Both the position numbers and the translations under genes were made by a program. 64,000 nt of DNA, taken from NCBI RefSeq assembly GCF_000014005.1, contig NC_008009.1, forward strand, positions 1,798,001 to 1,862,000. The letters run 5' to 3'. The DNA comes from Candidatus Koribacter versatilis Ellin345. Its GTDB lineage: Bacteria > Acidobacteriota > Terriglobia > Terriglobales > Acidobacteriaceae. Positions 1-64,000 of this stretch are shown in pieces. The first letter of the stretch is position 1; each line of letters opens with the position of its first letter. A model generated the notes under the pieces. It was given only the letters and a program-made list of their open reading frames with translations, ran no database searches and had not been told where the DNA came from.

Positions 1-840
1 GCTGGCGTCACCCGCCGGCCCATCACCCGCCATCCAAATGCCGCCGTCACTTCCGGTGGGATCCGCTACCCAGCGCGAGTGCTGCGTCATCGGCGAAGTG
101 CCCACACTGTATTCAAACACCCAGCCATGGTACGGGCCGTTATCGCAGTGCGATGCCGTTGCGATATACACCTTGTTGTTTTGCAGTAGCAGACCGGCAC
201 GTTGCGCTTCGAGCAGAGGAGAGTACGTGATTGTCGTCTGCCCGACGGTGTAGGTGCCCTGGATATCCACGGGTCCGCCGAATTTCTCCGCGCCGCTCGT
301 GATGTCCAGTGCATGCAAACGCAGGTGGAAGATGCCATTCTCCTTCGTCTTCGCGGTCAGGTACATAGTGTTTGTCGCAAGATCGATGACCGGTGTACTC
401 GTGATACCGATCTCGGGAACAAGATCTCCACATCCTGCGTCATTATTGCTGTCCACTGTCGTAATGCCGCTCGCCGGGTTGATGAAGCTTACGTGCCAAA
501 GAGCAGCCCCGGAAGTATCGGCGTCAAAGGCATACGCACTGTCATGTTCAGTCACCACGAACAATACGTTGTGCGGGGTACCTCCGACCGTTAAATTCGG
601 CACGTACAACGGCTGCGCATACACGTAGCCATCCACCGGGAGGGAGAACAACTTGCCAAATTGCCCGGAATTTACGTTCGAAGTCGTCAGCGTCGTTTCG
701 CTGGTGTTCTGGCCGGTTCGAGCAGTGTCGTTGTGATAGGTGGTCACCGGCACTTGCGCCAACACTGAGCACGTCAATAGAAGCACAGCGATGAACGGCA
801 GGGCAGAGTGACGAATCGACAGCTTGGCTCTTGAAAGCAC
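1..840 (-). CDS. Exported beta-propeller (quinoprotein-like) protein, N-terminal part
   Basis: The frame opens at a GTG (840-838) six bases after a strong ribosome binding site (GGAGG). It runs 280 codons to the window edge with no stop, so the C-terminus is missing. The first ~26 residues form a signal peptide ending in TCSVLAQ, so the product is exported. After it comes TTYHNDTARTGQN and then blade-like repeats (LFVVTEHDSAYAFDADTSG, LHALDITSGAEKFGG). This style is typical of the PQQ-type propeller proteins common in Acidobacteria. No catalytic or PQQ-binding residue can be assigned from this part, so the function is open. The gene is divergent from treS across 326 bp. Confidence 0.75.
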   Translation of the reverse strand, partial: MLSRAKLSIRHSALPFIAVLLLTCSVLAQVPVTTYHNDTARTGQNTSETTLTTSNVNSGQFGKLFSLPVDGYVYAQPLYVPNLTVGGTPHNVLFVVTEHDSAYAFDADTSGAALWHVSFINPASGITTVDSNNDAGCGDLVPEIGITSTPVIDLATNTMYLTAKTKENGIFHLRLHALDITSGAEKFGGPVDIQGTYTVGQTTITYSPLLEAQRAGLLLQNNKVYIATASHCDNGPYHGWVFEYSVGTSPMTQHSRWVADPTGSDGGIWMAGDGPAGDAS

Positions 841-1166
841 GGGTTTCCTCCGGCGAAACGCGACAGCACAGGCCCACAACGAGGGTCGAACATGAACGGC
901 GAGGGAGTTTGGTCTTACGGAACGGAGTGGCAAATCAGCAACTTAGCTGAGTTCGAGAGTTATACCCGTTCTTGCCGGGATTTTCCAGTAGGAATCTGGT
1001 CAATTTGTCGGTGTTTCTCCGGACACATTCCTGGTTCTTCCGCTGTCCGCGCGGCATCTCTCCAAGCTGGAAACCTCATCGAAGTTCTTTTGCCCTCATT
1101 GGTTTTCCAGAATCCCGGGCTCGGTACTGATTCGGCCCCGAACCATCATCCATTCACCCGATCGGC
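841..1166. other. Divergent intergenic region, 326 bp
   Basis: This stretch separates the leftward propeller gene from the rightward treS gene and must hold both promoters. The only clear signal is the GGAGG ribosome binding site of the leftward gene at about 847-851. No repeat, hairpin terminator or convincing reading frame was seen. Confidence 0.6.
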
Positions 1167-4100
1167 ATGGATTTGATTTCGACACAGACTTGGTTCAAAG
1201 ACGCGATCATCTACGAAGTGCACGTTCGTGCTTTCTACGACAGCGTGACTGACGGCATCGGTGACTTCGGCGGTATCACCCAGAAACTCGATTACCTCGA
1301 AGACCTCGGCGTCACCGCCGTATGGCTCCTGCCCTTTTATCCGTCGCCGCTCAAGGACGACGGCTACGACATCGCCGACTACAACAACGTCCATCCGTCT
1401 TACGGATCGCTACGCGAGTTCCAGCGCTTTCTGCGAGAAGCCCATCGTCGAGGAATCCGCGTCATCACCGAGTTGGTGCTGAACCACACCTCCGATCAGC
1501 ACATCTGGTTCCAGCGCTCCCGCCGCGCCGAACCCGGTAGCCGCTGGCGCAACTTCTACGTCTGGAGCGACACCCCCGATCGCTACCAGGACGCGCGGAT
1601 CATCTTCAAAGACTTCGAGACCTCCAACTGGACATGGGACCCGATCGCCAAGGCCTACTTTTGGCACCGCTTCTATTCCCACCAGCCTGACTTGAACTGG
1701 GAAAACCCTGAAGTTCGCGAGGCTATGTTCGATGCCATGGACTTCTGGTTCGACATGGGCGTGGACGGCATGCGCCTTGACGCCGTTCCGTACCTTTACG
1801 AACGCGAAGGCACCAACTGCGAAAATCTCATCGAGACCCACGGTGCCCTGCGCGAACTGCGCAAGCACCTCGACGAAAAATACAAAGACAAAATGCTCCT
1901 CGCGGAAGCGAATCAGTGGCCGGAAGACGCTGTTGCCTATTTCGGTAAGGGCGATGAGTGTCACATGGCCTTCCACTTTCCGCTGATGCCGCGACTCTTT
2001 ATGTCGCTGCGAATGGAAGACCGTTACCCGGTCACCGATATTCTTCGCCTCACGCCGCCTATCCCCGAGACGTGCCAGTGGGCGCTCTTCCTGCGCAATC
2101 ACGACGAGCTCACCCTTGAGATGGTCACCGACGAAGAGCGCGATTATATGTACCGCACCTACGCGCACGACCGCACAGCGCGCATCAATCTCGGAATTCG
2201 CCGCCGCCTCGCGCCGCTGCTCGAAAACGATCGCCGCAAGATCGAGCTCATGAACGCGCTGCTCTTTTCGCTGCCGGGAACACCCGTTGTTTATTACGGC
2301 GACGAGATTGGCATGGGCGACAACATCTACCTCGGCGACCGCAACGGTGTTCGCACGCCGATGCAGTGGAGTGCCGATCGAAACGCCGGCTTTTCAAAAG
2401 CTAACCCGCAAAAGCTCTACCTTCCCGTCAACATCGACCCCGAATATCACTACGAGGCGGTCAACGTCGAGAGTCAGCAGAACAATCCTCACTCGCTGCT
2501 CTGGTGGATGAAACGCGTCATCGCGCAGCGCACGCAATTCAAGGCCTTCGGCCGTGGCACGCTCGAATTTCTTTATCCCAGCAATCGCAAGGTCGTCGCC
2601 TACATCCGCCAGTACGAAGACGAAACCATCCTCGTGGTCGCCAACCTCTCGCGTTTCACTCAGTGTGCCGAACTCGATCTCAGCCGCTTTAACGGTCTGG
2701 CGCCAGTCGAAATCTTTGGCCGCGCCCGGTTCCCGAACATCACTGAACAGCCTTACTTTTTCTCGCTCGGTCCACACGCGTATTACTGGTTCCACTTGCA
2801 GCCGCGCGAGGTCACGCACGAGTCGCTGACCACCAACGCCGCCGCGCCGTCGGTTCCGACAATACTGGTAGAGTCCACCGCAGACGTCTTTGCGCCCGCC
2901 ACACGCGATGCCTTTTTCCGCCTTCTCCCAGCCATGCTGGTCAGCCGCCCCTGGTTCCAGGGGAAGTCGAAAACCATCCGCAGCCTCGATCTCGGCGACG
3001 CCATACCGCTTCCGCAGACCGGCGCCTACGTCGTGCTACTCAATGTTGATTACGCCGACGGCGACCCAGAAACCTATCTCACGCCTCTCTCTATCGCGAG
3101 TGGAGAAAAGGCCGATGCCATCCTCCGCGATCGTCCCGACGCGGTCCTCGCCAAGCTTGACGATGGCAAACGCCAGGTCCTGCTCTATGCCGGTGTTTAT
3201 GACCGCGAATTTGCCGACTCGCTCCTCCGGGCCATCGTCAAACGCAAGCGCTTTAAAGGCGAGATTGGCGAGCTCGTGGCCGGTCACACCCGCTCCTTCC
3301 GTAAGGCTTGGGAGAACCAGCGTGCCGGCTTGGAACCGAATACTCAGCCCGGTGAACGTAATACCGTAACAATCACTTACGGAGAGAACTTTAATCTAAA
3401 GCTTTACCGTAAGCTGGATGCTGGCCCGAACCCCGATCGTGAGATGGAAGAGTTCCTGACCGAGGAAACCAGCTTTACTCAAATACCCCGAGCGCTCGGC
3501 TGGCTGGAGTACCGTCGTGGCGAAGAGGAGAGCCTCGAGCAGACCACCATCGGACTGCTCGTCGGTTACGCTCGCAACGCTACCAACGGTTGGACCTACG
3601 CCCTCGACACTCTCGGCATTTTCTTCGAGCGCGCTCTCGCCATTCCGCAAAACGACCCGCGTCTAAAGGACCTTACCGACGGTTCTGTCCTTGCCATGGC
3701 CAACCAGCCGTTGCCGCCGATCATGGGGGAACTCCTCGGCAGCCTTGCCGACAACATGCGTTTGCTTGGCCAACGCACCGCCGACTTGCACGTCGCGCTC
3801 GCCAGTCGACCCGACATCCCGACCTTCGCTCCCGAGCCGTTCACCGAGTTCTATCGCCACAGCCTGTATCACGGGATGCTCGGTCAATCGAGCCGCGCCA
3901 TGGACACCCTGCGGGCTCGACTCCGTTCGCTTCCCACTGCTTCGCAGGACGACGCCCAAGCTCTGATTAATCGCGAAAATGAACTGCGCGCCAGGCTCCT
4001 GCGCCTCCGTGACACTCGAATTTCCGGCACTCGCATCCGTCACCACGCCGATTACCAACTCTCGAATATTCAATACACTGGCAGCGATTTCCTCGTGTCT

Positions 4101-4493
4101 AACTTTGAGGGAAATCCCGAACGTCCGATCGGCGAGCGGCGCATCAAGCGTTCCCCGTTGCGAGACATCGCAAGCATGGTGCGTTCCTTCCATTACGTCT
4201 CGCATGCCGTACTCTTCGACCAGGTACCCGGGATCGTGCTGAGCCGCGACGCCTACCCGCAATTGGAGCGCTGGGCAACCGCGTGGTACCAGTGGGTCAG
4301 CGCGTTGTTCTTGAAGGGCTACCTCGAACGCGCCGGTACTGCCGCCTTTCTGCCGCGCTCGCAGGAGGAACGCGCAGTGCTGCTTGAGTCCTATACGTTG
4401 GAGAAGGCGCTGATCGAAATCGAATACGAACTCACGCACCGGCCGAACTGGGTCCGCATTCCGGTGCATGGCATTCTCGAACAGCTCCACTGA
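1167..4493 (+). CDS. treS: Trehalose synthase fused to a maltokinase-like domain (TreS-Mak)
   Basis: Residues 1 to ~550 are a GH13_16 trehalose synthase, which interconverts maltose and trehalose in the cytoplasm. The catalytic triad is visible: nucleophile D205 in GMRLDAVPY, acid E247 in LLAEANQWP and D313 in FLRNHDELT. Residues ~580-1108 match the maltokinase-type domain found fused to TreS in many bacteria, and 1108 residues is the usual fusion length. In the kinase half the catalytic loop reads HHADYQLSN (D962), and the metal-binding DFE-like motif reads SNFEGNP, with Asn at 979. Phosphorylation of maltose by this half is therefore doubtful. There is no obvious ribosome binding site before the ATG. 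malQ follows 28 bp downstream, so co-transcription is likely. Confidence 0.93.
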   Translation: MDLISTQTWFKDAIIYEVHVRAFYDSVTDGIGDFGGITQKLDYLEDLGVTAVWLLPFYPSPLKDDGYDIADYNNVHPSYGSLREFQRFLREAHRRGIRVITELVLNHTSDQHIWFQRSRRAEPGSRWRNFYVWSDTPDRYQDARIIFKDFETSNWTWDPIAKAYFWHRFYSHQPDLNWENPEVREAMFDAMDFWFDMGVDGMRLDAVPYLYEREGTNCENLIETHGALRELRKHLDEKYKDKMLLAEANQWPEDAVAYFGKGDECHMAFHFPLMPRLFMSLRMEDRYPVTDILRLTPPIPETCQWALFLRNHDELTLEMVTDEERDYMYRTYAHDRTARINLGIRRRLAPLLENDRRKIELMNALLFSLPGTPVVYYGDEIGMGDNIYLGDRNGVRTPMQWSADRNAGFSKANPQKLYLPVNIDPEYHYEAVNVESQQNNPHSLLWWMKRVIAQRTQFKAFGRGTLEFLYPSNRKVVAYIRQYEDETILVVANLSRFTQCAELDLSRFNGLAPVEIFGRARFPNITEQPYFFSLGPHAYYWFHLQPREVTHESLTTNAAAPSVPTILVESTADVFAPATRDAFFRLLPAMLVSRPWFQGKSKTIRSLDLGDAIPLPQTGAYVVLLNVDYADGDPETYLTPLSIASGEKADAILRDRPDAVLAKLDDGKRQVLLYAGVYDREFADSLLRAIVKRKRFKGEIGELVAGHTRSFRKAWENQRAGLEPNTQPGERNTVTITYGENFNLKLYRKLDAGPNPDREMEEFLTEETSFTQIPRALGWLEYRRGEEESLEQTTIGLLVGYARNATNGWTYALDTLGIFFERALAIPQNDPRLKDLTDGSVLAMANQPLPPIMGELLGSLADNMRLLGQRTADLHVALASRPDIPTFAPEPFTEFYRHSLYHGMLGQSSRAMDTLRARLRSLPTASQDDAQALINRENELRARLLRLRDTRISGTRIRHHADYQLSNIQYTGSDFLVSNFEGNPERPIGERRIKRSPLRDIASMVRSFHYVSHAVLFDQVPGIVLSRDAYPQLERWATAWYQWVSALFLKGYLERAGTAAFLPRSQEERAVLLESYTLEKALIEIEYELTHRPNWVRIPVHGILEQLH

Positions 4494-4521
4494 ACCCACA
4501 GACGTTATATCGTAATAAGCG

Positions 4522-6051
4522 ATGAAATTTCCGCGCTCCGCCGGCATCCTGCTCCACCCGACGTCGCTGCCCGGCCCCTACGGCATCGGCGACTTCGGCA
4601 CCAGCGCCTATCGCTTCGCCGACTTTCTGCACTCGGCCGGCATGAAGATCTGGCAGGTGCTGCCGTTAAACCCCACAGGTTACGGCGACTCTCCGTACCA
4701 GTCGTTCTCGGCCTTCGCTGGAAATCCTCTTCTTCTCAGTCTCGACGAACTGCACAAGCAAGGCCTGCTCAGCGAGCATGACCTCCGCCAGGCGACCTTC
4801 GACAACGATGGCGACATCGATTTCGGCGCGGTCATTCCGCGCAAATTCGCCTCCCTCAACAAAGCGGCCGTCGCCTTTTATGGAAAATCCGGCGAGGCCA
4901 ATCTCGACTTCCAGCAATTCGTTGCCGCCAATTCTGCGTGGCTCGATGATTACGCGCTCTTCATGGCCGCTAAAGACGCCCACGATCTCGTCATCTGGAC
5001 CAAGTGGGACGCTGATCTCGCCGCCCGTAAGCCGGAAGCGCTGGCTAGATGGCGCAAGCAGCTCTCTAACGAAATCGCGGCCTACAAGTTCTGGCAATTC
5101 GAATTCTTCCGCCAATGGCGCGCCTTGAAGTCTTATGCCAACGATCGCGGCATCCGCATCATGGGTGACATCCCCATCTACGTCGCACACGACAGCGCCG
5201 ACGTTTGGGCGCGTCCCGATCTCTTCTGGCTCGACGCGAAAGGGAACCCGCTGAAGGTCGCCGGCGTTCCCCCCGACTACTTCAGCGCCACCGGCCAGCT
5301 CTGGGGAAATCCGATCTATCGCTGGGACCTGATGCGCGACAACGGCTACAAGTGGTGGATCGAGCGCTTCCGCGCCGCGCTCACCATGTTCGACCTCGTC
5401 CGAGTGGACCACTTCCGAGGCTTCGAGGCCTACTGGGAGATCCCGGGCGGCGAGCCCACCGCCATGCATGGCCAATGGGTGAAAGGCCCCGGCGCCGAAC
5501 TCTTCGAGGTCGTGAGCACTGCGCTCGGCGATCTCCCGATCGTCGCCGAGAACCTTGGCGTCATAACGCCTGAGGTCGAAGCTATCCGTCACCAGTTTGG
5601 ATTCCCGGGCATGGCGATTGCGCAGTTCGCCTTCAGCATTGATCCCATGGCGCCCACGTTCCGTCCGCACAATTACGAACGCCAACTCGTGGCCTACACC
5701 GGCGGCCACGACAACGACACCATGTTCGGCTGGTGGCGCTCCGGCGTCGCCGACAGCACCCGCACCCAGGAAGAGGTCGACCGCGAGCACAACGACGCCG
5801 CAGCCTATTTCGGCGTCACCCTCGACGAAATGGACCGCAGCGTCAACTGGATATACATCCGCGCCGTCATGATGTCCGTCGCCGACACCGTCCTCTTTCC
5901 CATGCAGGACGTCATCGGCCTCGGCGGCCAGGCCCGCATGAATCTCCCCGGCAGCCTCGGTCGTAACTGGAAATGGCGCGTGTGCAAGGAAGAACAACGT
6001 TTCGAACATGCGAAGCGCCTCGATGAGTTCGCCAAACTCTACGACCGCTAG
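4522..6051 (+). CDS. malQ: 4-alpha-glucanotransferase (amylomaltase), GH77
   Basis: This cytoplasmic enzyme transfers maltodextrin segments between chains and releases glucose. The protein has the normal GH77 length (509 residues) and the family start GILLHPTSLPGPYGIGDFG. The catalytic residues are in place: D296 in VRVDHFRGFEAYWEIP, E343 in VAENLGVITPEV and D397 in GGHDNDTMF. These positions are close to those known in the Thermus enzyme. The gene lies 28 bp after treS. The pair links maltodextrin shortening to the maltose-trehalose exchange carried out by TreS. Confidence 0.96.
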   Translation: MKFPRSAGILLHPTSLPGPYGIGDFGTSAYRFADFLHSAGMKIWQVLPLNPTGYGDSPYQSFSAFAGNPLLLSLDELHKQGLLSEHDLRQATFDNDGDIDFGAVIPRKFASLNKAAVAFYGKSGEANLDFQQFVAANSAWLDDYALFMAAKDAHDLVIWTKWDADLAARKPEALARWRKQLSNEIAAYKFWQFEFFRQWRALKSYANDRGIRIMGDIPIYVAHDSADVWARPDLFWLDAKGNPLKVAGVPPDYFSATGQLWGNPIYRWDLMRDNGYKWWIERFRAALTMFDLVRVDHFRGFEAYWEIPGGEPTAMHGQWVKGPGAELFEVVSTALGDLPIVAENLGVITPEVEAIRHQFGFPGMAIAQFAFSIDPMAPTFRPHNYERQLVAYTGGHDNDTMFGWWRSGVADSTRTQEEVDREHNDAAAYFGVTLDEMDRSVNWIYIRAVMMSVADTVLFPMQDVIGLGGQARMNLPGSLGRNWKWRVCKEEQRFEHAKRLDEFAKLYDR

Positions 6052-6100
6052 CGCACTGGCCGGTTCCCTCGAAGATAGTGTTTAATTGATTTCAGCTCTC

Positions 6101-6586
6101 ATGCGTCTTTGGACCTCATTCATCCTGTCAATCCTGTTGCTGTGCGCCGCGTGCGCACTCGCGCAGGCTCCGGCCAAGCCCGCCGCAAAAGACTGCGACG
6201 ACTTGCGCATCAAGTACGCTCCGATCGAGCAGAAGTACGCCGATCGCCTTGTCGTCGAGCCGAACTCCGACCAGCGCCCCAACGGCGAGACGCGCACGTC
6301 CCCCCAGCACACTCGCTGGGTTCTGGCCGTCGCTCCTGATTACTCCAAGGCAGGCCCATGGACCACCAACATCTGGGTTGGCGAAGGCGACACGCAAACC
6401 ACCGTGCGCCTTATCCTCAAAGAGCACGAGGGCTTCTCCATCCAGTGGCTGAATGAAAAATTGCTGTACGGCTCCGTCTCGTGGAGCAAATCGCTCAACA
6501 CGGTCTTCATCTTCGACGCAGAAACCAAAAAGTTCCTCTATCGCGAAATGGAAGACGCGTCCGAGATGGGTGAAGCTTGCGAATAG
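6101..6586 (+). CDS. Hypothetical exported protein
   Basis: I do not recognise this 161-residue protein. The ATG at 6101 begins MRLWTSFILSILLLCAAC and a cleavage site around ALAQA, so it should be exported to the periplasm. An in-frame TTG fifteen bases upstream is a poorer start. The mature part is mixed alpha/beta with several Trp and aromatic residues (GPWTTNIWVGEGD, FSIQWLNEKLLYGSVSW), and the C-terminal segment resembles a strand-rich propeller edge or WD-like fold. It sits 49 bp after malQ on the same strand and may be read with it, but no functional link is visible. Confidence 0.7.
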   Translation: MRLWTSFILSILLLCAACALAQAPAKPAAKDCDDLRIKYAPIEQKYADRLVVEPNSDQRPNGETRTSPQHTRWVLAVAPDYSKAGPWTTNIWVGEGDTQTTVRLILKEHEGFSIQWLNEKLLYGSVSWSKSLNTVFIFDAETKKFLYREMEDASEMGEACE

Positions 6587-6640
6587 AACCTGCACGGGTA
6601 AAGCGGCGCATCGGCCCCGCGACTTCGAAATCGCGATTTG

Positions 6641-6799
6641 TGAAAGGGCACGACTTTACAGGCTGCTGAAAAACTCTTTTCGAAGAGGCTCTGTATCAGG
6701 GCACTACGTTACAGGCTGCTAAAAAACTTCGTTTCGAAGCAGGTTTGTATCAGGGCACGACTTAAGTCGAGCGAAATGCCGCTCTAGAACATCCGGGCT
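6641..6799. repeat. Hairpin-repeat cluster, family A (copy 1)
   Basis: The block starts with TGAAAGGGCACGACTTTA. It then holds two near-identical tandem units of about 50 bp (roughly 6657-6706 and 6709-6759), each built as ACAGGCTGCT...TTCGAAG...TGTATCAGGGCAC. It ends with a short GGGCTTCAGCCC hairpin running up to the glnD stop codon. Related blocks lie at 17237-17359 and 21095-21292. It may also act as the terminator region between the convergent genes on either side. Confidence 0.75.
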
Positions 6800-9421
6800 T
6801 CAGCCCCTGCTGGTCGCCATCGTCGCCGCCAACGCCTTCTGCAGCTTCTCCTGCAGCGTCTTCTCCAACTTCTTGCCCTGATGCGTCAGATAGAACACGT
6901 CGATCGCCGTGCGCCCTTCGGTATCAATCAACGCCGCCTCGATATTGCACGTGAGCTTTGCCAATTCCGCGCTGATCTCATACAGCAGCCCCGGACGGTC
7001 CGGCGTCACCACCTCCAGCAACGTACTGCGGCTCGAACACTGATCATCGAACAGTAGTTTTGTCTCGATGGTCGCCTTCGGCCCCTTCACATCGTTGCGA
7101 CGCCGCTTCATCAGCGTCTCAAGCGACACCTTGCCGCTCAACACATCGGTGATGCTCTCCTGGAAGCGCGTCCACTCTTCCATGTTGAGCTCGAGAGTGC
7201 GGAACTGGTCAGCGAAGTAGAACGTGTCGAGCACCATCCCCGCGCCGTTGGCGAACGCATCGGCCTTCACGATGTTCATGCCCCATGCCGCCAGCGCACC
7301 TGCAATGTTGCAGAAGATCATCGGCCGGTCTTGCATCGCCACGGTCAGCAGGAAGAGCTGCCCCTGCCGGTTTAACTTCAACTGCACGCCGCTGCCCGAG
7401 ACCTTCGACGCCATCTCGATGTGCGCTGCGATCTCCTCCGCGGAATGAATGCTCATATAGCGCTGCGGAATTCCTTCCAGGAAGCGCTTGAGCTTTTTGC
7501 CCAACTGCGGCGCGAGCAGCCGGATGCGTCCCAATTGCTCATCTTCCGCATTGGCGTGGTAGCGCTCTTCATCGACCGAGTGCGACAGGAAGTTCGCCGT
7601 CGCAATGTAAAGCTGCCACAGGTTATCGGCCTTCCACGGCGTCAGCGCGTGCCGGTTCACCGCCTTGATGTCGGCATAGGTCAGCAGGATGAGCATCTTC
7701 AGGCGGTCCTGCGTGCCCACTCGGTTCGCCAGATCGCGGATGTTGGCAATGTCGAAAATATCGCGCCGCATCGCCAGCGATGCTTCAAGATGCGCCGCGA
7801 TCAGGAAGCACACCGTCTCCGCATCGCGATGCGTAATGCCGACCGTCTCCAGCCGCTTGCGCGCCAGTTCAACTCCCGTCTTCACGTGGTCATCGCTCTC
7901 GATGCCTTTGCCGATGTCGTGCAGCAGAATCGCCAGCACCAGTAGCTCGGGTTGCTCAATCTCATCCAGCAACGCGAGGAATCGGCTCTCGACCTCCGAC
8001 TGCGAATCGCTGAGCTGATGCAGCGCGTCAATCGCGATAAACGTGTGTTCATCCACCGTGTACTGGTGATACAGATCGCGCAGCACCAGCGACTCGATAT
8101 TCGCGAACTCCGGGAAGATGACGTTCAGCAATCCCACGCGCTGCATCGCACGCAAAGCCGCGCCCGCATGCGGACGAATCAGGATCGACCCCAGGTGCCT
8201 CCACCAGTCGATCACCGGTAGCTCATTTTTCGCTACTTGCGGCAGGTTCTCTTCGATCTTGTGTTCCACGCTCGCCGACAGCGGTACCCCATGCTCCGCC
8301 ACAAACTCGAAGCTCCGCATCATTACGTCGGGATCGTCAATCGCACCCGGCTGCTGCAACCGCACGCGGCCATTCACCACCGTGAAGTCCGCATTCGATG
8401 CCCGCGATCGCCAGTTCTGGATTTGTTTGAACAGCGTCGGCTTCTGCGACGCTGCGTTCTCGATCATCGTTCCCGCGAAGCGGTCGAGCACCCGCGCATG
8501 GCGGAAGTAGCTACGCATCCACTCCGCGGCGGTGGCTGCCTGGTCGCCCATGCCGAGCTTTGCCGCTTCCTCCTGCGCGTCCCACGAGAGCTTGTTATCG
8601 TCGCGTCCCGACCGGTAGTGCAGGAAGCAGCGCACCGAATCCAGGAACTCCACCGCGCGCTCCGTCTGTCCACGCAGCGATTTCGGCAGGTACTCCATCG
8701 GATCGATCCACGTACCCTCCTTAATCAATCCGTGAATCTGCGCCGCCCAGCACCCCAGGTGGTAATCGCGCAGCCCGCCGACGCAATCCTTCAGGTCTGG
8801 CTCAAGGTGGAAGATCGTATTCGAGTACTTCGCCTTGCGTTCGTTGTTGACCTCGATCAACTGTTCCAGGATCGTGTGCGACTCGCTCACTATCGTCGCC
8901 GGCAAAATCTTGCCGCGCAGAAACTCGGGCAGTTGCGCTTCACCCGCCACGTAGCGCGCGTCCATCAGGGCAATCGTGCCTTCGGCGTTGTTCGAATCAA
9001 ACTTGCTGCAATCGTCAACCGTCTTCGTTGTCGGACTCAACCGCATGCGCATGTCCCACAACTCCTGGCACAGTGCGCGGATCTTCGCCTTCAAGTCAGG
9101 AGTTTCCGGCTTCTCGCAGAGAAACAGCAGGTCAATATCGGAGTGGGGAAACAGGGAACTGCGCCCGTAGCCACCGATCGCGACCACACCTACGCCCTTC
9201 GGATACGCGCTCGCAAGATGCGTATTCCACAACCGCTGGATGACGTCATCCACCAGCGCAGTCCGCGCTTCGAGCACGGCTGGCCCGTGGCGCGTTTCCT
9301 CGAACTTCTGCTGGATGCGCGCCGACTCGCGGCGATACAACTCTTTTACAGGCAGGTCTTCGTACGTTCCGCCAGGGCCGATCGTCGGATCGTTAGAGGG
9401 CACCGGGACCACGTTCGTCAT
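6800..9421 (-). CDS. glnD: [Protein-PII] uridylyltransferase / uridylyl-removing enzyme
   Basis: GlnD senses glutamine and adds or removes UMP on PII. All four expected parts are present in 873 residues. The nucleotidyltransferase site is at 83-98 (GGYGRSSLFPHSDIDL, with D95 and D97). The HD domain has H501-D502 in ILLHDIGKG. Two C-terminal ACT domains lie at about 690-770 and 800-873. The start overlaps the end of glnB by 29 bp, which implies translational coupling. It is the last gene of amtB-glnB-glnD, so sensor, signal protein and transporter are made together. The stop lies against a hairpin-repeat block. Confidence 0.95.
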   Translation of the reverse strand: MTNVVPVPSNDPTIGPGGTYEDLPVKELYRRESARIQQKFEETRHGPAVLEARTALVDDVIQRLWNTHLASAYPKGVGVVAIGGYGRSSLFPHSDIDLLFLCEKPETPDLKAKIRALCQELWDMRMRLSPTTKTVDDCSKFDSNNAEGTIALMDARYVAGEAQLPEFLRGKILPATIVSESHTILEQLIEVNNERKAKYSNTIFHLEPDLKDCVGGLRDYHLGCWAAQIHGLIKEGTWIDPMEYLPKSLRGQTERAVEFLDSVRCFLHYRSGRDDNKLSWDAQEEAAKLGMGDQAATAAEWMRSYFRHARVLDRFAGTMIENAASQKPTLFKQIQNWRSRASNADFTVVNGRVRLQQPGAIDDPDVMMRSFEFVAEHGVPLSASVEHKIEENLPQVAKNELPVIDWWRHLGSILIRPHAGAALRAMQRVGLLNVIFPEFANIESLVLRDLYHQYTVDEHTFIAIDALHQLSDSQSEVESRFLALLDEIEQPELLVLAILLHDIGKGIESDDHVKTGVELARKRLETVGITHRDAETVCFLIAAHLEASLAMRRDIFDIANIRDLANRVGTQDRLKMLILLTYADIKAVNRHALTPWKADNLWQLYIATANFLSHSVDEERYHANAEDEQLGRIRLLAPQLGKKLKRFLEGIPQRYMSIHSAEEIAAHIEMASKVSGSGVQLKLNRQGQLFLLTVAMQDRPMIFCNIAGALAAWGMNIVKADAFANGAGMVLDTFYFADQFRTLELNMEEWTRFQESITDVLSGKVSLETLMKRRRNDVKGPKATIETKLLFDDQCSSRSTLLEVVTPDRPGLLYEISAELAKLTCNIEAALIDTEGRTAIDVFYLTHQGKKLEKTLQEKLQKALAATMATSRG

Positions 9422-9731
9422 TGCGAATCCTTATGGCATCGTCAATGCGCGAGAGGAAAATTTTGCCGTCGCCGATCTTGCCGGTTCGCGACGCATCGGC
9501 AATGGCTTTCACCACTTCCTCCGTGCGCTCGTCCGGCACCACCAGCTCGATCTTGATCTTCGGCAGGAGGTCAACTGTGTATTCGCGGCCGCGGTAGAAC
9601 TCGGTATGTCCCTTTTGTCGCCCGTGGCCGCGGGCTTCTAGAACCGTCATGCCATCAATCCCGATCGCGAGCAGTGCATCTTTCACCGCATCAAGTTTCG
9701 AAGGCTGTATTACGGCTTCCACTTTCGTCAT
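9393..9731 (-). CDS. glnB: Nitrogen regulatory protein PII
   Basis: This is a 112-residue PII trimer subunit that reports 2-oxoglutarate, ATP/ADP and nitrogen state. Two ATGs stand in tandem. The second (9731) is chosen because it places the T-loop tyrosine exactly at position 51 (RGREYTVDLLPK), the residue GlnD uridylylates. An AGGGAGA ribosome binding site lies upstream. The PII signatures GMTVLEARGHGRQKGHTE and TGKIGDGKIF are intact. The gene sits between amtB and glnD in one transcription unit, so its product probably gates AmtB and is modified by the neighbouring GlnD. Whether to call it GlnB or GlnK cannot be decided from sequence alone. Confidence 0.95.
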   Translation of the reverse strand: MTKVEAVIQPSKLDAVKDALLAIGIDGMTVLEARGHGRQKGHTEFYRGREYTVDLLPKIKIELVVPDERTEEVVKAIADASRTGKIGDGKIFLSRIDDAIRIRNDERGPGAL

Positions 9732-9763
9732 CATCGTGGTTGGTCTCCCTTGAAAAGATCAGA

Positions 9764-11182
<1,419 letters not shown>

Positions 11183-11397
11183 TCTGGGCATTCTCCGAAG
11201 ACGGAACACGGGGATGCTCTCTTTCTTACAGGCTCACGGCGGCATGGGGAAATTCAAAGTCTTGATTGCCGTTATCAGGATTCGTTATGAGCCGCTCGCG
11301 TCGGATTTCCCGCGGCTCGTCCCACCCCCTCCTTCAATGTTTTCAGGCAGATGCCCCTCCTGCTATCCTCATTTGCCGCATTAAATGGAGGTAAACG

Positions 11398-13434
11398 TTG
11401 CGTCTACCAGCACTTCTGCTCTCCTGCTGTTTTCTCGTTAGCGTCGCTATCGCCCAACAACCTACCGAACCCACCCTCCCGTACACCCCAGGTCTCGATA
11501 TCACTGCGATGGACAAATCCATCGATCCCTGCCAAGACTTCTACACCTATTCCTGTGGCGGCTGGATGAAAAAGAACCCCATCCCACCCGACCAGACCAG
11601 TTGGGGCGTTTACGGCAAGCTCTATGAGGACAACCTCACCTTCCTGCGCGAAATCCTCGTTCAGGACGCACGCGAGAAAGACCGCACTCCCGTCGCGCAA
11701 AAGATCGGTGATTTCTACGGCGCGTGCATGGAAGAAGCCACCATCAACGACGCCGGCGCCAAGCCAATGCAGGCCGACCTCGACGCCGTTACCTCTCTCA
11801 TGAGCATTAAGGACCTTCCGCCCACGCTCGCCAAGCTCCACATCGGCGGCGTAAGCGCGCTCTTTGGCGGCGGCTCCATGCAGGACCCCGATAACTCCGA
11901 GATGCAGATCGTCGGCCTCGACCAAGGCGGCCTCGGCTTGCCCGACCGCGACTACTACCTCAACGACGACGCCAAGTCCAAGGCAGATCGCGCCAAGTAC
12001 CTCGAGCACGTTCAGAAAATGTTCGAGCTCCTCGGCGACAGTCCTGACAAGGCGAAGGCAGAATCGGCCGTCGTGATGAAGATCGAAACCGAGTTGGCAA
12101 AGCACTCGCTTACTCGCGTCGATCGCCGCGATCCTTACAAGGTCAAAAACAAGATGAGCCCGGCGGAACTCGCGAAGCTCTCGCCAAACTTCGACTGGGC
12201 CGCATACTTCAGCGCCTCCGGCCTGCCGAAGATGGACGTCCTGAACCTCGGCACCAAGGACTTCTTCAAAGACGTTAGCGACCAGATGAAGTCCGTCAGC
12301 CTCGCCGACTGGAAAACCTACCTCCGTTTCCACGTCGCGAACTCGCGCTCGCCCTATCTCTCCAAGCCGTTCGTGGACGAGAACTTCGCCTTCTACCGTG
12401 CCTACCTGCGCGGCGCCAAAGAGCAGCAGCCGCGCTGGAAGCGCTGCGTCGAATGGACCGACATGCTCCTCGGCGAAGCCCTCGGCCAGGAATACGTGAA
12501 GCGCACCTTCTCGCCGGAACTCAAAGAGTCCACGGTCGATATGACGCGCCGTATCGAAGACGCCATGGCCGTCCGCATCCAGCAACTCGATTGGATGAGC
12601 CCGAAAACGAAAGAACAGGCGATGGTCAAGCTGAAGTCCATCCGCAACAAGATCGGCTATCCCGACAAGTGGCGCGACTATAGCTCCGTGGACATCAAGC
12701 CCCTCGACTTCTACGGCAACGTCTCGCGCGCCATCGCGTTTGAGTCCCATCGCGACTGGAACAAGGTCGGCAAGCCGGTAGACCGCGGCGAGTGGGGCAT
12801 GACGCCGCCCACCGTCAACGCCTACTACAATCCGCAGATGAACGACATCAACTTCCCGGCCGGCGTTCTACAGCCGCCACTCTACGACGCCAAGATGGAT
12901 GATGCCCCGAACTACGGCAACACCGGCGGCACCATCGGCCACGAACTGACCCATGGCTTCGACGACGAAGGCCGTCAGTTCGACGCCCAGGGCAACCTCA
13001 AAGATTGGTGGACGAAGCAGGACGCCGATGAGTTCGTGAAGCGCGCCAACTGCGTTGTGGACCAGTACGCGACCTACGTTGTCGTCGACGACATCCACAT
13101 CAACTCCAAGCTGACGGAAGGCGAAGACGTTGCCGACCTCGGCGGCGAAATCCTCGCCTACGTCGCGTGGAAGGACAAAACGAAGGACATGAAGCTGGAA
13201 GATCGTGACGGCCTTACGCCTGACCAGCGCTTCTTCGTCGGCTACGCGCAGTGGGTCTGCGAAAACGATCGTCCGGAGAACCTGCGCGTCCACGCCAAAA
13301 CCGATCCGCACTCACCGGGTAAGTACCGCATCAACGGCGTGGTCGTAAACATGCCGGAGTTCGGCAAAGCGTTCGCCTGCAAGGCTGACGCACCGATGGT
13401 GAAAGCCGCTGACAAAGTCTGTCACGTCTGGTAG
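11398..13434 (+). CDS. Exported M13-family zinc metallopeptidase (neprilysin/PepO-like)
   Basis: This is a 678-residue zinc endopeptidase of the M13 family acting outside the cytoplasm. Translation starts at a TTG with a strong GGAGGT site seven bases upstream. A signal peptide follows, ending near VAIAQQ. The M13 N-terminal part begins MDKSIDPCQDFYTYSCGGW. The active site is intact: H515-E516-x-x-H519 in GGTIGHELTHGFDDEG, E576 and D580 in GEDVADLGG, the substrate-binding VNAYYNP, and the typical C-terminal CHVW. A hairpin terminator follows at 13453. Physiological substrates are unknown, but peptide scavenging or envelope protein turnover is likely. Confidence 0.94.
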   Translation: MRLPALLLSCCFLVSVAIAQQPTEPTLPYTPGLDITAMDKSIDPCQDFYTYSCGGWMKKNPIPPDQTSWGVYGKLYEDNLTFLREILVQDAREKDRTPVAQKIGDFYGACMEEATINDAGAKPMQADLDAVTSLMSIKDLPPTLAKLHIGGVSALFGGGSMQDPDNSEMQIVGLDQGGLGLPDRDYYLNDDAKSKADRAKYLEHVQKMFELLGDSPDKAKAESAVVMKIETELAKHSLTRVDRRDPYKVKNKMSPAELAKLSPNFDWAAYFSASGLPKMDVLNLGTKDFFKDVSDQMKSVSLADWKTYLRFHVANSRSPYLSKPFVDENFAFYRAYLRGAKEQQPRWKRCVEWTDMLLGEALGQEYVKRTFSPELKESTVDMTRRIEDAMAVRIQQLDWMSPKTKEQAMVKLKSIRNKIGYPDKWRDYSSVDIKPLDFYGNVSRAIAFESHRDWNKVGKPVDRGEWGMTPPTVNAYYNPQMNDINFPAGVLQPPLYDAKMDDAPNYGNTGGTIGHELTHGFDDEGRQFDAQGNLKDWWTKQDADEFVKRANCVVDQYATYVVVDDIHINSKLTEGEDVADLGGEILAYVAWKDKTKDMKLEDRDGLTPDQRFFVGYAQWVCENDRPENLRVHAKTDPHSPGKYRINGVVVNMPEFGKAFACKADAPMVKAADKVCHVW

Positions 13435-13452
13435 CCGTATCAGCAGAGATCA

Positions 13453-13477
13453 GGGCCGGAGCAATTCCGGCCCTTTC
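13453..13477 (+). terminator. Rho-independent terminator after the M13 peptidase gene
   Basis: GGGCCGGA pairs with TCCGGCCC across a short loop and is followed by TTTCTC, 19 bp after the stop codon. Confidence 0.8.
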
Positions 13478-13611
13478 TCATTCCCGAATCCCCAATTCCC
13501 CCCCCGGGTTGCCGCCGCGCCCTTTCCTCTATATCGTTATCCCGCCAAGATTTCCTACGGTTTTCGGTCCGTTCGCTAACAGCATTTGAGTGAAAGTCTT
13601 ACTCTAATAAC

Positions 13612-16600
13612 GTGATGACAAATTGCCCGAAGTTTGAGTTCCACGTCTCGCGCGCTGTGCGCGACAAGTACCGCTTCGACGAGGAGCTGTTCTCGTGGAC
13701 CGGAAACGTGCTGTTCGCCAACGTCGCAGCCGTCCGCAAGTTCGCCAACCAGGTCAATACGATACGGAAGGCAGCACAGTACCCCGACCAGGCCATGCAT
13801 CCCGGGTCACTCAATGCCATGGGCCTCATTGACGAAGCGCTCCATGCCGTCATCGCGCAATACCGCCGCGAAGCTGATCCCAAGGCCATGACCGACGCAC
13901 TCCCCTGGTTCGAGCAGCGGCTCGGGCGCGAAGCTCTGGACAAGACGCTGCTCACGTTCACCGAGAGTTTTCCCGGAATCGACGTCTATCGAGGCAAGAC
14001 CAAGCCAGCCGAGTGGCTGCAACAGAGCACCGACGGCACTCCTCATCGTGCCATCGCTCTGGAAGAGATGATGATGCTGTGGCTCGCCAACGCGAACCCA
14101 GCCTTCGCAAAGTTCTGTGAGCTCTTTGACGACGTCGAACTCGCGAAGAGCACCGTCTACCCTTCGATCCACAAATCCTTCGGGGAGTACTTCGAGACGC
14201 GTCCCAGGTTCGGCCCCGACAACCAAAACCTCGTCGCGATGCTCCGCGCTCCAGCGCTCGCTTCACCCGACTCCCTCGAAGGCCAGCTTGCCTTCATCGA
14301 GAAGAAGTGGACCAGCGTCCTCGGCGACATGATTCGCCGCATGCTCACCGCGCTCGACATTCTGAAAGAAGAAGAGCTCGCCATCTGGATGCAGTTCCAT
14401 CCGCGCGAAGAACGCATTCACAATACGAAGCACATGGAAGGCGACTCCAGCGCCGCTTCCATTCCGCACTTTACCGTGAGCGAAAAAGAACCCGAGTACG
14501 AACGCTTCAGCCCCGACGTCGACTGGATGCCTAAGACCGTCATGCTCGCCAAGAGCAGCTTCGTCTGGCTCGACCAGCTCTCCAAGTTCTACCAGCGCCG
14601 CATTCACCGCCTCGACGAAGTGCCTGACGAGGAGCTGAACGCCATGGCCCGTCGCGGCTTCAACGCCTTGTGGCTAATCGGCGTGTGGGAGCGCAGCAAG
14701 GCCTCGCAGCGCATCAAGCAGCTCACCGGAAATCCCGAAGCCGCGGCGTCTGCGTACTCGCTCTACGACTACACCATCGCCCACGATCTCGGTGGGGAAG
14801 AGGCATACATTCGCCTGCGCGATCGTGCCTGGCAGCGCGGCATCCGCCTCGGTACCGATATGGTGCCGAACCACATGGGTATCGATTCGAAGTGGATCTT
14901 CGAGCATCCTGAATGGTTCTTGAGCGTTCCGTATCCGCCGTATCCGGCCTACACGTATCACGGCCCCGATGTTTCCGACGATGGCCGCGTCGAGGTGAAA
15001 ATCGAGGACCACTACTACAACCGCACCGACGCTGCTGTCACCTTCATGCGCCGCGATCGCTGGTCCAACGACACCCGCTTCATCTATCACGGCAACGATG
15101 GCACCAGCTTCCCGTGGAACGACACCGCTCAGCTTAACTACCTGAACCCGGAAGTCCGCGAAGCCGTCATCCAGCAAATCCTTCATGTCGCGCGATTGTC
15201 GCCAATCATCCGCTTCGACGCCGCGATGACTTTGACCAAGCAGCACTACCAGCGGCTCTGGTTCCCTCAGCCCGGCAGCGGCGGCGGCATTCCCTCCCGC
15301 GCCGAGCACGGCCTGACGAAACCCGAATTCGATCGCTCCATGCCAAACGAGTTCTGGCGCGAAGTCGTCGATCGTGTTGCCGTCGAAGTCCCCGGCACGC
15401 TGCTGCTCGCCGAAGCCTTCTGGTTGCTCGAAGGTTATTTCGTTCGCACCCTCGGCATGCACCGTGTGTACAACTCGGCGTTCATGAACATGCTGCGCGA
15501 CGAAGAGAACGCCAACTATCGGTCGGTGATCAAGAACACCATCGAGTTCGATCCCGACATCCTCAAACGCTACGTCAACTTCATGAACAACCCCGACGAG
15601 CGCACCGCCGTGGATCAGTTCGGAAAAGGCGACAAGTATTTCGGCATCGCCATGATGATGTCCACCATCCCCGGCCTGCCCATGTTCGGGCACGGCCAGA
15701 TTGAAGGCTTCAACGAGCGTTACGGCATGGAGTATCGCAAGGCCTATCACGACGAGACGCCCGATAACTGGCTCGTCGCGCGACACGAGCGCGAGATATC
15801 GCCGCTACTGCATCGCCGCGCGCTCTTCGCCGAGGTGCAGAACTTCCTGCTCTACGACTTCTACGCCGACCAGGGTCACGTGGACGAAAACGTCTTCGCC
15901 TACTCCAACCGTCTCGGCAACGACCGCGCGCTGATCGTCTTCAACAACAAGTTCGGTAGCACCAGCGGCTGGGTGCGCATCTCGAGCGCCTACGCGGAAA
16001 AGACCGGCGACGGCGGCCGCAACCTGCGCCAGAAATCGCTCTCGGAATCGTTCGGCGTTGCCGCCGATCACTCGATCTTTCTCGCCGTGCGCGACGCAAT
16101 TTCGGGCCTCGAATACCTGCACAGCGCGCGCGATCTCGCCGAAAAGGGCCTGCACTTCCACCTCAGCGCCTACCAATACCACGTCTTCCTCGACTGGCGT
16201 GATTTGCGCGACGACGCCACGCATCCGTGGAGCACGCTCTGCCACCAGCTCGCGGGCCGCGGTGTTTCCAGTCTCGAAGACGCATTGCGCACCCTGCAGC
16301 TTGAGCCGGTGCACGACGCGTTGCTCGAGGTCATTCATCCGGTGATGATCGAGGCTCTGTACCGAAAACCGGCAGCAGGGAAGAAGCCTGCAAAGAAAAC
16401 GGTCGAGGTCACCGACGACGGCCGCAAACTTCCGGCCGAGCTGAGCACTCGCGTTCAGACGTTCCTGGAGCGTGCGCGTCAACTTGCGGCGACTGACCAC
16501 AAGCGCGCGGCGTCCACCGGCGCCGAGCCATGGAATGGCGACATCAAGAGCGCCGTGTCTAACTTCGAAGAGCGCCTGAAACTCGCGCAAAAACTCGGGG

Positions 16601-17223
16601 AAGTTGAAAAACAGTTCAGTACGCCATGGCCGTCAGAAGCCCACAAAATGCTGCCGACGGCTGAGGTCGCGAAAGAAAAGCTCCCGCAGATATGGGCGGC
16701 AGTTGCGGCGTGGTCCGCTCTCCTCGCGCTCGGCGAGTACGCCGATCCAACCGACGCGGAATGTGCTGCATCGCGCATCATTAATGAGCAACGGCTACGC
16801 GAGCCGATCGCAGAGGCCCTCCAACATCTCGGGCTCCACGGCGACGAACGTTGGCGCGTAGCTGCTCGCATTCGCACCATCCTCGCTCATAAACCGTGGG
16901 CGCCGGGTTCCGATTTGAAGAAAGCCAAAGCACCCTTCAGCTGGATGCACGATCCTGAGGTCGCATGGCTTATCGGCGTGCACGCCTACCAGGACGTCCG
17001 CTACTTCAACAAGGAATCGTTCGAGCAACTGCTGTGGTGGATGGCGCTGCCCGCGCTGCTAACAATCGCAGCCGCGCCGAAGCCCGACCCAACCACGGTC
17101 GAAACCGTCGAAGAACAAATCGAAGCCCGTACAAAAGCCGCTGCCGATGTCGGCTATCAACTCGACGGCCTCTTCGACGCGGCAACCGCGGTTGTAAAAG
17201 AAAAACAGCCGTCAAAAGCCTGA
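13612..17223 (+). CDS. Very large GH13-family alpha-glucan enzyme (1203 aa)
   Basis: The middle of this protein (about 345-800) is a GH13 barrel. DMVPNHMGI is conserved region I, nucleophile D536 is in IIRFDAAMTLTKQHYQRLW, acid E601 is in LLLAEAFWLL, and D662 sits in FMNNPDERTA where NHD is usual. The first ~340 residues and the last ~350 match no domain I know. The N-terminal part is helical with repeated aromatic and acidic residues. No signal peptide is present, so it should act in the cytoplasm. GTG (13612) and ATG (13615) are adjacent starts, with no clear ribosome binding site. Specificity cannot be read; the nearby MalQ, TreS and GH57 suggest storage alpha-glucan metabolism. Confidence 0.85.
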   Translation: MMTNCPKFEFHVSRAVRDKYRFDEELFSWTGNVLFANVAAVRKFANQVNTIRKAAQYPDQAMHPGSLNAMGLIDEALHAVIAQYRREADPKAMTDALPWFEQRLGREALDKTLLTFTESFPGIDVYRGKTKPAEWLQQSTDGTPHRAIALEEMMMLWLANANPAFAKFCELFDDVELAKSTVYPSIHKSFGEYFETRPRFGPDNQNLVAMLRAPALASPDSLEGQLAFIEKKWTSVLGDMIRRMLTALDILKEEELAIWMQFHPREERIHNTKHMEGDSSAASIPHFTVSEKEPEYERFSPDVDWMPKTVMLAKSSFVWLDQLSKFYQRRIHRLDEVPDEELNAMARRGFNALWLIGVWERSKASQRIKQLTGNPEAAASAYSLYDYTIAHDLGGEEAYIRLRDRAWQRGIRLGTDMVPNHMGIDSKWIFEHPEWFLSVPYPPYPAYTYHGPDVSDDGRVEVKIEDHYYNRTDAAVTFMRRDRWSNDTRFIYHGNDGTSFPWNDTAQLNYLNPEVREAVIQQILHVARLSPIIRFDAAMTLTKQHYQRLWFPQPGSGGGIPSRAEHGLTKPEFDRSMPNEFWREVVDRVAVEVPGTLLLAEAFWLLEGYFVRTLGMHRVYNSAFMNMLRDEENANYRSVIKNTIEFDPDILKRYVNFMNNPDERTAVDQFGKGDKYFGIAMMMSTIPGLPMFGHGQIEGFNERYGMEYRKAYHDETPDNWLVARHEREISPLLHRRALFAEVQNFLLYDFYADQGHVDENVFAYSNRLGNDRALIVFNNKFGSTSGWVRISSAYAEKTGDGGRNLRQKSLSESFGVAADHSIFLAVRDAISGLEYLHSARDLAEKGLHFHLSAYQYHVFLDWRDLRDDATHPWSTLCHQLAGRGVSSLEDALRTLQLEPVHDALLEVIHPVMIEALYRKPAAGKKPAKKTVEVTDDGRKLPAELSTRVQTFLERARQLAATDHKRAASTGAEPWNGDIKSAVSNFEERLKLAQKLGEVEKQFSTPWPSEAHKMLPTAEVAKEKLPQIWAAVAAWSALLALGEYADPTDAECAASRIINEQRLREPIAEALQHLGLHGDERWRVAARIRTILAHKPWAPGSDLKKAKAPFSWMHDPEVAWLIGVHAYQDVRYFNKESFEQLLWWMALPALLTIAAAPKPDPTTVETVEEQIEARTKAAADVGYQLDGLFDAATAVVKEKQPSKA

Positions 17224-17236
17224 GGTCATCGAAGCG

Positions 17237-17359
17237 AGACTTGTGAAAGGGCACGACTTTACAGGCTGCCACAAAACTGGCTTCGCAGCGACACACGTGA
17301 AAGGCACGACTTTAGTCGTGCCGTAACCGCCAAAAAAACACCGAGCTTTAGCCCCTGCA
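17237..17359. repeat. Hairpin-repeat cluster, family A (copy 2)
   Basis: The block begins TGTGAAAGGGCACGACTTTACAGGCTGC, continues with a perfect hairpin GGCACGAC-TTTA-GTCGTGCC at 17303-17322, and ends with GAGCTTTAGCCCCTGC at the amidase stop. It shares its opening, TTTA loop and closing motif with the blocks at 6641 and 21095. It fills the gap between two convergent genes. Confidence 0.8.
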
Positions 17360-18658
17360 CTACTCGAATCCCGCCGGCACGCGCCCTCGCCACGGCGACA
17401 TCTTCTCGAATTCCTCCGCGATGTCGAGCAGTTCGTAATCCCTCTTCGGCGCCGCCGCCAACTGAATGCCAATCGGCAACCCGCTCGGCGACAGATCCCA
17501 TGGCACGCTGATCGTCGGAACGCCCAGCACGTTGAATGGCCGCGTATTACGCAGCATCAAGAGCTCCGCCGGCCGCAACGTCTCCGGTTTCTCGAGCAAA
17601 TCCGCAATCCGAGGCGGCAGAATTGGCACAGTCGGCGTGAGCATCACATCGATGCCGGTGAAAACCTCTGCCGCTCCCGTGCGTTCTACCTTCAACCTCG
17701 AAGCCGCGTCGCCCGCAGCTTCCGATGTGATTTTCTCGCCGCTCTTGATCCTCCGCAGCGTCTCCGGCTGATACAGCTCCGGACATTCCTCCACCCATTT
17801 CCTGTGATAGGCATACGACTCATACGAAGCGAGTGTACGATCCTCATCAACTTCGAAATCTCGCCGCACGATCTCATGTCCCGCGGCCCGCACCGCATCG
17901 AGCACCTCATCCATCGCCTTTGCGACGCTGGGATCGAGATCGCTATAGAAGAACGTCTCGGGAATTCCCACGCGCAACTTGCCTTCGCGTTTCTGCGCGG
18001 GCAGTTCCGTGCCGCTCATCGCGCTGAAAAGATACCGCGCATCCTCCACGCTTCGTGTCATCGGACCCACGTGGTCGTAGGAAACCGAGAGTGGAATGAC
18101 GCCTTCGGTTGAAATTGCGTCGTATGTTGGCTTGAATCCCACGATCCCGCAGAGACTCGCGGGCAAGCGAATCGAGCCCGCCGTGTCAGTCCCGATCGCC
18201 GCCGCGCACAGCCCCGCCGCTACGGCTGCCGCCGACCCCGACGACGATCCACCCGTGATGTGCTCCATGTTCCAAGGGTTCTTCCCCGGGCCATACGCGC
18301 TGATCATGCCGCTGCCGCCATACGCAAACTCATGCAGATTGGTTTTGCCGATTAAACACGCACCCAACCCGCGCAAGCGCGAGATCACCTCTGCATCTGC
18401 GCCCGCAACGTTGCCGGCAAGCACTTTGCTCGCCGCCGTTGTCTCCTGGCCTTCGATGTTGAGAAGATCTTTAATTGCGATAGGAACGCCACCCAAACCG
18501 GCCGTCGAGATGGTCGGGAACTCGCACGCGACGGAGATGTACGCATTCAACTCCGCGTGCCGCTCGATACGCGCGAGAAAATATTCGATCGCGCTTGAGA
18601 AGGGAATCCGGCCACTGCGAATCTCCGCGTTCAGCGCCTCTAGTGACCACCGATGCAT
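17360..18658 (-). CDS. Amidase signature family protein (GatA-like)
   Basis: This is a 432-residue amidase-signature hydrolase with the Ser-cisSer-Lys triad. Lys63 is in GVPIAIKDLLN, the Ser-rich loop is GGSSSGSAAAVAAG (137 onward), and nucleophile S162 is in GTDTAGSIRLPAS. Length and order fit a free-standing amidase rather than the tRNA amidotransferase subunit, because no gatB or gatC is nearby. No signal peptide is visible, so it should be cytoplasmic. The substrate cannot be predicted. It stands alone, with a repeat block downstream and the terminator of the next gene upstream. Confidence 0.9.
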   Translation of the reverse strand: MHRWSLEALNAEIRSGRIPFSSAIEYFLARIERHAELNAYISVACEFPTISTAGLGGVPIAIKDLLNIEGQETTAASKVLAGNVAGADAEVISRLRGLGACLIGKTNLHEFAYGGSGMISAYGPGKNPWNMEHITGGSSSGSAAAVAAGLCAAAIGTDTAGSIRLPASLCGIVGFKPTYDAISTEGVIPLSVSYDHVGPMTRSVEDARYLFSAMSGTELPAQKREGKLRVGIPETFFYSDLDPSVAKAMDEVLDAVRAAGHEIVRRDFEVDEDRTLASYESYAYHRKWVEECPELYQPETLRRIKSGEKITSEAAGDAASRLKVERTGAAEVFTGIDVMLTPTVPILPPRIADLLEKPETLRPAELLMLRNTRPFNVLGVPTISVPWDLSPSGLPIGIQLAAAPKRDYELLDIAEEFEKMSPWRGRVPAGFE

Positions 18659-18671
18659 GCCTCATCATCCC

Positions 18672-18701
18672 ACAAATACAAAGGGCGCCTGTGCGGCGCC
18701 C
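18672..18701 (-). terminator. Terminator after the GAF-TonB gene
   Basis: Reading leftward, GGGCGCC-GCACA-GGCGCCC is followed by TTTGTATTTG, just after the stop of the gene ending at 18724. Confidence 0.8.
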
Positions 18702-18723
18702 TCGTGGTGAATTGTGGAATCAG

Positions 18724-20472
18724 TTAGCTAGGCATCTTGAACTGGAGCACGATCTGTACGCTCGATTCGACTGGACGCCCGTTCACCGTGGAAGGAGCAT
18801 ATTTCCATTGGCGAACTGCGTTGAGTGCGGAGTCGCGCAACATCGGCGGCCCGTTCAGTACTTTCGCGTCCTTCACGTGTCCGTCAGATCCGATGGTCGC
18901 GCTCAGCGTTACCGCGCCTTCAATGCGGTACTGCTTGGCGGACTGCGGATAGTTCGGGTTCACGCGCTGGACCAGGCGGCTTGGAACGATTACGGCATTG
19001 GCCGGCGCAGGAGCGGAAAGCTTCGGCGCTGAGCTGGTTACCGGAACGTCAAGATTCGGACCCGCACCGGCTGCGCCTGCCAGGTTCAGCGAGGGCGCGG
19101 AGACATCTGCAACCTGCTGCGGCTTGTTGCTCGCCGAAGGTGCGGAGCCTACAACCAGCGGAGCGGCTGCCGGCTTCGCCTGCTGCTGCTCTTCCGGCTT
19201 GCTGGCGGTCGTGTTGTTGTTGTTCTTGCCCTGGTCCTGCGGCTTGGTGTTGTTTGCGGCCGCGGGGTTTGCTCCAGTCGTCACCGTTCCAGTTACGTTG
19301 GAGGCGGGCGTTGTGTTCGCGGTGTTCTCAGGCGCCGGTTGCGTCGTAGTAGTGGGCGGAGCAGGCGCTGGGCTCGACTTCTTGCCCATCATGAAGTATC
19401 CGCCGATCGCGATTACCAGCACTGCGGCTGCGACGCCGCCGAAAATCATGCCCTTGTTTCCGCCGCCTTCGCCTTCCTCGGTTTTCGCTTCGTAGCTGAA
19501 CGAGGGGGCAGCGATGACCGGCTCGGCCTTCGGCTGCGGTTTGGGCTCAGGTTTCGGTTCCGGCTTCGGTTGCGCCTTGGGTTCCGGCTTCGGCGCGGGC
19601 TTCTCGATCACCGGAGCCTCTTCCTCCTGCTTCGGAGGCGCTACCGGTTTCCATTTGCCCTGCTGTTTCTGTTCCTGCCGCTTCGGTGGCTGCGGCGGTG
19701 GCTTCGGCGGCTCAGGAGCGCGCTCGACTGCAGGCGCTGGAGCGGCGGCAACTGGCATCGGAGCAGGCGCCGGCGGGGCCAGCTTCGGAGCTTCAATCTT
19801 CGGTGCCGGCGGAGGCGGCGGTGTTGGGCGCGGAGCTTCAATTTTCGGCGGAGCCGGTGGTGGCGGCGGTGCCGGACGCGGTGCTTCCACCTTGGGCGCC
19901 GGAGGCGGCGGAGGTGGCGGTGCAACCTGCGGCCTGGCGACCGGGGCCGGTGCGGCTGCTGCCGCGGCGGAGACCATCGGTGCGCCGGTGCTAATTCCCT
20001 GGACTTCCAGGAAGCGCTGGATCGAAGCGCCCAAGCCATCGGCCATCGTCTTGAGGACGGCCATATGAGTGTCGCTGAAGGCACTGGCAGCGCTCGAGAA
20101 CGTCGCAATCACGCCACTGACGCGCATTCCGCTCAGTACGGGCACTACGGCCATCGACTTGATGCGGAGGGCGCGGCTGATTTCGGGGTCGACGCGCGAA
20201 TCATTTTCGGTGTCGTCGCAACGCACCGCTTTCATTCCGGTAACGGCCAGGCCAGTGAACGTTCCGTCGGTGCTTAGAACCATTCCAACGTCGGGGGCGT
20301 TGTTGCCGCGGCTGCCGCGGCAAACCATGTCCTCCCCCTCGCGCAGCGCGATCGCTGCGCCGGCCGCTCCCGTAAACGTCTGAACCCGTTGAACGAGTTT
20401 TGTGACGTCTTCGAGTATTGAGGGCGGATACTGGATCTCGAATTCCGAGTCCTTTGTTACAGAATCAGGCAT
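18724..20472 (-). CDS. GAF-domain / TonB C-terminal fusion protein
   Basis: The 582-residue protein has an unusual order. A GAF-like domain (about 15-155) carries the segments VQTFTGAAGAAIAL and SMAVVPVLSGMRVSGVIATF. A Pro/Ala/Lys-rich stretch follows (about 170-320). A single membrane span (341-362, FGGVAAAVLVIAIGGYFMM) comes next, then an Asn/Thr/Ala-rich linker. A TonB C-terminal domain closes the protein (from about 505, with VNPNYPQSAKQYRIEGAV and ALNAVRQWKYAPSTVNG). Canonical TonB has its span at the N-terminus. Here a presumed cytoplasmic sensor precedes it, suggesting TonB-type contact tied to an internal signal; that role is inference. No exbB or exbD is nearby. Confidence 0.85.
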   Translation of the reverse strand: MPDSVTKDSEFEIQYPPSILEDVTKLVQRVQTFTGAAGAAIALREGEDMVCRGSRGNNAPDVGMVLSTDGTFTGLAVTGMKAVRCDDTENDSRVDPEISRALRIKSMAVVPVLSGMRVSGVIATFSSAASAFSDTHMAVLKTMADGLGASIQRFLEVQGISTGAPMVSAAAAAAPAPVARPQVAPPPPPPPAPKVEAPRPAPPPPPAPPKIEAPRPTPPPPPAPKIEAPKLAPPAPAPMPVAAAPAPAVERAPEPPKPPPQPPKRQEQKQQGKWKPVAPPKQEEEAPVIEKPAPKPEPKAQPKPEPKPEPKPQPKAEPVIAAPSFSYEAKTEEGEGGGNKGMIFGGVAAAVLVIAIGGYFMMGKKSSPAPAPPTTTTQPAPENTANTTPASNVTGTVTTGANPAAANNTKPQDQGKNNNNTTASKPEEQQQAKPAAAPLVVGSAPSASNKPQQVADVSAPSLNLAGAAGAGPNLDVPVTSSAPKLSAPAPANAVIVPSRLVQRVNPNYPQSAKQYRIEGAVTLSATIGSDGHVKDAKVLNGPPMLRDSALNAVRQWKYAPSTVNGRPVESSVQIVLQFKMPS

Positions 20473-20615
20473 AGTGGGCTCTTGGATGCTGGGTCATCCT
20501 GTTGTACGAATTCATGCTCGTACCACAAGTGGGACGAATTATAGTGTCTAATCCAGCAATTCTGTACTATTACGAAAGGTCATTACCGGGTTACTAGTGA
20601 GTATCGTTAGGAACC

Positions 20616-20644
20616 TTGACATGCCCCGTTCAAGTGCCTTAAAT
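20616..20644 (+). promoter_or_regulatory. Sigma-70-type promoter of the small coiled-coil gene
   Basis: TTGACA (20616-20621), a 17-bp spacer and TTAAAT (20639-20644) lie just upstream of the GAGGTGG ribosome binding site and the ATG at 20665. This predicts a very short leader. Confidence 0.7.
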
Positions 20645-20664
20645 TCGCCCCTCACGAGGTGGCC

Positions 20665-20931
20665 ATGAAGACCCTTCTAGAGAAGATCCACGACAAAGAA
20701 CTGCAGATCGAGGCGCTACGCGCCCAGATCGCCAAACTGGAGCGCGATATCGAGACGCTGCAAAGCGCTGCGCGCATCCTGAATGATGACGACGAAGGTA
20801 ACCCTTTGGCTGACCTCGTCGCCCCCGAACTCTCCGCCAAGGCAGCCGCTGTTGCCTCCGGAGATAACCACCCCCAGCAGAAGAACAACAACTTCGACCA
20901 GGGTGGAAACAAGAAGAAGGCGTGGCCATAA
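20665..20931 (+). CDS. Small coiled-coil hypothetical protein (88 aa)
   Basis: I do not recognise the family. The ATG at 20665 is preferred over an in-frame GTG six bases earlier because GAGGTGG stands just before it. Residues 1-40 form a strong amphipathic helix with Leu/Ile heptads (LLEKIHDKELQIEALRAQIA), so a coiled-coil dimer is likely. The rest is Ala-, Asn- and Gln-rich and probably disordered, ending in a Lys-rich tail. There is no signal peptide or membrane span. It has its own promoter and is divergent from the GAF-TonB gene. The leucine-heptad start recalls small scaffold or regulator proteins, but no function can be assigned. Confidence 0.75.
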   Translation: MKTLLEKIHDKELQIEALRAQIAKLERDIETLQSAARILNDDDEGNPLADLVAPELSAKAAAVASGDNHPQQKNNNFDQGGNKKKAWP

Positions 20932-21382
20932 ACCACTAGTCGCTTCGTTGCGCCGAGCTTCGCCACCATTCCCCCCTCTGGCAAGCAGGGTCCTCAACGA
21001 ACCTCGATCTGGCCGGCCAACCTAAAGCTTTCACCTCAGATTTTCACCAGTGCGTGCACGTGATCAACGTGCACGCATTCGTGCGTCTGGACAGAACGAC
21101 GCAGGCCCCTTTGTACCAGGCCATCGCTTGTACGCATGCGGGATTTAGTTTGTATGAGGCCATCGCTCGAACATGCGCATTTGGTTTGTTCAGGCCATCA
21201 TTTGTGCATGTTGGATTGCTTTGTATCAGGGCATCGCTTTAGCGATGCCGAAAAGCTCGCCAAGAAGTTCGGGGCTTTAGCCCCTGCGATTTCACCGAGC
21301 ACATGGCCCATCGCATTCACCACTGGACTCCCGAATCAACTGCCTGCAAAATGGAACATCTTTAGCCAGGAATCGGGAACCA
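20932..21382. other. Intergenic region with repeats, 451 bp
   Basis: About 160 bp after the small gene show nothing distinct. From 21095 a family A repeat block begins (listed separately). The last ~90 bp lead into the GTG start of the multicopper oxidase, with GGAATCGGGAAC as a weak ribosome binding site. Short reading frames inside the repeats are not believed to be genes. Confidence 0.65.
21095..21292. repeat. Hairpin-repeat cluster, family A (copy 3)
   Basis: It holds four related units, each with CAGGCCATC or CAGGGCATC preceded by TTTGTA-like sequence (about 21115, 21150, 21190 and 21225). The last forms a perfect hairpin GGCATCGC-TTTA-GCGATGCC (21230-21249). A second perfect hairpin, GGGGC-TTTA-GCCCC, lies at 21271-21284. 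The stem sequence differs from copy 2 while the TTTA loop is kept. Confidence 0.8.
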
Positions 21383-23278
21383 GTGCGTAAACAACCCGCT
21401 CTCGTTGTCCTCGCAATTGCATTCTCTCTCTGCAGCGCAGTCTCCCCGGTTTCGGCACAGTCTGTGGCCGCCGGCAAATGCCCTCACGTCGCTGAGGGAT
21501 CAACCGTCGTAAATCCGCCAGAAGTTTTTTCCAAAAACGGCCTGCTCGAAGCGAACCTGACCTTCGAACGCTCCGACGTCGCAGGTGAGGCCCGGTTCTG
21601 CTATCTCACCGACCGCGGTGCGCTCGCCCCCACGCTGCACGTTCTCCCCGGCGACAAACTAGTACTCCATCTCACCAACAAAGTTCCTCCATCTTCGGCG
21701 CCGGCAGTGCATATCCATGGCAAGGACAAGATGCAGGGCTGTGGTGGCGGCGAGATGACCGGGTCTTCCACCAACATTCACTTCCACGGCACAACCTTGC
21801 CGCCTGTCTGCCACCAGGACGATGTGCTCAACACTCTCGTCCAGCCGAATGAAGATTTCGATTACGTCATTCAGATTCCGAAGAACCAGCCGCCGGGACT
21901 GTATTGGTATCACCCGCATCCGCATGGGTTCACCGAGTTGCAGGTGCAGGGTGGCGCCAGCGCTGCGCTCGTCGTGGACGGCATTGAGCAGGTCAATCCC
22001 GAACTCGCAGCATTGCCGCAGCGCTTGCTCGTCGTTCGCGACCAAAAGCTCAATGCAACCCAGGCAGCGGTAAAGAACGATCCCAACAAGCCGTCGTGGG
22101 ACCTCTCGCTCAACTATGTCGAAGTGAAATATCCGGGCTACGCGCCTTCGGTCATCGAGACGCGTCCGAAGCAGAAAGAATTGTGGCGCGTGTTGAACGC
22201 CGCCGCCGATGCGCTGCTCGATCTACAAGTTCTCGTCAACGACGTTCCGCAGCCGTTGCAGGTGTACGCGGTGGATGGCGTGCCTCTGCCCAAAGGTTCA
22301 AACCTAACCCAGCAGACGCTCTCTCTCGATCCCGGCGCGCGTGTCGAAGTCGTCTTCACTGCTCCTGATGCAGGCCAAACCGCGATGCTGGTCACCCGCA
22401 AGCACGACACCGGTCCAGCTGGCGACAGCGATCCCGCGCGTCCCATCGCGAAGATTGTTGCCAGTGATAGCGCCACGCTGCCATCGGTGGGCAAGACACT
22501 CTCGGCCCGTATAGCGTCGCCGCTCGCATTCGACGGGCTGTTATCGGAAAAGCCAGTCGCGCTGCGCAAACTCGTCTTCAGCGAAGAGCTCAGCAAAGAC
22601 GACGCGAACACCAGCTTCTTCATTTCAACCGATCCCGGAATGCACGCCCGCTTCCGCTTTACAGACGAGCCTAAATTCAAAGTGCGGCAGGGAACCGTGG
22701 AAGAATGGCACATCCGGAACACGGCGCGCGAAGACCACACCTTCCACATCCATCAGGTCCACTTCAAAGTCATCAAGATCAACGATGAGCCAGTCAGCGA
22801 TCCTGCAGTTCGCGACACCGTCACTCTGCCGTACTGGAAGGGAACTGGGCCTTTCCCCTCCGTCACGCTACGCATGGATTTCCGCGACCCGACGATCATC
22901 GGGATCTTCCCGTTCCATTGCCACATTCTTGCGCATGAAGATTCTGGCATGATGGCCAAACTGGAAGTGCTACCTCCCGCCGTGCCGACGCGCATAACGT
23001 TCGATATCAATCCGAAAGAGCCTGTAGCGGGCACTCCGGTGACTTTTACGGCGCAGCTCGCCGGTCTGAAGAAGGACGCGGCGCCCGCGAGTTTCGTCGA
23101 GTTTGTGATCGACGGCGGCGGACATCCGGTGTTCACGATTGAAGACGGCGTCGCGACCTACACCACAACCTTTCGCAAGCCCGGAGAGCACAAGCTCTCG
23201 GTGCGATACAACGGCGACGACGTCTACAGCGATTCCTCCTCGGACGCGGTTCAACTGGCAGTACAGTCAAAGCAATAG
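21383..23278 (+). CDS. Exported multicopper oxidase with C-terminal Ig-like domain
   Basis: This is a 631-residue cupredoxin-type oxidase. A signal peptide ends near VSAQ after the GTG start. All copper-binding motifs are visible: NIHFHGTTLPPVCHQDD, YWYHPHPHGF, HTFHIHQVHF, and FPFHCHILAHEDSGMM with the type-1 Cys-His-Met set. Three cupredoxin domains span about 40-530. The last ~95 residues form a bacterial Ig-like domain (PTRITFDINPKEPVAGTPV...), an extra not present in simple laccases. It acts outside the cytoplasm. Substrates could be phenolics, metal ions or organic reductants; sequence does not decide. A shared terminator separates it from the convergent gene downstream. Confidence 0.92.
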   Translation: MRKQPALVVLAIAFSLCSAVSPVSAQSVAAGKCPHVAEGSTVVNPPEVFSKNGLLEANLTFERSDVAGEARFCYLTDRGALAPTLHVLPGDKLVLHLTNKVPPSSAPAVHIHGKDKMQGCGGGEMTGSSTNIHFHGTTLPPVCHQDDVLNTLVQPNEDFDYVIQIPKNQPPGLYWYHPHPHGFTELQVQGGASAALVVDGIEQVNPELAALPQRLLVVRDQKLNATQAAVKNDPNKPSWDLSLNYVEVKYPGYAPSVIETRPKQKELWRVLNAAADALLDLQVLVNDVPQPLQVYAVDGVPLPKGSNLTQQTLSLDPGARVEVVFTAPDAGQTAMLVTRKHDTGPAGDSDPARPIAKIVASDSATLPSVGKTLSARIASPLAFDGLLSEKPVALRKLVFSEELSKDDANTSFFISTDPGMHARFRFTDEPKFKVRQGTVEEWHIRNTAREDHTFHIHQVHFKVIKINDEPVSDPAVRDTVTLPYWKGTGPFPSVTLRMDFRDPTIIGIFPFHCHILAHEDSGMMAKLEVLPPAVPTRITFDINPKEPVAGTPVTFTAQLAGLKKDAAPASFVEFVIDGGGHPVFTIEDGVATYTTTFRKPGEHKLSVRYNGDDVYSDSSSDAVQLAVQSKQ

Positions 23279-23293
23279 CCGAAAGACGTGACC

Positions 23294-23330
23294 ACGTAAA
23301 AAGGCCAGCATCTTACGATGCTGGCCTTGG
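23294..23330. terminator. Bidirectional hairpin terminator between convergent genes
   Basis: A perfect 12-bp stem AAGGCCAGCATC / GATGCTGGCCTT with a TTAC loop lies between the oxidase and the leftward gene. A T-rich tract (TTTTTACG) follows it in the leftward direction, so it mainly serves the gene ending at 23348. Confidence 0.85.
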
Positions 23331-23347
23331 TTCGTGCTGCGTTGTGT

Positions 23348-25696
23348 TTAGTGAGCCGGCGGGATGTGCTGTTCGCGCTTCACCGGTTGGCTCTTCCTGG
23401 TGCCCGTGATGGTCGGAATCGTCCAATCGAAGTGAGTGATCGTTCCGCCAGCAGAGGTCGGATCGGTTGCTGGTTGGTGACCGGTAGCATCCTGCGTCGC
23501 TGCGAGGAAGCCCGTGAGGTCAACCTGCAACACGCGAAGATTCGAGCCGTCCAGCAAGTAGCCATACGCCTTGGAATTCCCGATGTTAAAGATCGCACCC
23601 ACCGCGTGCGGATCATAAGCCTCGCTGTAGCCAATGCCACCCGTAGCGAGGTTGAACATCGAGTAGTTCGATGCGCCCGCCCAGGTGCCGCCCGACGCGA
23701 CCGACGCCGGATCCTGGATCTGGAAGACTCCCATGTCTGTGGAGAAGCCCGCCATCAGCAGTCCGTAGTGGGTCGTGCTGTCCACTGCCGAGCCGGAGTA
23801 GGTGTGGTATGGGATTGTTCCTCCCATCGAAGTGTCGAGTACTACCAGGCCTCCCGCCGCCGGAGAGAACGTTCCCGGTGCACCGGATGCTCCCGGCGTG
23901 GTAGTGATACCCGCCAGGTTCAGGAAGGCGACGTCCGAAGTATCTTCGAACGTTAGTACGCCAACCTGCAGCGCGTTATCCACCGAATCGCCGTCAATCG
24001 TATACGAGCTGCGAACCGCAGCCAGCATCGCCCAGTTGGTGTCGTCGAGCAAGTAGCTCGCCTTGCCGGCCAGGTCAACCACCTGCACGCCGTAATAGTT
24101 ACCGACGAAGAGTTGATTGTGGCTGATGTCGGCGCCCATGTTTTCCGCGACCTGCGTTGGATCCGGATACTTCGCTCCACCCGGTTGTGGGAACGCGTCG
24201 TAGCTGTTGCCGGCGTCGAAGTCCGGAGCGGTCAACGAAATATCCAGCAACTTGTACCCGTCCACCGTCGACATCCAGACCCCGTGACGTCCAGGATCAG
24301 GTGTGCCGCCGAGGACAAAGCCACTGCCGCCGCTAACGTCCGCTGGGCTGGTGCTGACGAACGTCGGCGCGAAGTGCGCATCAATGATCGCGCTCTCGTC
24401 CGCGGACTTCGTCGGATCACCGTTTACCATCAGGTCGGCGTTCAAGAGCGCCATCTGCTGGCTACCGTATGAGAACGCTACAACCTGACCGTGATCGGCA
24501 CGGCCGATGATCGGAATGACGCCACCGACATCGTTACCGAGGACCCCGTTTACGCCCGGCCATACTTTGATTGCCGGCGATGCATTCGTCGGGTCAGTGA
24601 TGTCAATTACCACCACACCCGCGCTGCGTGCGGCCACGAACAAGTACTGTTTGCCCTGGAACGCCAGCGTCGCGATTGCACCAGAGCTGCCGGCCGAAAG
24701 GCCAAGCGCCTTCGGCGTCAGCGGGCTCTGCGAAACGCCGCCGGAGATCGAGTTCACCGCACTGTCGAGATCGCCACCGGTGACCGACAACACCGTGCTC
24801 GTGCTCACGTACTCGTTCAAGCAGAGCAGGAAGTCCGTAGTCAACGCCGTGGACGAAAGCTTCAGGGAGTTGGTTGGAGGATCGAGGAAGATGTCTGCGC
24901 CGGCGTTCTTGCCGTCGAAGATCAGGTCGGTCGCGTCCGCGAAGATCGCCGTGAAAAACGCACCCGGGTTCGTCGGATAGGCCTTGTTGGCGCAAACTTC
25001 TACCGCGCCGCTGAGCAAGCCGATCTTGAAGGCGTCAATATCGGTTGCCGAAGTAACGGTTGGCGTGCCGCCAAAGCCGGTGCCACCCGTGCTCGGAATA
25101 CCGCCGTAGAAGCCACCGAGCGAAGTCGTCGCGCAGCCCATGCCGGCCGTAACGCCGCCGGAGCACGAAGTGCCCGCAAGCTTAGTCACGTTTCCGCCGC
25201 GTTTCGCCAACTGGCCACCAGGCGTCTTGCCGCCCGCGAAACCCTGCGCCATGGTGTCGAGCATGGACGTCGCAACCGTCACATTCACCGGATTCGGGAT
25301 CTTCGTGGAATCGGTAATGAGCGCGGTCAAGGTCGCTGAGTTGGTGATGGACGTCTTGCCGTCCACGTCGCTCAGGAATGAGCCGCCGCTCACCGAGACG
25401 CGGATCGGCCCACTCGGCACCTTGCTTGTGGTGACACTGAACTTGCCGCTGGCATCCGTCGTCGCCGTACCGATCGAGCTGCCGTTGGCGCCCGAGGAGT
25501 CTGTCACTTCATAAACGGTTACGGTAGCGCCGTTGAGCGGGCCTTTGGTCGCGACACCATTGATGGTTGTGCCTGTGGTTCCGCCGCCCCCACCGCCACC
25601 GCCGTTATCAACCGGGCCGCTGGGGCCATTCAGGCCACAGCCGAACTCCAGCGCCATCGCCGCTACCACTGCACAAATACTTAGCCACTTCTTCAT
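23348..25696 (-). CDS. Large exported protein with carboxypeptidase-like N-terminus and propeller-type repeats
   Basis: The start at 25696 (MKKWLSICAVVAAMALEFGCG) has a perfect GGAGGAAGC site before it; a longer in-frame start 44 codons upstream is rejected. The signal sequence ends at a Cys, but EFGC is not a standard lipobox, so lipidation is uncertain. A Gly-rich linker follows, then a domain like carboxypeptidase-regulatory/Ig folds (GVATKGPLNGATVTVYEVTD). The larger C-terminal part has LVIVD-like propeller repeats (FVAARSAGVVVIDITDPTN, GVQVVDLAGKASYLL). The protein is 782 residues. Biochemical role is unknown; the fold suggests surface binding rather than catalysis. It is divergent from a Crp-type regulator. 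Confidence 0.75.
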   Translation of the reverse strand: MKKWLSICAVVAAMALEFGCGLNGPSGPVDNGGGGGGGGTTGTTINGVATKGPLNGATVTVYEVTDSSGANGSSIGTATTDASGKFSVTTSKVPSGPIRVSVSGGSFLSDVDGKTSITNSATLTALITDSTKIPNPVNVTVATSMLDTMAQGFAGGKTPGGQLAKRGGNVTKLAGTSCSGGVTAGMGCATTSLGGFYGGIPSTGGTGFGGTPTVTSATDIDAFKIGLLSGAVEVCANKAYPTNPGAFFTAIFADATDLIFDGKNAGADIFLDPPTNSLKLSSTALTTDFLLCLNEYVSTSTVLSVTGGDLDSAVNSISGGVSQSPLTPKALGLSAGSSGAIATLAFQGKQYLFVAARSAGVVVIDITDPTNASPAIKVWPGVNGVLGNDVGGVIPIIGRADHGQVVAFSYGSQQMALLNADLMVNGDPTKSADESAIIDAHFAPTFVSTSPADVSGGSGFVLGGTPDPGRHGVWMSTVDGYKLLDISLTAPDFDAGNSYDAFPQPGGAKYPDPTQVAENMGADISHNQLFVGNYYGVQVVDLAGKASYLLDDTNWAMLAAVRSSYTIDGDSVDNALQVGVLTFEDTSDVAFLNLAGITTTPGASGAPGTFSPAAGGLVVLDTSMGGTIPYHTYSGSAVDSTTHYGLLMAGFSTDMGVFQIQDPASVASGGTWAGASNYSMFNLATGGIGYSEAYDPHAVGAIFNIGNSKAYGYLLDGSNLRVLQVDLTGFLAATQDATGHQPATDPTSAGGTITHFDWTIPTITGTRKSQPVKREQHIPPAH

Positions 25697-25801
25697 GCTT
25701 CCTCCGAAAGTCGTTGCCTGCTGGACACGTGGATCGTGACCCAGAAATGGACAGTTCTGGCCCGGGGGGAAATCCTGTAGGGGATGGGAGAAAAAGTTAT
25801 C

Positions 25802-25821
25802 GATCACAGTCGTTTGTGATC
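25802..25821. promoter_or_regulatory. Palindromic candidate operator GATCACA-N6-TGTGATC
   Basis: This is a perfect 7-bp inverted repeat with a 6-bp spacer in the divergent gap beside the Crp-type gene. The half-sites are Crp-like (TCACA/TGTGA) but in inside-out order. Confidence 0.55.
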
Positions 25822-26056
25822 TATGCACTTGTCAAACACCAGGTTTCTTCGGTGGCTCTCCGGCCATCCTCGATCAGAGAAAACCTGGCGTAATGGGTCC
25901 AAAAGTCGCGAAAATCCGCGTCATTGGCTGCATTTCTTATCAGCGCGCATTAACGGTCAACGCGCCTTATTGGGGGGACTTGACCTTGGGGATGCGTAAA
26001 TGTACACCGATTTGGGTTAAAAATCACCATAAGAACGTAAATTTCGCACAAGCCCT

Positions 26057-26068
26057 TGTGATGTCACA
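26057..26068. promoter_or_regulatory. Candidate operator TGTGA-TG-TCACA upstream of the Crp-type gene
   Basis: Crp half-sites with a 2-bp spacer instead of the usual 6 lie 42 bp before the GTG start at 26111, a position suited to autoregulation. Confidence 0.45.
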
Positions 26069-26110
26069 TTTTGGCCGGAGCTACCATGAAAGCGCCCTGA
26101 AGGAGAGTGT

Positions 26111-26830
26111 GTGCTTTCGCCATACGGACTGGACATCATTGAAGACTGTTTAAGTTGCAAGATGCGGGCTGAGCACATTTTTTGCGATCTGCCGGCCAGC
26201 GCGCTATCCGCTTTCGAAGCCATCAAGTACGCCACCGCCTATCCCAAGAGCGCCGTACTTTTCGTGGAAGGCCAGGCGCCACGTGGCATCTTCGTCCTGT
26301 GCAAAGGCCGCGTAAAACTCTCCATCTGCTCCACCGACGGCAAAACCCTCATCCTGAAGATCGCCGAACCCGGCGAGGTCCTGGGTCTAAGCGCCACGGT
26401 CTCCGGTAAGACCTACGAACTGACCGCAGAAACCATTGATCCCTGCCAGGTGAACTTTGTCAAACGCGAAGACTTCCTTCGCTTCCTCAAAGAGCACGCG
26501 GACGCCTGCTTCCGTGTGGCAGAACAGTTGAGCGAAAAGTACAACACTGCCTGCCGCGAAATCCGCTCCCTTGGGCTCTCCCATAGCGCCGCGGAAAAGC
26601 TGGCGAAACTTCTTCTGGAATGGAGCGCGCGCGCCGGTGAATCGAACAAGAGCGAGCCGCGCGTACGGCTGGCGCTGACCCACGAAGAAATCGCCCAGAT
26701 GATCGGTACCTCGCGCGAAACCGTCACCCGGCTCTTCGCGGAACTTAAAAAGCGGCAGATCGTGCTCTCTCGTGGTGCGACCCTGGTGGTAAAGAACAAG
26801 GCTGCGCTTCGTGCGCTAGCCAGTTCGTAA
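26111..26830 (+). CDS. Crp/Fnr-family transcription regulator with N-terminal cysteine motif
   Basis: This is a 239-residue regulator. The GTG start has AGGAG eight bases upstream. Residues ~25-140 form a cyclic-nucleotide-binding-type roll (SAVLFVEGQAPRGIFVLCKG). A long dimer helix follows at about 145-165. The C-terminal winged helix-turn-helix contains LTHEEIAQMIGTSRETVTR, the Crp DNA-recognition signature. The N-terminus has C13-x2-C16-x8-C25, and further Cys lie at 64 and 73, reminiscent of Fnr, so redox or Fe-S sensing is possible but unproven. A TGTGA/TCACA palindrome just upstream suggests self-control. A shorter paralogue follows 164 bp downstream. Confidence 0.92.
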   Translation: MLSPYGLDIIEDCLSCKMRAEHIFCDLPASALSAFEAIKYATAYPKSAVLFVEGQAPRGIFVLCKGRVKLSICSTDGKTLILKIAEPGEVLGLSATVSGKTYELTAETIDPCQVNFVKREDFLRFLKEHADACFRVAEQLSEKYNTACREIRSLGLSHSAAEKLAKLLLEWSARAGESNKSEPRVRLALTHEEIAQMIGTSRETVTRLFAELKKRQIVLSRGATLVVKNKAALRALASS

Positions 26831-26848
26831 TCGACATTTTTCCGATTT

Positions 26849-26887
26849 GGCGCCGCGGATCTTTGGATCGCTGCGCCATTTTGTTTG
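26849..26887 (+). terminator. Probable terminator after the Crp-type gene
   Basis: GGCGC pairs with GCGCC, with further pairing of GATC on both sides of a short loop, followed by ATTTTGTTTG, 18 bp after the stop. Confidence 0.65.
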
Positions 26888-26944
26888 ATTTGCAGCGTTT
26901 TTCAATCCCATTGTGACAACGCATGTTAATGGCTCACGCCCTCT

Positions 26945-26960
26945 AGTGATTCGAGTCACA
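26945..26960. promoter_or_regulatory. Crp-type site AGTGA-N6-TCACA upstream of the short paralogue
   Basis: It matches the TGTGA-N6-TCACA consensus at nine of ten half-site bases and ends 34 bp before the ATG at 26995. The neighbouring Crp-type regulator is the obvious candidate to bind it. Confidence 0.6.
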
Positions 26961-26994
26961 TCTTTCCTGCCGCAAACGAAGAGAATGGATAGTC

Positions 26995-27492
26995 ATGGAA
27001 ACGATTGCGAAGACCGCCAGCTGCGTTCATTGCGACTCCCGGCCGGATCGCGCATTCTGCGACATGCCGGTTGAGCCTTTGCAGGCCTTCGATGCGATGA
27101 AGTCGATCGCGCAGTATCCGAAGGGCGCGATGCTCTTCGCTGAAGGAGGCCCCTCACGGGGCATCTACCTGCTGTGCAGCGGTCGCGCCAAGCTCACGGT
27201 CTGCTCGGAGAGCGGCAAGCGTCTGCTGGTGCGTGTGGCAGGTCCCGGCGAACTGATCGGCCTTGGCGCCGCGATTTCGGGTACCAACTACGAAGTCAAC
27301 TGCGAACTTCTCGATCCCGCGCACGTCGCGTTCATCAGCCGCAAGCAATTGATCCCGTGGCTGCGCCAGAATCCCGAGATCTGCATGAAGATCGTCCAGA
27401 CACTGAGCAAGGACCTTCATAGCGCTTACGAACGTGTGCGCAATGTCGGCATGGCGCGAAGCCGTCGCCCCCGCGCACTGCGCGCTTCGTAG
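26995..27492 (+). CDS. Stand-alone cNMP-binding-type protein, Crp paralogue without DNA-binding domain
   Basis: The 165-residue protein aligns over its whole length with the N-terminal two-thirds of the regulator just upstream. Shared features are C10-x2-C13-x8-C22, the phrases FCDMP and YPKGAMLFAEGGPSRGIYLLCSG, and Cys at 61 and 70. It stops after the dimer helix (ERVRNVGMARSRRPRALRAS), where the helix-turn-helix should begin. No helix-turn-helix was found in any frame after the stop, so this is not a simple frameshift. A terminator follows at 27509. It may be a redox or ligand sensor, or form inactive heterodimers with its neighbour; both ideas are inference. Confidence 0.85.
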   Translation: METIAKTASCVHCDSRPDRAFCDMPVEPLQAFDAMKSIAQYPKGAMLFAEGGPSRGIYLLCSGRAKLTVCSESGKRLLVRVAGPGELIGLGAAISGTNYEVNCELLDPAHVAFISRKQLIPWLRQNPEICMKIVQTLSKDLHSAYERVRNVGMARSRRPRALRAS

Positions 27493-27508
27493 CGAGAGCT
27501 TATGTCAT

Positions 27509-27542
27509 GGCAGTCGGTCGTGCCCGACTGCCGTTTTCCTTT
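27509..27542 (+). terminator. Terminator between convergent genes
   Basis: A perfect 9-bp stem GGCAGTCGG / CCGACTGCC with a 6-base loop is followed by GTTTTCCTTT, 16 bp after the stop of the Crp paralogue. Confidence 0.85.
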
Positions 27543-27547
27543 GAGCA

Positions 27548-28894
27548 TCAACCCCTGCGACTCGCCACAACCGCCTCCGGTTCCGTGGCGCGTACCTTCT
27601 TCTCCGCTGGATCGGTCACAAATTGCATCATGATCGCTGCCGCAATCATGAACACTCCTCCGGCAATCACCGCGTATAAGCGATTATTGTTGAGCCAGTG
27701 CACCATCACCCAGCCAAAAACAAGCGAGGCAATAATTTCTGGCGTCACGATGAAGAAGTTGAAGATGCCCATGTACACGCCGGTGCGCTCCGGCGGCAGG
27801 GAAGCGGCAAGGATCGAGTACGGCATTGCGAGAGTGCTCGCCCACGCGATGCCGACGCCGACCATCGAGAGCAGCAAAAAGTTCTTGTCGTGAATAAACG
27901 CGACTGAGATCAGTCCTGCCGCGCCGCAAAGCAGAGAGAGGCTATGCGCGCGCCGGCGTCCAACGGCCTTTGCAATTGCGGGCAGGAAAAACGAATAGAC
28001 AAACGTGACCCCGGAATAGAACGCAAAGCAGATGCCGCCCCACGCGATGCCATCGGTGTAGAGCTTCGATTTCGCATCGGTAGCGCCGAGCACATTGCGC
28101 GCTACCGCAACGCCGAAGAACAGCCACATGCAAAACAGTCCGAGCCAGGTAAGGAACTGTACCGGCGCCAGTTGCCGCATCGTCATGGGCATTTCGCGAA
28201 CCGCGTTGACGATCTCTCCCAATCCCAAGCCGCCCTTTTTTTCTTTCTTCTTTCGGAAGGCTTCCAGATCGTCCGGTGGATACTCCTTCGTCGTCAGGAT
28301 CGTCCACATTACCGCGCCGAAGAATGCAGCCGCGCCGACGTAGAACGAGATTCGCACTGCGAGTGGAATCGCATATCCCGTCGTGTCGGCCTTCAAGTTT
28401 CCGAACTTCAGCAGCAGGTAGGGGAGAACGTTCGCCATCACCGCGCCAAGACCGATCATCAGGCTCTGCATCGCGAAGCCACGGGTGCGTTGTTCTTCCG
28501 GAAGAATGTCGGCGACGAATGCGCGGAACGGTTCCATGCTGATGTTGATCGACGCGTCGAGAATCCAAAGCAGCCCCGCGGCCATCCATAGCGCGCCCGA
28601 GCGCGGCATCAGGATCAGCGCCAGCGAACTGAGAATCGCGCCGGTTAGAAAATATGGACGCCGGCGGCCGAGCTTGCCCCATGTGTGATCGCTTGCGTGC
28701 CCGATGAGCGGCTGCACGATGAGCCCGGTGAGCGGCGCCGCGAGCCACAAAATCGGAATCTGGTCCGCTCGCGCACCGAGATACTCATAGATGGCGCTCA
28801 TGTTGGCCATCTGCAGGTTCCATCCGAACTGGATCCCCAAAAAGCCAACGCTCATGTTCACGATCTGCCAAAAATTGCGGCGCGGTTTATCCAT
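27548..28894 (-). CDS. Major facilitator sugar transporter, SLC45/GPH-like
   Basis: This is a 448-residue, twelve-span inner-membrane carrier. The family hallmarks are the loop after span 2, SDHTWGKLGRRRPYFLTG, and the segment INISMEPFRAFVADILPEEQ, both typical of the SLC45-type sucrose/maltose:proton symporters. A Lys-rich cytoplasmic loop (FRKKKEKKGG) separates the two halves. It is divergent from a TonB-dependent receptor. A secreted GH13 enzyme lies beyond that receptor, so uptake of maltose, maltodextrin or a related alpha-glucoside is the likely job. A palindrome AAAACCGGTTTT in the shared upstream region may control both directions. Confidence 0.88.
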   Translation of the reverse strand: MDKPRRNFWQIVNMSVGFLGIQFGWNLQMANMSAIYEYLGARADQIPILWLAAPLTGLIVQPLIGHASDHTWGKLGRRRPYFLTGAILSSLALILMPRSGALWMAAGLLWILDASINISMEPFRAFVADILPEEQRTRGFAMQSLMIGLGAVMANVLPYLLLKFGNLKADTTGYAIPLAVRISFYVGAAAFFGAVMWTILTTKEYPPDDLEAFRKKKEKKGGLGLGEIVNAVREMPMTMRQLAPVQFLTWLGLFCMWLFFGVAVARNVLGATDAKSKLYTDGIAWGGICFAFYSGVTFVYSFFLPAIAKAVGRRRAHSLSLLCGAAGLISVAFIHDKNFLLLSMVGVGIAWASTLAMPYSILAASLPPERTGVYMGIFNFFIVTPEIIASLVFGWVMVHWLNNNRLYAVIAGGVFMIAAAIMMQFVTDPAEKKVRATEPEAVVASRRG

Positions 28895-29377
28895 CGCTCA
28901 CCTTCAATCCATCGCTTTTCGATCGTTTACAAAAAATATTTTGTTTCTTCCCGCACCGGGAATTTTTTGCCGACGGATCGTCCCACATTACTCGCAGATT
29001 GGTGATATCGCCTCTCGATGTGTTCTTCCGGACACAGAAAACCGGTTTTGTGAGTGGCTGAATCCCCGCTCTCCATCGTATCCACACCCACTTTTAGGGA
29101 ACGTCATCCTGTCTGCGCGTCCTGCGCAACGCTAGGAGAGTTCGCGCGCAGTGTCAAATACACATTCGCATTATTGAGAAAAGAAGTTGAACGTGTTAGG
29201 AATGAAAATGCTGAGCAGTGTAGCGGCTCGTGCGCGAAAAAATCGTGACAGTTAGATTTTTCCTGCGACCTCTACCGGCAGCCGGAAGTTTTCAAGACAA
29301 CAAACGAAAACTCCGCAGCGGGTTCTGATTTGCGCGGTGACCCCAAGGCACTCGCAAACTTTGGTTGAGGAGGAACT
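28895..29377. other. Divergent regulatory region, 483 bp
   Basis: It lies between the sugar transporter (leftward) and the TonB-dependent receptor (rightward). It contains an AT-rich run near 28930 (TACAAAAAATATTTTG), a 12-bp palindrome at 29038-29049, one DnaA-box-like GTATCCACA at 29078-29086, and the GAGGAGGAACT ribosome binding site of the receptor. No gene is seen. Confidence 0.65.
29038..29049. promoter_or_regulatory. Palindromic candidate operator AAAACCGGTTTT
   Basis: This perfect 12-bp palindrome with a central CG lies 143 bp before the transporter start and 329 bp before the receptor start. LacI-family sugar regulators bind palindromes with a central CG, but no lacI-type gene is in the window. 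Confidence 0.45.
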
Positions 29378-32300
29378 ATGAAGAAGTCTTACCTGGCGAT
29401 TCTGCTCGCCACGGTATTGGTTTTGTTGTGCGCGTTTCCCGCCTTAGCACAATCCAATACAGCAAAGTTGACCGGAACAGTCGCAGACGCGCAGGGTGCA
29501 GTCGTCCCCGGCGTCAGCATTACTGTCACCAGCTCGAAAGGTCGTGCAACTACGGTCCAGAGCAATGCTTCCGGCTTCTACACGATTGCTGCGTTGGATC
29601 CCGATACCTATAACGTGGATGTGAAGCAGTCCGGATTCAAACCCATCACGCAAAAGATCACGCTTCAGACTGCCCAGCAGGCGGAACTGAACTTCACCAT
29701 GCAATTAGGTTCGACCTCAGAGACCGTTGAGGTTACCAGCGATGTTCCGCTCGTCGACGCCATCAGCTCGAACGTGAGCGCCGTCATCGTCGGCCGCCAG
29801 ATTACCGAGCTCCCGCTCAACGGCAACAACTTCACGCAGCTTGCAACCCTCGTCCCGGGCGTCACTCGCGGTATGCCGGCCAATCAACAGTCTGGAGAGG
29901 GCAACCAGGCCGAAACATTCCGCTATGCGGGCAACGGCGGTTCCGCCATCTCCGTAAACGGTCTTCGTCAGCAGGCGAACAACTTCCTGCTCGATGGTTT
30001 CGACAACAACGAGAGCCTGGTGAACACGATTGTGTTCTTCCCGCCGACCGAGGCGATCCAGGAATTCCGCGTTGACACCAGCGTTGCGCCGGCAGAATTC
30101 GGCCGCGCCGGCGGTGGCATCGTCAACTCGTCTATCAAGTCAGGCACCAACAGCTGGCACGGCTCTGCATTCGACTATCTTCGCAACAGCGTCCTGGATG
30201 CGAAGACCTACGCATTGGGTCCGAATGACCCGAAGCCCCCCTTCCGCCGCAACCAGTTTGGCGGCGCAATTGGCGGCGCGATCATCAAGAACAAGCTTTT
30301 CATTTTCGGTGATTATCAGGGCCTTCGGCAGGCGCAGCCGGCCAGTCTCGACTTCGCGACTGTCCCGACCGACATGATGCGCAGTGGCGATTTCTCCGAA
30401 TTGTTGGGACTGCAACGCGTGGACGGAACGGCGGTAGCGCCCATCCAAATTCGCCATGCGGGCGCCAACAGTTCCGCCGATTACGTGAACTACGTTGGGA
30501 ATATCATCCCCAGCGCTGACTTCGTTGGCGCCGGCCAAGCTTATTTGAACGCCTATCCGGAGCCGAATGTCTCCGCCACGAACACACACTGCGGTCTGGT
30601 CTCGACCCTCGATGGCCTCTGCCTGCAGCAGAACTACATGGTCCAGCGGCAGCAGATCCAGAACTTCGATGATTTCGACATCCGTGCCGACTATGTCCTT
30701 CGCACCCAGGACACGATGTTCCTGCGCTACAGCTATGGGCACGAAACCGACGTCACGACGTCGCGCCTGCCTGCACTGCCCGCCGGATTTGGTTCCGGCG
30801 ATCAGTTCAGTATGCCTCGCTCCTGGGCATTCGGTGAAACCCACACTTTCTCCCCAAACATCCTGAACGAGTTCCGCTTCGGATGGATTCGCGCGAACCT
30901 CGGCTATCTGCCGCCGTTCGACGACCAGGCCTTGTCGGCAAATCTCGGAATTCCGAACGCCAACACTTCGTCTCTGCTTGGAGGCGGCGCCCTTATCGGT
31001 GGTTACAACGGTCAGCTGGAATACACCGGGGACTACGGTCCGTACCAGGTTCCGGAAAACACTTATCAACTCGCCGACAATGTCAGCTGGATCAAGGGTC
31101 ATCACAGCTTCAAGTTCGGCGCGAACCTAATGTGGCGACAAGTCAACCTCTTCCGTCCCAAGGCGGGCAAGGGTTACTTCTTCATCTCCGGTAACGGTGG
31201 CGATGCCTTCTCGACCGGATACGAAGTCTCCGACGTTCTCGCCGGTTTCATGAACAACTACCAGGTTGGTCCGGCACTTGGATTCGCTGGGACCCGCAGC
31301 TGGGAAAACGGCATTTTCGCTCAGGACGATTGGCGCATTACCAATCGGCTGACGTTGAACCTCGGCTTCCGCTGGGATGTGCTCACATGGCCCACCGAAG
31401 TCCACAACCAGATGTCGAACTTCGACCTGAACCCCGGCAGCGGTACCTATGGACAGGTGGTTCTGCCTGGAACCCACGGCTACAACGATTCGTTCGTTCC
31501 GACCGATTGGCATAACTTCGCTCCTCGCGTCGGTTTTGCCTACAACCTGTTTGGCAACGGTAAGTCCGTGGTGCGCGGCGGTTATGGAATGTTCTATTTC
31601 GTAGACCGTGGCGGCATCGACAACCAGATGGCGCAGAACGCTCCGTTTGCGGGCGTCTCGCAATACAACTACACCAACGGCTATCGCTTCACGCTCGGCG
31701 GCCAGGCTCCACTGAACTCAGTGGATCCGACGCAAGGCGGCGCGGTCGGCATGCCGGACAAGAACGATTTCAACATCGACTTCACCAATCCGGCGAACCT
31801 CTCGATGGTGTCGTACCTTAACCGCAACGTACCGGCCAGTGTGCAGGAGTGGAACCTCCAGTTCGAACAGGAACTTGGCGTCAACACCTCCTTCATGCTC
31901 GCTTACGTGGGCAACAAGGGCACGCATCTTACCTCGTACCACGACTTCAACCGCCAGTTCTACAACCAGGCCAATGGCGACAAGAACTTCCCAGCCATGG
32001 GCAGCCTCACCGTTCACGATACTAGCGGCAACTCAAACTACAACTCGTTGCAGGCGCAGTTGACTCGCCGCATGACCAAGGGCCTGCAGTTCAACGCTTC
32101 GTACACCTGGGCCCACGCAATCGACGATTCCCAGGGCGCATTCGACGCCAACAATGGCGTTGTCGATTACTTCAACCTGGCGCATGAGCGCGCGAACTCG
32201 TTGCTCGACTTCCGTCAACGCTTCGTGTTCAACGCTCTGTACGAGCTGCCTTTCGGCCACGGACGGCAGTGGGGCAATAGCTGGAACGGCGTCACCAACG

Positions 32301-32749
32301 CGGTCCTTGGTGGATGGCAGTTCAACCCGATCCTGACGCTCAGCAGCGGATCACCGTTCGACCTCGGTGGAATCGGTAACCCGCAGACGCGTCCTGACCT
32401 GGTCGGCCAGCTGCATCAGTTGAACAGCGTGAACGGCATGTGGTTCGACACCAGCGCGTTCGCGGTTCCCGCCTCGAACGGCACCGGCGTCTTCCTCGCG
32501 CCTGGCACCGCTCCTCGCAACCCGTTCACCGGACCGGGAACCGAGATCTTCGACTTCTCTGTCCAGAAGACGTTCGCGATCACTGAACGCGTCCGGACCG
32601 AGTTCACGTCGCAGTTCTTCAACGCCTTCAACACCCCGCAATTCGCACAGCCGGATGGCAACTTCTACGATGGCAACTTCGGTCGTGTGACCAACACTCG
32701 CTTGAACAGCGAACGCCAGGTCCAGTTCGGACTTCGCGTTCTCTTCTAA
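29378..32749 (+). CDS. TonB-dependent receptor with N-terminal carboxypeptidase-regulatory-like domain
   Basis: This is a 1123-residue outer-membrane receptor of the type greatly expanded in Acidobacteria. A signal peptide (to FPALAQ) follows an excellent GAGGAGG site. A carboxypeptidase-regulatory-like domain is at about 27-110 (LTGTVADAQGAVVPGVSITV). The plug is at about 125-250 (ELPLNGNNFTQLATLVPGV, GFDNNESLVNTI), then a long beta-barrel ends in QFGLRVLF with the expected C-terminal Phe. It should import a large substrate using TonB energy. The divergent sugar carrier and the secreted GH13 enzyme downstream suggest a glycan ligand, but this is inferred from context only. Confidence 0.93.
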   Translation: MKKSYLAILLATVLVLLCAFPALAQSNTAKLTGTVADAQGAVVPGVSITVTSSKGRATTVQSNASGFYTIAALDPDTYNVDVKQSGFKPITQKITLQTAQQAELNFTMQLGSTSETVEVTSDVPLVDAISSNVSAVIVGRQITELPLNGNNFTQLATLVPGVTRGMPANQQSGEGNQAETFRYAGNGGSAISVNGLRQQANNFLLDGFDNNESLVNTIVFFPPTEAIQEFRVDTSVAPAEFGRAGGGIVNSSIKSGTNSWHGSAFDYLRNSVLDAKTYALGPNDPKPPFRRNQFGGAIGGAIIKNKLFIFGDYQGLRQAQPASLDFATVPTDMMRSGDFSELLGLQRVDGTAVAPIQIRHAGANSSADYVNYVGNIIPSADFVGAGQAYLNAYPEPNVSATNTHCGLVSTLDGLCLQQNYMVQRQQIQNFDDFDIRADYVLRTQDTMFLRYSYGHETDVTTSRLPALPAGFGSGDQFSMPRSWAFGETHTFSPNILNEFRFGWIRANLGYLPPFDDQALSANLGIPNANTSSLLGGGALIGGYNGQLEYTGDYGPYQVPENTYQLADNVSWIKGHHSFKFGANLMWRQVNLFRPKAGKGYFFISGNGGDAFSTGYEVSDVLAGFMNNYQVGPALGFAGTRSWENGIFAQDDWRITNRLTLNLGFRWDVLTWPTEVHNQMSNFDLNPGSGTYGQVVLPGTHGYNDSFVPTDWHNFAPRVGFAYNLFGNGKSVVRGGYGMFYFVDRGGIDNQMAQNAPFAGVSQYNYTNGYRFTLGGQAPLNSVDPTQGGAVGMPDKNDFNIDFTNPANLSMVSYLNRNVPASVQEWNLQFEQELGVNTSFMLAYVGNKGTHLTSYHDFNRQFYNQANGDKNFPAMGSLTVHDTSGNSNYNSLQAQLTRRMTKGLQFNASYTWAHAIDDSQGAFDANNGVVDYFNLAHERANSLLDFRQRFVFNALYELPFGHGRQWGNSWNGVTNAVLGGWQFNPILTLSSGSPFDLGGIGNPQTRPDLVGQLHQLNSVNGMWFDTSAFAVPASNGTGVFLAPGTAPRNPFTGPGTEIFDFSVQKTFAITERVRTEFTSQFFNAFNTPQFAQPDGNFYDGNFGRVTNTRLNSERQVQFGLRVLF

Positions 32750-32764
32750 CCTGAAATGCAACTA

Positions 32765-32801
32765 CGGAGAGCAGGCACAACCTGCTCTCCGCTTTTCTTC
32801 T
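32765..32801 (+). terminator. Terminator after the TonB-dependent receptor gene
   Basis: A perfect 11-bp stem CGGAGAGCAGG / CCTGCTCTCCG with loop CACAA is followed by CTTTTCTTCT, 15 bp after the stop. Confidence 0.9.
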
Positions 32802-32983
32802 AGTCAGGAACAGGGGCGCGGTGAGAGACTAATTTGTCGTCACATCGTACCCAGAGGTAAAGCACACGCGAGCGGAAAAGACTCCAAAGAGAGTCGCAAT
32901 TTCCCGAGCGGTGCAGCAGTTTCGATACAGGCGTTCCGCCGTACCGGTTAACCCCAAGAAAATTTAGCCAGGGGCGTTGCCTG

Positions 32984-34816
32984 ATGTGTCGTCTCTCGCG
33001 TCTTGTCGCGTATTTGCTTTTTTCCTGCGCTCTGTTTGCGCAGGCCCCCAAAATTTCTAAAGTCGATCCACCCAACTGGTGGGCGAATTATCCGCACAGC
33101 CCGATGTTGCTGCTTACGGGCGAGAACCTTGCCAACGCGAAGGTCTCTGCCAATTATCCGCACTTGAAAATCACCAAGTCGGAAAGCAGCGCCGACGGGC
33201 GCTACGTCTTCGTTTATCTCGACGAGCAGAAAGATCTCAAGCCCGGCACCGCGCACTTCTCAGTGCAGACGGCGGGCGGAAACACGGCTCTTGATTTTGT
33301 TTTCGATAAGCGACCGAGCCTCGAAGGCCGCGCCCAGGGGCTGAACGCCAGTGACACGATTTACCTCATCATGCCCGACCGTTTTGCCGACGGCGATCCG
33401 TCGAACAACGATCCGCAGAATGCGAAAGGGCACTACGACCGCGCGAAGCAGATGGCGTATCACGGTGGCGATCTCAAGGGCGTCACCGATCACCTCGATT
33501 ACCTGCACGATCTAGGCGTGTCGACTGTCTGGCTCACCCCCTGGTGGAAGAACGACGGCAACTCCGCGGATTATCACGGCTATCACGTCACGGATTTCTA
33601 TGGCATCGAAGATCACTTCGGCAACATGAAGGACCTGCAGCAGATGGTTTCGGCCGCGCACGGCAAGGGCATGAAGGTCCTGATGGATTACGTGGTGAAC
33701 CACACCGGCCCGTTCCATCCGTGGGCGGAGCATCCGCCAACCCCAACGTGGCTGCACGGCACTCCGGCGAAGCATCCGCAGCCCAAGTACAACTTCTGGC
33801 CGCTTGTGGATCCGCATGGCACGCAAGCCGACCGAACGCCGGTCCTCGAAGGCTGGTTCGTGGACCGTCTTCCTGACCTCAACGTGGACGACCCGAAGTT
33901 GACGGAATACCTCATCGACAACGGGCTCTGGTGGATGGAAACCGCCAGCCTCGACGGCTATCGCCTCGATACGTTCCCTTATTCCTCGCGCGAGTTCTGG
34001 AGCAAGTGGCACAAGGCGCTGTTCGAGGTCTATCCCAGGACGTTCACCATCGGCGAAGTGTCGGATGGCGATCCCGCGGTGGTTTCTTTCTTCCAGGGCG
34101 GCCGCAAAGAATACGACGGGATTGATTCCGGCGTGACCACGGTCTTCGATTTCCCGACCATGTACGCGATCCGCGACGTGCTGATCCGGCAGCAACCTGC
34201 TTCGAAGCTGCAAGAGGTCCTGGAGCACGACGCGCTGTATCCCAACCCGGCGGTGCTGGTGCCGTTCATCGGCAACCACGACAAACCGCGCTTCATGGGC
34301 GAGAAAGGCGCGACCGTGCCGGAGTTGAATGCCGCCGCCAGCCTGCTGCTCACGTTGCGCGGCATCCCGCAACTCTACGCAGGCGATGAAATCGCCATGC
34401 CGGGCGGCGAGGATCCCGATAATCGCCGCGACTTCCCAGGCGGTTTCGCGGGTGATCCACAAAACGCTTTCACTGCGTCGGGACGTACCCCAGAACAGCA
34501 GGAAGCCTTCGCGCATTTGCAAAAGCTGCTTCAGCTTCGCAAGCAGCACAAAGCGCTGCAGAGCGGCGAACAAACGGACCTCTTCTCGTCCGAGAAAGGG
34601 TTCGCCTATTACCGCGTCAGTGGCGACGACCGTGTGCTTATCGTGCTGAACTCGGGCAGCGACGCGCAAACGATCGCCATCCCGAAGGTGCAGACGCCCC
34701 TCGCGAATGCAACTTCCTTTACCGCGCTCGACAGCGCTGCCACGGCACAAACGAGTGGTGACAGCGTCACCGCGAACGTACCCGGCATGACGGTCGCGAT
34801 TTTCCAGGTCAAGTAG
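32984..34816 (+). CDS. Exported GH13 alpha-glucan hydrolase (cyclomaltodextrinase/neopullulanase-like)
   Basis: This is a 610-residue secreted enzyme. The signal peptide MCRLSRLVAYLLFSCALFAQ is followed by an N-terminal Ig-like domain of the cyclomaltodextrinase type (to ~115, with PPNWWANYPHSPMLLLTGENL). The GH13 barrel begins at IYLIMPDRFADGD. The triad is intact: D329 in DGYRLDTFPY, E358 in TIGEVSDGD and D433 in FIGNHDKPRF; DYVVNHTG is region I. It probably trims starch-like polymers or cyclic dextrins in the periplasm, as in the SusA arrangement. It follows the receptor gene but has its own upstream gap of 234 bp, with a terminator between them. Confidence 0.92.
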   Translation: MCRLSRLVAYLLFSCALFAQAPKISKVDPPNWWANYPHSPMLLLTGENLANAKVSANYPHLKITKSESSADGRYVFVYLDEQKDLKPGTAHFSVQTAGGNTALDFVFDKRPSLEGRAQGLNASDTIYLIMPDRFADGDPSNNDPQNAKGHYDRAKQMAYHGGDLKGVTDHLDYLHDLGVSTVWLTPWWKNDGNSADYHGYHVTDFYGIEDHFGNMKDLQQMVSAAHGKGMKVLMDYVVNHTGPFHPWAEHPPTPTWLHGTPAKHPQPKYNFWPLVDPHGTQADRTPVLEGWFVDRLPDLNVDDPKLTEYLIDNGLWWMETASLDGYRLDTFPYSSREFWSKWHKALFEVYPRTFTIGEVSDGDPAVVSFFQGGRKEYDGIDSGVTTVFDFPTMYAIRDVLIRQQPASKLQEVLEHDALYPNPAVLVPFIGNHDKPRFMGEKGATVPELNAAASLLLTLRGIPQLYAGDEIAMPGGEDPDNRRDFPGGFAGDPQNAFTASGRTPEQQEAFAHLQKLLQLRKQHKALQSGEQTDLFSSEKGFAYYRVSGDDRVLIVLNSGSDAQTIAIPKVQTPLANATSFTALDSAATAQTSGDSVTANVPGMTVAIFQVK

Positions 34817-34829
34817 CCGCCCCGTTCAC

Positions 34830-34857
34830 TTCGGGAGCTCCGACCAGAGCTCCCGAA
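34830..34857 (+). terminator. Strong hairpin after the secreted GH13 gene
   Basis: A perfect 11-bp stem TTCGGGAGCTC / GAGCTCCCGAA with a 6-base loop lies 13 bp after the stop. It lacks a clear T-tract, so termination there is probable but not certain. Confidence 0.6.
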
Positions 34858-34951
34858 ACCCTCTGTCCGGCGGTACAACGCCTTTGGTGAACGATTTTCA
34901 CTGCAAAATTCCGCCGAGTGACAGTACCATCGTGTGCCAAGGAGATCGTCA

Positions 34952-37237
34952 ATGAAGGCTGCAACTTTGCGCAGGTGGAGTGTGCTTGTACTCGCGTCGG
35001 CGTCGCTGGTGAGCGGCGTCCTCGCGCAGGAGCCGTCTTCAGAGGCGACAACTTCGTCTACCGCGGTCACGGTCAGCGTCAACGTCTTGGCCAATCGCCA
35101 CAGCATCAGCCAGTCCATTTACGGCGTGAACTTTCCGCCGGATGCAACCTACATCGCGAACTCCGGTGCGTCGTTCGTGCGCTGGGGCGGCAATGCATCG
35201 TCGCGTTACAACTGGAAGAATTTCAACACCAGTTCCGCAGCCGACTGGTACTTCCAGAACCGTGGCATGGGCGACACCGCGCTTTACCAGGATTCGAAGA
35301 CCTTCGTGCAGACCATCGCGAACGCGGGCGCTGCGCCGGTCATGACCATCCCGATGCTCGGCTGGGTGTCGAAGGACGCGACCAGCTATAGCTTCTCCGT
35401 AAAAACGTTCGGCGCACAGTGCGGGATCAACCCTTACAACAGCGACGATGGCAACGGCGTGAAGTCCGACTGCGCGACCAACCTCACCGGCGTGAACCCG
35501 ACGTGGACGAGCGTCAAGTTCCTCGACTCACCCAAGACGGGCGATCCGGCGGGCAGCATTTATCTTAGCGAATGGGCGACCGCGTTGAGCCCGCTGTTTG
35601 GCAACTTCGGGCACTTCTATGAGATGGACAATGAGATGGACATTTGGGGCGGCACCCACCGCGACATCCATCCCAACCCGGCGGGCTACAACGAAATGCG
35701 CGACGTGTTCCTCCAGCATGCGCGCGCGTTGAAGACCTTCGACACCAAGGCGATCCGCATGGGTCCGGTGAGCTGCTGCTGGTGGTTCTATTTCAACGGC
35801 GCTAACAACAACGACAAGGGCAACCACGCCGGGATCGATTTCATGCCGTGGTGGCTGAATGAAATCTACTGGGCGGATCTGAACGGTACGACCGGGCGCT
35901 CGCTCGATGTCTTCGACTTCCACGCCTATCCGGACACGCCGGATTTTTCCGGCTACACCGCGGCACAGATGCGCGCGCTTGAGTTGCGCATTACGCGTGA
36001 CTTCTGGGACCCAACCTACGTGAGTGAAAGCAGTACTATCAATCAGCCGTGGGTCACGAGTTTGCAGCCGAACCGGACCATCCCGTTCCGCATGCCGCGC
36101 ATTCGCGCCATCGTGAACAGCATCTATCCGGGAACGCAGGTGAGCGTGACGGAATGGAGCGTGGCGTTCCAGAACCAGAACATCAATTACAACGGCGAGA
36201 ATGAATTCGCCACTGCGCTCGCGGATGCCGACGTCTTCGGGACCTTCGGACGCGAACGCATTTACGCGGCATCGCGCTGGACGGCCGCCGATCCCGCGAC
36301 ACCGGCGTTCCAGGCGTTGAAGATCTATCGCAACTACGACGGCGCGCACCACGCCTTCGGCACAACGTCGGTCAGCGCAACCAACAACGGCAACTCGAGC
36401 TTGTTTAGCAGCTATGGCGCGATTGGCTTGAACAACACGCAAGTTACGCTGATGCTTATCAACAAAGACCCGTCGAATGCGGCGACGACGACGCTGAACA
36501 TCGCGGGTTTCACGCCGACATCGCGCAAGGTGTATCAGCTCACGACTGCACACCCGACGAGCATCACGCTGGTTTCGTCGGGCGCGTGGTCGTCGAGCAT
36601 CACGGTGCCGGCGTATTCACTCACGCTCATTCTCGCCAACGGCACCATGACCGCGCCGTCAGCGGAGTGGGACCTGAATCCCGACGCAACGATGGTTCCG
36701 GCGAATGGCACCGCGATTCTGTCGCCCAACATCACCAGCGGCACGGGCTCAGTGACGATGACCGCGGTCACGAGCGACGCGGGTATCACCGTGACGAACA
36801 CCACGCCCACGATCACCCCGACCACAAAGGGCCGGCTGACAGTGAAGGCCGGAGCGACTTCCGGGATCTACAAATTCACCGTGACCGGCAAGGACAACAC
36901 CAACATCACGCAGACGAAGTCGGGCTGGATCCTCGTCGGCAATCCGTCGGCGACGCTGGCGAAGACCGGCGATCTGCAGACCGCGCCGCACGGAACGCAG
37001 ATCACGTTGACGGCGACGCTGGGGCCGGGATCTTCCGGCGGTACGGCGGGCGGTGCGACGGTGCGGTTTACCGCGTCGGCAGGAACGCTGACAGCACGCA
37101 ATGTGACCACCGATTCCACCGGAAAGGCGACGGTGAAACTGACGTTGCCGGCAACGGCGGGAACGGTGACTGTAACTGCGGAAGGCCCGTTTGGGTTGGG
37201 ACATCCGGTGGCGACGTTTACCGAAACGGCCAATTGA
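34952..37237 (+). CDS. Exported GH44 beta-glucanase with C-terminal Ig-like domains
   Basis: The start at 34952 has AAGGAGA before it and gives 761 residues with a signal peptide ending at SGVLAQ; an upstream GTG (34934) is rejected. Residues ~40-560 match GH44: SIYGVNFPPDA, SFVRWGGNASSRYNWK, acid/base E228 in MDNEMDIWGGTHRDIHP and nucleophile E401 in VTEWSVAFQ. GH44 enzymes cleave beta-1,4-glucan, xyloglucan or mixed glucans. The last ~200 residues form two Ig-like modules, the last of the invasin type (TPHG-like start, GKATVKLTLPATAGTVTVTA). It adds plant-polysaccharide attack to this glycan region. Confidence 0.92.
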   Translation: MKAATLRRWSVLVLASASLVSGVLAQEPSSEATTSSTAVTVSVNVLANRHSISQSIYGVNFPPDATYIANSGASFVRWGGNASSRYNWKNFNTSSAADWYFQNRGMGDTALYQDSKTFVQTIANAGAAPVMTIPMLGWVSKDATSYSFSVKTFGAQCGINPYNSDDGNGVKSDCATNLTGVNPTWTSVKFLDSPKTGDPAGSIYLSEWATALSPLFGNFGHFYEMDNEMDIWGGTHRDIHPNPAGYNEMRDVFLQHARALKTFDTKAIRMGPVSCCWWFYFNGANNNDKGNHAGIDFMPWWLNEIYWADLNGTTGRSLDVFDFHAYPDTPDFSGYTAAQMRALELRITRDFWDPTYVSESSTINQPWVTSLQPNRTIPFRMPRIRAIVNSIYPGTQVSVTEWSVAFQNQNINYNGENEFATALADADVFGTFGRERIYAASRWTAADPATPAFQALKIYRNYDGAHHAFGTTSVSATNNGNSSLFSSYGAIGLNNTQVTLMLINKDPSNAATTTLNIAGFTPTSRKVYQLTTAHPTSITLVSSGAWSSSITVPAYSLTLILANGTMTAPSAEWDLNPDATMVPANGTAILSPNITSGTGSVTMTAVTSDAGITVTNTTPTITPTTKGRLTVKAGATSGIYKFTVTGKDNTNITQTKSGWILVGNPSATLAKTGDLQTAPHGTQITLTATLGPGSSGGTAGGATVRFTASAGTLTARNVTTDSTGKATVKLTLPATAGTVTVTAEGPFGLGHPVATFTETAN

Positions 37238-37542
37238 CGCGGGTTTGCGCCGCTTTGGCGTTCTGTACCACCATCGGTGTGTCAAGAGCCCGAAAGGTAG
37301 TATTTTGGCTGTAAGTTGCTCAATTGACGCGGAATATAAATTCGGAAAAAGTGTCCGGTTTACCCCTTCCGCTTTGATATTCTGAATATAGATAGAGAAA
37401 ACAACAGGGGGACAGAGCACAATCTGTCCCCCTTAACTTTTGGGCGCGAGCGCCTCAATGGGAATGGGGAGCGTTTGCGTCTCGCCCGAAGCGTGAGGGT
37501 CACTGTAAGATAGTTTGTTCTCATAAACATCAAGGAGTGTCT
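37238..37542. other. Intergenic region, 305 bp
   Basis: It holds the strong terminator at 37407-37441 and, at its right end, the AAGGAG ribosome binding site of pepD. The stretch 37300-37400 is AT-richer (GAATATAAATTC, TGATATTCTGAATATAG), but no -35/-10 pair stands out. No gene is seen. Confidence 0.6.
37407..37441 (+). terminator. Terminator between the GH44 gene and pepD
   Basis: A perfect 10-bp stem GGGGGACAGA / TCTGTCCCCC with loop GCACAA is followed by TTAACTTTT. Confidence 0.8.
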
Positions 37543-39003
37543 ATGTCTTCTTCTACTGCCGTGGCGGTAGCCGAACTGGAACCGAAAGCCATCTGGAAGC
37601 ACTTCGAGGCGCTGACCAAGATTCCTCGCCCCTCGACGAAGGAAGATGCCGCCCGCAAGTACGTGATCGGTATCGCCGAAAAGCACGGTCTGAAACATGT
37701 GATGGATGCGGCGGGGAACCTCGTGGTGAGCAAGCCGGCGACGAAGGGCCGCGAACATGCCCCGATGGCCGCGCTGCAAGGGCACCTCGACATGGTGTGC
37801 GAGAAGAACGAAGGCACGCACTTTGACTTCGATAAGGACGCGATCAAAGTCATCCGCGGCGAAGATTGGCTCTACGCCGACGGCACCACGCTCGGTTCCG
37901 ACAACGGCGTAGGCGTCGCGACTGCGCTGGCTGTGATGGAGAGCAAGGACATCGCGCATGGGCCGCTGGAATTCGTGTTCACGATTGACGAAGAGACCGG
38001 TTTGACCGGCGCTTCGGACTTCCAGCCGGGGCTGCTGAAGTCGAAGTACTTCCTCAACCTCGACGGCGAAGAGAAGGGAACGCTTTGCATTGGTTGCGCG
38101 GGCGGTGTGAACACTCCGGCGCACCGCAAGGTGACGAAGAAAGCCGCACCCGCCGGTACGGCGCTGCGCGTGAAAGTTTCCGGACTGAAGGGCGGCCACT
38201 CCGGCGTGGACATCCACCTTGGACGCGGCAACGCGGTGCGCATTCTGGGGCGCGTGTTGGAAACTCTGCTGCGCGACGAACACGCGAATCTCGCCGACAT
38301 CAAGGGCGGCAGCGCGCACAACGCGATTCCGCGCGAGGCCTACGCGGTTGTAGTGATCGATCCGAAGCGCGAAGAAGAAGTGAAGACCGTGGTGGCACGC
38401 ATCGCGGAGGACGTGAAGGCGGAGTTGGGCGCGTTCGATCCCGACGTGAAGATCTCGGTGGAAAACGTGGCGGCACCGAAGGAGATCATGGAGCACGCGG
38501 ACGCGACGAAAGTTGCGGACCTGCTGGCGACGGTCCATCACGGCGTGCTTGCAATGAGCCCGGACATCAAGGGGCTGGTGCAGACGTCCACGAATCTTGC
38601 GACGGTTTCCCTGAATGGCGATACGGTTGAGGTTGTCACCAGCCAGCGCAGTTCGATCGAGAGCAGCAAGAACGCGATTGCACGCATGGTCGCTGCGCTC
38701 TGCAAAAACACGGGATTCCACGCGGAGCACACCACGGGGTATCCGGGATGGAAGCCGGAGCCGAACAGCGACATCGTAAAGATCTCGCGCAAGGTGCACG
38801 AGGAGGTCCTCGGCAAGGACCCGGAACTGGTAGCGATGCATGCTGGCCTGGAGTGCGGCGTGATCGGCGAAAAGCACCACGGCATGCAGATGATTTCGTT
38901 CGGGCCGCAGATCGAGAACCCGCACAGCCCGAATGAACGCGTCCAGATTTCCTCGGTTGAGAGCTTCTGGAAGTTCCTGCGCGTGCTGCTCGAGCGGATT
39001 TAG
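37543..39003 (+). CDS. pepD: Aminoacyl-histidine dipeptidase (cytosolic nonspecific dipeptidase), M20C
   Basis: This 486-residue M20C zinc dipeptidase hydrolyses a wide range of dipeptides in the cytoplasm. The ATG at 37543 has AAGGAG five bases upstream. The metal and active-site motifs are intact: LQGHLDMVCEKN, TLGSDNGVGVA, TIDEETGLTGA, and MHAGLECGVIGEK near the C-terminus. The lid domain is in between (VSGLKGGHSGVDIHLGRGNA). No signal peptide is present. The first ABC permease gene starts 6 bp after the stop, so the three genes are probably one transcript, although no functional link between dipeptide cleavage and the permeases is known. Confidence 0.95.
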   Translation: MSSSTAVAVAELEPKAIWKHFEALTKIPRPSTKEDAARKYVIGIAEKHGLKHVMDAAGNLVVSKPATKGREHAPMAALQGHLDMVCEKNEGTHFDFDKDAIKVIRGEDWLYADGTTLGSDNGVGVATALAVMESKDIAHGPLEFVFTIDEETGLTGASDFQPGLLKSKYFLNLDGEEKGTLCIGCAGGVNTPAHRKVTKKAAPAGTALRVKVSGLKGGHSGVDIHLGRGNAVRILGRVLETLLRDEHANLADIKGGSAHNAIPREAYAVVVIDPKREEEVKTVVARIAEDVKAELGAFDPDVKISVENVAAPKEIMEHADATKVADLLATVHHGVLAMSPDIKGLVQTSTNLATVSLNGDTVEVVTSQRSSIESSKNAIARMVAALCKNTGFHAEHTTGYPGWKPEPNSDIVKISRKVHEEVLGKDPELVAMHAGLECGVIGEKHHGMQMISFGPQIENPHSPNERVQISSVESFWKFLRVLLERI

Positions 39004-39009
39004 CAGTCG

Positions 39010-40254
39010 ATGCAAATCTTCGTAGACATTCTGACGCAGACGTTTCGCGCTCTTTGGGCGCATCGTCTGCGTACTTTTTTGACGATGTTTGGCATCGCGT
39101 GGGGCGTGGGCTCGCTGCTGCTGCTCGTCGGCCTCGGCGAGGGCTTCCGTTCGGGGACGCGACGCGACATGGAGGAGTTGGGAAAGGACATCATGTTCAT
39201 CTGGGGCGGCCGCGCGCCGGCAGTGCAGGGGAACATGGCGTCCGCGCGCTGGTACCAGCTGACATACCAGGATTATCTCGGCATCCAAGAAGCGCCGTAT
39301 GTGCGGCGCGCGACACCGTGTATTTCCAGCACAGACGTGCATGCGGTAAGCGAGTTTGCGAACGCGAATGGACAGTTGCTGGGCTGCGAGCCGCAGTATG
39401 CCGAGATCCGGTATCTGCCGGTGAAGGATGGACGCTGGCTCAACACGCTGGATGAGGCACAGAAGCGCAATGTGATCGTGCTCGGGGACGAATTGACGCG
39501 ACATTTGTTTCCAGGGCGTCCGCCGCTGGGTGCGAAGGTGCTGCTAAACGGGGTTGAGTTCGAAGTGGTGGGGACGATCCAGCGCGTGGGGCACGGCGAC
39601 GAGAATTCGACGAACATGCGCGCGTACATCCCGTTCCGCGTGATGTCCATGTATTTCCCGGTGAAGGGAGAAGAGGGGCGGACGGCGGTTTCGTTCGTCA
39701 ACTTCCAGCCGCGAACCAGGCAGGAGCACCTGCTTGCGACGAGAGAAGCGCACAAGGTCATCGCTCGCAATCATGGCTTTGATGCAAGCGATGAGAATGC
39801 CTTCGAAGGCTGGGACACGATCAAACAGGCTGAGGCAATGGGCGCGATCTTCGACGCGATGAATGCGTTCCTCGGCAGCGTGGGCATGGTGACGCTGGGG
39901 CTAGGGGCGATCGGCGTGGTGAACATCATGCTCGTGTCGGTATCGGAGCGAACCAGTGAGATCGGGCTGCGCAAGGCGCTGGGCGCGACGAACCGCAGCA
40001 TCCTGGCGCAGTTCTTCTTCGAGGGCGTGCTGCTGACGATGACCAGTGGGTTCATTGGGATTGCGGGCGCAGGGCTGCTGATGCGGGCGATGAGCGGGAT
40101 CAAGGGGCCGAACGGTTTCGATCCTCCGAAACTGATTCCGGCGACGGCGATGCTTGCGATATTCAGCCTGACACTGTCGGGTGTGGCAGCCGGACTGTAT
40201 CCGGCGCAGCGAGCCTCGGCCTTGACGCCGGTGGAAGCGCTGAGGAAGGACTAG
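39010..40254 (+). CDS. ABC transporter permease, MacB/FtsX type (first of two)
   Basis: This is a 414-residue inner-membrane protein of the MacB family. An N-terminal span (RTFLTMFGIAWGVGSLLLLV) is followed by a large periplasmic MacB-like core (about 55-280). Three C-terminal spans make the FtsX domain, with VNIMLVSVSERTSEIGLRKA, the coupling region that meets the ATPase. It should work in mechanotransmission or export rather than classic import. The start overlaps the region just after pepD, and the second permease begins 2 bp after its stop. No ATPase or membrane-fusion gene is in the window, so the partners must be encoded elsewhere. Confidence 0.9.
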   Translation: MQIFVDILTQTFRALWAHRLRTFLTMFGIAWGVGSLLLLVGLGEGFRSGTRRDMEELGKDIMFIWGGRAPAVQGNMASARWYQLTYQDYLGIQEAPYVRRATPCISSTDVHAVSEFANANGQLLGCEPQYAEIRYLPVKDGRWLNTLDEAQKRNVIVLGDELTRHLFPGRPPLGAKVLLNGVEFEVVGTIQRVGHGDENSTNMRAYIPFRVMSMYFPVKGEEGRTAVSFVNFQPRTRQEHLLATREAHKVIARNHGFDASDENAFEGWDTIKQAEAMGAIFDAMNAFLGSVGMVTLGLGAIGVVNIMLVSVSERTSEIGLRKALGATNRSILAQFFFEGVLLTMTSGFIGIAGAGLLMRAMSGIKGPNGFDPPKLIPATAMLAIFSLTLSGVAAGLYPAQRASALTPVEALRKD

Positions 40255-40256
40255 CC

Positions 40257-41495
40257 ATGGGCGAAATCCTGAACGAGGCGATCGTCGCGTTGCGATACAA
40301 CCGCCGCCGCAGCATGCTGACAATGCTGGGCATGGCGTGGGGCATTGCGACGGTAGTGCTGTTGCTGGCATACGGCAATGGGTTTGGGCAGGCGATCGAG
40401 AACATCTTCGCGAGCTTCGGGATGAAGACGATGATCATCATTCCGGGGCGGTCATCCATGCAGGCGGGTGGCGAAAAGGCGGGCGCGCAGGTGCGGATGA
40501 CGCTCGACGATGTGGAACTGCTCACGACGAACCTGCCGCAGATCACACGCATTTCGCCGGAGGTGAACAAGCAGTGCATTGTGCAGTTCGATACTCGCTC
40601 ATTCACTTTCCAGGTAACTGGCTCGTATCCGAGCATCCAGGACATACGAGTGTTGCCGGTTGGGCAGGGAAGGTTCTTCAACGCGGAGGACGCGGTGCAG
40701 CGCGGGCGCGTGGTGGTGATCGGATCGGAAGCGAAGGAGAAGTTATTTTCAGGGAGGAATGCAATCGGGGAGAGGATTCGGCTGGATGGAATCAGCTACG
40801 AGGTGGTCGGGGTGTTGTCGCCGAAGATGCAAAATGGCGACGATCCAATCAACCGGTTTCTCTATGTTCCTTTCAGCACGATGAGCGATTTCCGCGACTC
40901 GCATTACATTGACGATTTCTGGATCAACTACGAAGTGGATGATTACATCGGGCTTGAGCAGTCGATCCGAAACATCCTGGCGGCGCAGCACCGATTCAAT
41001 TCCGCCGACCGGAGGGCGCTCGTCGTTCTCAGCCTGATGCAGCAGGTGCACCAGTACCGAATCATCACTTTGGGATTGAAGGTACTGCTGGCGATTATCG
41101 GGACTCTCACACTGGGGATTGGCGGTGTCGGGTTGATGAACATCATGCTGGTCTCGGTGACGCAGCGCACGCGCGAGATCGGGATGGAGAAAGCCCTGGG
41201 GTGTCCGCGGCAAAGGATATTCCTGCAGTTCCTATCGGAGGCGCTGGCGATTAGTTTCATGGGCGGTGTGCTGGGAGTGATGCTCGCGTATGGAGTTTCG
41301 TTGTCCGCCGGCAGAGTGACGTTGTATAGCGCGGTGGCGCAGCATGCGGAGGCAGGGGATATTCAGTTATTGATTGATCCGACGACGCTGGTGGTGGCGA
41401 CGGCGATTCTTGCATTTGTGGGATTGGTGAGCGGGATGTTGCCGGCGATTCGGGCGTCGAAGTTGAATCCGATTGAAGCGTTGCGGTATGAGTGA
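40257..41495 (+). CDS. ABC transporter permease, MacB/FtsX type (second of two)
   Basis: This is a 412-residue homologue of the preceding permease with the same layout. The N-terminal span is SMLTMLGMAWGIATVVLLLA, then comes a periplasmic core, then three C-terminal spans with the coupling segment MNIMLVSVTQRTREIGMEKA. The two proteins probably form a heterodimer. The gene starts 2 bp after its partner's stop and is followed by a terminator at 41590. A copy of the family B hairpin repeat lies between the stop and that terminator. Confidence 0.9.
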   Translation: MGEILNEAIVALRYNRRRSMLTMLGMAWGIATVVLLLAYGNGFGQAIENIFASFGMKTMIIIPGRSSMQAGGEKAGAQVRMTLDDVELLTTNLPQITRISPEVNKQCIVQFDTRSFTFQVTGSYPSIQDIRVLPVGQGRFFNAEDAVQRGRVVVIGSEAKEKLFSGRNAIGERIRLDGISYEVVGVLSPKMQNGDDPINRFLYVPFSTMSDFRDSHYIDDFWINYEVDDYIGLEQSIRNILAAQHRFNSADRRALVVLSLMQQVHQYRIITLGLKVLLAIIGTLTLGIGGVGLMNIMLVSVTQRTREIGMEKALGCPRQRIFLQFLSEALAISFMGGVLGVMLAYGVSLSAGRVTLYSAVAQHAEAGDIQLLIDPTTLVVATAILAFVGLVSGMLPAIRASKLNPIEALRYE

Positions 41496-41511
41496 GGCGA
41501 TGGTGCGAGGA

Positions 41512-41563
41512 TAGGGGTCCTTCGAGTGCGCGTGCTTCGCACGCTCCGCTCAGGATGACAGAG
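41512..41563. repeat. Hairpin repeat, family B (copy 1)
   Basis: Constant flanks GGGTCCTTCGA and CTCCGCTCAGGATGACAGAG enclose the perfect stem GCGTGC-TTC-GCACGC (41530-41544). Confidence 0.85.
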
Positions 41564-41589
41564 GTAAAACACTCGGGTTGAACGAGGAC

Positions 41590-41620
41590 GGTGTCGCGAA
41601 ATGCGGCACCGTTTTTGTTT
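41590..41620 (+). terminator. Terminator after the ABC permease pair
   Basis: GGTGTCGC pairs with GCGGCACC (one G-T pair) and is followed by GTTTTTGTTT. Confidence 0.75.
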
Positions 41621-41642
41621 GTGCGATCATTCACTGAGAGAC

Positions 41643-42431
41643 ATGTTTACGCACATGCAGATGACGCCGGTACATTTGGTGATTGCGGCGGTGGCAGCGT
41701 TTTTAGCGGGCGGGATTAACTCCGTCGCGGGTGGGGGGACGCTGGTTACGTTTCCAACGCTGATGGCGCTGGGACTGCCGCCAGTGATTGCGAACGCAAC
41801 GAATACCGTGGCGATCTGGCCGGGAACAGTAGGCAGTCTGTGGGGATTCCGGCGTGAGTTCGCGCAGACCGAAACGCGGATGCGATGGCTGGTGATCCCG
41901 AGTGTGATCGGTGGCGCGGCGGGCGCGCTCCTGCTGCGGATTACGCCGCCGAATGCGTTTGAGAAGATGGTGCCGTTCCTGGTGCTGTTTGCGACCGTGA
42001 TTTTTACGGCTCGTGCTCCGATACAGCGGTTGATCAAGTCGGCGCATCCGGAGGCGCACCGTACCAAGAAGTGGTTCGTGATCGGTCTCGTGTTCCAAAT
42101 GCTGGTGGGTTTGTACGGGGGATATTTTGGCGCGGGCATCAGCATCATGATGCTTTCGGCGCTGAGCATTTTTGGCATGACGGACATGCTGCAAATGAAC
42201 GCGCTTACGAGTTTGTTTTCGCTATGTATTAATGGCGTGGCGGCGTTGTTGTTCATCTGGGCGAGCATGGTGTATTGGCCGTATGTGCTGGTGATGGCGA
42301 TAGGTTCGATTCTGGGTGGGTATGGCGCGGCAGGCTTGGCGCGGAAGATTGGGGGCGATCGGGTGCGCGTGTTTGTGCTGGTGGTGGGGTATGCGATTTC
42401 GGCGCTGCTGTTTGTGAAGATGCTGCGGTGA
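41643..42431 (+). CDS. Sulfite exporter TauE/SafE family membrane protein
   Basis: This is a 262-residue protein with about eight membrane spans. The preferred start at 41643 follows GAGAG; an upstream in-frame ATG would run into the terminator hairpin. The family signatures are seen twice, as expected for its internal repeat: GGINSVAGGGTLVTFPTLMALGLPPVIANATNTVA and, in the second half, YGGYFGAGISIMMLSAL. The Pro/Gly-rich re-entrant motifs are intact. Members move small sulfur-containing or organic anions such as sulfite or sulfoacetate; the substrate here is unknown. It stands alone, flanked by family B repeats on both sides. Confidence 0.9.
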   Translation: MFTHMQMTPVHLVIAAVAAFLAGGINSVAGGGTLVTFPTLMALGLPPVIANATNTVAIWPGTVGSLWGFRREFAQTETRMRWLVIPSVIGGAAGALLLRITPPNAFEKMVPFLVLFATVIFTARAPIQRLIKSAHPEAHRTKKWFVIGLVFQMLVGLYGGYFGAGISIMMLSALSIFGMTDMLQMNALTSLFSLCINGVAALLFIWASMVYWPYVLVMAIGSILGGYGAAGLARKIGGDRVRVFVLVVGYAISALLFVKMLR

Positions 42432-42455
42432 ATGGAGCTGTGGCGCTGCGGGCAA

Positions 42456-42489
42456 CAGCAGATCCTTCGCTGCGCTCAGGATGACAGGA
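42456..42489. repeat. Hairpin repeat, family B (copy 2, short)
   Basis: GCAGATCCTTCGCTGCGCTCAGGATGACAGG is a shortened form of the family B unit with almost no inner stem, just after the TauE/SafE gene. Confidence 0.75.
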
Positions 42490-42538
42490 GAGAGTCGTGT
42501 GAGGGACAGAGAGACCCGGCTCTCGCGAGGCGGAAGGG

Positions 42539-43174
42539 CTAGTGTTTCGGTGTGTTGTAGATGAGCGGATTCAGGGATGGCTCGTTGTACATCTTGAGTT
42601 GGCGGTAGAGTTTGAAGCGGCGGCGGCCGGCGAGGATGTCGGCCCAGAGGGAGTCGAGGGCGTCGGCGAGGTCAGCGCGCTGTTCGGCGAGGATGGCGAG
42701 GCGTTCGCGGTTGCGCTGGGCGTGTCCGATGGGAGCGTTGGGGCGGTCGATTTCCTGCTGAGTGTGGTAGAGCTTCAGCGAAAGGATCGAGAGGCGATCG
42801 ATCATGAGGCCGAGGCTTTCGGAGTGGAGCGGAGCGTCGGGACGCGGGAGGTTGCGTTTGGCGAGGTCTTCCAGAGCGAGACGGTCGCAGAGTTCCATGA
42901 AGTCGTTGCGGCGCTGGTTGAGCTTGTCGATGGCGCGTTTTACCGAAGCGATTTGGAAGTCCTGAGCGCCAGGGAGGCGCGCTTTGTCTTCCTCGTGCCA
43001 GAGCTCGAAATTGGCGTAGTGCTGCTGTTCGACGGCGGCATCAAAATTGTCGGGCTCACCCGCGAAACGCGCCGTGACGGTGTGCCAGCGACGGGTACAT
43101 TCGTCGTGCAGGCCTAGGATTGCTTTGCCGTTGACCATCCCTTGATAGAGCAGTGCGGCTCCAGCGTTCATCAT
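42539..43174 (-). CDS. DUF4254 family protein
   Basis: This is a 211-residue, mostly helical cytoplasmic protein that I place in DUF4254 from its start (ALHDECTRRWH-like: GLHDECTRRWHTVTARF) and its LWHEEDKARLPGA and NQRRNDFMELCDRL segments. The start at 43174 is chosen over one at 43258, which would overlap the upstream gene. A ribosome binding site is not obvious for either. DUF4254 genes often sit near glycosyltransferase or envelope genes in other bacteria, but nothing of that kind is adjacent here. It is third in line after the HAD phosphatase and small membrane protein and may be co-transcribed with them. Confidence 0.7.
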   Translation of the reverse strand: MMNAGAALLYQGMVNGKAILGLHDECTRRWHTVTARFAGEPDNFDAAVEQQHYANFELWHEEDKARLPGAQDFQIASVKRAIDKLNQRRNDFMELCDRLALEDLAKRNLPRPDAPLHSESLGLMIDRLSILSLKLYHTQQEIDRPNAPIGHAQRNRERLAILAEQRADLADALDSLWADILAGRRRFKLYRQLKMYNEPSLNPLIYNTPKH

Positions 43175-43229
43175 AACTGGTTCGCACGTTACTACAAATG
43201 GGGAGAAAGCATCGCGGCAATTTACGCCA

Positions 43230-43496
43230 TCAGGAGATGGAGTCGTGGAGCGAGTCATTGTCGGCGATGGGCAGATTCTTCTGCGTCTTCTGCGCGGCGA
43301 GAGATGAGTACACCGCCGCAGAGGCGACGATTACGTTGGCGACGACTATCGGCATCGCGTGAATGAGCACACCGTAGGCGACCCAGAGGAGCGCGGCACC
43401 GGCCTGGATCCAACGCAGGGTGGTGGCACCTTTGAAGAAGTAGGATGTGGAGAAGACGGCGGTGGCGATCCAGCCAATGGTGTTGAGCACGGTCAT
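43230..43496 (-). CDS. Small three-span membrane protein (CBU_0592/YgjV-like)
   Basis: This is an 88-residue inner-membrane protein. The ATG at 43496 follows TAGGAGC and stands 2 bp after the stop codon of the upstream HAD gene, so translation is coupled. Hydrophobic segments lie at about 5-22 ([17 protein letters not shown]), 28-46 ([19 protein letters not shown]) and 49-66. This pattern fits the CBU_0592-like/YgjV family of unknown function. A polar tail ends the protein. The longer frame running upstream to 43631 overlaps the HAD gene and is rejected. Confidence 0.8.
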
Positions 43497-43498
43497 GA

Positions 43499-44335
43499 CT
43501 ATGCTCCTACCCGGTTGGTGAGTCCGGGTTCTGCCGGACTCAACGTCAACCAGTCGGTGCGGACCTTCTCCCACTCCTGGACGAGGAAGCCATTGCGTTC
43601 GAAGAACTCGCGGATCTGTGGCTGTTTCCATGCGAGAACTTTTTCGAGGATGGGCACGAGCATGGCGAGCGCGTTGTTGCTGAGAACAGTGCGCTGCGCG
43701 ACGGCCGAAACTTTTCGGGTTTCGGAGACGGCGATGGTGAGGCCGTCGAGGCCGTTGACGTGCAGCATGGCGTGCATGTCGGAGCTGCCGTCCCCGGCAT
43801 AGATGAGGTGATCGGGTCCGATTTGCAGGGCATTCTGAAGTTCGTCGAGGCGAACGACTTTACCGTAGCCGGCGGTAGCGCGTTCGATGCGCTGGATGCG
43901 GCCCTGGGCATCGTACTTAAATTCGGTGCCGAAGATGTGCGTGGCGGGGACGATGCCCTCGAGCGCGGAGCGGACGATTTCAACGGGCGCAGCGGAGAGG
44001 ACGTAGAAATCGAAATGATAGCCATCGATGCCGTTGGCGAGGAGGTCGAAAAGTTTGTCGATGTCCTTTTTCAGAGGGACGAGTTTGCCGGCCTGATAGA
44101 GGTGCTCGGGGCGGACGCGGTCGTGGAACTCGGGGTCGTGCAGCAGGAGGTAGGCAAGCTCGGCGCCCTGCTGGACGAGGTTGAGCTTGGCCATGCCGGT
44201 GGCACGGCGGTCGAATTCTTCTTTGGAAACGCCGAGGAGTTCGGCGAGGATCAGGCCCGAATCGTTGAAGCTGAGGGTCTGGTCGAAGTCGCTGGCGAAC
44301 AGATAGCGTTTCAGCAGTTTTTCGTTCATACGCAT
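43499..44335 (-). CDS. HAD-superfamily hydrolase (phosphoserine-phosphatase-like, subfamily IB)
   Basis: This is a 278-residue cytoplasmic phosphatase. All HAD motifs are present: nucleophile D16 and acid D18 in [11 protein letters not shown], the motif II Ser in [12 protein letters not shown], and [11 protein letters not shown] for motif IV. The cap is inserted between motifs I and II, as in subclass I. The start at 44335 (MRMNEKLLK) is chosen from the position of motif I; longer versions have no support. It leads a likely operon with the small membrane protein (2 bp gap) and perhaps the DUF4254 gene. The substrate is unknown. Confidence 0.88.
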
Positions 44336-44513
44336 TAGATTCCAGAGTGGCTGCAAACGACTGATAATGGTGTATGAAAAGCGTTTGCCGAACCCTCTGC
44401 CCCGTGAGCTAAACGTCTCATAATAAAGGTGGTTAGAGAAGGTCAAATTTCAGGATGACAGTATCGGAATTTTGCCGCATACGGTTTACGATTTCGTAAA
44501 CTTTGGAGCAATT

Positions 44514-45167
44514 ATGAATGACAAAAAGTTGATCGATCTGAGCCATACGGTGGAGCAGGGCGTGGTGACCTACAAAGGATTGCCGGCGCCGGTGATGTGC
44601 GATTTTTTGAGCCGCGAGGACTCGCGGGAAATTTACGCGGAGGGAACGGAGTTTCAGATCGGCAAGATCGAGATGGTCGCGAATACGGGGACGTATGTGG
44701 ACAGTCCATTTCATCGATTTGCGGATGGTTGCGATCTTTCTGAACTGAGACTGGAGCAGTTGGCGGATTTGGAGAGTGTCGTAGTGCGAGTATCCGGACG
44801 AAGGGTGCCGGCCTCGGCGTTTGCGGATTTGGATGTGCGCGGGAAGGCGGTGCTGGTGCATACGGGGTGGGCACGGCACTGGGCGACGGAACAGTACTTC
44901 GAGGGGCACACGTTTCTTGCCGAAGACGCGGCGGTGTGGTTGCGCGATGCGGGAGCGGTTCTCGTGGGGATCGATTCTTACAACATTGATGACACGAATG
45001 ACGGACGGCGTCCGCTGCATACGACGTTGCTCGGTGCGGGGATTCCGATCTGCGAACACATGTGCAATCTGGAGGCGCTGCCGGAGAGTGGATTTCGATT
45101 TAGCGCGGTGCCGGTGAAGGTGAAGGGGATGGGAACGTTTCCGGTGAGGGCCTGGGCTGCAATCTAA
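44514..45167 (+). CDS. Cyclase-family protein (kynurenine formamidase-like) with altered metal motif
   Basis: This is a 217-residue cytoplasmic protein of the cyclase family (PF04199 type). The start at 44514 has TTTGGAG eight bases upstream. The family opening is IDLSHTVEQGVVTYKG. The signature normally written HxGTHxDxPxH reads NTGTYVDSPFH, so two of the usual zinc-binding His are Asn and Tyr; Asp and the last His remain. The C-terminal segment LGAGIPICEHMCNLEALP fits the family. It may hydrolyse an amide or lactone with a different metal site, or none. It is a single gene, divergent from the HAD operon and followed by a hairpin at 45187. Confidence 0.85.
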   Translation: MNDKKLIDLSHTVEQGVVTYKGLPAPVMCDFLSREDSREIYAEGTEFQIGKIEMVANTGTYVDSPFHRFADGCDLSELRLEQLADLESVVVRVSGRRVPASAFADLDVRGKAVLVHTGWARHWATEQYFEGHTFLAEDAAVWLRDAGAVLVGIDSYNIDDTNDGRRPLHTTLLGAGIPICEHMCNLEALPESGFRFSAVPVKVKGMGTFPVRAWAAI

Positions 45168-45186
45168 ACAAAAGTTGCTCGACTGC

Positions 45187-45215
45187 GAATGCGCATTGGG
45201 GTGCGCATTCTTCGC
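45187..45215 (+). terminator. Probable terminator after the cyclase-family gene
   Basis: A perfect 9-bp stem GAATGCGCA / TGCGCATTC with loop TTGGGG lies 20 bp after the stop; only TTC follows it. Confidence 0.55.
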
Positions 45216-45240
45216 TCGCCATCAAGCGCGTGGTGAGCGA

Positions 45241-45294
45241 TAGGGGTCCTTCGACTGCGTCGCGCTTCGCGCGACTCCGCTCAGGATGACAGAG
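45241..45294. repeat. Hairpin repeat, family B (copy 3)
   Basis: The GGGGTCCTTCGACT and CCGCTCAGGATGACAGAG flanks enclose the perfect stem GTCGCGC-TTC-GCGCGAC (45259-45275). Confidence 0.9.
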
Positions 45295-45322
45295 TTAAAA
45301 CTTAAATCAAAAACTCCGACTG

Positions 45323-46420
45323 CTATGCGGCATCAAGGGCGCGGGTGCGGGCGAAGACGTATCTTGCGATTTTGGGGAAGCGTAACAACTGGAGCGCGAA
45401 TTGGGGGAGGGGGCGCGGGCAGCCGAGGAGCCAGCGGGCTTGGGCGGCGGCGCGGAAGGCGGGGAGGAACTGCTGCTCGTAGCGGCGGCGGTAAGTGCGG
45501 GCGGCTTCGGCGGCGGAGACGCGTCCGGTGATGGAGTGCATGGCGGCTTGCGCGGCGGCGGCGCCGGTGCGAAGCGCGAGCGAGATGCCATCGCCGGCGA
45601 AGGGGTCGATGAAACCGGCGGCGTCACCGGCAAAGAGGAGGTCGTCGCGCTCGGGTTCTGGCTCGGCGTAGATGAGCGGCGCTGTGGTGACGAGATCGGT
45701 GACGGGTTCCCACACGCGCGTGCGTTTCGCGAGTTGCGAATTGAGTTGGAAGACGGTACTGAGATCGGTGGCGAGGTCGGCGCGGACGAGGGCGGCGGCG
45801 TTGACGGTGTTGGCGTCGATGGGTTGAACGCCGCAGTAGCCACCGGGGAAGAAGTAGAGATCGGTGGAGAGCGATGGATTCGCTTCGCGGAAGTGGGCTT
45901 TGAGTCCGATTAGCTTTTTGGCTTTGGGCTTGGCGACGGGGTGGCGGAGTTTGGACCAGCGTCCGGTGGTGGCGATGGCGGCGGCCGCGATGAAGGCGCC
46001 GATGGAAGTCGCGGCTTGAAATTCGCCGTTGGAGAGGATGGATTCGACGGTTACGCCGTCGCGACAATCTACGCCGGCATTTTTTGCGGCGCTCCAGAGA
46101 GCGGCGTCCATGTCGTAGCGTGGAATGCTGGCCGAGGCGAGGACCGGGATCTCGACGGATGTGCCTTGCAGGAACATGCGGGTGCGACTGATCTTCGGCG
46201 CGCGCTCGATGAGGTCGAGACCGTGCGGCATGTGCGAGAGAAGCTGGCGCAGGGTCTCGATCGATTCGGCGGAGACGAACTCACCACAAACTCTATGGCG
46301 TGGGAATTGGCCTTGTTCGAGCAGCAACACGCGCGCGCCGAGGCGTGCGGCAGTGATTGCGGCGGAAGTTCCGGCGGGGCCACCTCCGGCGACGATCAGG
46401 TCGTAGCGTGCTACTTCCAC
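45323..46420 (-). CDS. FAD-dependent oxidoreductase (geranylgeranyl reductase / squalene-epoxidase-like)
   Basis: This is a 365-residue flavoprotein. The GTG at 46420 is chosen because the FAD-binding motif follows at once (DLIVAGGGPAGTSAAITAARLG). The frame continues 145 codons upstream, but there it only shadows the methyltransferase gene. A second FAD motif, LLFAGDAAGFIDPFAGDGIS, and ARVLLLEQGQFPRHRVCGEF confirm the geranylgeranyl-reductase-like group. It starts inside the last codons of the methyltransferase (10-bp overlap), so the two are translationally coupled. Pairs like this often serve lipid or polyketide quinone modification; the substrate here is unknown. Confidence 0.9.
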   Translation of the reverse strand: MEVARYDLIVAGGGPAGTSAAITAARLGARVLLLEQGQFPRHRVCGEFVSAESIETLRQLLSHMPHGLDLIERAPKISRTRMFLQGTSVEIPVLASASIPRYDMDAALWSAAKNAGVDCRDGVTVESILSNGEFQAATSIGAFIAAAAIATTGRWSKLRHPVAKPKAKKLIGLKAHFREANPSLSTDLYFFPGGYCGVQPIDANTVNAAALVRADLATDLSTVFQLNSQLAKRTRVWEPVTDLVTTAPLIYAEPEPERDDLLFAGDAAGFIDPFAGDGISLALRTGAAAAQAAMHSITGRVSAAEAARTYRRRYEQQFLPAFRAAAQARWLLGCPRPLPQFALQLLRFPKIARYVFARTRALDAA

Positions 46421-47076
46421 AGGATGATTCCCATGCGAAAGAGGAAGTGGTGCTCGAGGGTGATCTTGCGCGCGCCGCAGTTGGCGAGCAGCGGGCGGAC
46501 TTCGTCGGGCGTGTAGGCGGCGCGGATGGAGGCGAGAGAATCGTGCCAGGTGATTGGGCTGCCATAAAGAGGCAGCGAGATGTGGGCGAGAGTGAGATGC
46601 AGGCGGCTGCGGATTAAATCGCTGATGAGCACGGCTCGGCGCGCGACGCGAAGGGTTTCGCGGGCGAAAGTTGCGACTTGGTCGGTGTCGAGATGATGGA
46701 GGAAGAGACCGCAGGAGACGATGTCGTAAGAGTTGTCGGCGAAGGGCATTTTCAGGGCGTCGCCAACAAACGTGGGGACACCGTTGGTGGGGAGATGGGT
46801 TTGGGCGCGGTCGAGGAGAGCGATGTCGAGCGTGATGCCATCGCTGGCTAGCCAATCGGTGGCAGCTTGGGGGACGTAGCCGGTGCCGGAGGCGACTTCT
46901 AGTAGCTTGAGATTTTTGACGCCGGTTTCGTGGGCGACCTTGCGAATCATTTTCGCGGTGGATGTCACGCCACCGAAGAGGGTGTTGATGAGACGGAGGT
47001 CGTCGAGGGAGGCGCGGACCTCGTGGGGAGTGCCAAGATCGGCGTCGAGAAGTTCAGGGACGACTTGGCGGCGCAT
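46411..47076 (-). CDS. Class I SAM-dependent methyltransferase
   Basis: This is a 221-residue methyltransferase. The SAM-binding motif I reads LLEVASGTGYVPQ and motif II/III is seen in FADNSYDIVSCGLFLHHL. The start at 47076 (MRRQVVPELLDADLG) is preferred over a TTG twelve codons upstream; no strong ribosome binding site is visible. It overlaps the following oxidoreductase gene by 10 bp. The two genes form a cassette that in many bacteria stands next to a type III polyketide synthase, which is absent here; that comparison is from memory of such clusters. The target could be a lipid or quinone-like ring. Confidence 0.85.
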   Translation of the reverse strand: MRRQVVPELLDADLGTPHEVRASLDDLRLINTLFGGVTSTAKMIRKVAHETGVKNLKLLEVASGTGYVPQAATDWLASDGITLDIALLDRAQTHLPTNGVPTFVGDALKMPFADNSYDIVSCGLFLHHLDTDQVATFARETLRVARRAVLISDLIRSRLHLTLAHISLPLYGSPITWHDSLASIRAAYTPDEVRPLLANCGARKITLEHHFLFRMGIILWK

Positions 47077-47140
47077 AGGGGTTGGACGAAGGAAGCATGA
47101 AGTGTGATGCAAAGGATTGTAGCGTGTTGTCGATAGCAGA

Positions 47141-47184
47141 ACAGCAGATCCTTCGTCGCTGCGCTCCTCAAGGATGACAGGAGA
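47141..47184. repeat. Hairpin repeat, family B (copy 4, variant)
   Basis: The unit ACAGCAGATCCTTCGTCGCTGCGCTCCTCAAGGATGACAGGA is a related version with a shorter, imperfect stem, upstream of the methyltransferase gene. Confidence 0.7.
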
Positions 47185-47256
47185 GGGCGGTGGAAGTGCT
47201 GGTGGTCTCGTGGGCTGACCGCGAGGCGGTTGCGGCGTGGATTCGAAGCAAAATCG

Positions 47257-49032
47257 CTATACGGTTTCGAGTTCTTCTTCTAACAACTGTTTGTTGTAGA
47301 GCTCGGTGTAGTAGCCGTTTTTGGCGACGAGTTCGTCGTGGGTGCCTAGTTCGACAATTTGGCCGTTTTCGAGGACGGCGATTTGGTCGGCATTGCGGAC
47401 GGTGGAAACTCGGTGCGAGATGAAGACGGTGGTGCGGCCCTGCATGAGGCGGCGGAGGTGGTTGAGGATTCGGTCTTCGGTTTGAGTGTCTACGCTGGCT
47501 AGGGCGTCGTCGAGAACCAGAATTTTGGGATTGCGGATTAGGGCTCTCGCGATGGCGGTGCGTTGTTTTTGCCCGCCGGAGAGGGTGATGCCGCGCTCGC
47601 CGACTACCGTGTTGAAGGACTCGGGAAACTCTTCGATCTCGGCGGCGATGCTGGCGGCTTCGGCGGCGGCGCGGATTTCAGTGTCGGGCGCATCGGGAGC
47701 GCCGAAGGCGATGTTCTCACGGATGGTGTCGCTAAAGAGGAAGGTTTCCTGCGGCACGAAGCCGACGTTTTTGCGAAGAAGCTCGAGTGGGAACTCGCGG
47801 ATGGGGCGGCCATCGATCAGGACGGAGTTGGGGGCGGCGTCGTAGATGCGCGGAATCAGATTGACTAATGTCGATTTGCCGCTGCCGGTGGGGCCGACGA
47901 TGGCGAGGCTGGTGCCGGCGGGAACGGTGAGGTTCACATTCTTGAGGACCAGCGGCGGATCGGTGTGTTTGTCGGCGTCTTCGGCGCGCGGTGGATAGGC
48001 GAAGGTGAGATCGCGGAATTCGATCGTGCCGGTGACTTCTGTGGGCGGATGGAACGGAACATCGGCGTCTGTGATTTCCGACTTCTCGTCGAAGATCTGC
48101 TGGATGCGAGCCATGGATGCGGTGCCGCGCTGGAAGATATTGATGACCCATCCGAGGGCGATGATGGGCCAGGTGAGCTGCACCATGTAGATGTTGAAGG
48201 CGACGAAATCGCCAAGATTGATGCGGTGGGTGAGGACCTCGCGTCCGCCGAGCCAGAGGACGAGGATGATGGAGAGGCCGAGCATGAGTTCGAGAGTCGG
48301 CCAGAGCATGCCCATCAGGCGCACCAGGCGCAGGCTGCGGTGGATGTATTCGTCGTTGGCGGCTTCGAAGCGCGCGATCTCGGGATCTTCCTGGACGAAG
48401 GCGCGGATGACGCGAACGCCGGAGAGGTTCTCCTGAACGCGGGCGGTGATATCGGAGAACATCGCCTGGATGCGTTCGAAGCGCTCGTGAATCTGCTTGC
48501 TGAAGTACTGGATGACGATGCTGGCGATGGGCAGCGGCGCGAAGGCGTAGAGCGTGAGCTTGGGGCTGATGTGCAGCATGAAGAACAACGCGCCAGACAT
48601 AAAGGCGAAGGTGTTGGCCGAATACATGATGGCCGGGCCGATGAGCATGCGCACCGCATTGAGGTCGTTGGTGGCCTTGGCCATGACGTCGCCAGTGCGG
48701 GTGCGCTGGTAATAGGAGTACGAGAGGCCTTCGAGGTGGCGGAAGAGGTCGTTGCGGAGATCGAATTCGATCTCGCGCGAGACGCCGATCATCAGCCAGC
48801 GAGTGAGGAACTGGAAGATGCCCTTGGTGCCGGCGACGGCGAGCAGCAAGAACGAGTAGGTCACGAGTTTGTGGCGCGAGACGCCCAGGTTGAGGTCGTT
48901 GATGGCGCGGGAGAGGACTTGCGCGAACAGGATCCAGACGCCGTTGTTCAGGAGCACGCAAACGGCCCCGAAGAGCAGGGTGCCGCGGTACTTCTTCATG
49001 TATGGGAACAGCGGGCGGAGTCGCGCAATCAT
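47257..49032 (-). CDS. ABC exporter, fused membrane and ATPase domains (MdlA/MsbA-like)
   Basis: This is a 591-residue half-transporter. Six membrane spans fill residues ~1-320, and the ATPase domain fills the rest. Walker A is GPTGSGKST, the signature is LSGGQKQR, and Walker B is ILVLDDALASVD. The residue after the Walker B Asp is Asp, not the usual catalytic Glu, a feature shared with MdlA-type subunits that pair with a partner. The H-loop (FISHRVST) is intact. No partner gene is adjacent, so the partner would be encoded elsewhere, or it acts as a homodimer. The cargo is unknown, but lipid or peptide export is usual for the group. Confidence 0.92.
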   Translation of the reverse strand: MIARLRPLFPYMKKYRGTLLFGAVCVLLNNGVWILFAQVLSRAINDLNLGVSRHKLVTYSFLLLAVAGTKGIFQFLTRWLMIGVSREIEFDLRNDLFRHLEGLSYSYYQRTRTGDVMAKATNDLNAVRMLIGPAIMYSANTFAFMSGALFFMLHISPKLTLYAFAPLPIASIVIQYFSKQIHERFERIQAMFSDITARVQENLSGVRVIRAFVQEDPEIARFEAANDEYIHRSLRLVRLMGMLWPTLELMLGLSIILVLWLGGREVLTHRINLGDFVAFNIYMVQLTWPIIALGWVINIFQRGTASMARIQQIFDEKSEITDADVPFHPPTEVTGTIEFRDLTFAYPPRAEDADKHTDPPLVLKNVNLTVPAGTSLAIVGPTGSGKSTLVNLIPRIYDAAPNSVLIDGRPIREFPLELLRKNVGFVPQETFLFSDTIRENIAFGAPDAPDTEIRAAAEAASIAAEIEEFPESFNTVVGERGITLSGGQKQRTAIARALIRNPKILVLDDALASVDTQTEDRILNHLRRLMQGRTTVFISHRVSTVRNADQIAVLENGQIVELGTHDELVAKNGYYTELYNKQLLEEELETV

Positions 49033-49095
49033 TGGATACAGATTAGATGATAGCGGAAGGAGAGGGATGCGGAGTTTCGTGGTGGTGCGGGCTTA

Positions 49096-49138
49096 ACAGC
49101 AGATTCTTCGTCGCTACGCTCCTCTGAATGACAAGAGG
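49096..49138. repeat. Hairpin repeat, family B (copy 5, variant)
   Basis: ACAGCAGATTCTTCGTCGCTACGCTCCTCTGAATGACAAGA is close to copy 4, with an imperfect stem. Confidence 0.7.
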
Positions 49139-49183
49139 CGGCGGTGGAGGTGCGGGCTGATTCGTGGGCTGGCCGCGAGGGAG

Positions 49184-49234
49184 AACAGCAGATTGCCACG
49201 TCGCGCTGCGCTCTCCTCGCAATGACAGAAGAGA
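49184..49234. repeat. Hairpin repeat, family B (copy 6, variant)
   Basis: ACAGCAGATTGCCACGTCGCGCTGCGCTCTCCTCGCAATGACAGAAG belongs to the same sub-form as copies 4 and 5, with a different inner sequence. Confidence 0.7.
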
Positions 49235-49302
49235 GTGATGCGAGGGAGGGAGTAGTGCGGGCTGGCCGCGACGAGTAGCGAACCTGGGCGTTGTGGTAGC
49301 GA

Positions 49303-49380
49303 TAGGTCCTTCGACTTCGCGACCCTCGGTCGCTTCGCTCAGGATGACAGAACTCCATTTATCCGCTCGGGATGACGGAG
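49303..49380. repeat. Hairpin repeat, family B (copy 7 plus a partial unit)
   Basis: TAGGTCCTTCGACTTC and TTCGCTCAGGATGACAGAAC enclose the perfect stem GCGACC-CTC-GGTCGC (49319-49333). A fragment CCGCTCGGGATGACGGAGG follows directly. Confidence 0.8.
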
Positions 49381-49381
49381 G

Positions 49382-51760
49382 TTAGGTGGGGACGCGGAGG
49401 ACCATGTAGCCGGCGGCGAAGCCGAAGATCAGGTTGGGGGCCCAGGCAGCCAGTAATGCGGGGAGTTGATTGGCGTTGCCCATGGCTTCGAAGAGGCCGG
49501 CGCTTACCCAATAGAGGATGGCGATGCCGATGGCGGTGGCGACTCCGGCGAGGGGACCTCCGCGACGTTGGCGGTAGACGGAGAACGGGATGGCGAGGAT
49601 CGCCATGACCAACGTGATGATTGGGTAGGCGAGCTTCTTATAGAGCTGCACACGGAAGCGGACGACGTCGAAGCCGCTTTGCTGGAGATCGTGGATGTAG
49701 CGCAGGAGTTCCTGGTAATCCATCTCCTGCGACTGGCGGACTTCCTTCTTGAAATACGCAGGCGGCTCGGCGGCAAGGGCGATGGTTTCGACCTCGAAGG
49801 GCTTGAATTCTTCGATCGCGGAGCCGTTGAGTTTGCGCATCCAGCCTTGTTCGAAGACCCACTTCTGGAGACCATCTTCCCAGTGCGCGTGCTGCGCGTA
49901 GATGCGCGACTGAAGCGCGAACGTCTTGGGATCGAACTGGAAGATGGAGATTCCGCCGAAGCGGTTCTGGTCGGCGTCGTAAACCTCGTAATAGTAGATG
50001 GTGTTGTTGGAGCCGAAGATCCATTTGCGGTCGGGCCGCAGGTAGGTTTGCGGCGGCTTGCCTTTGATCTCGTTGCGCAACGTTTCCTGACGCTTGTTGG
50101 CCTTCGGAATGTAGAGCTGATCGAAGACGAATAGCGATGCGGCGACGACTCCGGCGATGGCGATGACAGGGAACGCGACGCGATAGATGCTGATTCCGGT
50201 GGCCTTCATGGCGGTGATTTCGTTGGAGCGCTGCATGAGGCCGAAGGTGACGAGCACGGCGAGGAGGACGCTGAGCGGCGTCATGAGATAGATGAGCGAC
50301 GGGCTGAGGTTGAGCAGGTAGTCGCCGAGCATGACGACGGAGACACGGTTCTTGACTATGTCGCCGAGGAGTTCAAAGAAGGTGAAGACGAGCGCGAGCA
50401 TTACGAAGGTGGTGAGCACCATCACGAAGTAAAGCAGGAAGTCGCGCAGGATCATGTCGTCGAGGAGCAATGGGAACTTTGCCCTGAAGACGCGGGTGCG
50501 ACTGAAGGACTTCTCGAAGGCGTCGCCTTTGCCTTCGACGTTACCGTTGGCGCTTTCGGATGTTGAGAAGCGTTCGCGGAGGGTGTCCCAACCGGTGGTG
50601 AGGAAGCTGAGATCAATCGGAGCACGATCTACGCGGTGCAGCAGCATGATGCCGGCGACCAGGAAGACCACGTTGGCCATCCACACGCCTACAGCGGGAG
50701 GGAGTTTCCCCTGGCGACCGAGCGAAACGCCGATCAAAGAGACGACGTAGTAGGCGAAGACGAGAATGATCGTCAGGACAAAGCCCATACTCTTGCCGCC
50801 ACGGCGCGACGAGAGTCCGAGTGGAATACCAACAAGCGTGAGGACGAGGCACGCGGTGGGTAACGCGATACGGCGTTGGAATTCGACGGCATACCAGCGG
50901 GCCTTGACCTGGGCGATCGAGTTGCCGAGGTAGTGGCCGGCGGAGACGCCTCCGGAGTGCGCGAGCCGCCAGAGTTCCTGGGTGCTGAGTTCGGCTACGG
51001 GAACGAGTTCGGGCGCAGGCTTGTCGTTGGTCTCAGGAAGCTGGATGGGGATGTCTGTTTGATCGAAGGTGGAGACCTGGTACTGGGTTGGGTCCTTCGG
51101 ATTGGTCTCCTGCTGGGTGCCGTTCTCGAGATGAAGGTGCAGGCTGTTTGGGCCTTCGGCAACGACTACGCCGCGCTCGGCCATCGTGATTTTCGGCTGC
51201 GAGGGGGTGCTTACGTCTGCCAGGAAGACACCACGCCAAAGTGCCGAGCCGCTGCCAGACTTCGAGTCTTCAACATATAAGACGTAATTCTTAAAGTCTT
51301 CGTAGAAGACCCGGGGCTGGACTTCGAACGATGCCTGCGAGCTTTTGAGCTTGTCCTGAAGATGGGCGAGGGCGGCGGCGGAACGCGGCGCGACGTAAAG
51401 ATTGTTGACGAGAGCGAGGATCCAGAGCGCGACCGAGAAGATCGAAACGATGCGGACGAAGAAGAGCGAACCGAGTCCGCTGGAACGCATGGCGGTGACT
51501 TCGCTGTCGGCGGAGAGGCGGCTGAGTCCGATGAGGATACCGACGAGAACCGCCATCGGAAGGGTGACGGTGAGTGCGGTGGGGAGCGTGAGGAAAAAGA
51601 TTTCGGCGACACTCGGAAGCGGAGCGCTGTTGCGCACGATGAGCTCGAGCAGGCGGCCGAGGTCACGCATGAAAATGACAAACGTGAACAGGGCGAGGCC
51701 AATGGCTCCGTGCGACAGAACTTCGCCAAGGATGTATCGAGTGAGGATGCGGCTCCGCAC
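49382..51760 (-). CDS. LptF-LptG fusion, lipopolysaccharide export permease
   Basis: This 792-residue inner-membrane protein holds two complete permease halves that are usually separate genes of ~360 residues. The first half (about 1-390) has RYILGEVLSHGAIGLALFTF, the jellyroll-type periplasmic domain, then three spans ending near LHRVDRAP. A ~45-residue polar linker follows. The second half (about 435-792) begins LLLDDMILRDFLLYFVMVL and repeats the plan. Both show the family motif in the cytoplasmic loop (SEVTAMRSSG, NEITAMKATG) where LptB binds. It should pull lipopolysaccharide from the inner membrane. The partners LptA, LptB and LptC are not in the window. Confidence 0.9.
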   Translation of the reverse strand: MRSRILTRYILGEVLSHGAIGLALFTFVIFMRDLGRLLELIVRNSAPLPSVAEIFFLTLPTALTVTLPMAVLVGILIGLSRLSADSEVTAMRSSGLGSLFFVRIVSIFSVALWILALVNNLYVAPRSAAALAHLQDKLKSSQASFEVQPRVFYEDFKNYVLYVEDSKSGSGSALWRGVFLADVSTPSQPKITMAERGVVVAEGPNSLHLHLENGTQQETNPKDPTQYQVSTFDQTDIPIQLPETNDKPAPELVPVAELSTQELWRLAHSGGVSAGHYLGNSIAQVKARWYAVEFQRRIALPTACLVLTLVGIPLGLSSRRGGKSMGFVLTIILVFAYYVVSLIGVSLGRQGKLPPAVGVWMANVVFLVAGIMLLHRVDRAPIDLSFLTTGWDTLRERFSTSESANGNVEGKGDAFEKSFSRTRVFRAKFPLLLDDMILRDFLLYFVMVLTTFVMLALVFTFFELLGDIVKNRVSVVMLGDYLLNLSPSLIYLMTPLSVLLAVLVTFGLMQRSNEITAMKATGISIYRVAFPVIAIAGVVAASLFVFDQLYIPKANKRQETLRNEIKGKPPQTYLRPDRKWIFGSNNTIYYYEVYDADQNRFGGISIFQFDPKTFALQSRIYAQHAHWEDGLQKWVFEQGWMRKLNGSAIEEFKPFEVETIALAAEPPAYFKKEVRQSQEMDYQELLRYIHDLQQSGFDVVRFRVQLYKKLAYPIITLVMAILAIPFSVYRQRRGGPLAGVATAIGIAILYWVSAGLFEAMGNANQLPALLAAWAPNLIFGFAAGYMVLRVPT

Positions 51761-51796
51761 GGCATTAGTGTAACGCTTACAAAGGCAAAAGAATTA

Positions 51797-51969
51797 ACCA
51801 CGAAGGACACCAAGTGCACGAGAGAGAAAACCTTTCACCACGAAAGGCACAAAGGGGCACGAAGGATTTCTAGGGGTTTCTTGACATTGGAGATGAAAGC
51901 AGTGCTGGGGGGAGAAGAACTTTCGGAAATGAAATAACAACCCTTTGTGTACTTTGTGTCCTTCGTGGT
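51797..51969. repeat. Inverted-repeat element, MITE-like, ~173 bp
   Basis: A perfect 14-bp inverted terminal repeat ACCACGAAGGACAC (51797-51810 and reverse complement at 51956-51969) bounds the gap between the LptF-LptG and GH57 genes. Internal sub-repeats (CACCACGAAAGGCACAAAGG, CCCTTTGTGTACTTTGTG) extend the pairing. No transposase is encoded. Confidence 0.65.
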
Positions 51970-52052
51970 GAAAGCTTTTCGGTTATGTACGTAAGCTAAC
52001 GGAACTTTTCAACATCGCCGATCTTGATACACTGGAGCGGCTCAAACAACCC

Positions 52053-54332
52053 ATGTCTCGCGATTCCAAGATTTATCTCGTGCTCCTCTGGCACATGCAC
52101 CAGCCTTTTTACAAGGACCTCGTCTCCGGGGAATACCGGCTGCCGTGGGTCCGAATGCATGCACTCAAGGATTACTACGGCATGGTGAAGTTGCTGGACG
52201 AATTCCCGAACGTCCACCAGAACTTCAATCTTGTGCCGTCGTTGTTGGAGCAGTTGCAGGATTATGCGGCGGGAACGGCCCGCGATCCGTTTTATGAGAT
52301 CGTGGCGAAGCCGGCGGCGCAGTTGGGCGATGCGGGGAAGCGGTTCGCGCTGCAGTATCTGTTCCAGGCGAATCCGGACCACATGATTGGGCGCTATCCG
52401 CGCTATCGAGAATTGTTTCAACGCTATTTGCAGTTGAGTGGGCGGGAGCATCCGGAGCAGCGGTTCGACAACCAGGACATTACCGATCTGCAAGTGTTGT
52501 CGCAGGTGGCATGGTTCGATGAGTTCTTCCTGGAGCGGCCAGAGATCAAAGCGCTGGTTGCGAAAGGGAGCGGATTTACGGCGGACGATCAGCGGACGAT
52601 GCTGCTTATGCAGCGCGAGATTATTTCCGCGGTGATCCCGGCTTATGTGGAGGCGGCGAAGAAGGGGAGTATCGAGATTTCGGCGACGCCGTACTATCAC
52701 CCGATTTTGCCGCTGATTTGCGATACGTATGCGGGCGAGGAGTCGTCGCCGGGGCTGCCGATGCCGCAGGCACGCTTTCAGAGGCATGACGATGCGGAAG
52801 AGCAGATCGTGCGCGCTCTGGATTATCACGAGAAACTGTTTCATCATCGACCGGCTGGATTGTGGCCGAGCGAGGGCAGCGTTTCGGAAGAAGCGATTGC
52901 GATTGCGGCGGGCGCGGGCGTGCAATGGATGGCCACCGATGAAGGTGTGCTCGGCCGCACGCTGGGGAAATTCTTCGAGCGGGACTTGAAGGGCCAGCTC
53001 AACGACGAGAGCGCCAGAGACCTGTTCAAGATTTATCGCTACGAGAAGAGCGGGAAGCGGATGCACATGGTGTTCCGCGACCATCGGCTATCGGACCTGG
53101 TTGGATTCGTGTATCAGAACATGCCGGCAGCGGATGCAGCACAGCATCTGCTGACGAGCATCCATCTCTCGGCGCGGCCGGTTTTGGAGAGCGGGCGCGA
53201 TGCGGTGATTCCGATCATTCTCGATGGGGAGAATGCGTGGGAGTCGTATCCGAAGAATGGGCGCGAGTTCCTGCGGCGGTTCTACGATGGGATTCAGAAC
53301 GATCCGCGCATTGAGGCGCTGACGATCAGCGAGGCGATTGCGCGAACTAACGACGAAGACTTTGGAAGACTCGATCATCTTGTGCCGGGATCGTGGATCA
53401 ACGCGAACTTCAACGTGTGGATTGGCGCGCCGGAAGACAACAAAGCGTGGGACCATCTTTCAGCGGCGAGGCGCTTCTTCGACGAGAACGCGCACAAGGT
53501 CAACGAAGAGCAACGCGAACTCGCGTATGAAGAATTGCTGATCGCTGAGGGCAGCGACTGGAACTGGTGGTATGGGCCAGAACACCACTCGGCAAACGAT
53601 CGTGATTTTGACGAGCTGTACCGTAAGCACTTGTCGAACGTGTACCAGGCACTTGGGGCGTCGGCGCCGGATGAGTTGGCGCAGCCGATCATTACGGGCA
53701 CTGTGCGGCCGATGCTGGTGCCGCAGACAGCGTATATCCACCCCACCGTAGATGGGCGCGAGGCAGGTTACTTCGATTGGATGGGCGCGGCGATGTACAC
53801 CGCGGACCGGCGGACGAGTTCGATGCACGGGAAGCAGTTCTTCCTGGACGCGATCTACGCGGGCGTGGATGAGAACTACTTGTACGGGCGATTGGATTTC
53901 GCGGGCGAAGTTCCGCCGGCGGGCGTGTACAGGGTGATTGCCAACATCGAGGTCATCCACGACGAGAAGACAACTTCGTTCCGCTTGATTGCCGATGCGC
54001 AGGGGAGCGACTTGCGGACATGGAGCGTGACGAACGGCGAAGAGCGTCATGTGCTGGCGAGTTCCGACCTCACTGGCGGCAGCGCGAACCTGACGTGCGC
54101 GGCCGATCCCGAAGCGCAGGAGATCAAAGTAGCGATCGGAAAGCTGCTGGAATGCCGGCTTCCGCACAAGATTCTCGGGGCGAGGCATGGGGATCGGATG
54201 CGCATCCGATTCAGTCTGTGGCGAGAGAAGTTGCCGCTCGACGCACTTCCAGTTGAGGGATGGCTCGATTTGCGGCTCTGCTCGGACTCAGAGCTGGAAG
54301 AAAACACTTACAACTACACTGCAGAAGCGTAA
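52053..54332 (+). CDS. GH57 glycoside hydrolase (alpha-glucan acting)
   Basis: This is a 759-residue cytoplasmic GH57 enzyme (no signal peptide). Region 1 reads LLWHMHQPFYKD, nucleophile E274 is in LWPSEGSVSEE, and proposed acid D391 is in IILDGENAWESYPKNG; these spacings match GH57 amylases and pullulanases. Residues ~520-759 carry a C-terminal beta-rich part seen in long GH57 proteins. The family includes alpha-amylases, branching enzymes and 4-alpha-glucanotransferases, and which one this is cannot be told. It is likely to work on the same internal alpha-glucan pool as MalQ, TreS and the large GH13 protein. A terminator follows at 54357. Confidence 0.9.
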   Translation: MSRDSKIYLVLLWHMHQPFYKDLVSGEYRLPWVRMHALKDYYGMVKLLDEFPNVHQNFNLVPSLLEQLQDYAAGTARDPFYEIVAKPAAQLGDAGKRFALQYLFQANPDHMIGRYPRYRELFQRYLQLSGREHPEQRFDNQDITDLQVLSQVAWFDEFFLERPEIKALVAKGSGFTADDQRTMLLMQREIISAVIPAYVEAAKKGSIEISATPYYHPILPLICDTYAGEESSPGLPMPQARFQRHDDAEEQIVRALDYHEKLFHHRPAGLWPSEGSVSEEAIAIAAGAGVQWMATDEGVLGRTLGKFFERDLKGQLNDESARDLFKIYRYEKSGKRMHMVFRDHRLSDLVGFVYQNMPAADAAQHLLTSIHLSARPVLESGRDAVIPIILDGENAWESYPKNGREFLRRFYDGIQNDPRIEALTISEAIARTNDEDFGRLDHLVPGSWINANFNVWIGAPEDNKAWDHLSAARRFFDENAHKVNEEQRELAYEELLIAEGSDWNWWYGPEHHSANDRDFDELYRKHLSNVYQALGASAPDELAQPIITGTVRPMLVPQTAYIHPTVDGREAGYFDWMGAAMYTADRRTSSMHGKQFFLDAIYAGVDENYLYGRLDFAGEVPPAGVYRVIANIEVIHDEKTTSFRLIADAQGSDLRTWSVTNGEERHVLASSDLTGGSANLTCAADPEAQEIKVAIGKLLECRLPHKILGARHGDRMRIRFSLWREKLPLDALPVEGWLDLRLCSDSELEENTYNYTAEA

Positions 54333-54356
54333 CGTTATTACCTTCCCGCAATAAAT

Positions 54357-54393
54357 CGCCGCGCGCCGAATCAAGGTAGCGCGGCGTTTTTCT
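54357..54393 (+). terminator. Terminator after the GH57 gene
   Basis: CGCCGCGC pairs with GCGCGGCG across a 14-base loop and is followed by TTTTTCTT, 24 bp after the stop. Confidence 0.8.
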
Positions 54394-54412
54394 TCCGGTA
54401 CAATCCTTGGCA

Positions 54413-55204
54413 ATGCTTCGTTACACCATTCGGCTCTTTGAGCTGACCCTCGTCCTGCTCGCGGCGCTCGTGTGCGCGGCGGACCCGATCAAGTCGCTGA
54501 AGGCCACTGGATATGTGAACGACTTTGCCGGCGTGCTGCAGCCGGACACGATCCAGAAGCTCGAAGCACTGTCTACGGAGATTGATCAGAAGACCGGGGC
54601 GCAGATCGCGATTGTGACCGTGAAGTCGCTCGATGGCGACGACATTGATAACTATGCGGTGGCGCTGTTCAAGGAATGGGGCGTCGGGGCGAAGAAGAGC
54701 GATCGCGGCGTGCTCGTCCTGACGGCGGTGGACGATCGGAAGTATCGCATTGAGGTTGGCTATGGATTGGAGCCGATTTTGCCGGATGGCAAGGTCGGTG
54801 GCTTCGGACGAGAAGCAGTGCCGCTCTTCAAGAGTGGCGACTATTCCGGCGCTGTCACGCTGATGACCGACCGGGTGGCGCAGGTGATTGCCGAGGATGC
54901 GAAGGTGACGCTGGCGGACATGCCTGCCGCGCCCAAGCCGAGACGCCACGAAGGGTTCAACATCCCGATTTTCTGGATCTTTATCATCGGCTCGTTGATC
55001 TTCCATTCCATCGGCTATCTGATTCGGCGGATCCGTCATGGTAGTTCCGCACGCTGGGGTGGCGGGGGCGGGCCAGGCTTCTGGATGGGTGGTGGAGGCT
55101 TCGGCGGGGGCGGTGGTTGGAGCAGCGGCGGTGGTGGCGGGGGAGGCTTCGGTGGATTCGGCGGTGGCAGCTCAGGTGGAGGTGGCGCAAGTGGCGGTTG
55201 GTAA
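54413..55204 (+). CDS. TPM-domain exported/membrane protein (YgcG/Psb32-like)
   Basis: This is a 263-residue protein with a signal peptide (to VCAAD) and a TPM domain at about 30-165 (VNDFAGVLQPDTIQKLEALS, AQIAIVTVKSL, YRIEVGYGLEPILPDG). A single span follows (IPIFWIFIIGSLIFHSIGYLI), and the last ~60 residues are almost pure Gly/Ser, the usual YgcG-type tail. The domain faces the periplasm. TPM genes are typically paired with lemA, and lemA lies close downstream here (56020), with the nucleotidyltransferase-like gene between. The following gene starts inside its last codons. The function of TPM/LemA pairs in bacteria is still unsettled. Confidence 0.9.
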   Translation: MLRYTIRLFELTLVLLAALVCAADPIKSLKATGYVNDFAGVLQPDTIQKLEALSTEIDQKTGAQIAIVTVKSLDGDDIDNYAVALFKEWGVGAKKSDRGVLVLTAVDDRKYRIEVGYGLEPILPDGKVGGFGREAVPLFKSGDYSGAVTLMTDRVAQVIAEDAKVTLADMPAAPKPRRHEGFNIPIFWIFIIGSLIFHSIGYLIRRIRHGSSARWGGGGGPGFWMGGGGFGGGGGWSSGGGGGGGFGGFGGGSSGGGGASGGW

Positions 55205-55928
55205 TCAGAAACAGATCAATCCCGAGGCTGAGCTTACCGAGTTGGTGCCACGCTTGCGCGAGGCAGCAGGCCGCAATTTAGTGTCGGTGATCGTGTATGG
55301 GTCGGCGGCCGGCAAAGATTTCAAGCGCGAATACAGCGACCTGAACGTGTTGCTGGTGGCGAACAAGTTGCCGCTGGAAGGTCTGAAGGCGCTGGTGTCG
55401 GTGACGACGTGGTGGCGCGAACGCGGGCATCCGGCACTGGTGATTTTCACGCGCGAGGAGTTGGAACGGGCAGCGGATGTATTCGCGATTGAGTTGTACG
55501 ACATGAAGCACCGGCATCGCGTGCTCGAGGGCGAGGACATCTTCGCGACCCTCGAGATTCCGATGGCGCTGCACCGCATTCAGTTGGAACACGAGCTGCG
55601 TACGAGTCTTTTGAGGCTGCGACAGAGCTATATCGCGGACCCATCGGAAGACGCGGTGCTGAACCTGATGGTGCAATCTATCAGCAGCTTCGGTACGCTA
55701 TTTCGACACGCGCTGATCGCGATCGGGCAGGAACCTCCGTTGCATCGGCGCGAGGTGACGGTGAAGCTTGGGGAACTGGTGGGCTATGATCCCAAGTCAT
55801 TTCTTGAGATTTACGACCTGCGCGAGGGGCGCAGCCATGCATTGCATGTTGAAGAAACATTCCGGCAGTATCTGTTTATCATCGAACAGGTGACGAGTTG
55901 GGTGGACAGGAAGCTGGAAGGGGCCTAG
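55191..55928 (+). CDS. Nucleotidyltransferase-fold protein with altered active site
   Basis: This is a 245-residue cytoplasmic protein. The GTG at 55191 is proposed because a GGAGGTGG site precedes it; the frame stays open upstream through the Gly-rich end of the TPM gene, so the exact start is uncertain. Residues ~28-60 hold the NTase pattern VIVYGSAAGKDF...YSDLNVLLV: the GS motif is there, but the DxD pair reads D-L-N, losing the second metal-binding acid. The rest is helical (HRIQLEHELRTSLLRLRQSY) and resembles the helical partner part of minimal nucleotidyltransferases. It overlaps the TPM gene and precedes lemA, so it is probably co-expressed with them. Confidence 0.75.
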   Translation: MAVGNQKQINPEAELTELVPRLREAAGRNLVSVIVYGSAAGKDFKREYSDLNVLLVANKLPLEGLKALVSVTTWWRERGHPALVIFTREELERAADVFAIELYDMKHRHRVLEGEDIFATLEIPMALHRIQLEHELRTSLLRLRQSYIADPSEDAVLNLMVQSISSFGTLFRHALIAIGQEPPLHRREVTVKLGELVGYDPKSFLEIYDLREGRSHALHVEETFRQYLFIIEQVTSWVDRKLEGA

Positions 55929-55940
55929 AGATACTTGAGG

Positions 55941-55992
55941 GGATAGGGGTCCTTCGACTCCGCGGCGCGAGCGCCGCTCCGCTCAGGATGAC
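55941..55992. repeat. Hairpin repeat, family B (copy 8)
   Basis: GGATAGGGGTCCTTCGACTC and TCCGCTCAGGATGACAAGAG enclose the stem GCGGCGC-GA-GCGCCGC (55962-55977), just upstream of lemA. Confidence 0.85.
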
Positions 55993-56019
55993 AAGAGAGA
56001 TTACGTTTTAGGAGCGAGC

Positions 56020-56625
56020 ATGAAAGCACTGATCGTTCTGGTGGTAATTGGACTAATTGTCCTTAGCTGCTTCGGGATGTATATCAGCACGAAGAACACA
56101 CTCGTGCAAAAGAATGAAGCGGTGAAGAGCCAGTGGGCTCAGGTGGATGTTGTCCTGCAACGGCGCGCTGACCTGATCCCGAACCTGGTGGAAACGGTGA
56201 AGGGAATCGCGCAGCAGGAACAGGCCGTTTTCGGCGACATCGCCGCGGCACGTTCACGCTTGCTGAGCGCGGGAACGCCGCAGGAGAAGATCGCCGCCAA
56301 CCAGCAACTCGACGGCGCACTGGGACGTTTGCTGGTGGTGGTCGAGAACTATCCTCAGCTCCGGTCGAGCGAGAACTTCCTGCGGCTGCAGGACGAGCTG
56401 GCCGGAACCGAGAACCGGATCTCTGTGGAACGCAAGAGATATAACGATTCGCTGCAGGACTACAACACCTATATCGGACAGTTCCCGGCGAGCTTGTTCG
56501 CGGGGTGGGCTGGGTTTAAGCGGAATGATGCGTACTTCCAAGCGTCGGAAGGTGCGAAGCAGACGCCGAAGGTGCAGTTCAACTTGAACGATAAGCCGGC
56601 ATCGCAGGCGGCACCGGCGCATTAG
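56020..56625 (+). CDS. lemA: LemA family protein
   Basis: This is a 201-residue membrane protein with one N-terminal span (MKALIVLVVIGLIVLSCFGM) and a helical domain facing the periplasm. The ATG follows AGGAGCGAGC. The conserved LemA patterns are clear: NEAVKSQWAQVDVVLQRRAD, LIPNLVETVKG and LRLQDELAGTENRISVERKR, followed by YNTYIGQFPASLFA. Length is normal. It forms a small cluster with the TPM gene and the nucleotidyltransferase-like gene, although a family B repeat lies just before it. A hairpin with a T-rich tail follows at 56652. Confidence 0.95.
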   Translation: MKALIVLVVIGLIVLSCFGMYISTKNTLVQKNEAVKSQWAQVDVVLQRRADLIPNLVETVKGIAQQEQAVFGDIAAARSRLLSAGTPQEKIAANQQLDGALGRLLVVVENYPQLRSSENFLRLQDELAGTENRISVERKRYNDSLQDYNTYIGQFPASLFAGWAGFKRNDAYFQASEGAKQTPKVQFNLNDKPASQAAPAH

Positions 56626-56651
56626 AAGTCAGAGTTGCACGGGTTTCAGCG

Positions 56652-56687
56652 GCCTGCCGCGGCAGGGGCTGGAGCCCTTTTCTTTTC
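56652..56687 (+). terminator. Hairpin terminator after lemA
   Basis: The palindrome CCTGCC-GC-GGCAGG (56652-56665) and a short GGGC-TGGA-GCCC stem (56666-56677) are followed by TTTTCTTTTC. The motif resembles the end of the family A repeats. Confidence 0.6.
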
Positions 56688-56894
56688 GCTGTCGAGTCCC
56701 CGCTGGAGCGTGAGCTACCCGATATCGACAGCATGTTTGTCGTTGCCTTAGGACAACTCTGGAAGTTACTTAAGGACGCGTCCAGCTACTCTGATGTTTT
56801 ACACCTAGGTACTTTGACGAGATTCCTTTCTGGATTGATCATCCAATTAATCAATGTCCCGCATCCCAGTAGTTGCAAGGACGAGGAGTCGGTT

Positions 56895-57068
56895 ATGGGT
56901 ATGGTCGAAGGATTAGCAATCTGGGCGGGGGTCTCCATCCTATTTTGTATCGGCATCGGTAGACTGCTGCATCGCATCGATCACATCGAGCAGCGCCATT
57001 CGGAAGCGACGCCGACGGACGATTCGTCGAACCTTGTTGTGTTGCATCCGTCGGGAGCGCACCGGTAG
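56895..57068 (+). CDS. Small single-span membrane protein (57 aa)
   Basis: I do not recognise it. The ATG at 56895 has GAGGAG six bases upstream and encodes one clear membrane span (LAIWAGVSILFCIGIGRLL) and a short cytoplasmic tail rich in His, Glu and Thr (HRIDHIEQRHSEATPTDD). An in-frame start at 56733 would add 54 residues of unconvincing sequence and lacks a ribosome binding site, so the short form is preferred. It stands alone between lemA and the peptidase gene. Confidence 0.6.
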   Translation: MGMVEGLAIWAGVSILFCIGIGRLLHRIDHIEQRHSEATPTDDSSNLVVLHPSGAHR

Positions 57069-57129
57069 TCGATTCGGCGCCGCGCAAAGCTGTTCACTCG
57101 CGTAATGGTGTCGTATATTCGTTCGCGAC

Positions 57130-58596
57130 ATGCGACGAATCTCTTCCTGCGTTTTAGCGGTTATAGCCCTTGCGTGCGCACTCAGCGCGGCTACTCCCAA
57201 AGAAGCCGCTGACCGGTGGCGGGCTGCTCACGAGCAGCAGATCCTGAAGGAATTTACCGACCTGCTGGCGATTCCCAACGTTGCCAGCGATAAGAACAAC
57301 ATTCGTCGCAATGCAGACACGCTTGTCGAGATGTTGCGGCGGCGCCATGTCGAAGCCAAGATGTTGTTCTCCACAGATGCGAACCCGGTGGTTTATGGGG
57401 AGCGCAAAACGCCGGGCGCAAAGCACACCATCGTTTTCTACGCGCACTATGACGGGCAGCCGGTGACGCCGGAGGATTGGGAAACCAAGGCGCCATTCAG
57501 TCCTGTGCCTAAAGAAGTGAATGGCGAGCCACGCATTTTCGCGCGATCGGCTTCCGACGATAAGGCTGCGATCATCGCGCAACTCGCTGCGCTCGACGCT
57601 CTCGATGCGGCGAAGGTTCCCCTCAAGGCCAATTTGCGGTTTGTGTGGGAGGGAGAAGAAGAAGCGGGCTCGCCGAACCTCGGACGGATCCTAGCGGAGC
57701 ATAAGGACGATGTCGGCGGAGATGTGTGGCTCATCTGCGACGGACCGGTTGACCAGAGCGGGAAGCAGAGTGTCGTCTTCGGAGCGAGAGGAATTACGAG
57801 CCTGGAGATCACGGTGTTTGGTGCGCATCGCGAACTCCACAGCGGGCACTACGGAAATTGGGCGCCGAATCCGGCGATGATGTTGGCCAAGCTTCTTGCC
57901 GGCATGAAGGACGACAACGGACGTGTGTTGATTCCACACTTCTACGACGGGATCGCGCCGCTGAGCGAGACTGAGAAGAAGGCGATCCAGGACGCACCGA
58001 AGAACGAAGAGTTGTTGAGGGAAGACCTATGGCTGGCGGGGACAGAGGGCGGCGGGCGTCCGCTGCTCGAGTTGCTGAATGAACCCTCGCTGAACATTCA
58101 CGGCATGACTTCGGCGCGTACTGGGGCGACGGCGACGAACGTAATTCCCGCGACGGCGACTGCCGACATTGATATCCGGCTGGTGAAGGGGTTGGATTGG
58201 AAGACGCAACAGCAACGCGTTGCCGACTACATCACGGCGCAGGGGTATTTCGTGAGTGAAGTACCGCCGATGAAGAACATCTTCCTGGTGCATCCCAAGG
58301 TAGCGTTTTTGAAGCGCGGGACCGACAGCTACAACGCGGTGCGCACATCGATGGACTTGTCGATTGCGAAGCAGGTGATCGCCGCCGTCGAGAGTGTTCG
58401 CGGGCCGGTGGTAAAGCTCCCGACCATGGGTGGCAGCGTGCCGCTGGAGATGATCCAGAACACGCTGGGCACGACGATGATCATTGTTCCCATTGCAAAC
58501 TACGACAACAACCAGCATGCCGCGAATGAGAACATCCGACTGCAGAACCTGTGGGATGGGATTGAGACGATGGCGGCGCTCGAGGCCATGGAATAA
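57130..58596 (+). CDS. Exported M20-family metallopeptidase
   Basis: This is a 488-residue M20 (ArgE/DapE/CPG2-like) zinc peptidase with a signal peptide (to LSAATPKEAA), so it acts in the periplasm. The metal ligands are in YAHYDGQPV, ARSASDDKAA, and EGEEEAGSPN with the catalytic Glu. The dimerisation/lid domain spans about 215-370 (FGAHRELHSGHYGNWAPNP). The C-terminal part contains LPTMGGSVPLEMI. It is likely a dipeptidase or carboxypeptidase for short peptides. No operon partner is seen. The other M20 enzyme in the window, PepD, is cytoplasmic and of a different subgroup. Confidence 0.92.
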   Translation: MRRISSCVLAVIALACALSAATPKEAADRWRAAHEQQILKEFTDLLAIPNVASDKNNIRRNADTLVEMLRRRHVEAKMLFSTDANPVVYGERKTPGAKHTIVFYAHYDGQPVTPEDWETKAPFSPVPKEVNGEPRIFARSASDDKAAIIAQLAALDALDAAKVPLKANLRFVWEGEEEAGSPNLGRILAEHKDDVGGDVWLICDGPVDQSGKQSVVFGARGITSLEITVFGAHRELHSGHYGNWAPNPAMMLAKLLAGMKDDNGRVLIPHFYDGIAPLSETEKKAIQDAPKNEELLREDLWLAGTEGGGRPLLELLNEPSLNIHGMTSARTGATATNVIPATATADIDIRLVKGLDWKTQQQRVADYITAQGYFVSEVPPMKNIFLVHPKVAFLKRGTDSYNAVRTSMDLSIAKQVIAAVESVRGPVVKLPTMGGSVPLEMIQNTLGTTMIIVPIANYDNNQHAANENIRLQNLWDGIETMAALEAME

Positions 58597-58767
58597 CGAA
58601 AGTGTTAAGGCCTGAGCACAAAGGTGCTTGCGGAAAATCCTGAGTAGTTCATCTCTTCTTCACACGCGAGTAACACCGCATTCGCACGGTGCCAGTACTT
58701 TTCGAGGAAAGCTCCTGGAGAGCTGATTTTCCTCCGTTGCTCGATCTCACTCGAAAAGGTACATCTC

Positions 58768-59997
58768 ATGAAGAAGATCATCGCAAGCCTTACGCTCGCC
58801 GCTACGGCGTTCGCGAATACGTCATTGTTTGCCGCCGAAGGAAACGCCGCTCCCACGGGCGTTCTTCATCTCGATCACGTTTGGGTGATCCTGAGGGAAA
58901 ACCATGGGTATGGCCAGCTTCGCAACAATCCAAACGCTCCGTTTATCAACAAGTACGCGGAGAGTGCGAATACGGCTGACAACTATTTTGCGGTTGCGCA
59001 TCCCAGCCTGACGAACTACCTGGAAATCGTGGGCGGATCTAATTTCGGTGTTCTCGCCGACAATTTTCCCGACTGGCACAATCCCGCGTGCACGCCCAAC
59101 ATAGTCTCAGGAACGCAGAACAATGAGCATTCCGGCGGAGCGCCGGTGTGTCCGATTTACGGCAACGGCAGCGACGCTCCGACACCGGCAATTGATAAAA
59201 CAAATGAGACGACCGGCGAGCCTGGCACGATCAACATCGACGGGAAGATGTCGATTCCCGCTGATACGAGCACGCATGGAAGGACGATCGCAGACCAACT
59301 GGTGGCGCGCGGCATGACGTGGAAGAGCTACCAGGAGAACCTGCCGGTTTTTGGCGCGGACTACGTCAATTACAGTGACGGCACGTTCACGAACAATTCG
59401 ATTTTGCCGGCGCCGTTGAAATCAAGCGACATCGTCCAGTTGTATGCCGTGAAGCACAATCCATTTGCGTACTTCCAGTCAGTACAGGATGGGTACGATC
59501 CGCAACTCAGTCTGAGTCAAGTGCGTGGTTTCGATGGGCAGGGCGGACTATACGAAGATCTGGGCTCGGGAAAAGTTCCGAACTTCTCGCTGATTGCGCC
59601 GAACCAGTGCAACGACCAGCACGGCCGCGGAAATGCAGGCCCCATCTGTAACTTCGATCCGGCCGACAATGGCACCCAGACCGGACTGAACAACGCGCTC
59701 ATCTACCAGGGCGACGTAACTGTCCAAAGGCTCGTGACTGCGATCCGGCGCTCGCCGGCATGGAACAGAGGCCGAAACGCCATCGTTGTGGTGTGGGATG
59801 AGAATGACTACTCGCTTGTGCCGATCACGAACCAGGTTTTGTTCATTGTTGACACCAACTACGGCCGCCATGGCGTGCATAGTTCGCGGTTCTACGATCA
59901 CTTCTCGCTGCTGAGAAGCCTGGAGGCTGGTTTCGGGCTCTCCTGCCTGAACCACGCGTGCGACGCACAATCGAAAGTGATGGGCGATATCTTCTGA
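58768..59997 (+). CDS. Exported phosphoesterase-family protein (acid phosphatase / phospholipase C-like)
   Basis: This is a 409-residue protein with a signal peptide (to SLFAAEG). It has the fold signature of the phosphoesterase family PF04185: VILRENHGYGQLRNNPNAPF at the start, VAHPSLTNYLEIVGG around the nucleophile region, and IVVVWDENDYS near the C-terminus carrying metal-binding acids. Cys pairs (CTPN, CPIYG, CNDQ, CNFD, CLNHAC) suggest disulfides, in line with export. It should cleave phosphate mono- or diesters outside the cytoplasm; the substrate is unknown. A terminator shared with the convergent gene follows at 60023. Confidence 0.88.
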   Translation: MKKIIASLTLAATAFANTSLFAAEGNAAPTGVLHLDHVWVILRENHGYGQLRNNPNAPFINKYAESANTADNYFAVAHPSLTNYLEIVGGSNFGVLADNFPDWHNPACTPNIVSGTQNNEHSGGAPVCPIYGNGSDAPTPAIDKTNETTGEPGTINIDGKMSIPADTSTHGRTIADQLVARGMTWKSYQENLPVFGADYVNYSDGTFTNNSILPAPLKSSDIVQLYAVKHNPFAYFQSVQDGYDPQLSLSQVRGFDGQGGLYEDLGSGKVPNFSLIAPNQCNDQHGRGNAGPICNFDPADNGTQTGLNNALIYQGDVTVQRLVTAIRRSPAWNRGRNAIVVVWDENDYSLVPITNQVLFIVDTNYGRHGVHSSRFYDHFSLLRSLEAGFGLSCLNHACDAQSKVMGDIF

Positions 59998-60022
59998 GAC
60001 CAGGAAGTATTCGAGACAGCTT

Positions 60023-60055
60023 GCCCCGTGGAGAAATCCTCGGGGCTTTCTGTTT
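60023..60055 (+). terminator. Terminator between convergent phosphoesterase and M19-like genes
   Basis: GCCCCG pairs with CGGGGC over a 12-base loop and is followed by TTTCTGTTT, 25 bp after the stop. Confidence 0.75.
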
Positions 60056-60060
60056 CGCAG

Positions 60061-61167
60061 TTAAGCTGTGCCCCAGATATCGCCAATAACGCGATAGAAG
60101 TTCGCGCCGAGTACCTTCTCGATGACCGAACTGGGCTGGCCGCGCTTCTGTAATTCGCTGGCGATCAGTTCCATGTGGTTGGGACCGTTGACGTCGGGAA
60201 CGTAGGGATAGCGGTCTTCGCCGGGTGCGCCGATGCCGAGCTTCTTACGCCGGGCGATGTCCTCATCGAAAGCTTTCTTCTGCTCGTCGGTGAGATGGAC
60301 CGCCTCAATGCTGCCATCGGAGCCAATGCCGACGTGGTCTGCGCCGCAGACATTGATGGCGTGAAGCAGATGCGCCATGACGTGTTCGCGCGTCGGGACG
60401 GTCGGGGAAGCGACGAGGTAGGGCATGAGATAGACACCGAAATAGCCGCCGCGATCGGCGAGTGCTTTAAGGATTTCATCTGGCTTGTTGCGTGGATGCG
60501 CGCTGACCGCGGCACATCCCGAATGCGAGATGAGGATGGGCTTCGCGGAACCGGCTATGGCGTCGGAAGTAGTGCGGTAGCCGCTGTGACTGGCATCAAC
60601 GGCGATACCGATCGCGTTCATCTTCTTGACCAGGTCGTGTCCGGCCCTGCTCAGCCCTGAGTTTTCGGACTCGAGACAGCCGTCGCCGAACGTACTGCGC
60701 AGGTTGTAGGTGAGCTGCATGATGCGCACACTGAGATCGCGAAAAACCTCGATGCGAGAAACATCTTCTTCGAAAAACGAGGTGTATTGGAATCCCAGCA
60801 TGATGCAGACCTTATTCTCACGCTTGGCACGGTCGATGTCGGAGCGCTTGATGACGATCGAGAAAAGTTCAGGATAGCGCTCGACGTAGGAGTGAATTCG
60901 GGCGAGCGTCTGGATCGTTCCTTCATAGGTGCGGTCTGAGATGGTGGTGTTGATCGCAGTGAAGCCGGAGCCGCGAACCTGCTGGAGGGCGTTGTCGGCG
61001 GGCGGGAAGTCGTCGGTGGCGAAGGGGGCGCAGAGGGTGTCGATGACAAGGGCGTTCTTATAGAGTGCGGCGATGTCGGGGGTCGCAGTTTGTGCGAATG
61101 AGTGCGGAGCGATGAAGGCGAGCGCAGACGCTTGCGCAGCGAAGGAAACAAACTGGCGGCGATCCAT
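60061..61167 (-). CDS. Exported M19 (membrane dipeptidase)-like protein with missing metal ligands
   Basis: The start at 61167 (MDRRQFVSFAAQASALAFIA) gives 368 residues with a Tat-like signal (DRRQF, then a hydrophobic stretch to SFAQ). A longer frame to 61389 overlaps the cold shock gene and is rejected. The C-terminal M19 marks are kept: AVDASHSGY, ISHSGCAAVSAHPRN and DHVGIGSD. But the N-terminal metal motif, usually DxHxD, reads VIDTLCAP, and the bridging Glu region reads GFQYTSF, so three of five usual zinc ligands are absent. Normal dipeptidase chemistry is doubtful. A TATAAT lies seven bases before the ATG, suggesting a leaderless transcript. Confidence 0.85.
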   Translation of the reverse strand: MDRRQFVSFAAQASALAFIAPHSFAQTATPDIAALYKNALVIDTLCAPFATDDFPPADNALQQVRGSGFTAINTTISDRTYEGTIQTLARIHSYVERYPELFSIVIKRSDIDRAKRENKVCIMLGFQYTSFFEEDVSRIEVFRDLSVRIMQLTYNLRSTFGDGCLESENSGLSRAGHDLVKKMNAIGIAVDASHSGYRTTSDAIAGSAKPILISHSGCAAVSAHPRNKPDEILKALADRGGYFGVYLMPYLVASPTVPTREHVMAHLLHAINVCGADHVGIGSDGSIEAVHLTDEQKKAFDEDIARRKKLGIGAPGEDRYPYVPDVNGPNHMELIASELQKRGQPSSVIEKVLGANFYRVIGDIWGTA

Positions 61168-61174
61168 GTGCGGG

Positions 61175-61180
61175 ATTATA
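61175..61180 (-). promoter_or_regulatory. Candidate -10 element for a leaderless M19-like transcript
   Basis: A perfect TATAAT reads leftward with seven bases between it and the ATG at 61167, so transcription would start at or next to the initiator. No ribosome binding site is present and the -35 is weak. Confidence 0.5.
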
Positions 61181-61185
61181 GACGG

Positions 61186-61216
61186 CAGAAGAAAACCCAG
61201 CCGCAGGGCTGGGTTA
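61186..61216 (-). terminator. Terminator after the cold shock gene
   Basis: Reading leftward, a perfect 9-bp stem AACCCAGCC / GGCTGGGTT is followed by TTCTTC, 28 bp after the stop. Confidence 0.85.
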
Positions 61217-61243
61217 GAAACCGAATGAACGGAAGCGGTGAGG

Positions 61244-61453
61244 CTACGCAGCCTTGATGACGTTGCCAGCCTGGGGACCTTTCTGGCCCTCCACGATTTC
61301 GAATTCCACCGCGTCCCCTTCCGCAAGGCTCTTGTAGCCTTCCGACGAAATAGCGCTGTAGTGAACGAAAACATCGGGGCCTTCTTCACGGCCGATGAAG
61401 CCGTAGCCCTTGGCGTTGTTAAACCACTTCACAGTACCTTTCAAACGTTCCAC
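61244..61453 (-). CDS. csp: Cold shock domain protein
   Basis: This is a 69-residue single cold shock domain that binds single-stranded RNA or DNA. The GTG at 61453 is preceded by GGAGGAAC and begins [20 protein letters not shown] (RNP1-like KGYGFIG). RNP2 is DVFVHYSAI, and the protein ends [10 protein letters not shown]. The upstream 96 codons of the open frame are not part of the protein, because they lack similarity and include the likely promoter. A promoter at 61595-61624 would give a leader of about 130 nt, a usual sign of cold-regulated csp genes. Its terminator lies at 61186. Confidence 0.95.
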
Positions 61454-61924
61454 TTGCTGAGTTCCTCCGTGCGCGACGCGGCAGGGAGCCGCGACGTGTG
61501 CTGCCCATCCCGGTTGAGACTGCCCATGGAAAACACGGGGCCTAGGGGTCACCGTAACTGCCAGTGGGGTAGGAGCCGAGGTAGGTGTACTGCTATTGTG
61601 CCTCGCTCCGCAGTGGGTTGTCAATAAAGTAAACACTGCAAAGTCCGCGCCGGGCGGGGCTTTCAATCGAAAGCAGGGCAAGTATATCGCATGTCGATAG
61701 GTATGGGAAAGAAGGCGGGGCGCGCCTTCTGGCGACATCACTCCGGATCAGGTCCAGCGTCTCGATGGAATGCGGCCGCGGCTGCGAGCGCCTGAGAGAT
61801 TTCTAATCCTGCGCCGCTTCACTTTGCCCGCAATCTGCCGATGCAAGGACTGAGACCGTAATGCGGCTGGCTAAAGCATGTGATGGTTCAGGTCGCCCGC
61901 AGCGGAACGGATGGACACGACGGC
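61454..61924. other. Divergent region between csp and cheA, 471 bp
   Basis: The left part (to ~61588) is the predicted long csp leader, and the promoter at 61595-61624 is listed separately. The right part (61740-61924) leads to cheA and holds no clear promoter, repeat or gene. A 97-codon frame at 61861-62154 overlaps cheA in another frame and is not supported. Confidence 0.6.
61595..61624 (-). promoter_or_regulatory. csp: Sigma-70-type promoter of the cold shock gene
   Basis: Reading leftward, TTGACA (61624-61619), an 18-bp spacer and CACAAT (61600-61595) precede the csp gene by about 140 bp, predicting a leader of ~130 nt. Confidence 0.6.
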
Positions 61925-64000
61925 ATGAGCGAAATGGACGAGATCGTCAAGGAATTCCTGGTCGAGAGCAACGAAGGACTCGATCAGCTGGACCGCGACC
62001 TGGTGGCATTGGAGAAGGACCCGGAAGAAAAGGACCTGCTGGCCTCAATCTTCCGTGCGATCCACACCGTGAAGGGAACGAGCGGGGTGCTGGGTTTCCC
62101 GAAGATCGAGTCGGTGGCCCACGTGGGGGAGAGCCTGTTGAGCCGGTTGCGTGACGGCAAGATGCGGCTCGATCCGCAAATCACAAGTGGATTGCTGGCG
62201 ATGGGGGACGTACTGCGGGAACTCCTCGGAAACATTGATGCGTTGGGAGTCGAGGGCGATCGCAATGTAGAGCCGGTGGTGACGCGGCTGTCGGCCTTGC
62301 TGGAGAGGACCGATTCCTCGAAGGCGGCAGACGCGGCGACCGCCGACACTGCGCCCGAGGCGCGGAAGAAGACGACAAAGCGCGTTGCAAAGAAGCGGTC
62401 TAAGGCGGCCGTAGAACCGTTGAGCGTGGCGGAGGCGTCGCCCGCACCTGCGTCGACATTGGCGGCGGACGAAGCCGCGCAATCTGGCGCGAATTTGGAG
62501 ACCAGTGAAGCGCGGGGCCCAGCGGTGTCGGCCAATAACATCCGCGTGGATGTTGGTCTGCTCGACAAGATGATGAACCTGGTCGGGGAACTGGTGCTGG
62601 CGCGCAACCAGATCCTGCAATACACGGGAAGCCAGCAGGACAGCGGATTTGTCAGCGCCGCGCAGCGGCTGAACCTGATCACGACCGAGTTGCAAGAGAG
62701 CGTGATGAAGACGCGGATGCAGCCAATTGGGAACATCTGGAACAAGCTGCCGCGGCTGGTGCGCGATTTGGCGTTGTCGTGCGGAAAACAAGTACGAGTG
62801 GAGATGGACGGGGCCGAGACCGAGCTCGATAAAACGATTATCGAGGCGATCAAGGACCCATTGACGCACATCGTGCGCAACGCCGTGGATCACGGTCTCG
62901 AGATGCCGGAGGAGCGTCGCTCGACGGGCAAAGAAGCAGAGGGAAGGCTGCTGCTGCGCGCGTATCACGAAGGCGGGCAGGTGAATATCGAGATTAGCGA
63001 CGACGGTAAGGGTGTTGATCTCGAGGCAGTCCGCGAAAAGGCGCGGCAGCGCGGACTGGTAAGTGCGGAACAAGCGGCACGGATGAGCGAGCGTGAGCTG
63101 CTCAATGTGCTATTCCTGCCGGGATTCTCAACCGCGAAACAGGTTACCAACATTTCCGGCCGCGGTGTCGGGATGGACGTGGTCAAGACGAACATCGAGA
63201 AGATTGGCGGCACGGTTGATCTGCAAAGCGTGGAGGGGAAGGGAACAGCGCTGAAGATCAAGATTCCGCTGACACTGGCCATCATTCCCGCGCTGATTGC
63301 CACGAGTGGTGGCGAGCGCTTCGCGATTCCGCAAGTGAGCCTGCTGGAACTGGTGAGGCTCGAAGGCGATGGAGTTGGAAAAGGGATTGAGTACATCCAC
63401 GGAGCGCCGGTATACCGCCTGAGAGGGAGTTTGCTGCCCCTGGTGTCCTTGAACGGCGTGCTCGGCCTCGACCGTAAGAAGCAACAGGAGATCGCGAACA
63501 TCGTGGTATTGCAGGCCGACGACCGGACCTTTGGGTTGATCGTGGACGAGATCAACGACACCGAAGAGATTGTCGTGAAACCCCTCAGTAATCTGCTGAA
63601 AGGCCTGCTCTGTTTTGCCGGGGCGACGATTATGGGAGACGGTACGGTAGCGTTGATCCTCGACGTGATGGGACTCGCACAACAGGCGAGCGTAGTGACG
63701 GAGTTGCGTGACCGTGCGGTGAAACAGATGCACGCCCGCAACGAAGACGGCCGGATGGAGTCGGAGGCATGGCTGTTGACTCGGGTGGGCGAGGAAGGCC
63801 GCATCGCTGTGCCGCTCTCGAACGTCAATCGGCTCGAAGAGTTCAAGCTTTCGAGCGTGGAGCACTCCGGGGGACTCGAGGTGGTGCAATACCGCGGACA
63901 GATCATGCCGCTGGTACGGTTGTCGCAACTTCTCAACCTTCCGGGAACGGACGCCGGCGAAGTATTGCCGGTCATTGTCACTTCACAACAGGGCCGGAGC
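61925..64000 (+). CDS. cheA: Chemotaxis histidine kinase CheA (N-terminal 692 residues, cut by window end)
   Basis: The open frame starts at 61925 and reaches the right edge with no stop. The phosphotransfer domain is at 1-105, with phospho-accepting H47 in FRAIHTVKGTSGVLG. A charged Ala/Lys linker follows, with no obvious P2 domain. The dimer and ATPase domains run from ~195 to 435, with the N-box (THIVRNAVDHGLE), ISDDGKGVD and SGRGVGMDVVK. A CheW-like domain is at about 440-575. A second CheW-like stretch begins near 600 (EAWLLTRVGEEGRIAVPLS). The tandem CheW ending suggests a longer hybrid-type CheA, with more domains possibly beyond the window. Other che genes probably lie to the right. 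Confidence 0.93.
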   Translation, partial: MSEMDEIVKEFLVESNEGLDQLDRDLVALEKDPEEKDLLASIFRAIHTVKGTSGVLGFPKIESVAHVGESLLSRLRDGKMRLDPQITSGLLAMGDVLRELLGNIDALGVEGDRNVEPVVTRLSALLERTDSSKAADAATADTAPEARKKTTKRVAKKRSKAAVEPLSVAEASPAPASTLAADEAAQSGANLETSEARGPAVSANNIRVDVGLLDKMMNLVGELVLARNQILQYTGSQQDSGFVSAAQRLNLITTELQESVMKTRMQPIGNIWNKLPRLVRDLALSCGKQVRVEMDGAETELDKTIIEAIKDPLTHIVRNAVDHGLEMPEERRSTGKEAEGRLLLRAYHEGGQVNIEISDDGKGVDLEAVREKARQRGLVSAEQAARMSERELLNVLFLPGFSTAKQVTNISGRGVGMDVVKTNIEKIGGTVDLQSVEGKGTALKIKIPLTLAIIPALIATSGGERFAIPQVSLLELVRLEGDGVGKGIEYIHGAPVYRLRGSLLPLVSLNGVLGLDRKKQQEIANIVVLQADDRTFGLIVDEINDTEEIVVKPLSNLLKGLLCFAGATIMGDGTVALILDVMGLAQQASVVTELRDRAVKQMHARNEDGRMESEAWLLTRVGEEGRIAVPLSNVNRLEEFKLSSVEHSGGLEVVQYRGQIMPLVRLSQLLNLPGTDAGEVLPVIVTSQQGRS

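Follow-up and report, generated by a model that had tools for sequence, protein, structure and literature searches.

A GAF domain joined to a TonB C-terminal domain through one membrane span in Candidatus Koribacter versatilis and its relatives: a possible route for inside-out envelope signalling

Introduction

What might a sensor domain inside the cell do when it is attached, through a single membrane span, to a TonB C-terminal domain (TonB_C)? The question is raised by a gene in a 64,000-nucleotide stretch of the Candidatus Koribacter versatilis Ellin345 genome, here called the window. The genome is one contig of 5,650,368 bases, and the gene, at 18724..20472 on the minus strand, encodes a 582-residue protein (ATG start; defined by its ORF and Pfam matches) with the order GAF domain, membrane span, TonB_C. 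The known role of TonB is energy coupling, and a cytoplasmic domain is generally absent from TonB proteins, as stated in passages of a 2021 paper (PMC8262864); a class of such proteins with input domains and without the motif that contacts the motor departs from that picture. If such proteins work from the inside outwards, bacteria would have direct cytoplasmic control, exerted after synthesis, over outer-membrane transport, adhesion or surface assembly, and inside-out control of the outer membrane would become testable on one single-span protein. The comparisons described below suggest that this protein and its cousins let intracellular signals act on the outer envelope.

Results

Domains, linkers and topology of the window protein

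A sequence-only reading of the window had taken the N-terminus to be GAF-like and the C-terminus to be TonB_C, and profile searches bear out both assignments. The GAF_2 model covers residues 24–151 (20020..20403, minus) with E 6.3e-12 and 46.3 bits against a cut-off of 28.6, PF01590 matches with E 2.1e-8, and PF13185, PF01590 and PF13492 all exceed their Pfam cut-offs. PF03544 covers residues 505–579 (18736..18960, minus) with E 4.9e-20 and 72.2 bits against a cut-off of 24.6, the NCBIfam tonB_Cterm model matches with E 1.8e-13, and the solved structures nearest by sequence are themselves TonB C-domains (2k9k, E 2.3e-10; 2gsk, E 4.9e-7). The only Pfam models above cut-off in the protein are those for GAF and TonB_C. 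Among solved structures the GAF domain had no close relative by sequence (best E 0.0059), and a structure model of it built from two sequences reached a pLDDT of 39.8. Two cysteines in this domain are widely kept among the 103 aligned relatives, namely Cys85, within the stretch 'RCDDTENDxRVD' (101 of 103), and Cys51 (85 of 103).

The succession of a proline-rich stretch, one span and TonB_C, described in the same reading, also holds. Residues 160–340 (19453..19995, minus), probably cytoplasmic, are 34% proline, and residues 363–504 (18961..19386, minus), probably periplasmic, are 15% proline and rich in Thr, Asn, Ser and Ala, so that proline-containing linkers flank the span on both sides. The span itself, at about residues 342–361 (19390..19449, minus; assigned from hydropathy), is apolar and is the protein's one hydrophobic segment: the top 19-residue window, at 342–343, has a mean hydropathy of 2.19, a value that 6 in 1000 shuffled versions of the protein attain, and the runner-up beyond the span (1.59) falls within the GAF domain. 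Immediately before it, the juxtamembrane residues 322–341 (19450..19509, minus) align to a '(A/S)FGTFDSVAxEDKK'-like stretch in relatives from two other genera.

Windows in residues 1–60 peak at 0.77, and therefore no signal peptide is apparent. Lysine and arginine are balanced within 15 residues before and after the span (2/2), which makes the positive-inside signal weak and not decisive. From the absence of an apparent signal peptide, the presence of PilZ in relatives and the replacement of GAF by a receiver-like domain in others (both described below), we infer a cytoplasmic position for the GAF domain and first linker and a periplasmic one for TonB_C. Compared with a canonical TonB that works with ExbBD, the protein shares the TonB C-domain and a proline-containing linker of ~140 residues between span and C-domain. 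It differs in adding GAF and a 180-residue proline-rich region before the span, and in lacking both Ser-x3-His and adjoining exbBD genes. A TonB trait is a span at the N-terminus, preceded by a minimal cytoplasmic part or none, whereas here the span follows the GAF domain and linker.

The fusion recurs in ten genera of one family

Searches for the GAF part of the window protein found it in 14 of 247 genomes of the phylum at E <= 1e-8. A 15-row GAF profile matched, at E <= 1e-20, 157 genomes out of 398 in the same GTDB family, with matches per genome reaching at least 10, and a search over 347 genomes of the phylum at E <= 1e-22 returned 16 genomes, 7 of them from outside the family. No TonB_C was seen in the GAF ORFs of these seven genomes, although one of the ORFs (L011) exceeds the sequence examined.

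For a census, 105 distinct GAF ORFs were taken from loci chosen by score rather than at random, some of them cut at locus ends, and their domains were called with home-built profiles. TonB_C lies behind a span in 23 of the 105, comprising 19 GAF-span-TonB_C and 4 PilZ-GAF-span-TonB_C proteins, which come from ten genera of the same GTDB family (g1, g5, g6, g142, g172, g183, g184, g197, g200 and g206). The domain order singled out in the sequence-only reading is thus found elsewhere in the Acidobacteriota, and because 23 distinct ORFs share it, chance and sequencing or frame artefacts are ruled out. The other 82 comprise 9 ORFs with AMIN (7 of them also with amidase), 8 with Sel1, 17 whose span is at the extreme end, 12 with a span but no assigned domain and 36 lacking a span.

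Relatives in genera g142 and g184 are 46–52% identical to the window protein in the GAF domain and keep the domain order and the juxtamembrane stretch. The one close relative found in the contig search was the sister-species copy (L034), with 85% identity across the first 165 columns and a contig that ends just before TonB_C. When the whole protein was used as a query against plasmids, its TonB_C part alone was matched, in 6 records.

In a tree of GAF domains (103 rows, few columns) the window protein groups with 14 other TonB_C rows (SH-aLRT 93), and two further groups of GAF-TonB proteins make three altogether. Multiple origins of the fusion are not claimed, because a single clade of all GAF-TonB proteins is compatible with the data (not rejected, AU p 0.173). 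A degenerate or neutral fusion without specific function is hardly credible: the linkers do vary freely in length and sequence, and one species of g184 retains the GAF part alone, but the order is maintained in ten genera, and both GAF and TonB_C exceed Pfam cut-offs in all ten GAF-TonB proteins scanned (the window protein and nine others).

The spans lack the residues that contact ExbB

In the span of E. coli TonB, Ser16 and His20 of the Ser-x3-His (SHLS) motif contact ExbB and the histidine is essential, according to passages of a study of that system (PMC12215075). Ser-x3-His occurs in none of the 23 GAF-TonB spans, nor does histidine in any of their span cores, and in 17 of the 23 the 19-residue core is free of H, Q, N, E, D, K and R. 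An alternative set of 23, with L034 replacing L160, gave identical counts.

Standalone TonBs served as a control. This genome has 22 other TonB_C ORFs, of which 10 were judged by eye to be membrane-anchored; six of the ten carry Ser-x3-His, and the core residue is Q in two of the other four, E in one and N in one. From four other genomes, 30 of 65 TonB_C matches were taken, representing 29 distinct ORFs, with anchoring again judged by eye. Seven apparently secreted or unanchored ORFs (among them L215, flagged for Ser-x3-His) and four GAF or receiver fusions were set aside; of the 18 anchored standalone TonBs, 9 carry Ser-x3-His, 7 have Q or E and 2 have neither. Three more long TonBs, examined by eye, also have Ser-x3-His. 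A stronger contrast than the missing Ser-x3-His is that most GAF-TonB spans contain no polar residue at all. The absence of the motif is itself suggestive of uncoupling and not proof, because L001, a TonB encoded with exbB and two exbD genes, has Gln in its span and lacks Ser-x3-His. No exbB or exbD lies beside the window gene, the nearest match in the genome being ~1.1 Mb away; the genome's two ExbB/ExbD sets are located at 159–160 kb and 723 kb. Linkage of exbB/exbD to tonB is common and not obligatory.

A separate observation concerns L005 (G000:C1; its TonB_C lies at 3726606). This standalone TonB carries ~90 extra residues ahead of a Ser-x3-His span, and its N-terminus looks anti-sigma-like by eye.

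Outer-membrane partners and energy coupling

The closest paralogue of the window TonB_C within its own genome is that of L001 (40 of 78 residues identical), a likeness that suggests outer-membrane partners in common. TonB_C need not mean TonB-box binding, since 12 of the 22 other TonB_C ORFs of this genome (for example L004, L037 and L038) seem, by eye, to encode secreted proteins, and some of these carry TonB_C twice; in this genome the domain may have other roles.

The sequence-only reading had named the receptor at 29378 as a candidate partner. This gene, 8.9 kb from the window gene, encodes an Oar-like barrel (PF25183 plus CarboxypepD_reg). It loses its special standing as one of 47 barrel candidates of that family in this genome (30, 27, 29 and 6 were counted in four others) and as a gene beside sugar-use genes, and its partnership is unsupported. 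The stretch 29378–37237 carries the barrel, then a cyclomaltodextrinase-type GH13 gene and a GH44 gene, and resembles a polysaccharide-use locus.

Adjacency to a barrel was seen in genus g184, whose GAF-TonB loci have MatE, HisG and other genes in common. In four of the seven loci of sufficient length, a barrel of one BLAST cluster adjoins the GAF-TonB gene, separated from it by no more than one small ORF; the cluster's member in L141 has PF25183 and CarboxypepD_reg by Pfam. The barrel is missing from the other three loci, where MatE is still present, and an eighth species has it next to a GAF-only gene. These absences, the GAF-only neighbour and the abundance of barrels reduce the adjacency to one weak event, and it is therefore weak support for a receptor partner.

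The earlier proposal of a true ExbBD-coupled transducer, in which GAF gates energy transfer to a TonB-dependent receptor, must be judged on these findings. It can draw on the g184 barrels, on the likeness of its TonB_C to that of the exbBD-linked L001, and on the fact that L001 too lacks Ser-x3-His. Weighing more heavily, the barrel pattern is inconsistent even within g184, and the span, in the window protein as in most of its relatives, is apolar and without the residues that contact ExbB in E. coli. Energy gating by the window protein is not favoured on this evidence, and we consider a coupled transducer improbable.

Exchanged inputs and alternative outputs

The part that precedes the span is exchanged among relatives. 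PilZ was identified by Pfam in L155 (the same gene as L102; E 2.2e-8), the one of the four PilZ-like ORFs that was scanned, and by a home-built profile in the other three. Three of the four have RxxxR near the start followed by DxSxxG, with DLCEGG in place of the latter in L160; we take these to be the PilZ motifs.

The TonB_C control search of four genomes also brought up two G084 proteins in which a span joins a receiver-like N-terminus to TonB_C; Response_reg matches them with E 3.4e-4 and 0.0099, both under the Pfam cut-off. Of 200 family genomes, 58 contain the receiver-like part of one of these proteins at E <= 1e-20; apart from the query itself, the 48 best places are 69–93% identical, and the genome of the window has no match at that threshold. 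TonB_C was seen in 29 of 34 receiver-like ORFs from 30 loci, some of these ORFs being cut by the locus end; two of the five without it extend past the available sequence. A tandem second receiver-like ORF occurs in 4 of the 30 loci, and Ser-x3-His was flagged in none of the 34 ORFs. Proteins of this design lie at L216:1011–2750 and L218:1298–3403 and in L221–L250.

Sister GAF proteins without TonB_C have other domains after the span: AMIN with Amidase_3 (L089:99–2822 and L105:2746–5055), AMIN alone (L027 and L030), or Sel1 repeats, the last also in PilZ-GAF-span-Sel1 proteins of the same GAF family (L031:718–2580 and L097:2281–4086). For the GAF-span-amidase proteins, inside-out control of peptidoglycan hydrolysis is possible. 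In two genomes (L184, at G084:C23:731500–751400, and L185) three genes lie within 20 kb: one for a GAF protein whose N-terminus is Cys-rich, one for a PilZ-GAF-Sel1 protein and one for a GAF-AMIN-amidase protein.

Among the 12 GAF- or receiver-TonB proteins scanned with Pfam, none has an output enzyme. With this result, and with input domains being the parts exchanged, information most likely flows outwards through the GAF-TonB proteins. The inside-out control proposed in the sequence-only reading is hence retained as the most economical account, because the cytoplasmic parts that replace one another (PilZ-GAF, GAF and receiver-like) are all of input type; its energy-gating component is dropped.

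The opposite direction would have TonB_C feel an occupied receptor and relay this through the span to GAF, which would control a cytoplasmic partner. A single span can signal either way, and two kinds of neighbour would suit such a sensor: upstream, both species of the genus have a pair of genes from a single BLAST cluster, one of which Pfam confirms as Crp-type, and in genus g142 a FecR-domain gene is nearby (L142:15632–16447, with a matching gene in L137). Nevertheless, an output domain is lacking, and PilZ, receiver-like and GAF domains are normally inputs, which makes outside-in sensing quite improbable.

Gene neighbourhoods and known envelope machines

The window neighbours with Pfam matches encode an amidase, a multicopper oxidase, an alpha-amylase, an M13 peptidase, AmtB, GlnD, Crp and an MFS protein; the neighbours at 23348–25828 had no Pfam match and that at 20659–20931 none above cut-off. 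Members of the Crp-type and MFS clusters lie upstream in the sister species too. No operon partner common to all lineages was found among 20 neighbourhoods and window positions 8001–33000. In the second group of GAF-TonB proteins, from three genera (L149, L150 and L152), the loci share genes for a GDP-mannose dehydratase/epimerase and a BcsQ-like ATPase (Pfam), two of the three share a UDP-glucose/GDP-mannose dehydrogenase, and two an AAA ATPase. These loci point to surface polysaccharide and favour a scaffold or assembly role, at least there.

The closest precedent is GltG (PglI) of Myxococcus xanthus. According to passages of the source (PMC3169522), a single span in GltG connects a cytosolic FHA domain to a periplasmic TonB_C, and a two-hybrid assay showed binding to the motor subunit AglR. 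The two proteins share a cytosolic signalling-type domain, a span, a proline-rich TonB-like stretch and a periplasmic TonB_C. They differ in that GltG has FHA in place of GAF and belongs to the Glt gliding machine, and no gliding cluster was seen around the window gene. GltJ (AgmX), described in passages of the same source as a potential membrane protein of that machine (PMC3169522), is an effector of the cytoplasmic GTPase MglA according to part of another (PMC12288465) and has a TonB-like C-terminus according to part of a third (PMC8262864). The GltG precedent belongs to a special motility machine, whereas the GAF, PilZ and receiver-like design spans at least 10 genera and several inputs. 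No GAF-, PilZ- or receiver-TonB fusion appeared among the matches listed for titles and abstract openings of the open-access literature, and 'GAF' and 'Acidobacteri' do not occur in the main text of a 2025 paper on TonB/TolA evolution (PMC12204202).

The main rival to a switched tether is an envelope scaffold of GltG/GltJ type, a cytoplasmic platform joined to a trans-envelope machine for motility, adhesion, polysaccharide export or cell wall rather than to nutrient receptors, with GAF docking or regulating it. GltG itself supplies the model, AMIN-amidase in sister GAF proteins points to the cell wall, and the second GAF-TonB group shares GDP-mannose dehydratase-type and BcsQ-like genes, not receptors. 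Against this, the window protein has no FHA match at E <= 1 in Pfam, its match to the AgmX/PglI C-terminal domain (NF033768) reaches 18.1 bits, under the NCBIfam cut-off of 40, and no glt/agl cluster lies at the window, where the Pfam-matched neighbours are metabolic, transport or regulatory. Such a scaffold we regard as unlikely for the window protein.

Discussion

The account that we prefer, with a little less than even confidence, is a conserved inside-out envelope signalling protein that acts as a signal-switched, unenergised TonB-like tether or competitor and not as an energy transducer. A cytoplasmic signal would alter the state, oligomerisation or placing of the GAF-TonB protein; candidate signals are c-di-GMP, plausible for the PilZ-bearing cousins, and phosphorylation for the receiver-like ones. 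TonB_C would then bind or release outer-membrane partners, probably TonB-box proteins shared with ExbBD-driven TonB, and, in a protein without the ExbB-contact motif, this would amount to a switched tether or a competitor.

LapD of Pseudomonas fluorescens combines GGDEF/EAL and HAMP with a two-span periplasmic domain, a set and layout not found in the window protein, which has GAF and TonB_C models and one span. LapD, a model of inside-out signalling, works alike in that an inner-membrane protein reads a cytoplasmic signal and has a periplasmic output, as set out in the abstract of a report on it (PMC3032545). It differs in having wholly other domains and in inhibiting a periplasmic protease in response to c-di-GMP.

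A wider form of the switched-tether account is possible, though we hold it to be doubtful. In one large acidobacterial family, TonB_C would be the output of a whole inside-out class, built from PilZ-GAF, GAF or receiver-like inputs, a linker and a mostly apolar span without the ExbB-contact motif. Through cytoplasmic second messengers or phosphorylation, such proteins would compete with energised TonB or park it and so change the set of outer-membrane receptors that can be reached, and the AMIN-amidase and Sel1 sisters would act likewise for the cell wall.

Redox genes were also observed near GAF-TonB genes, of types that differ by lineage (L149:7822–9006, L152:7127–8731, L141:11300–13039 and window 21383–23278). 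They are cytochrome-c-peroxidase-like (CCP_MauG), di-haem oxidoreductase (DHOR) and MsrPQ-like genes, with a multicopper oxidase at the window.
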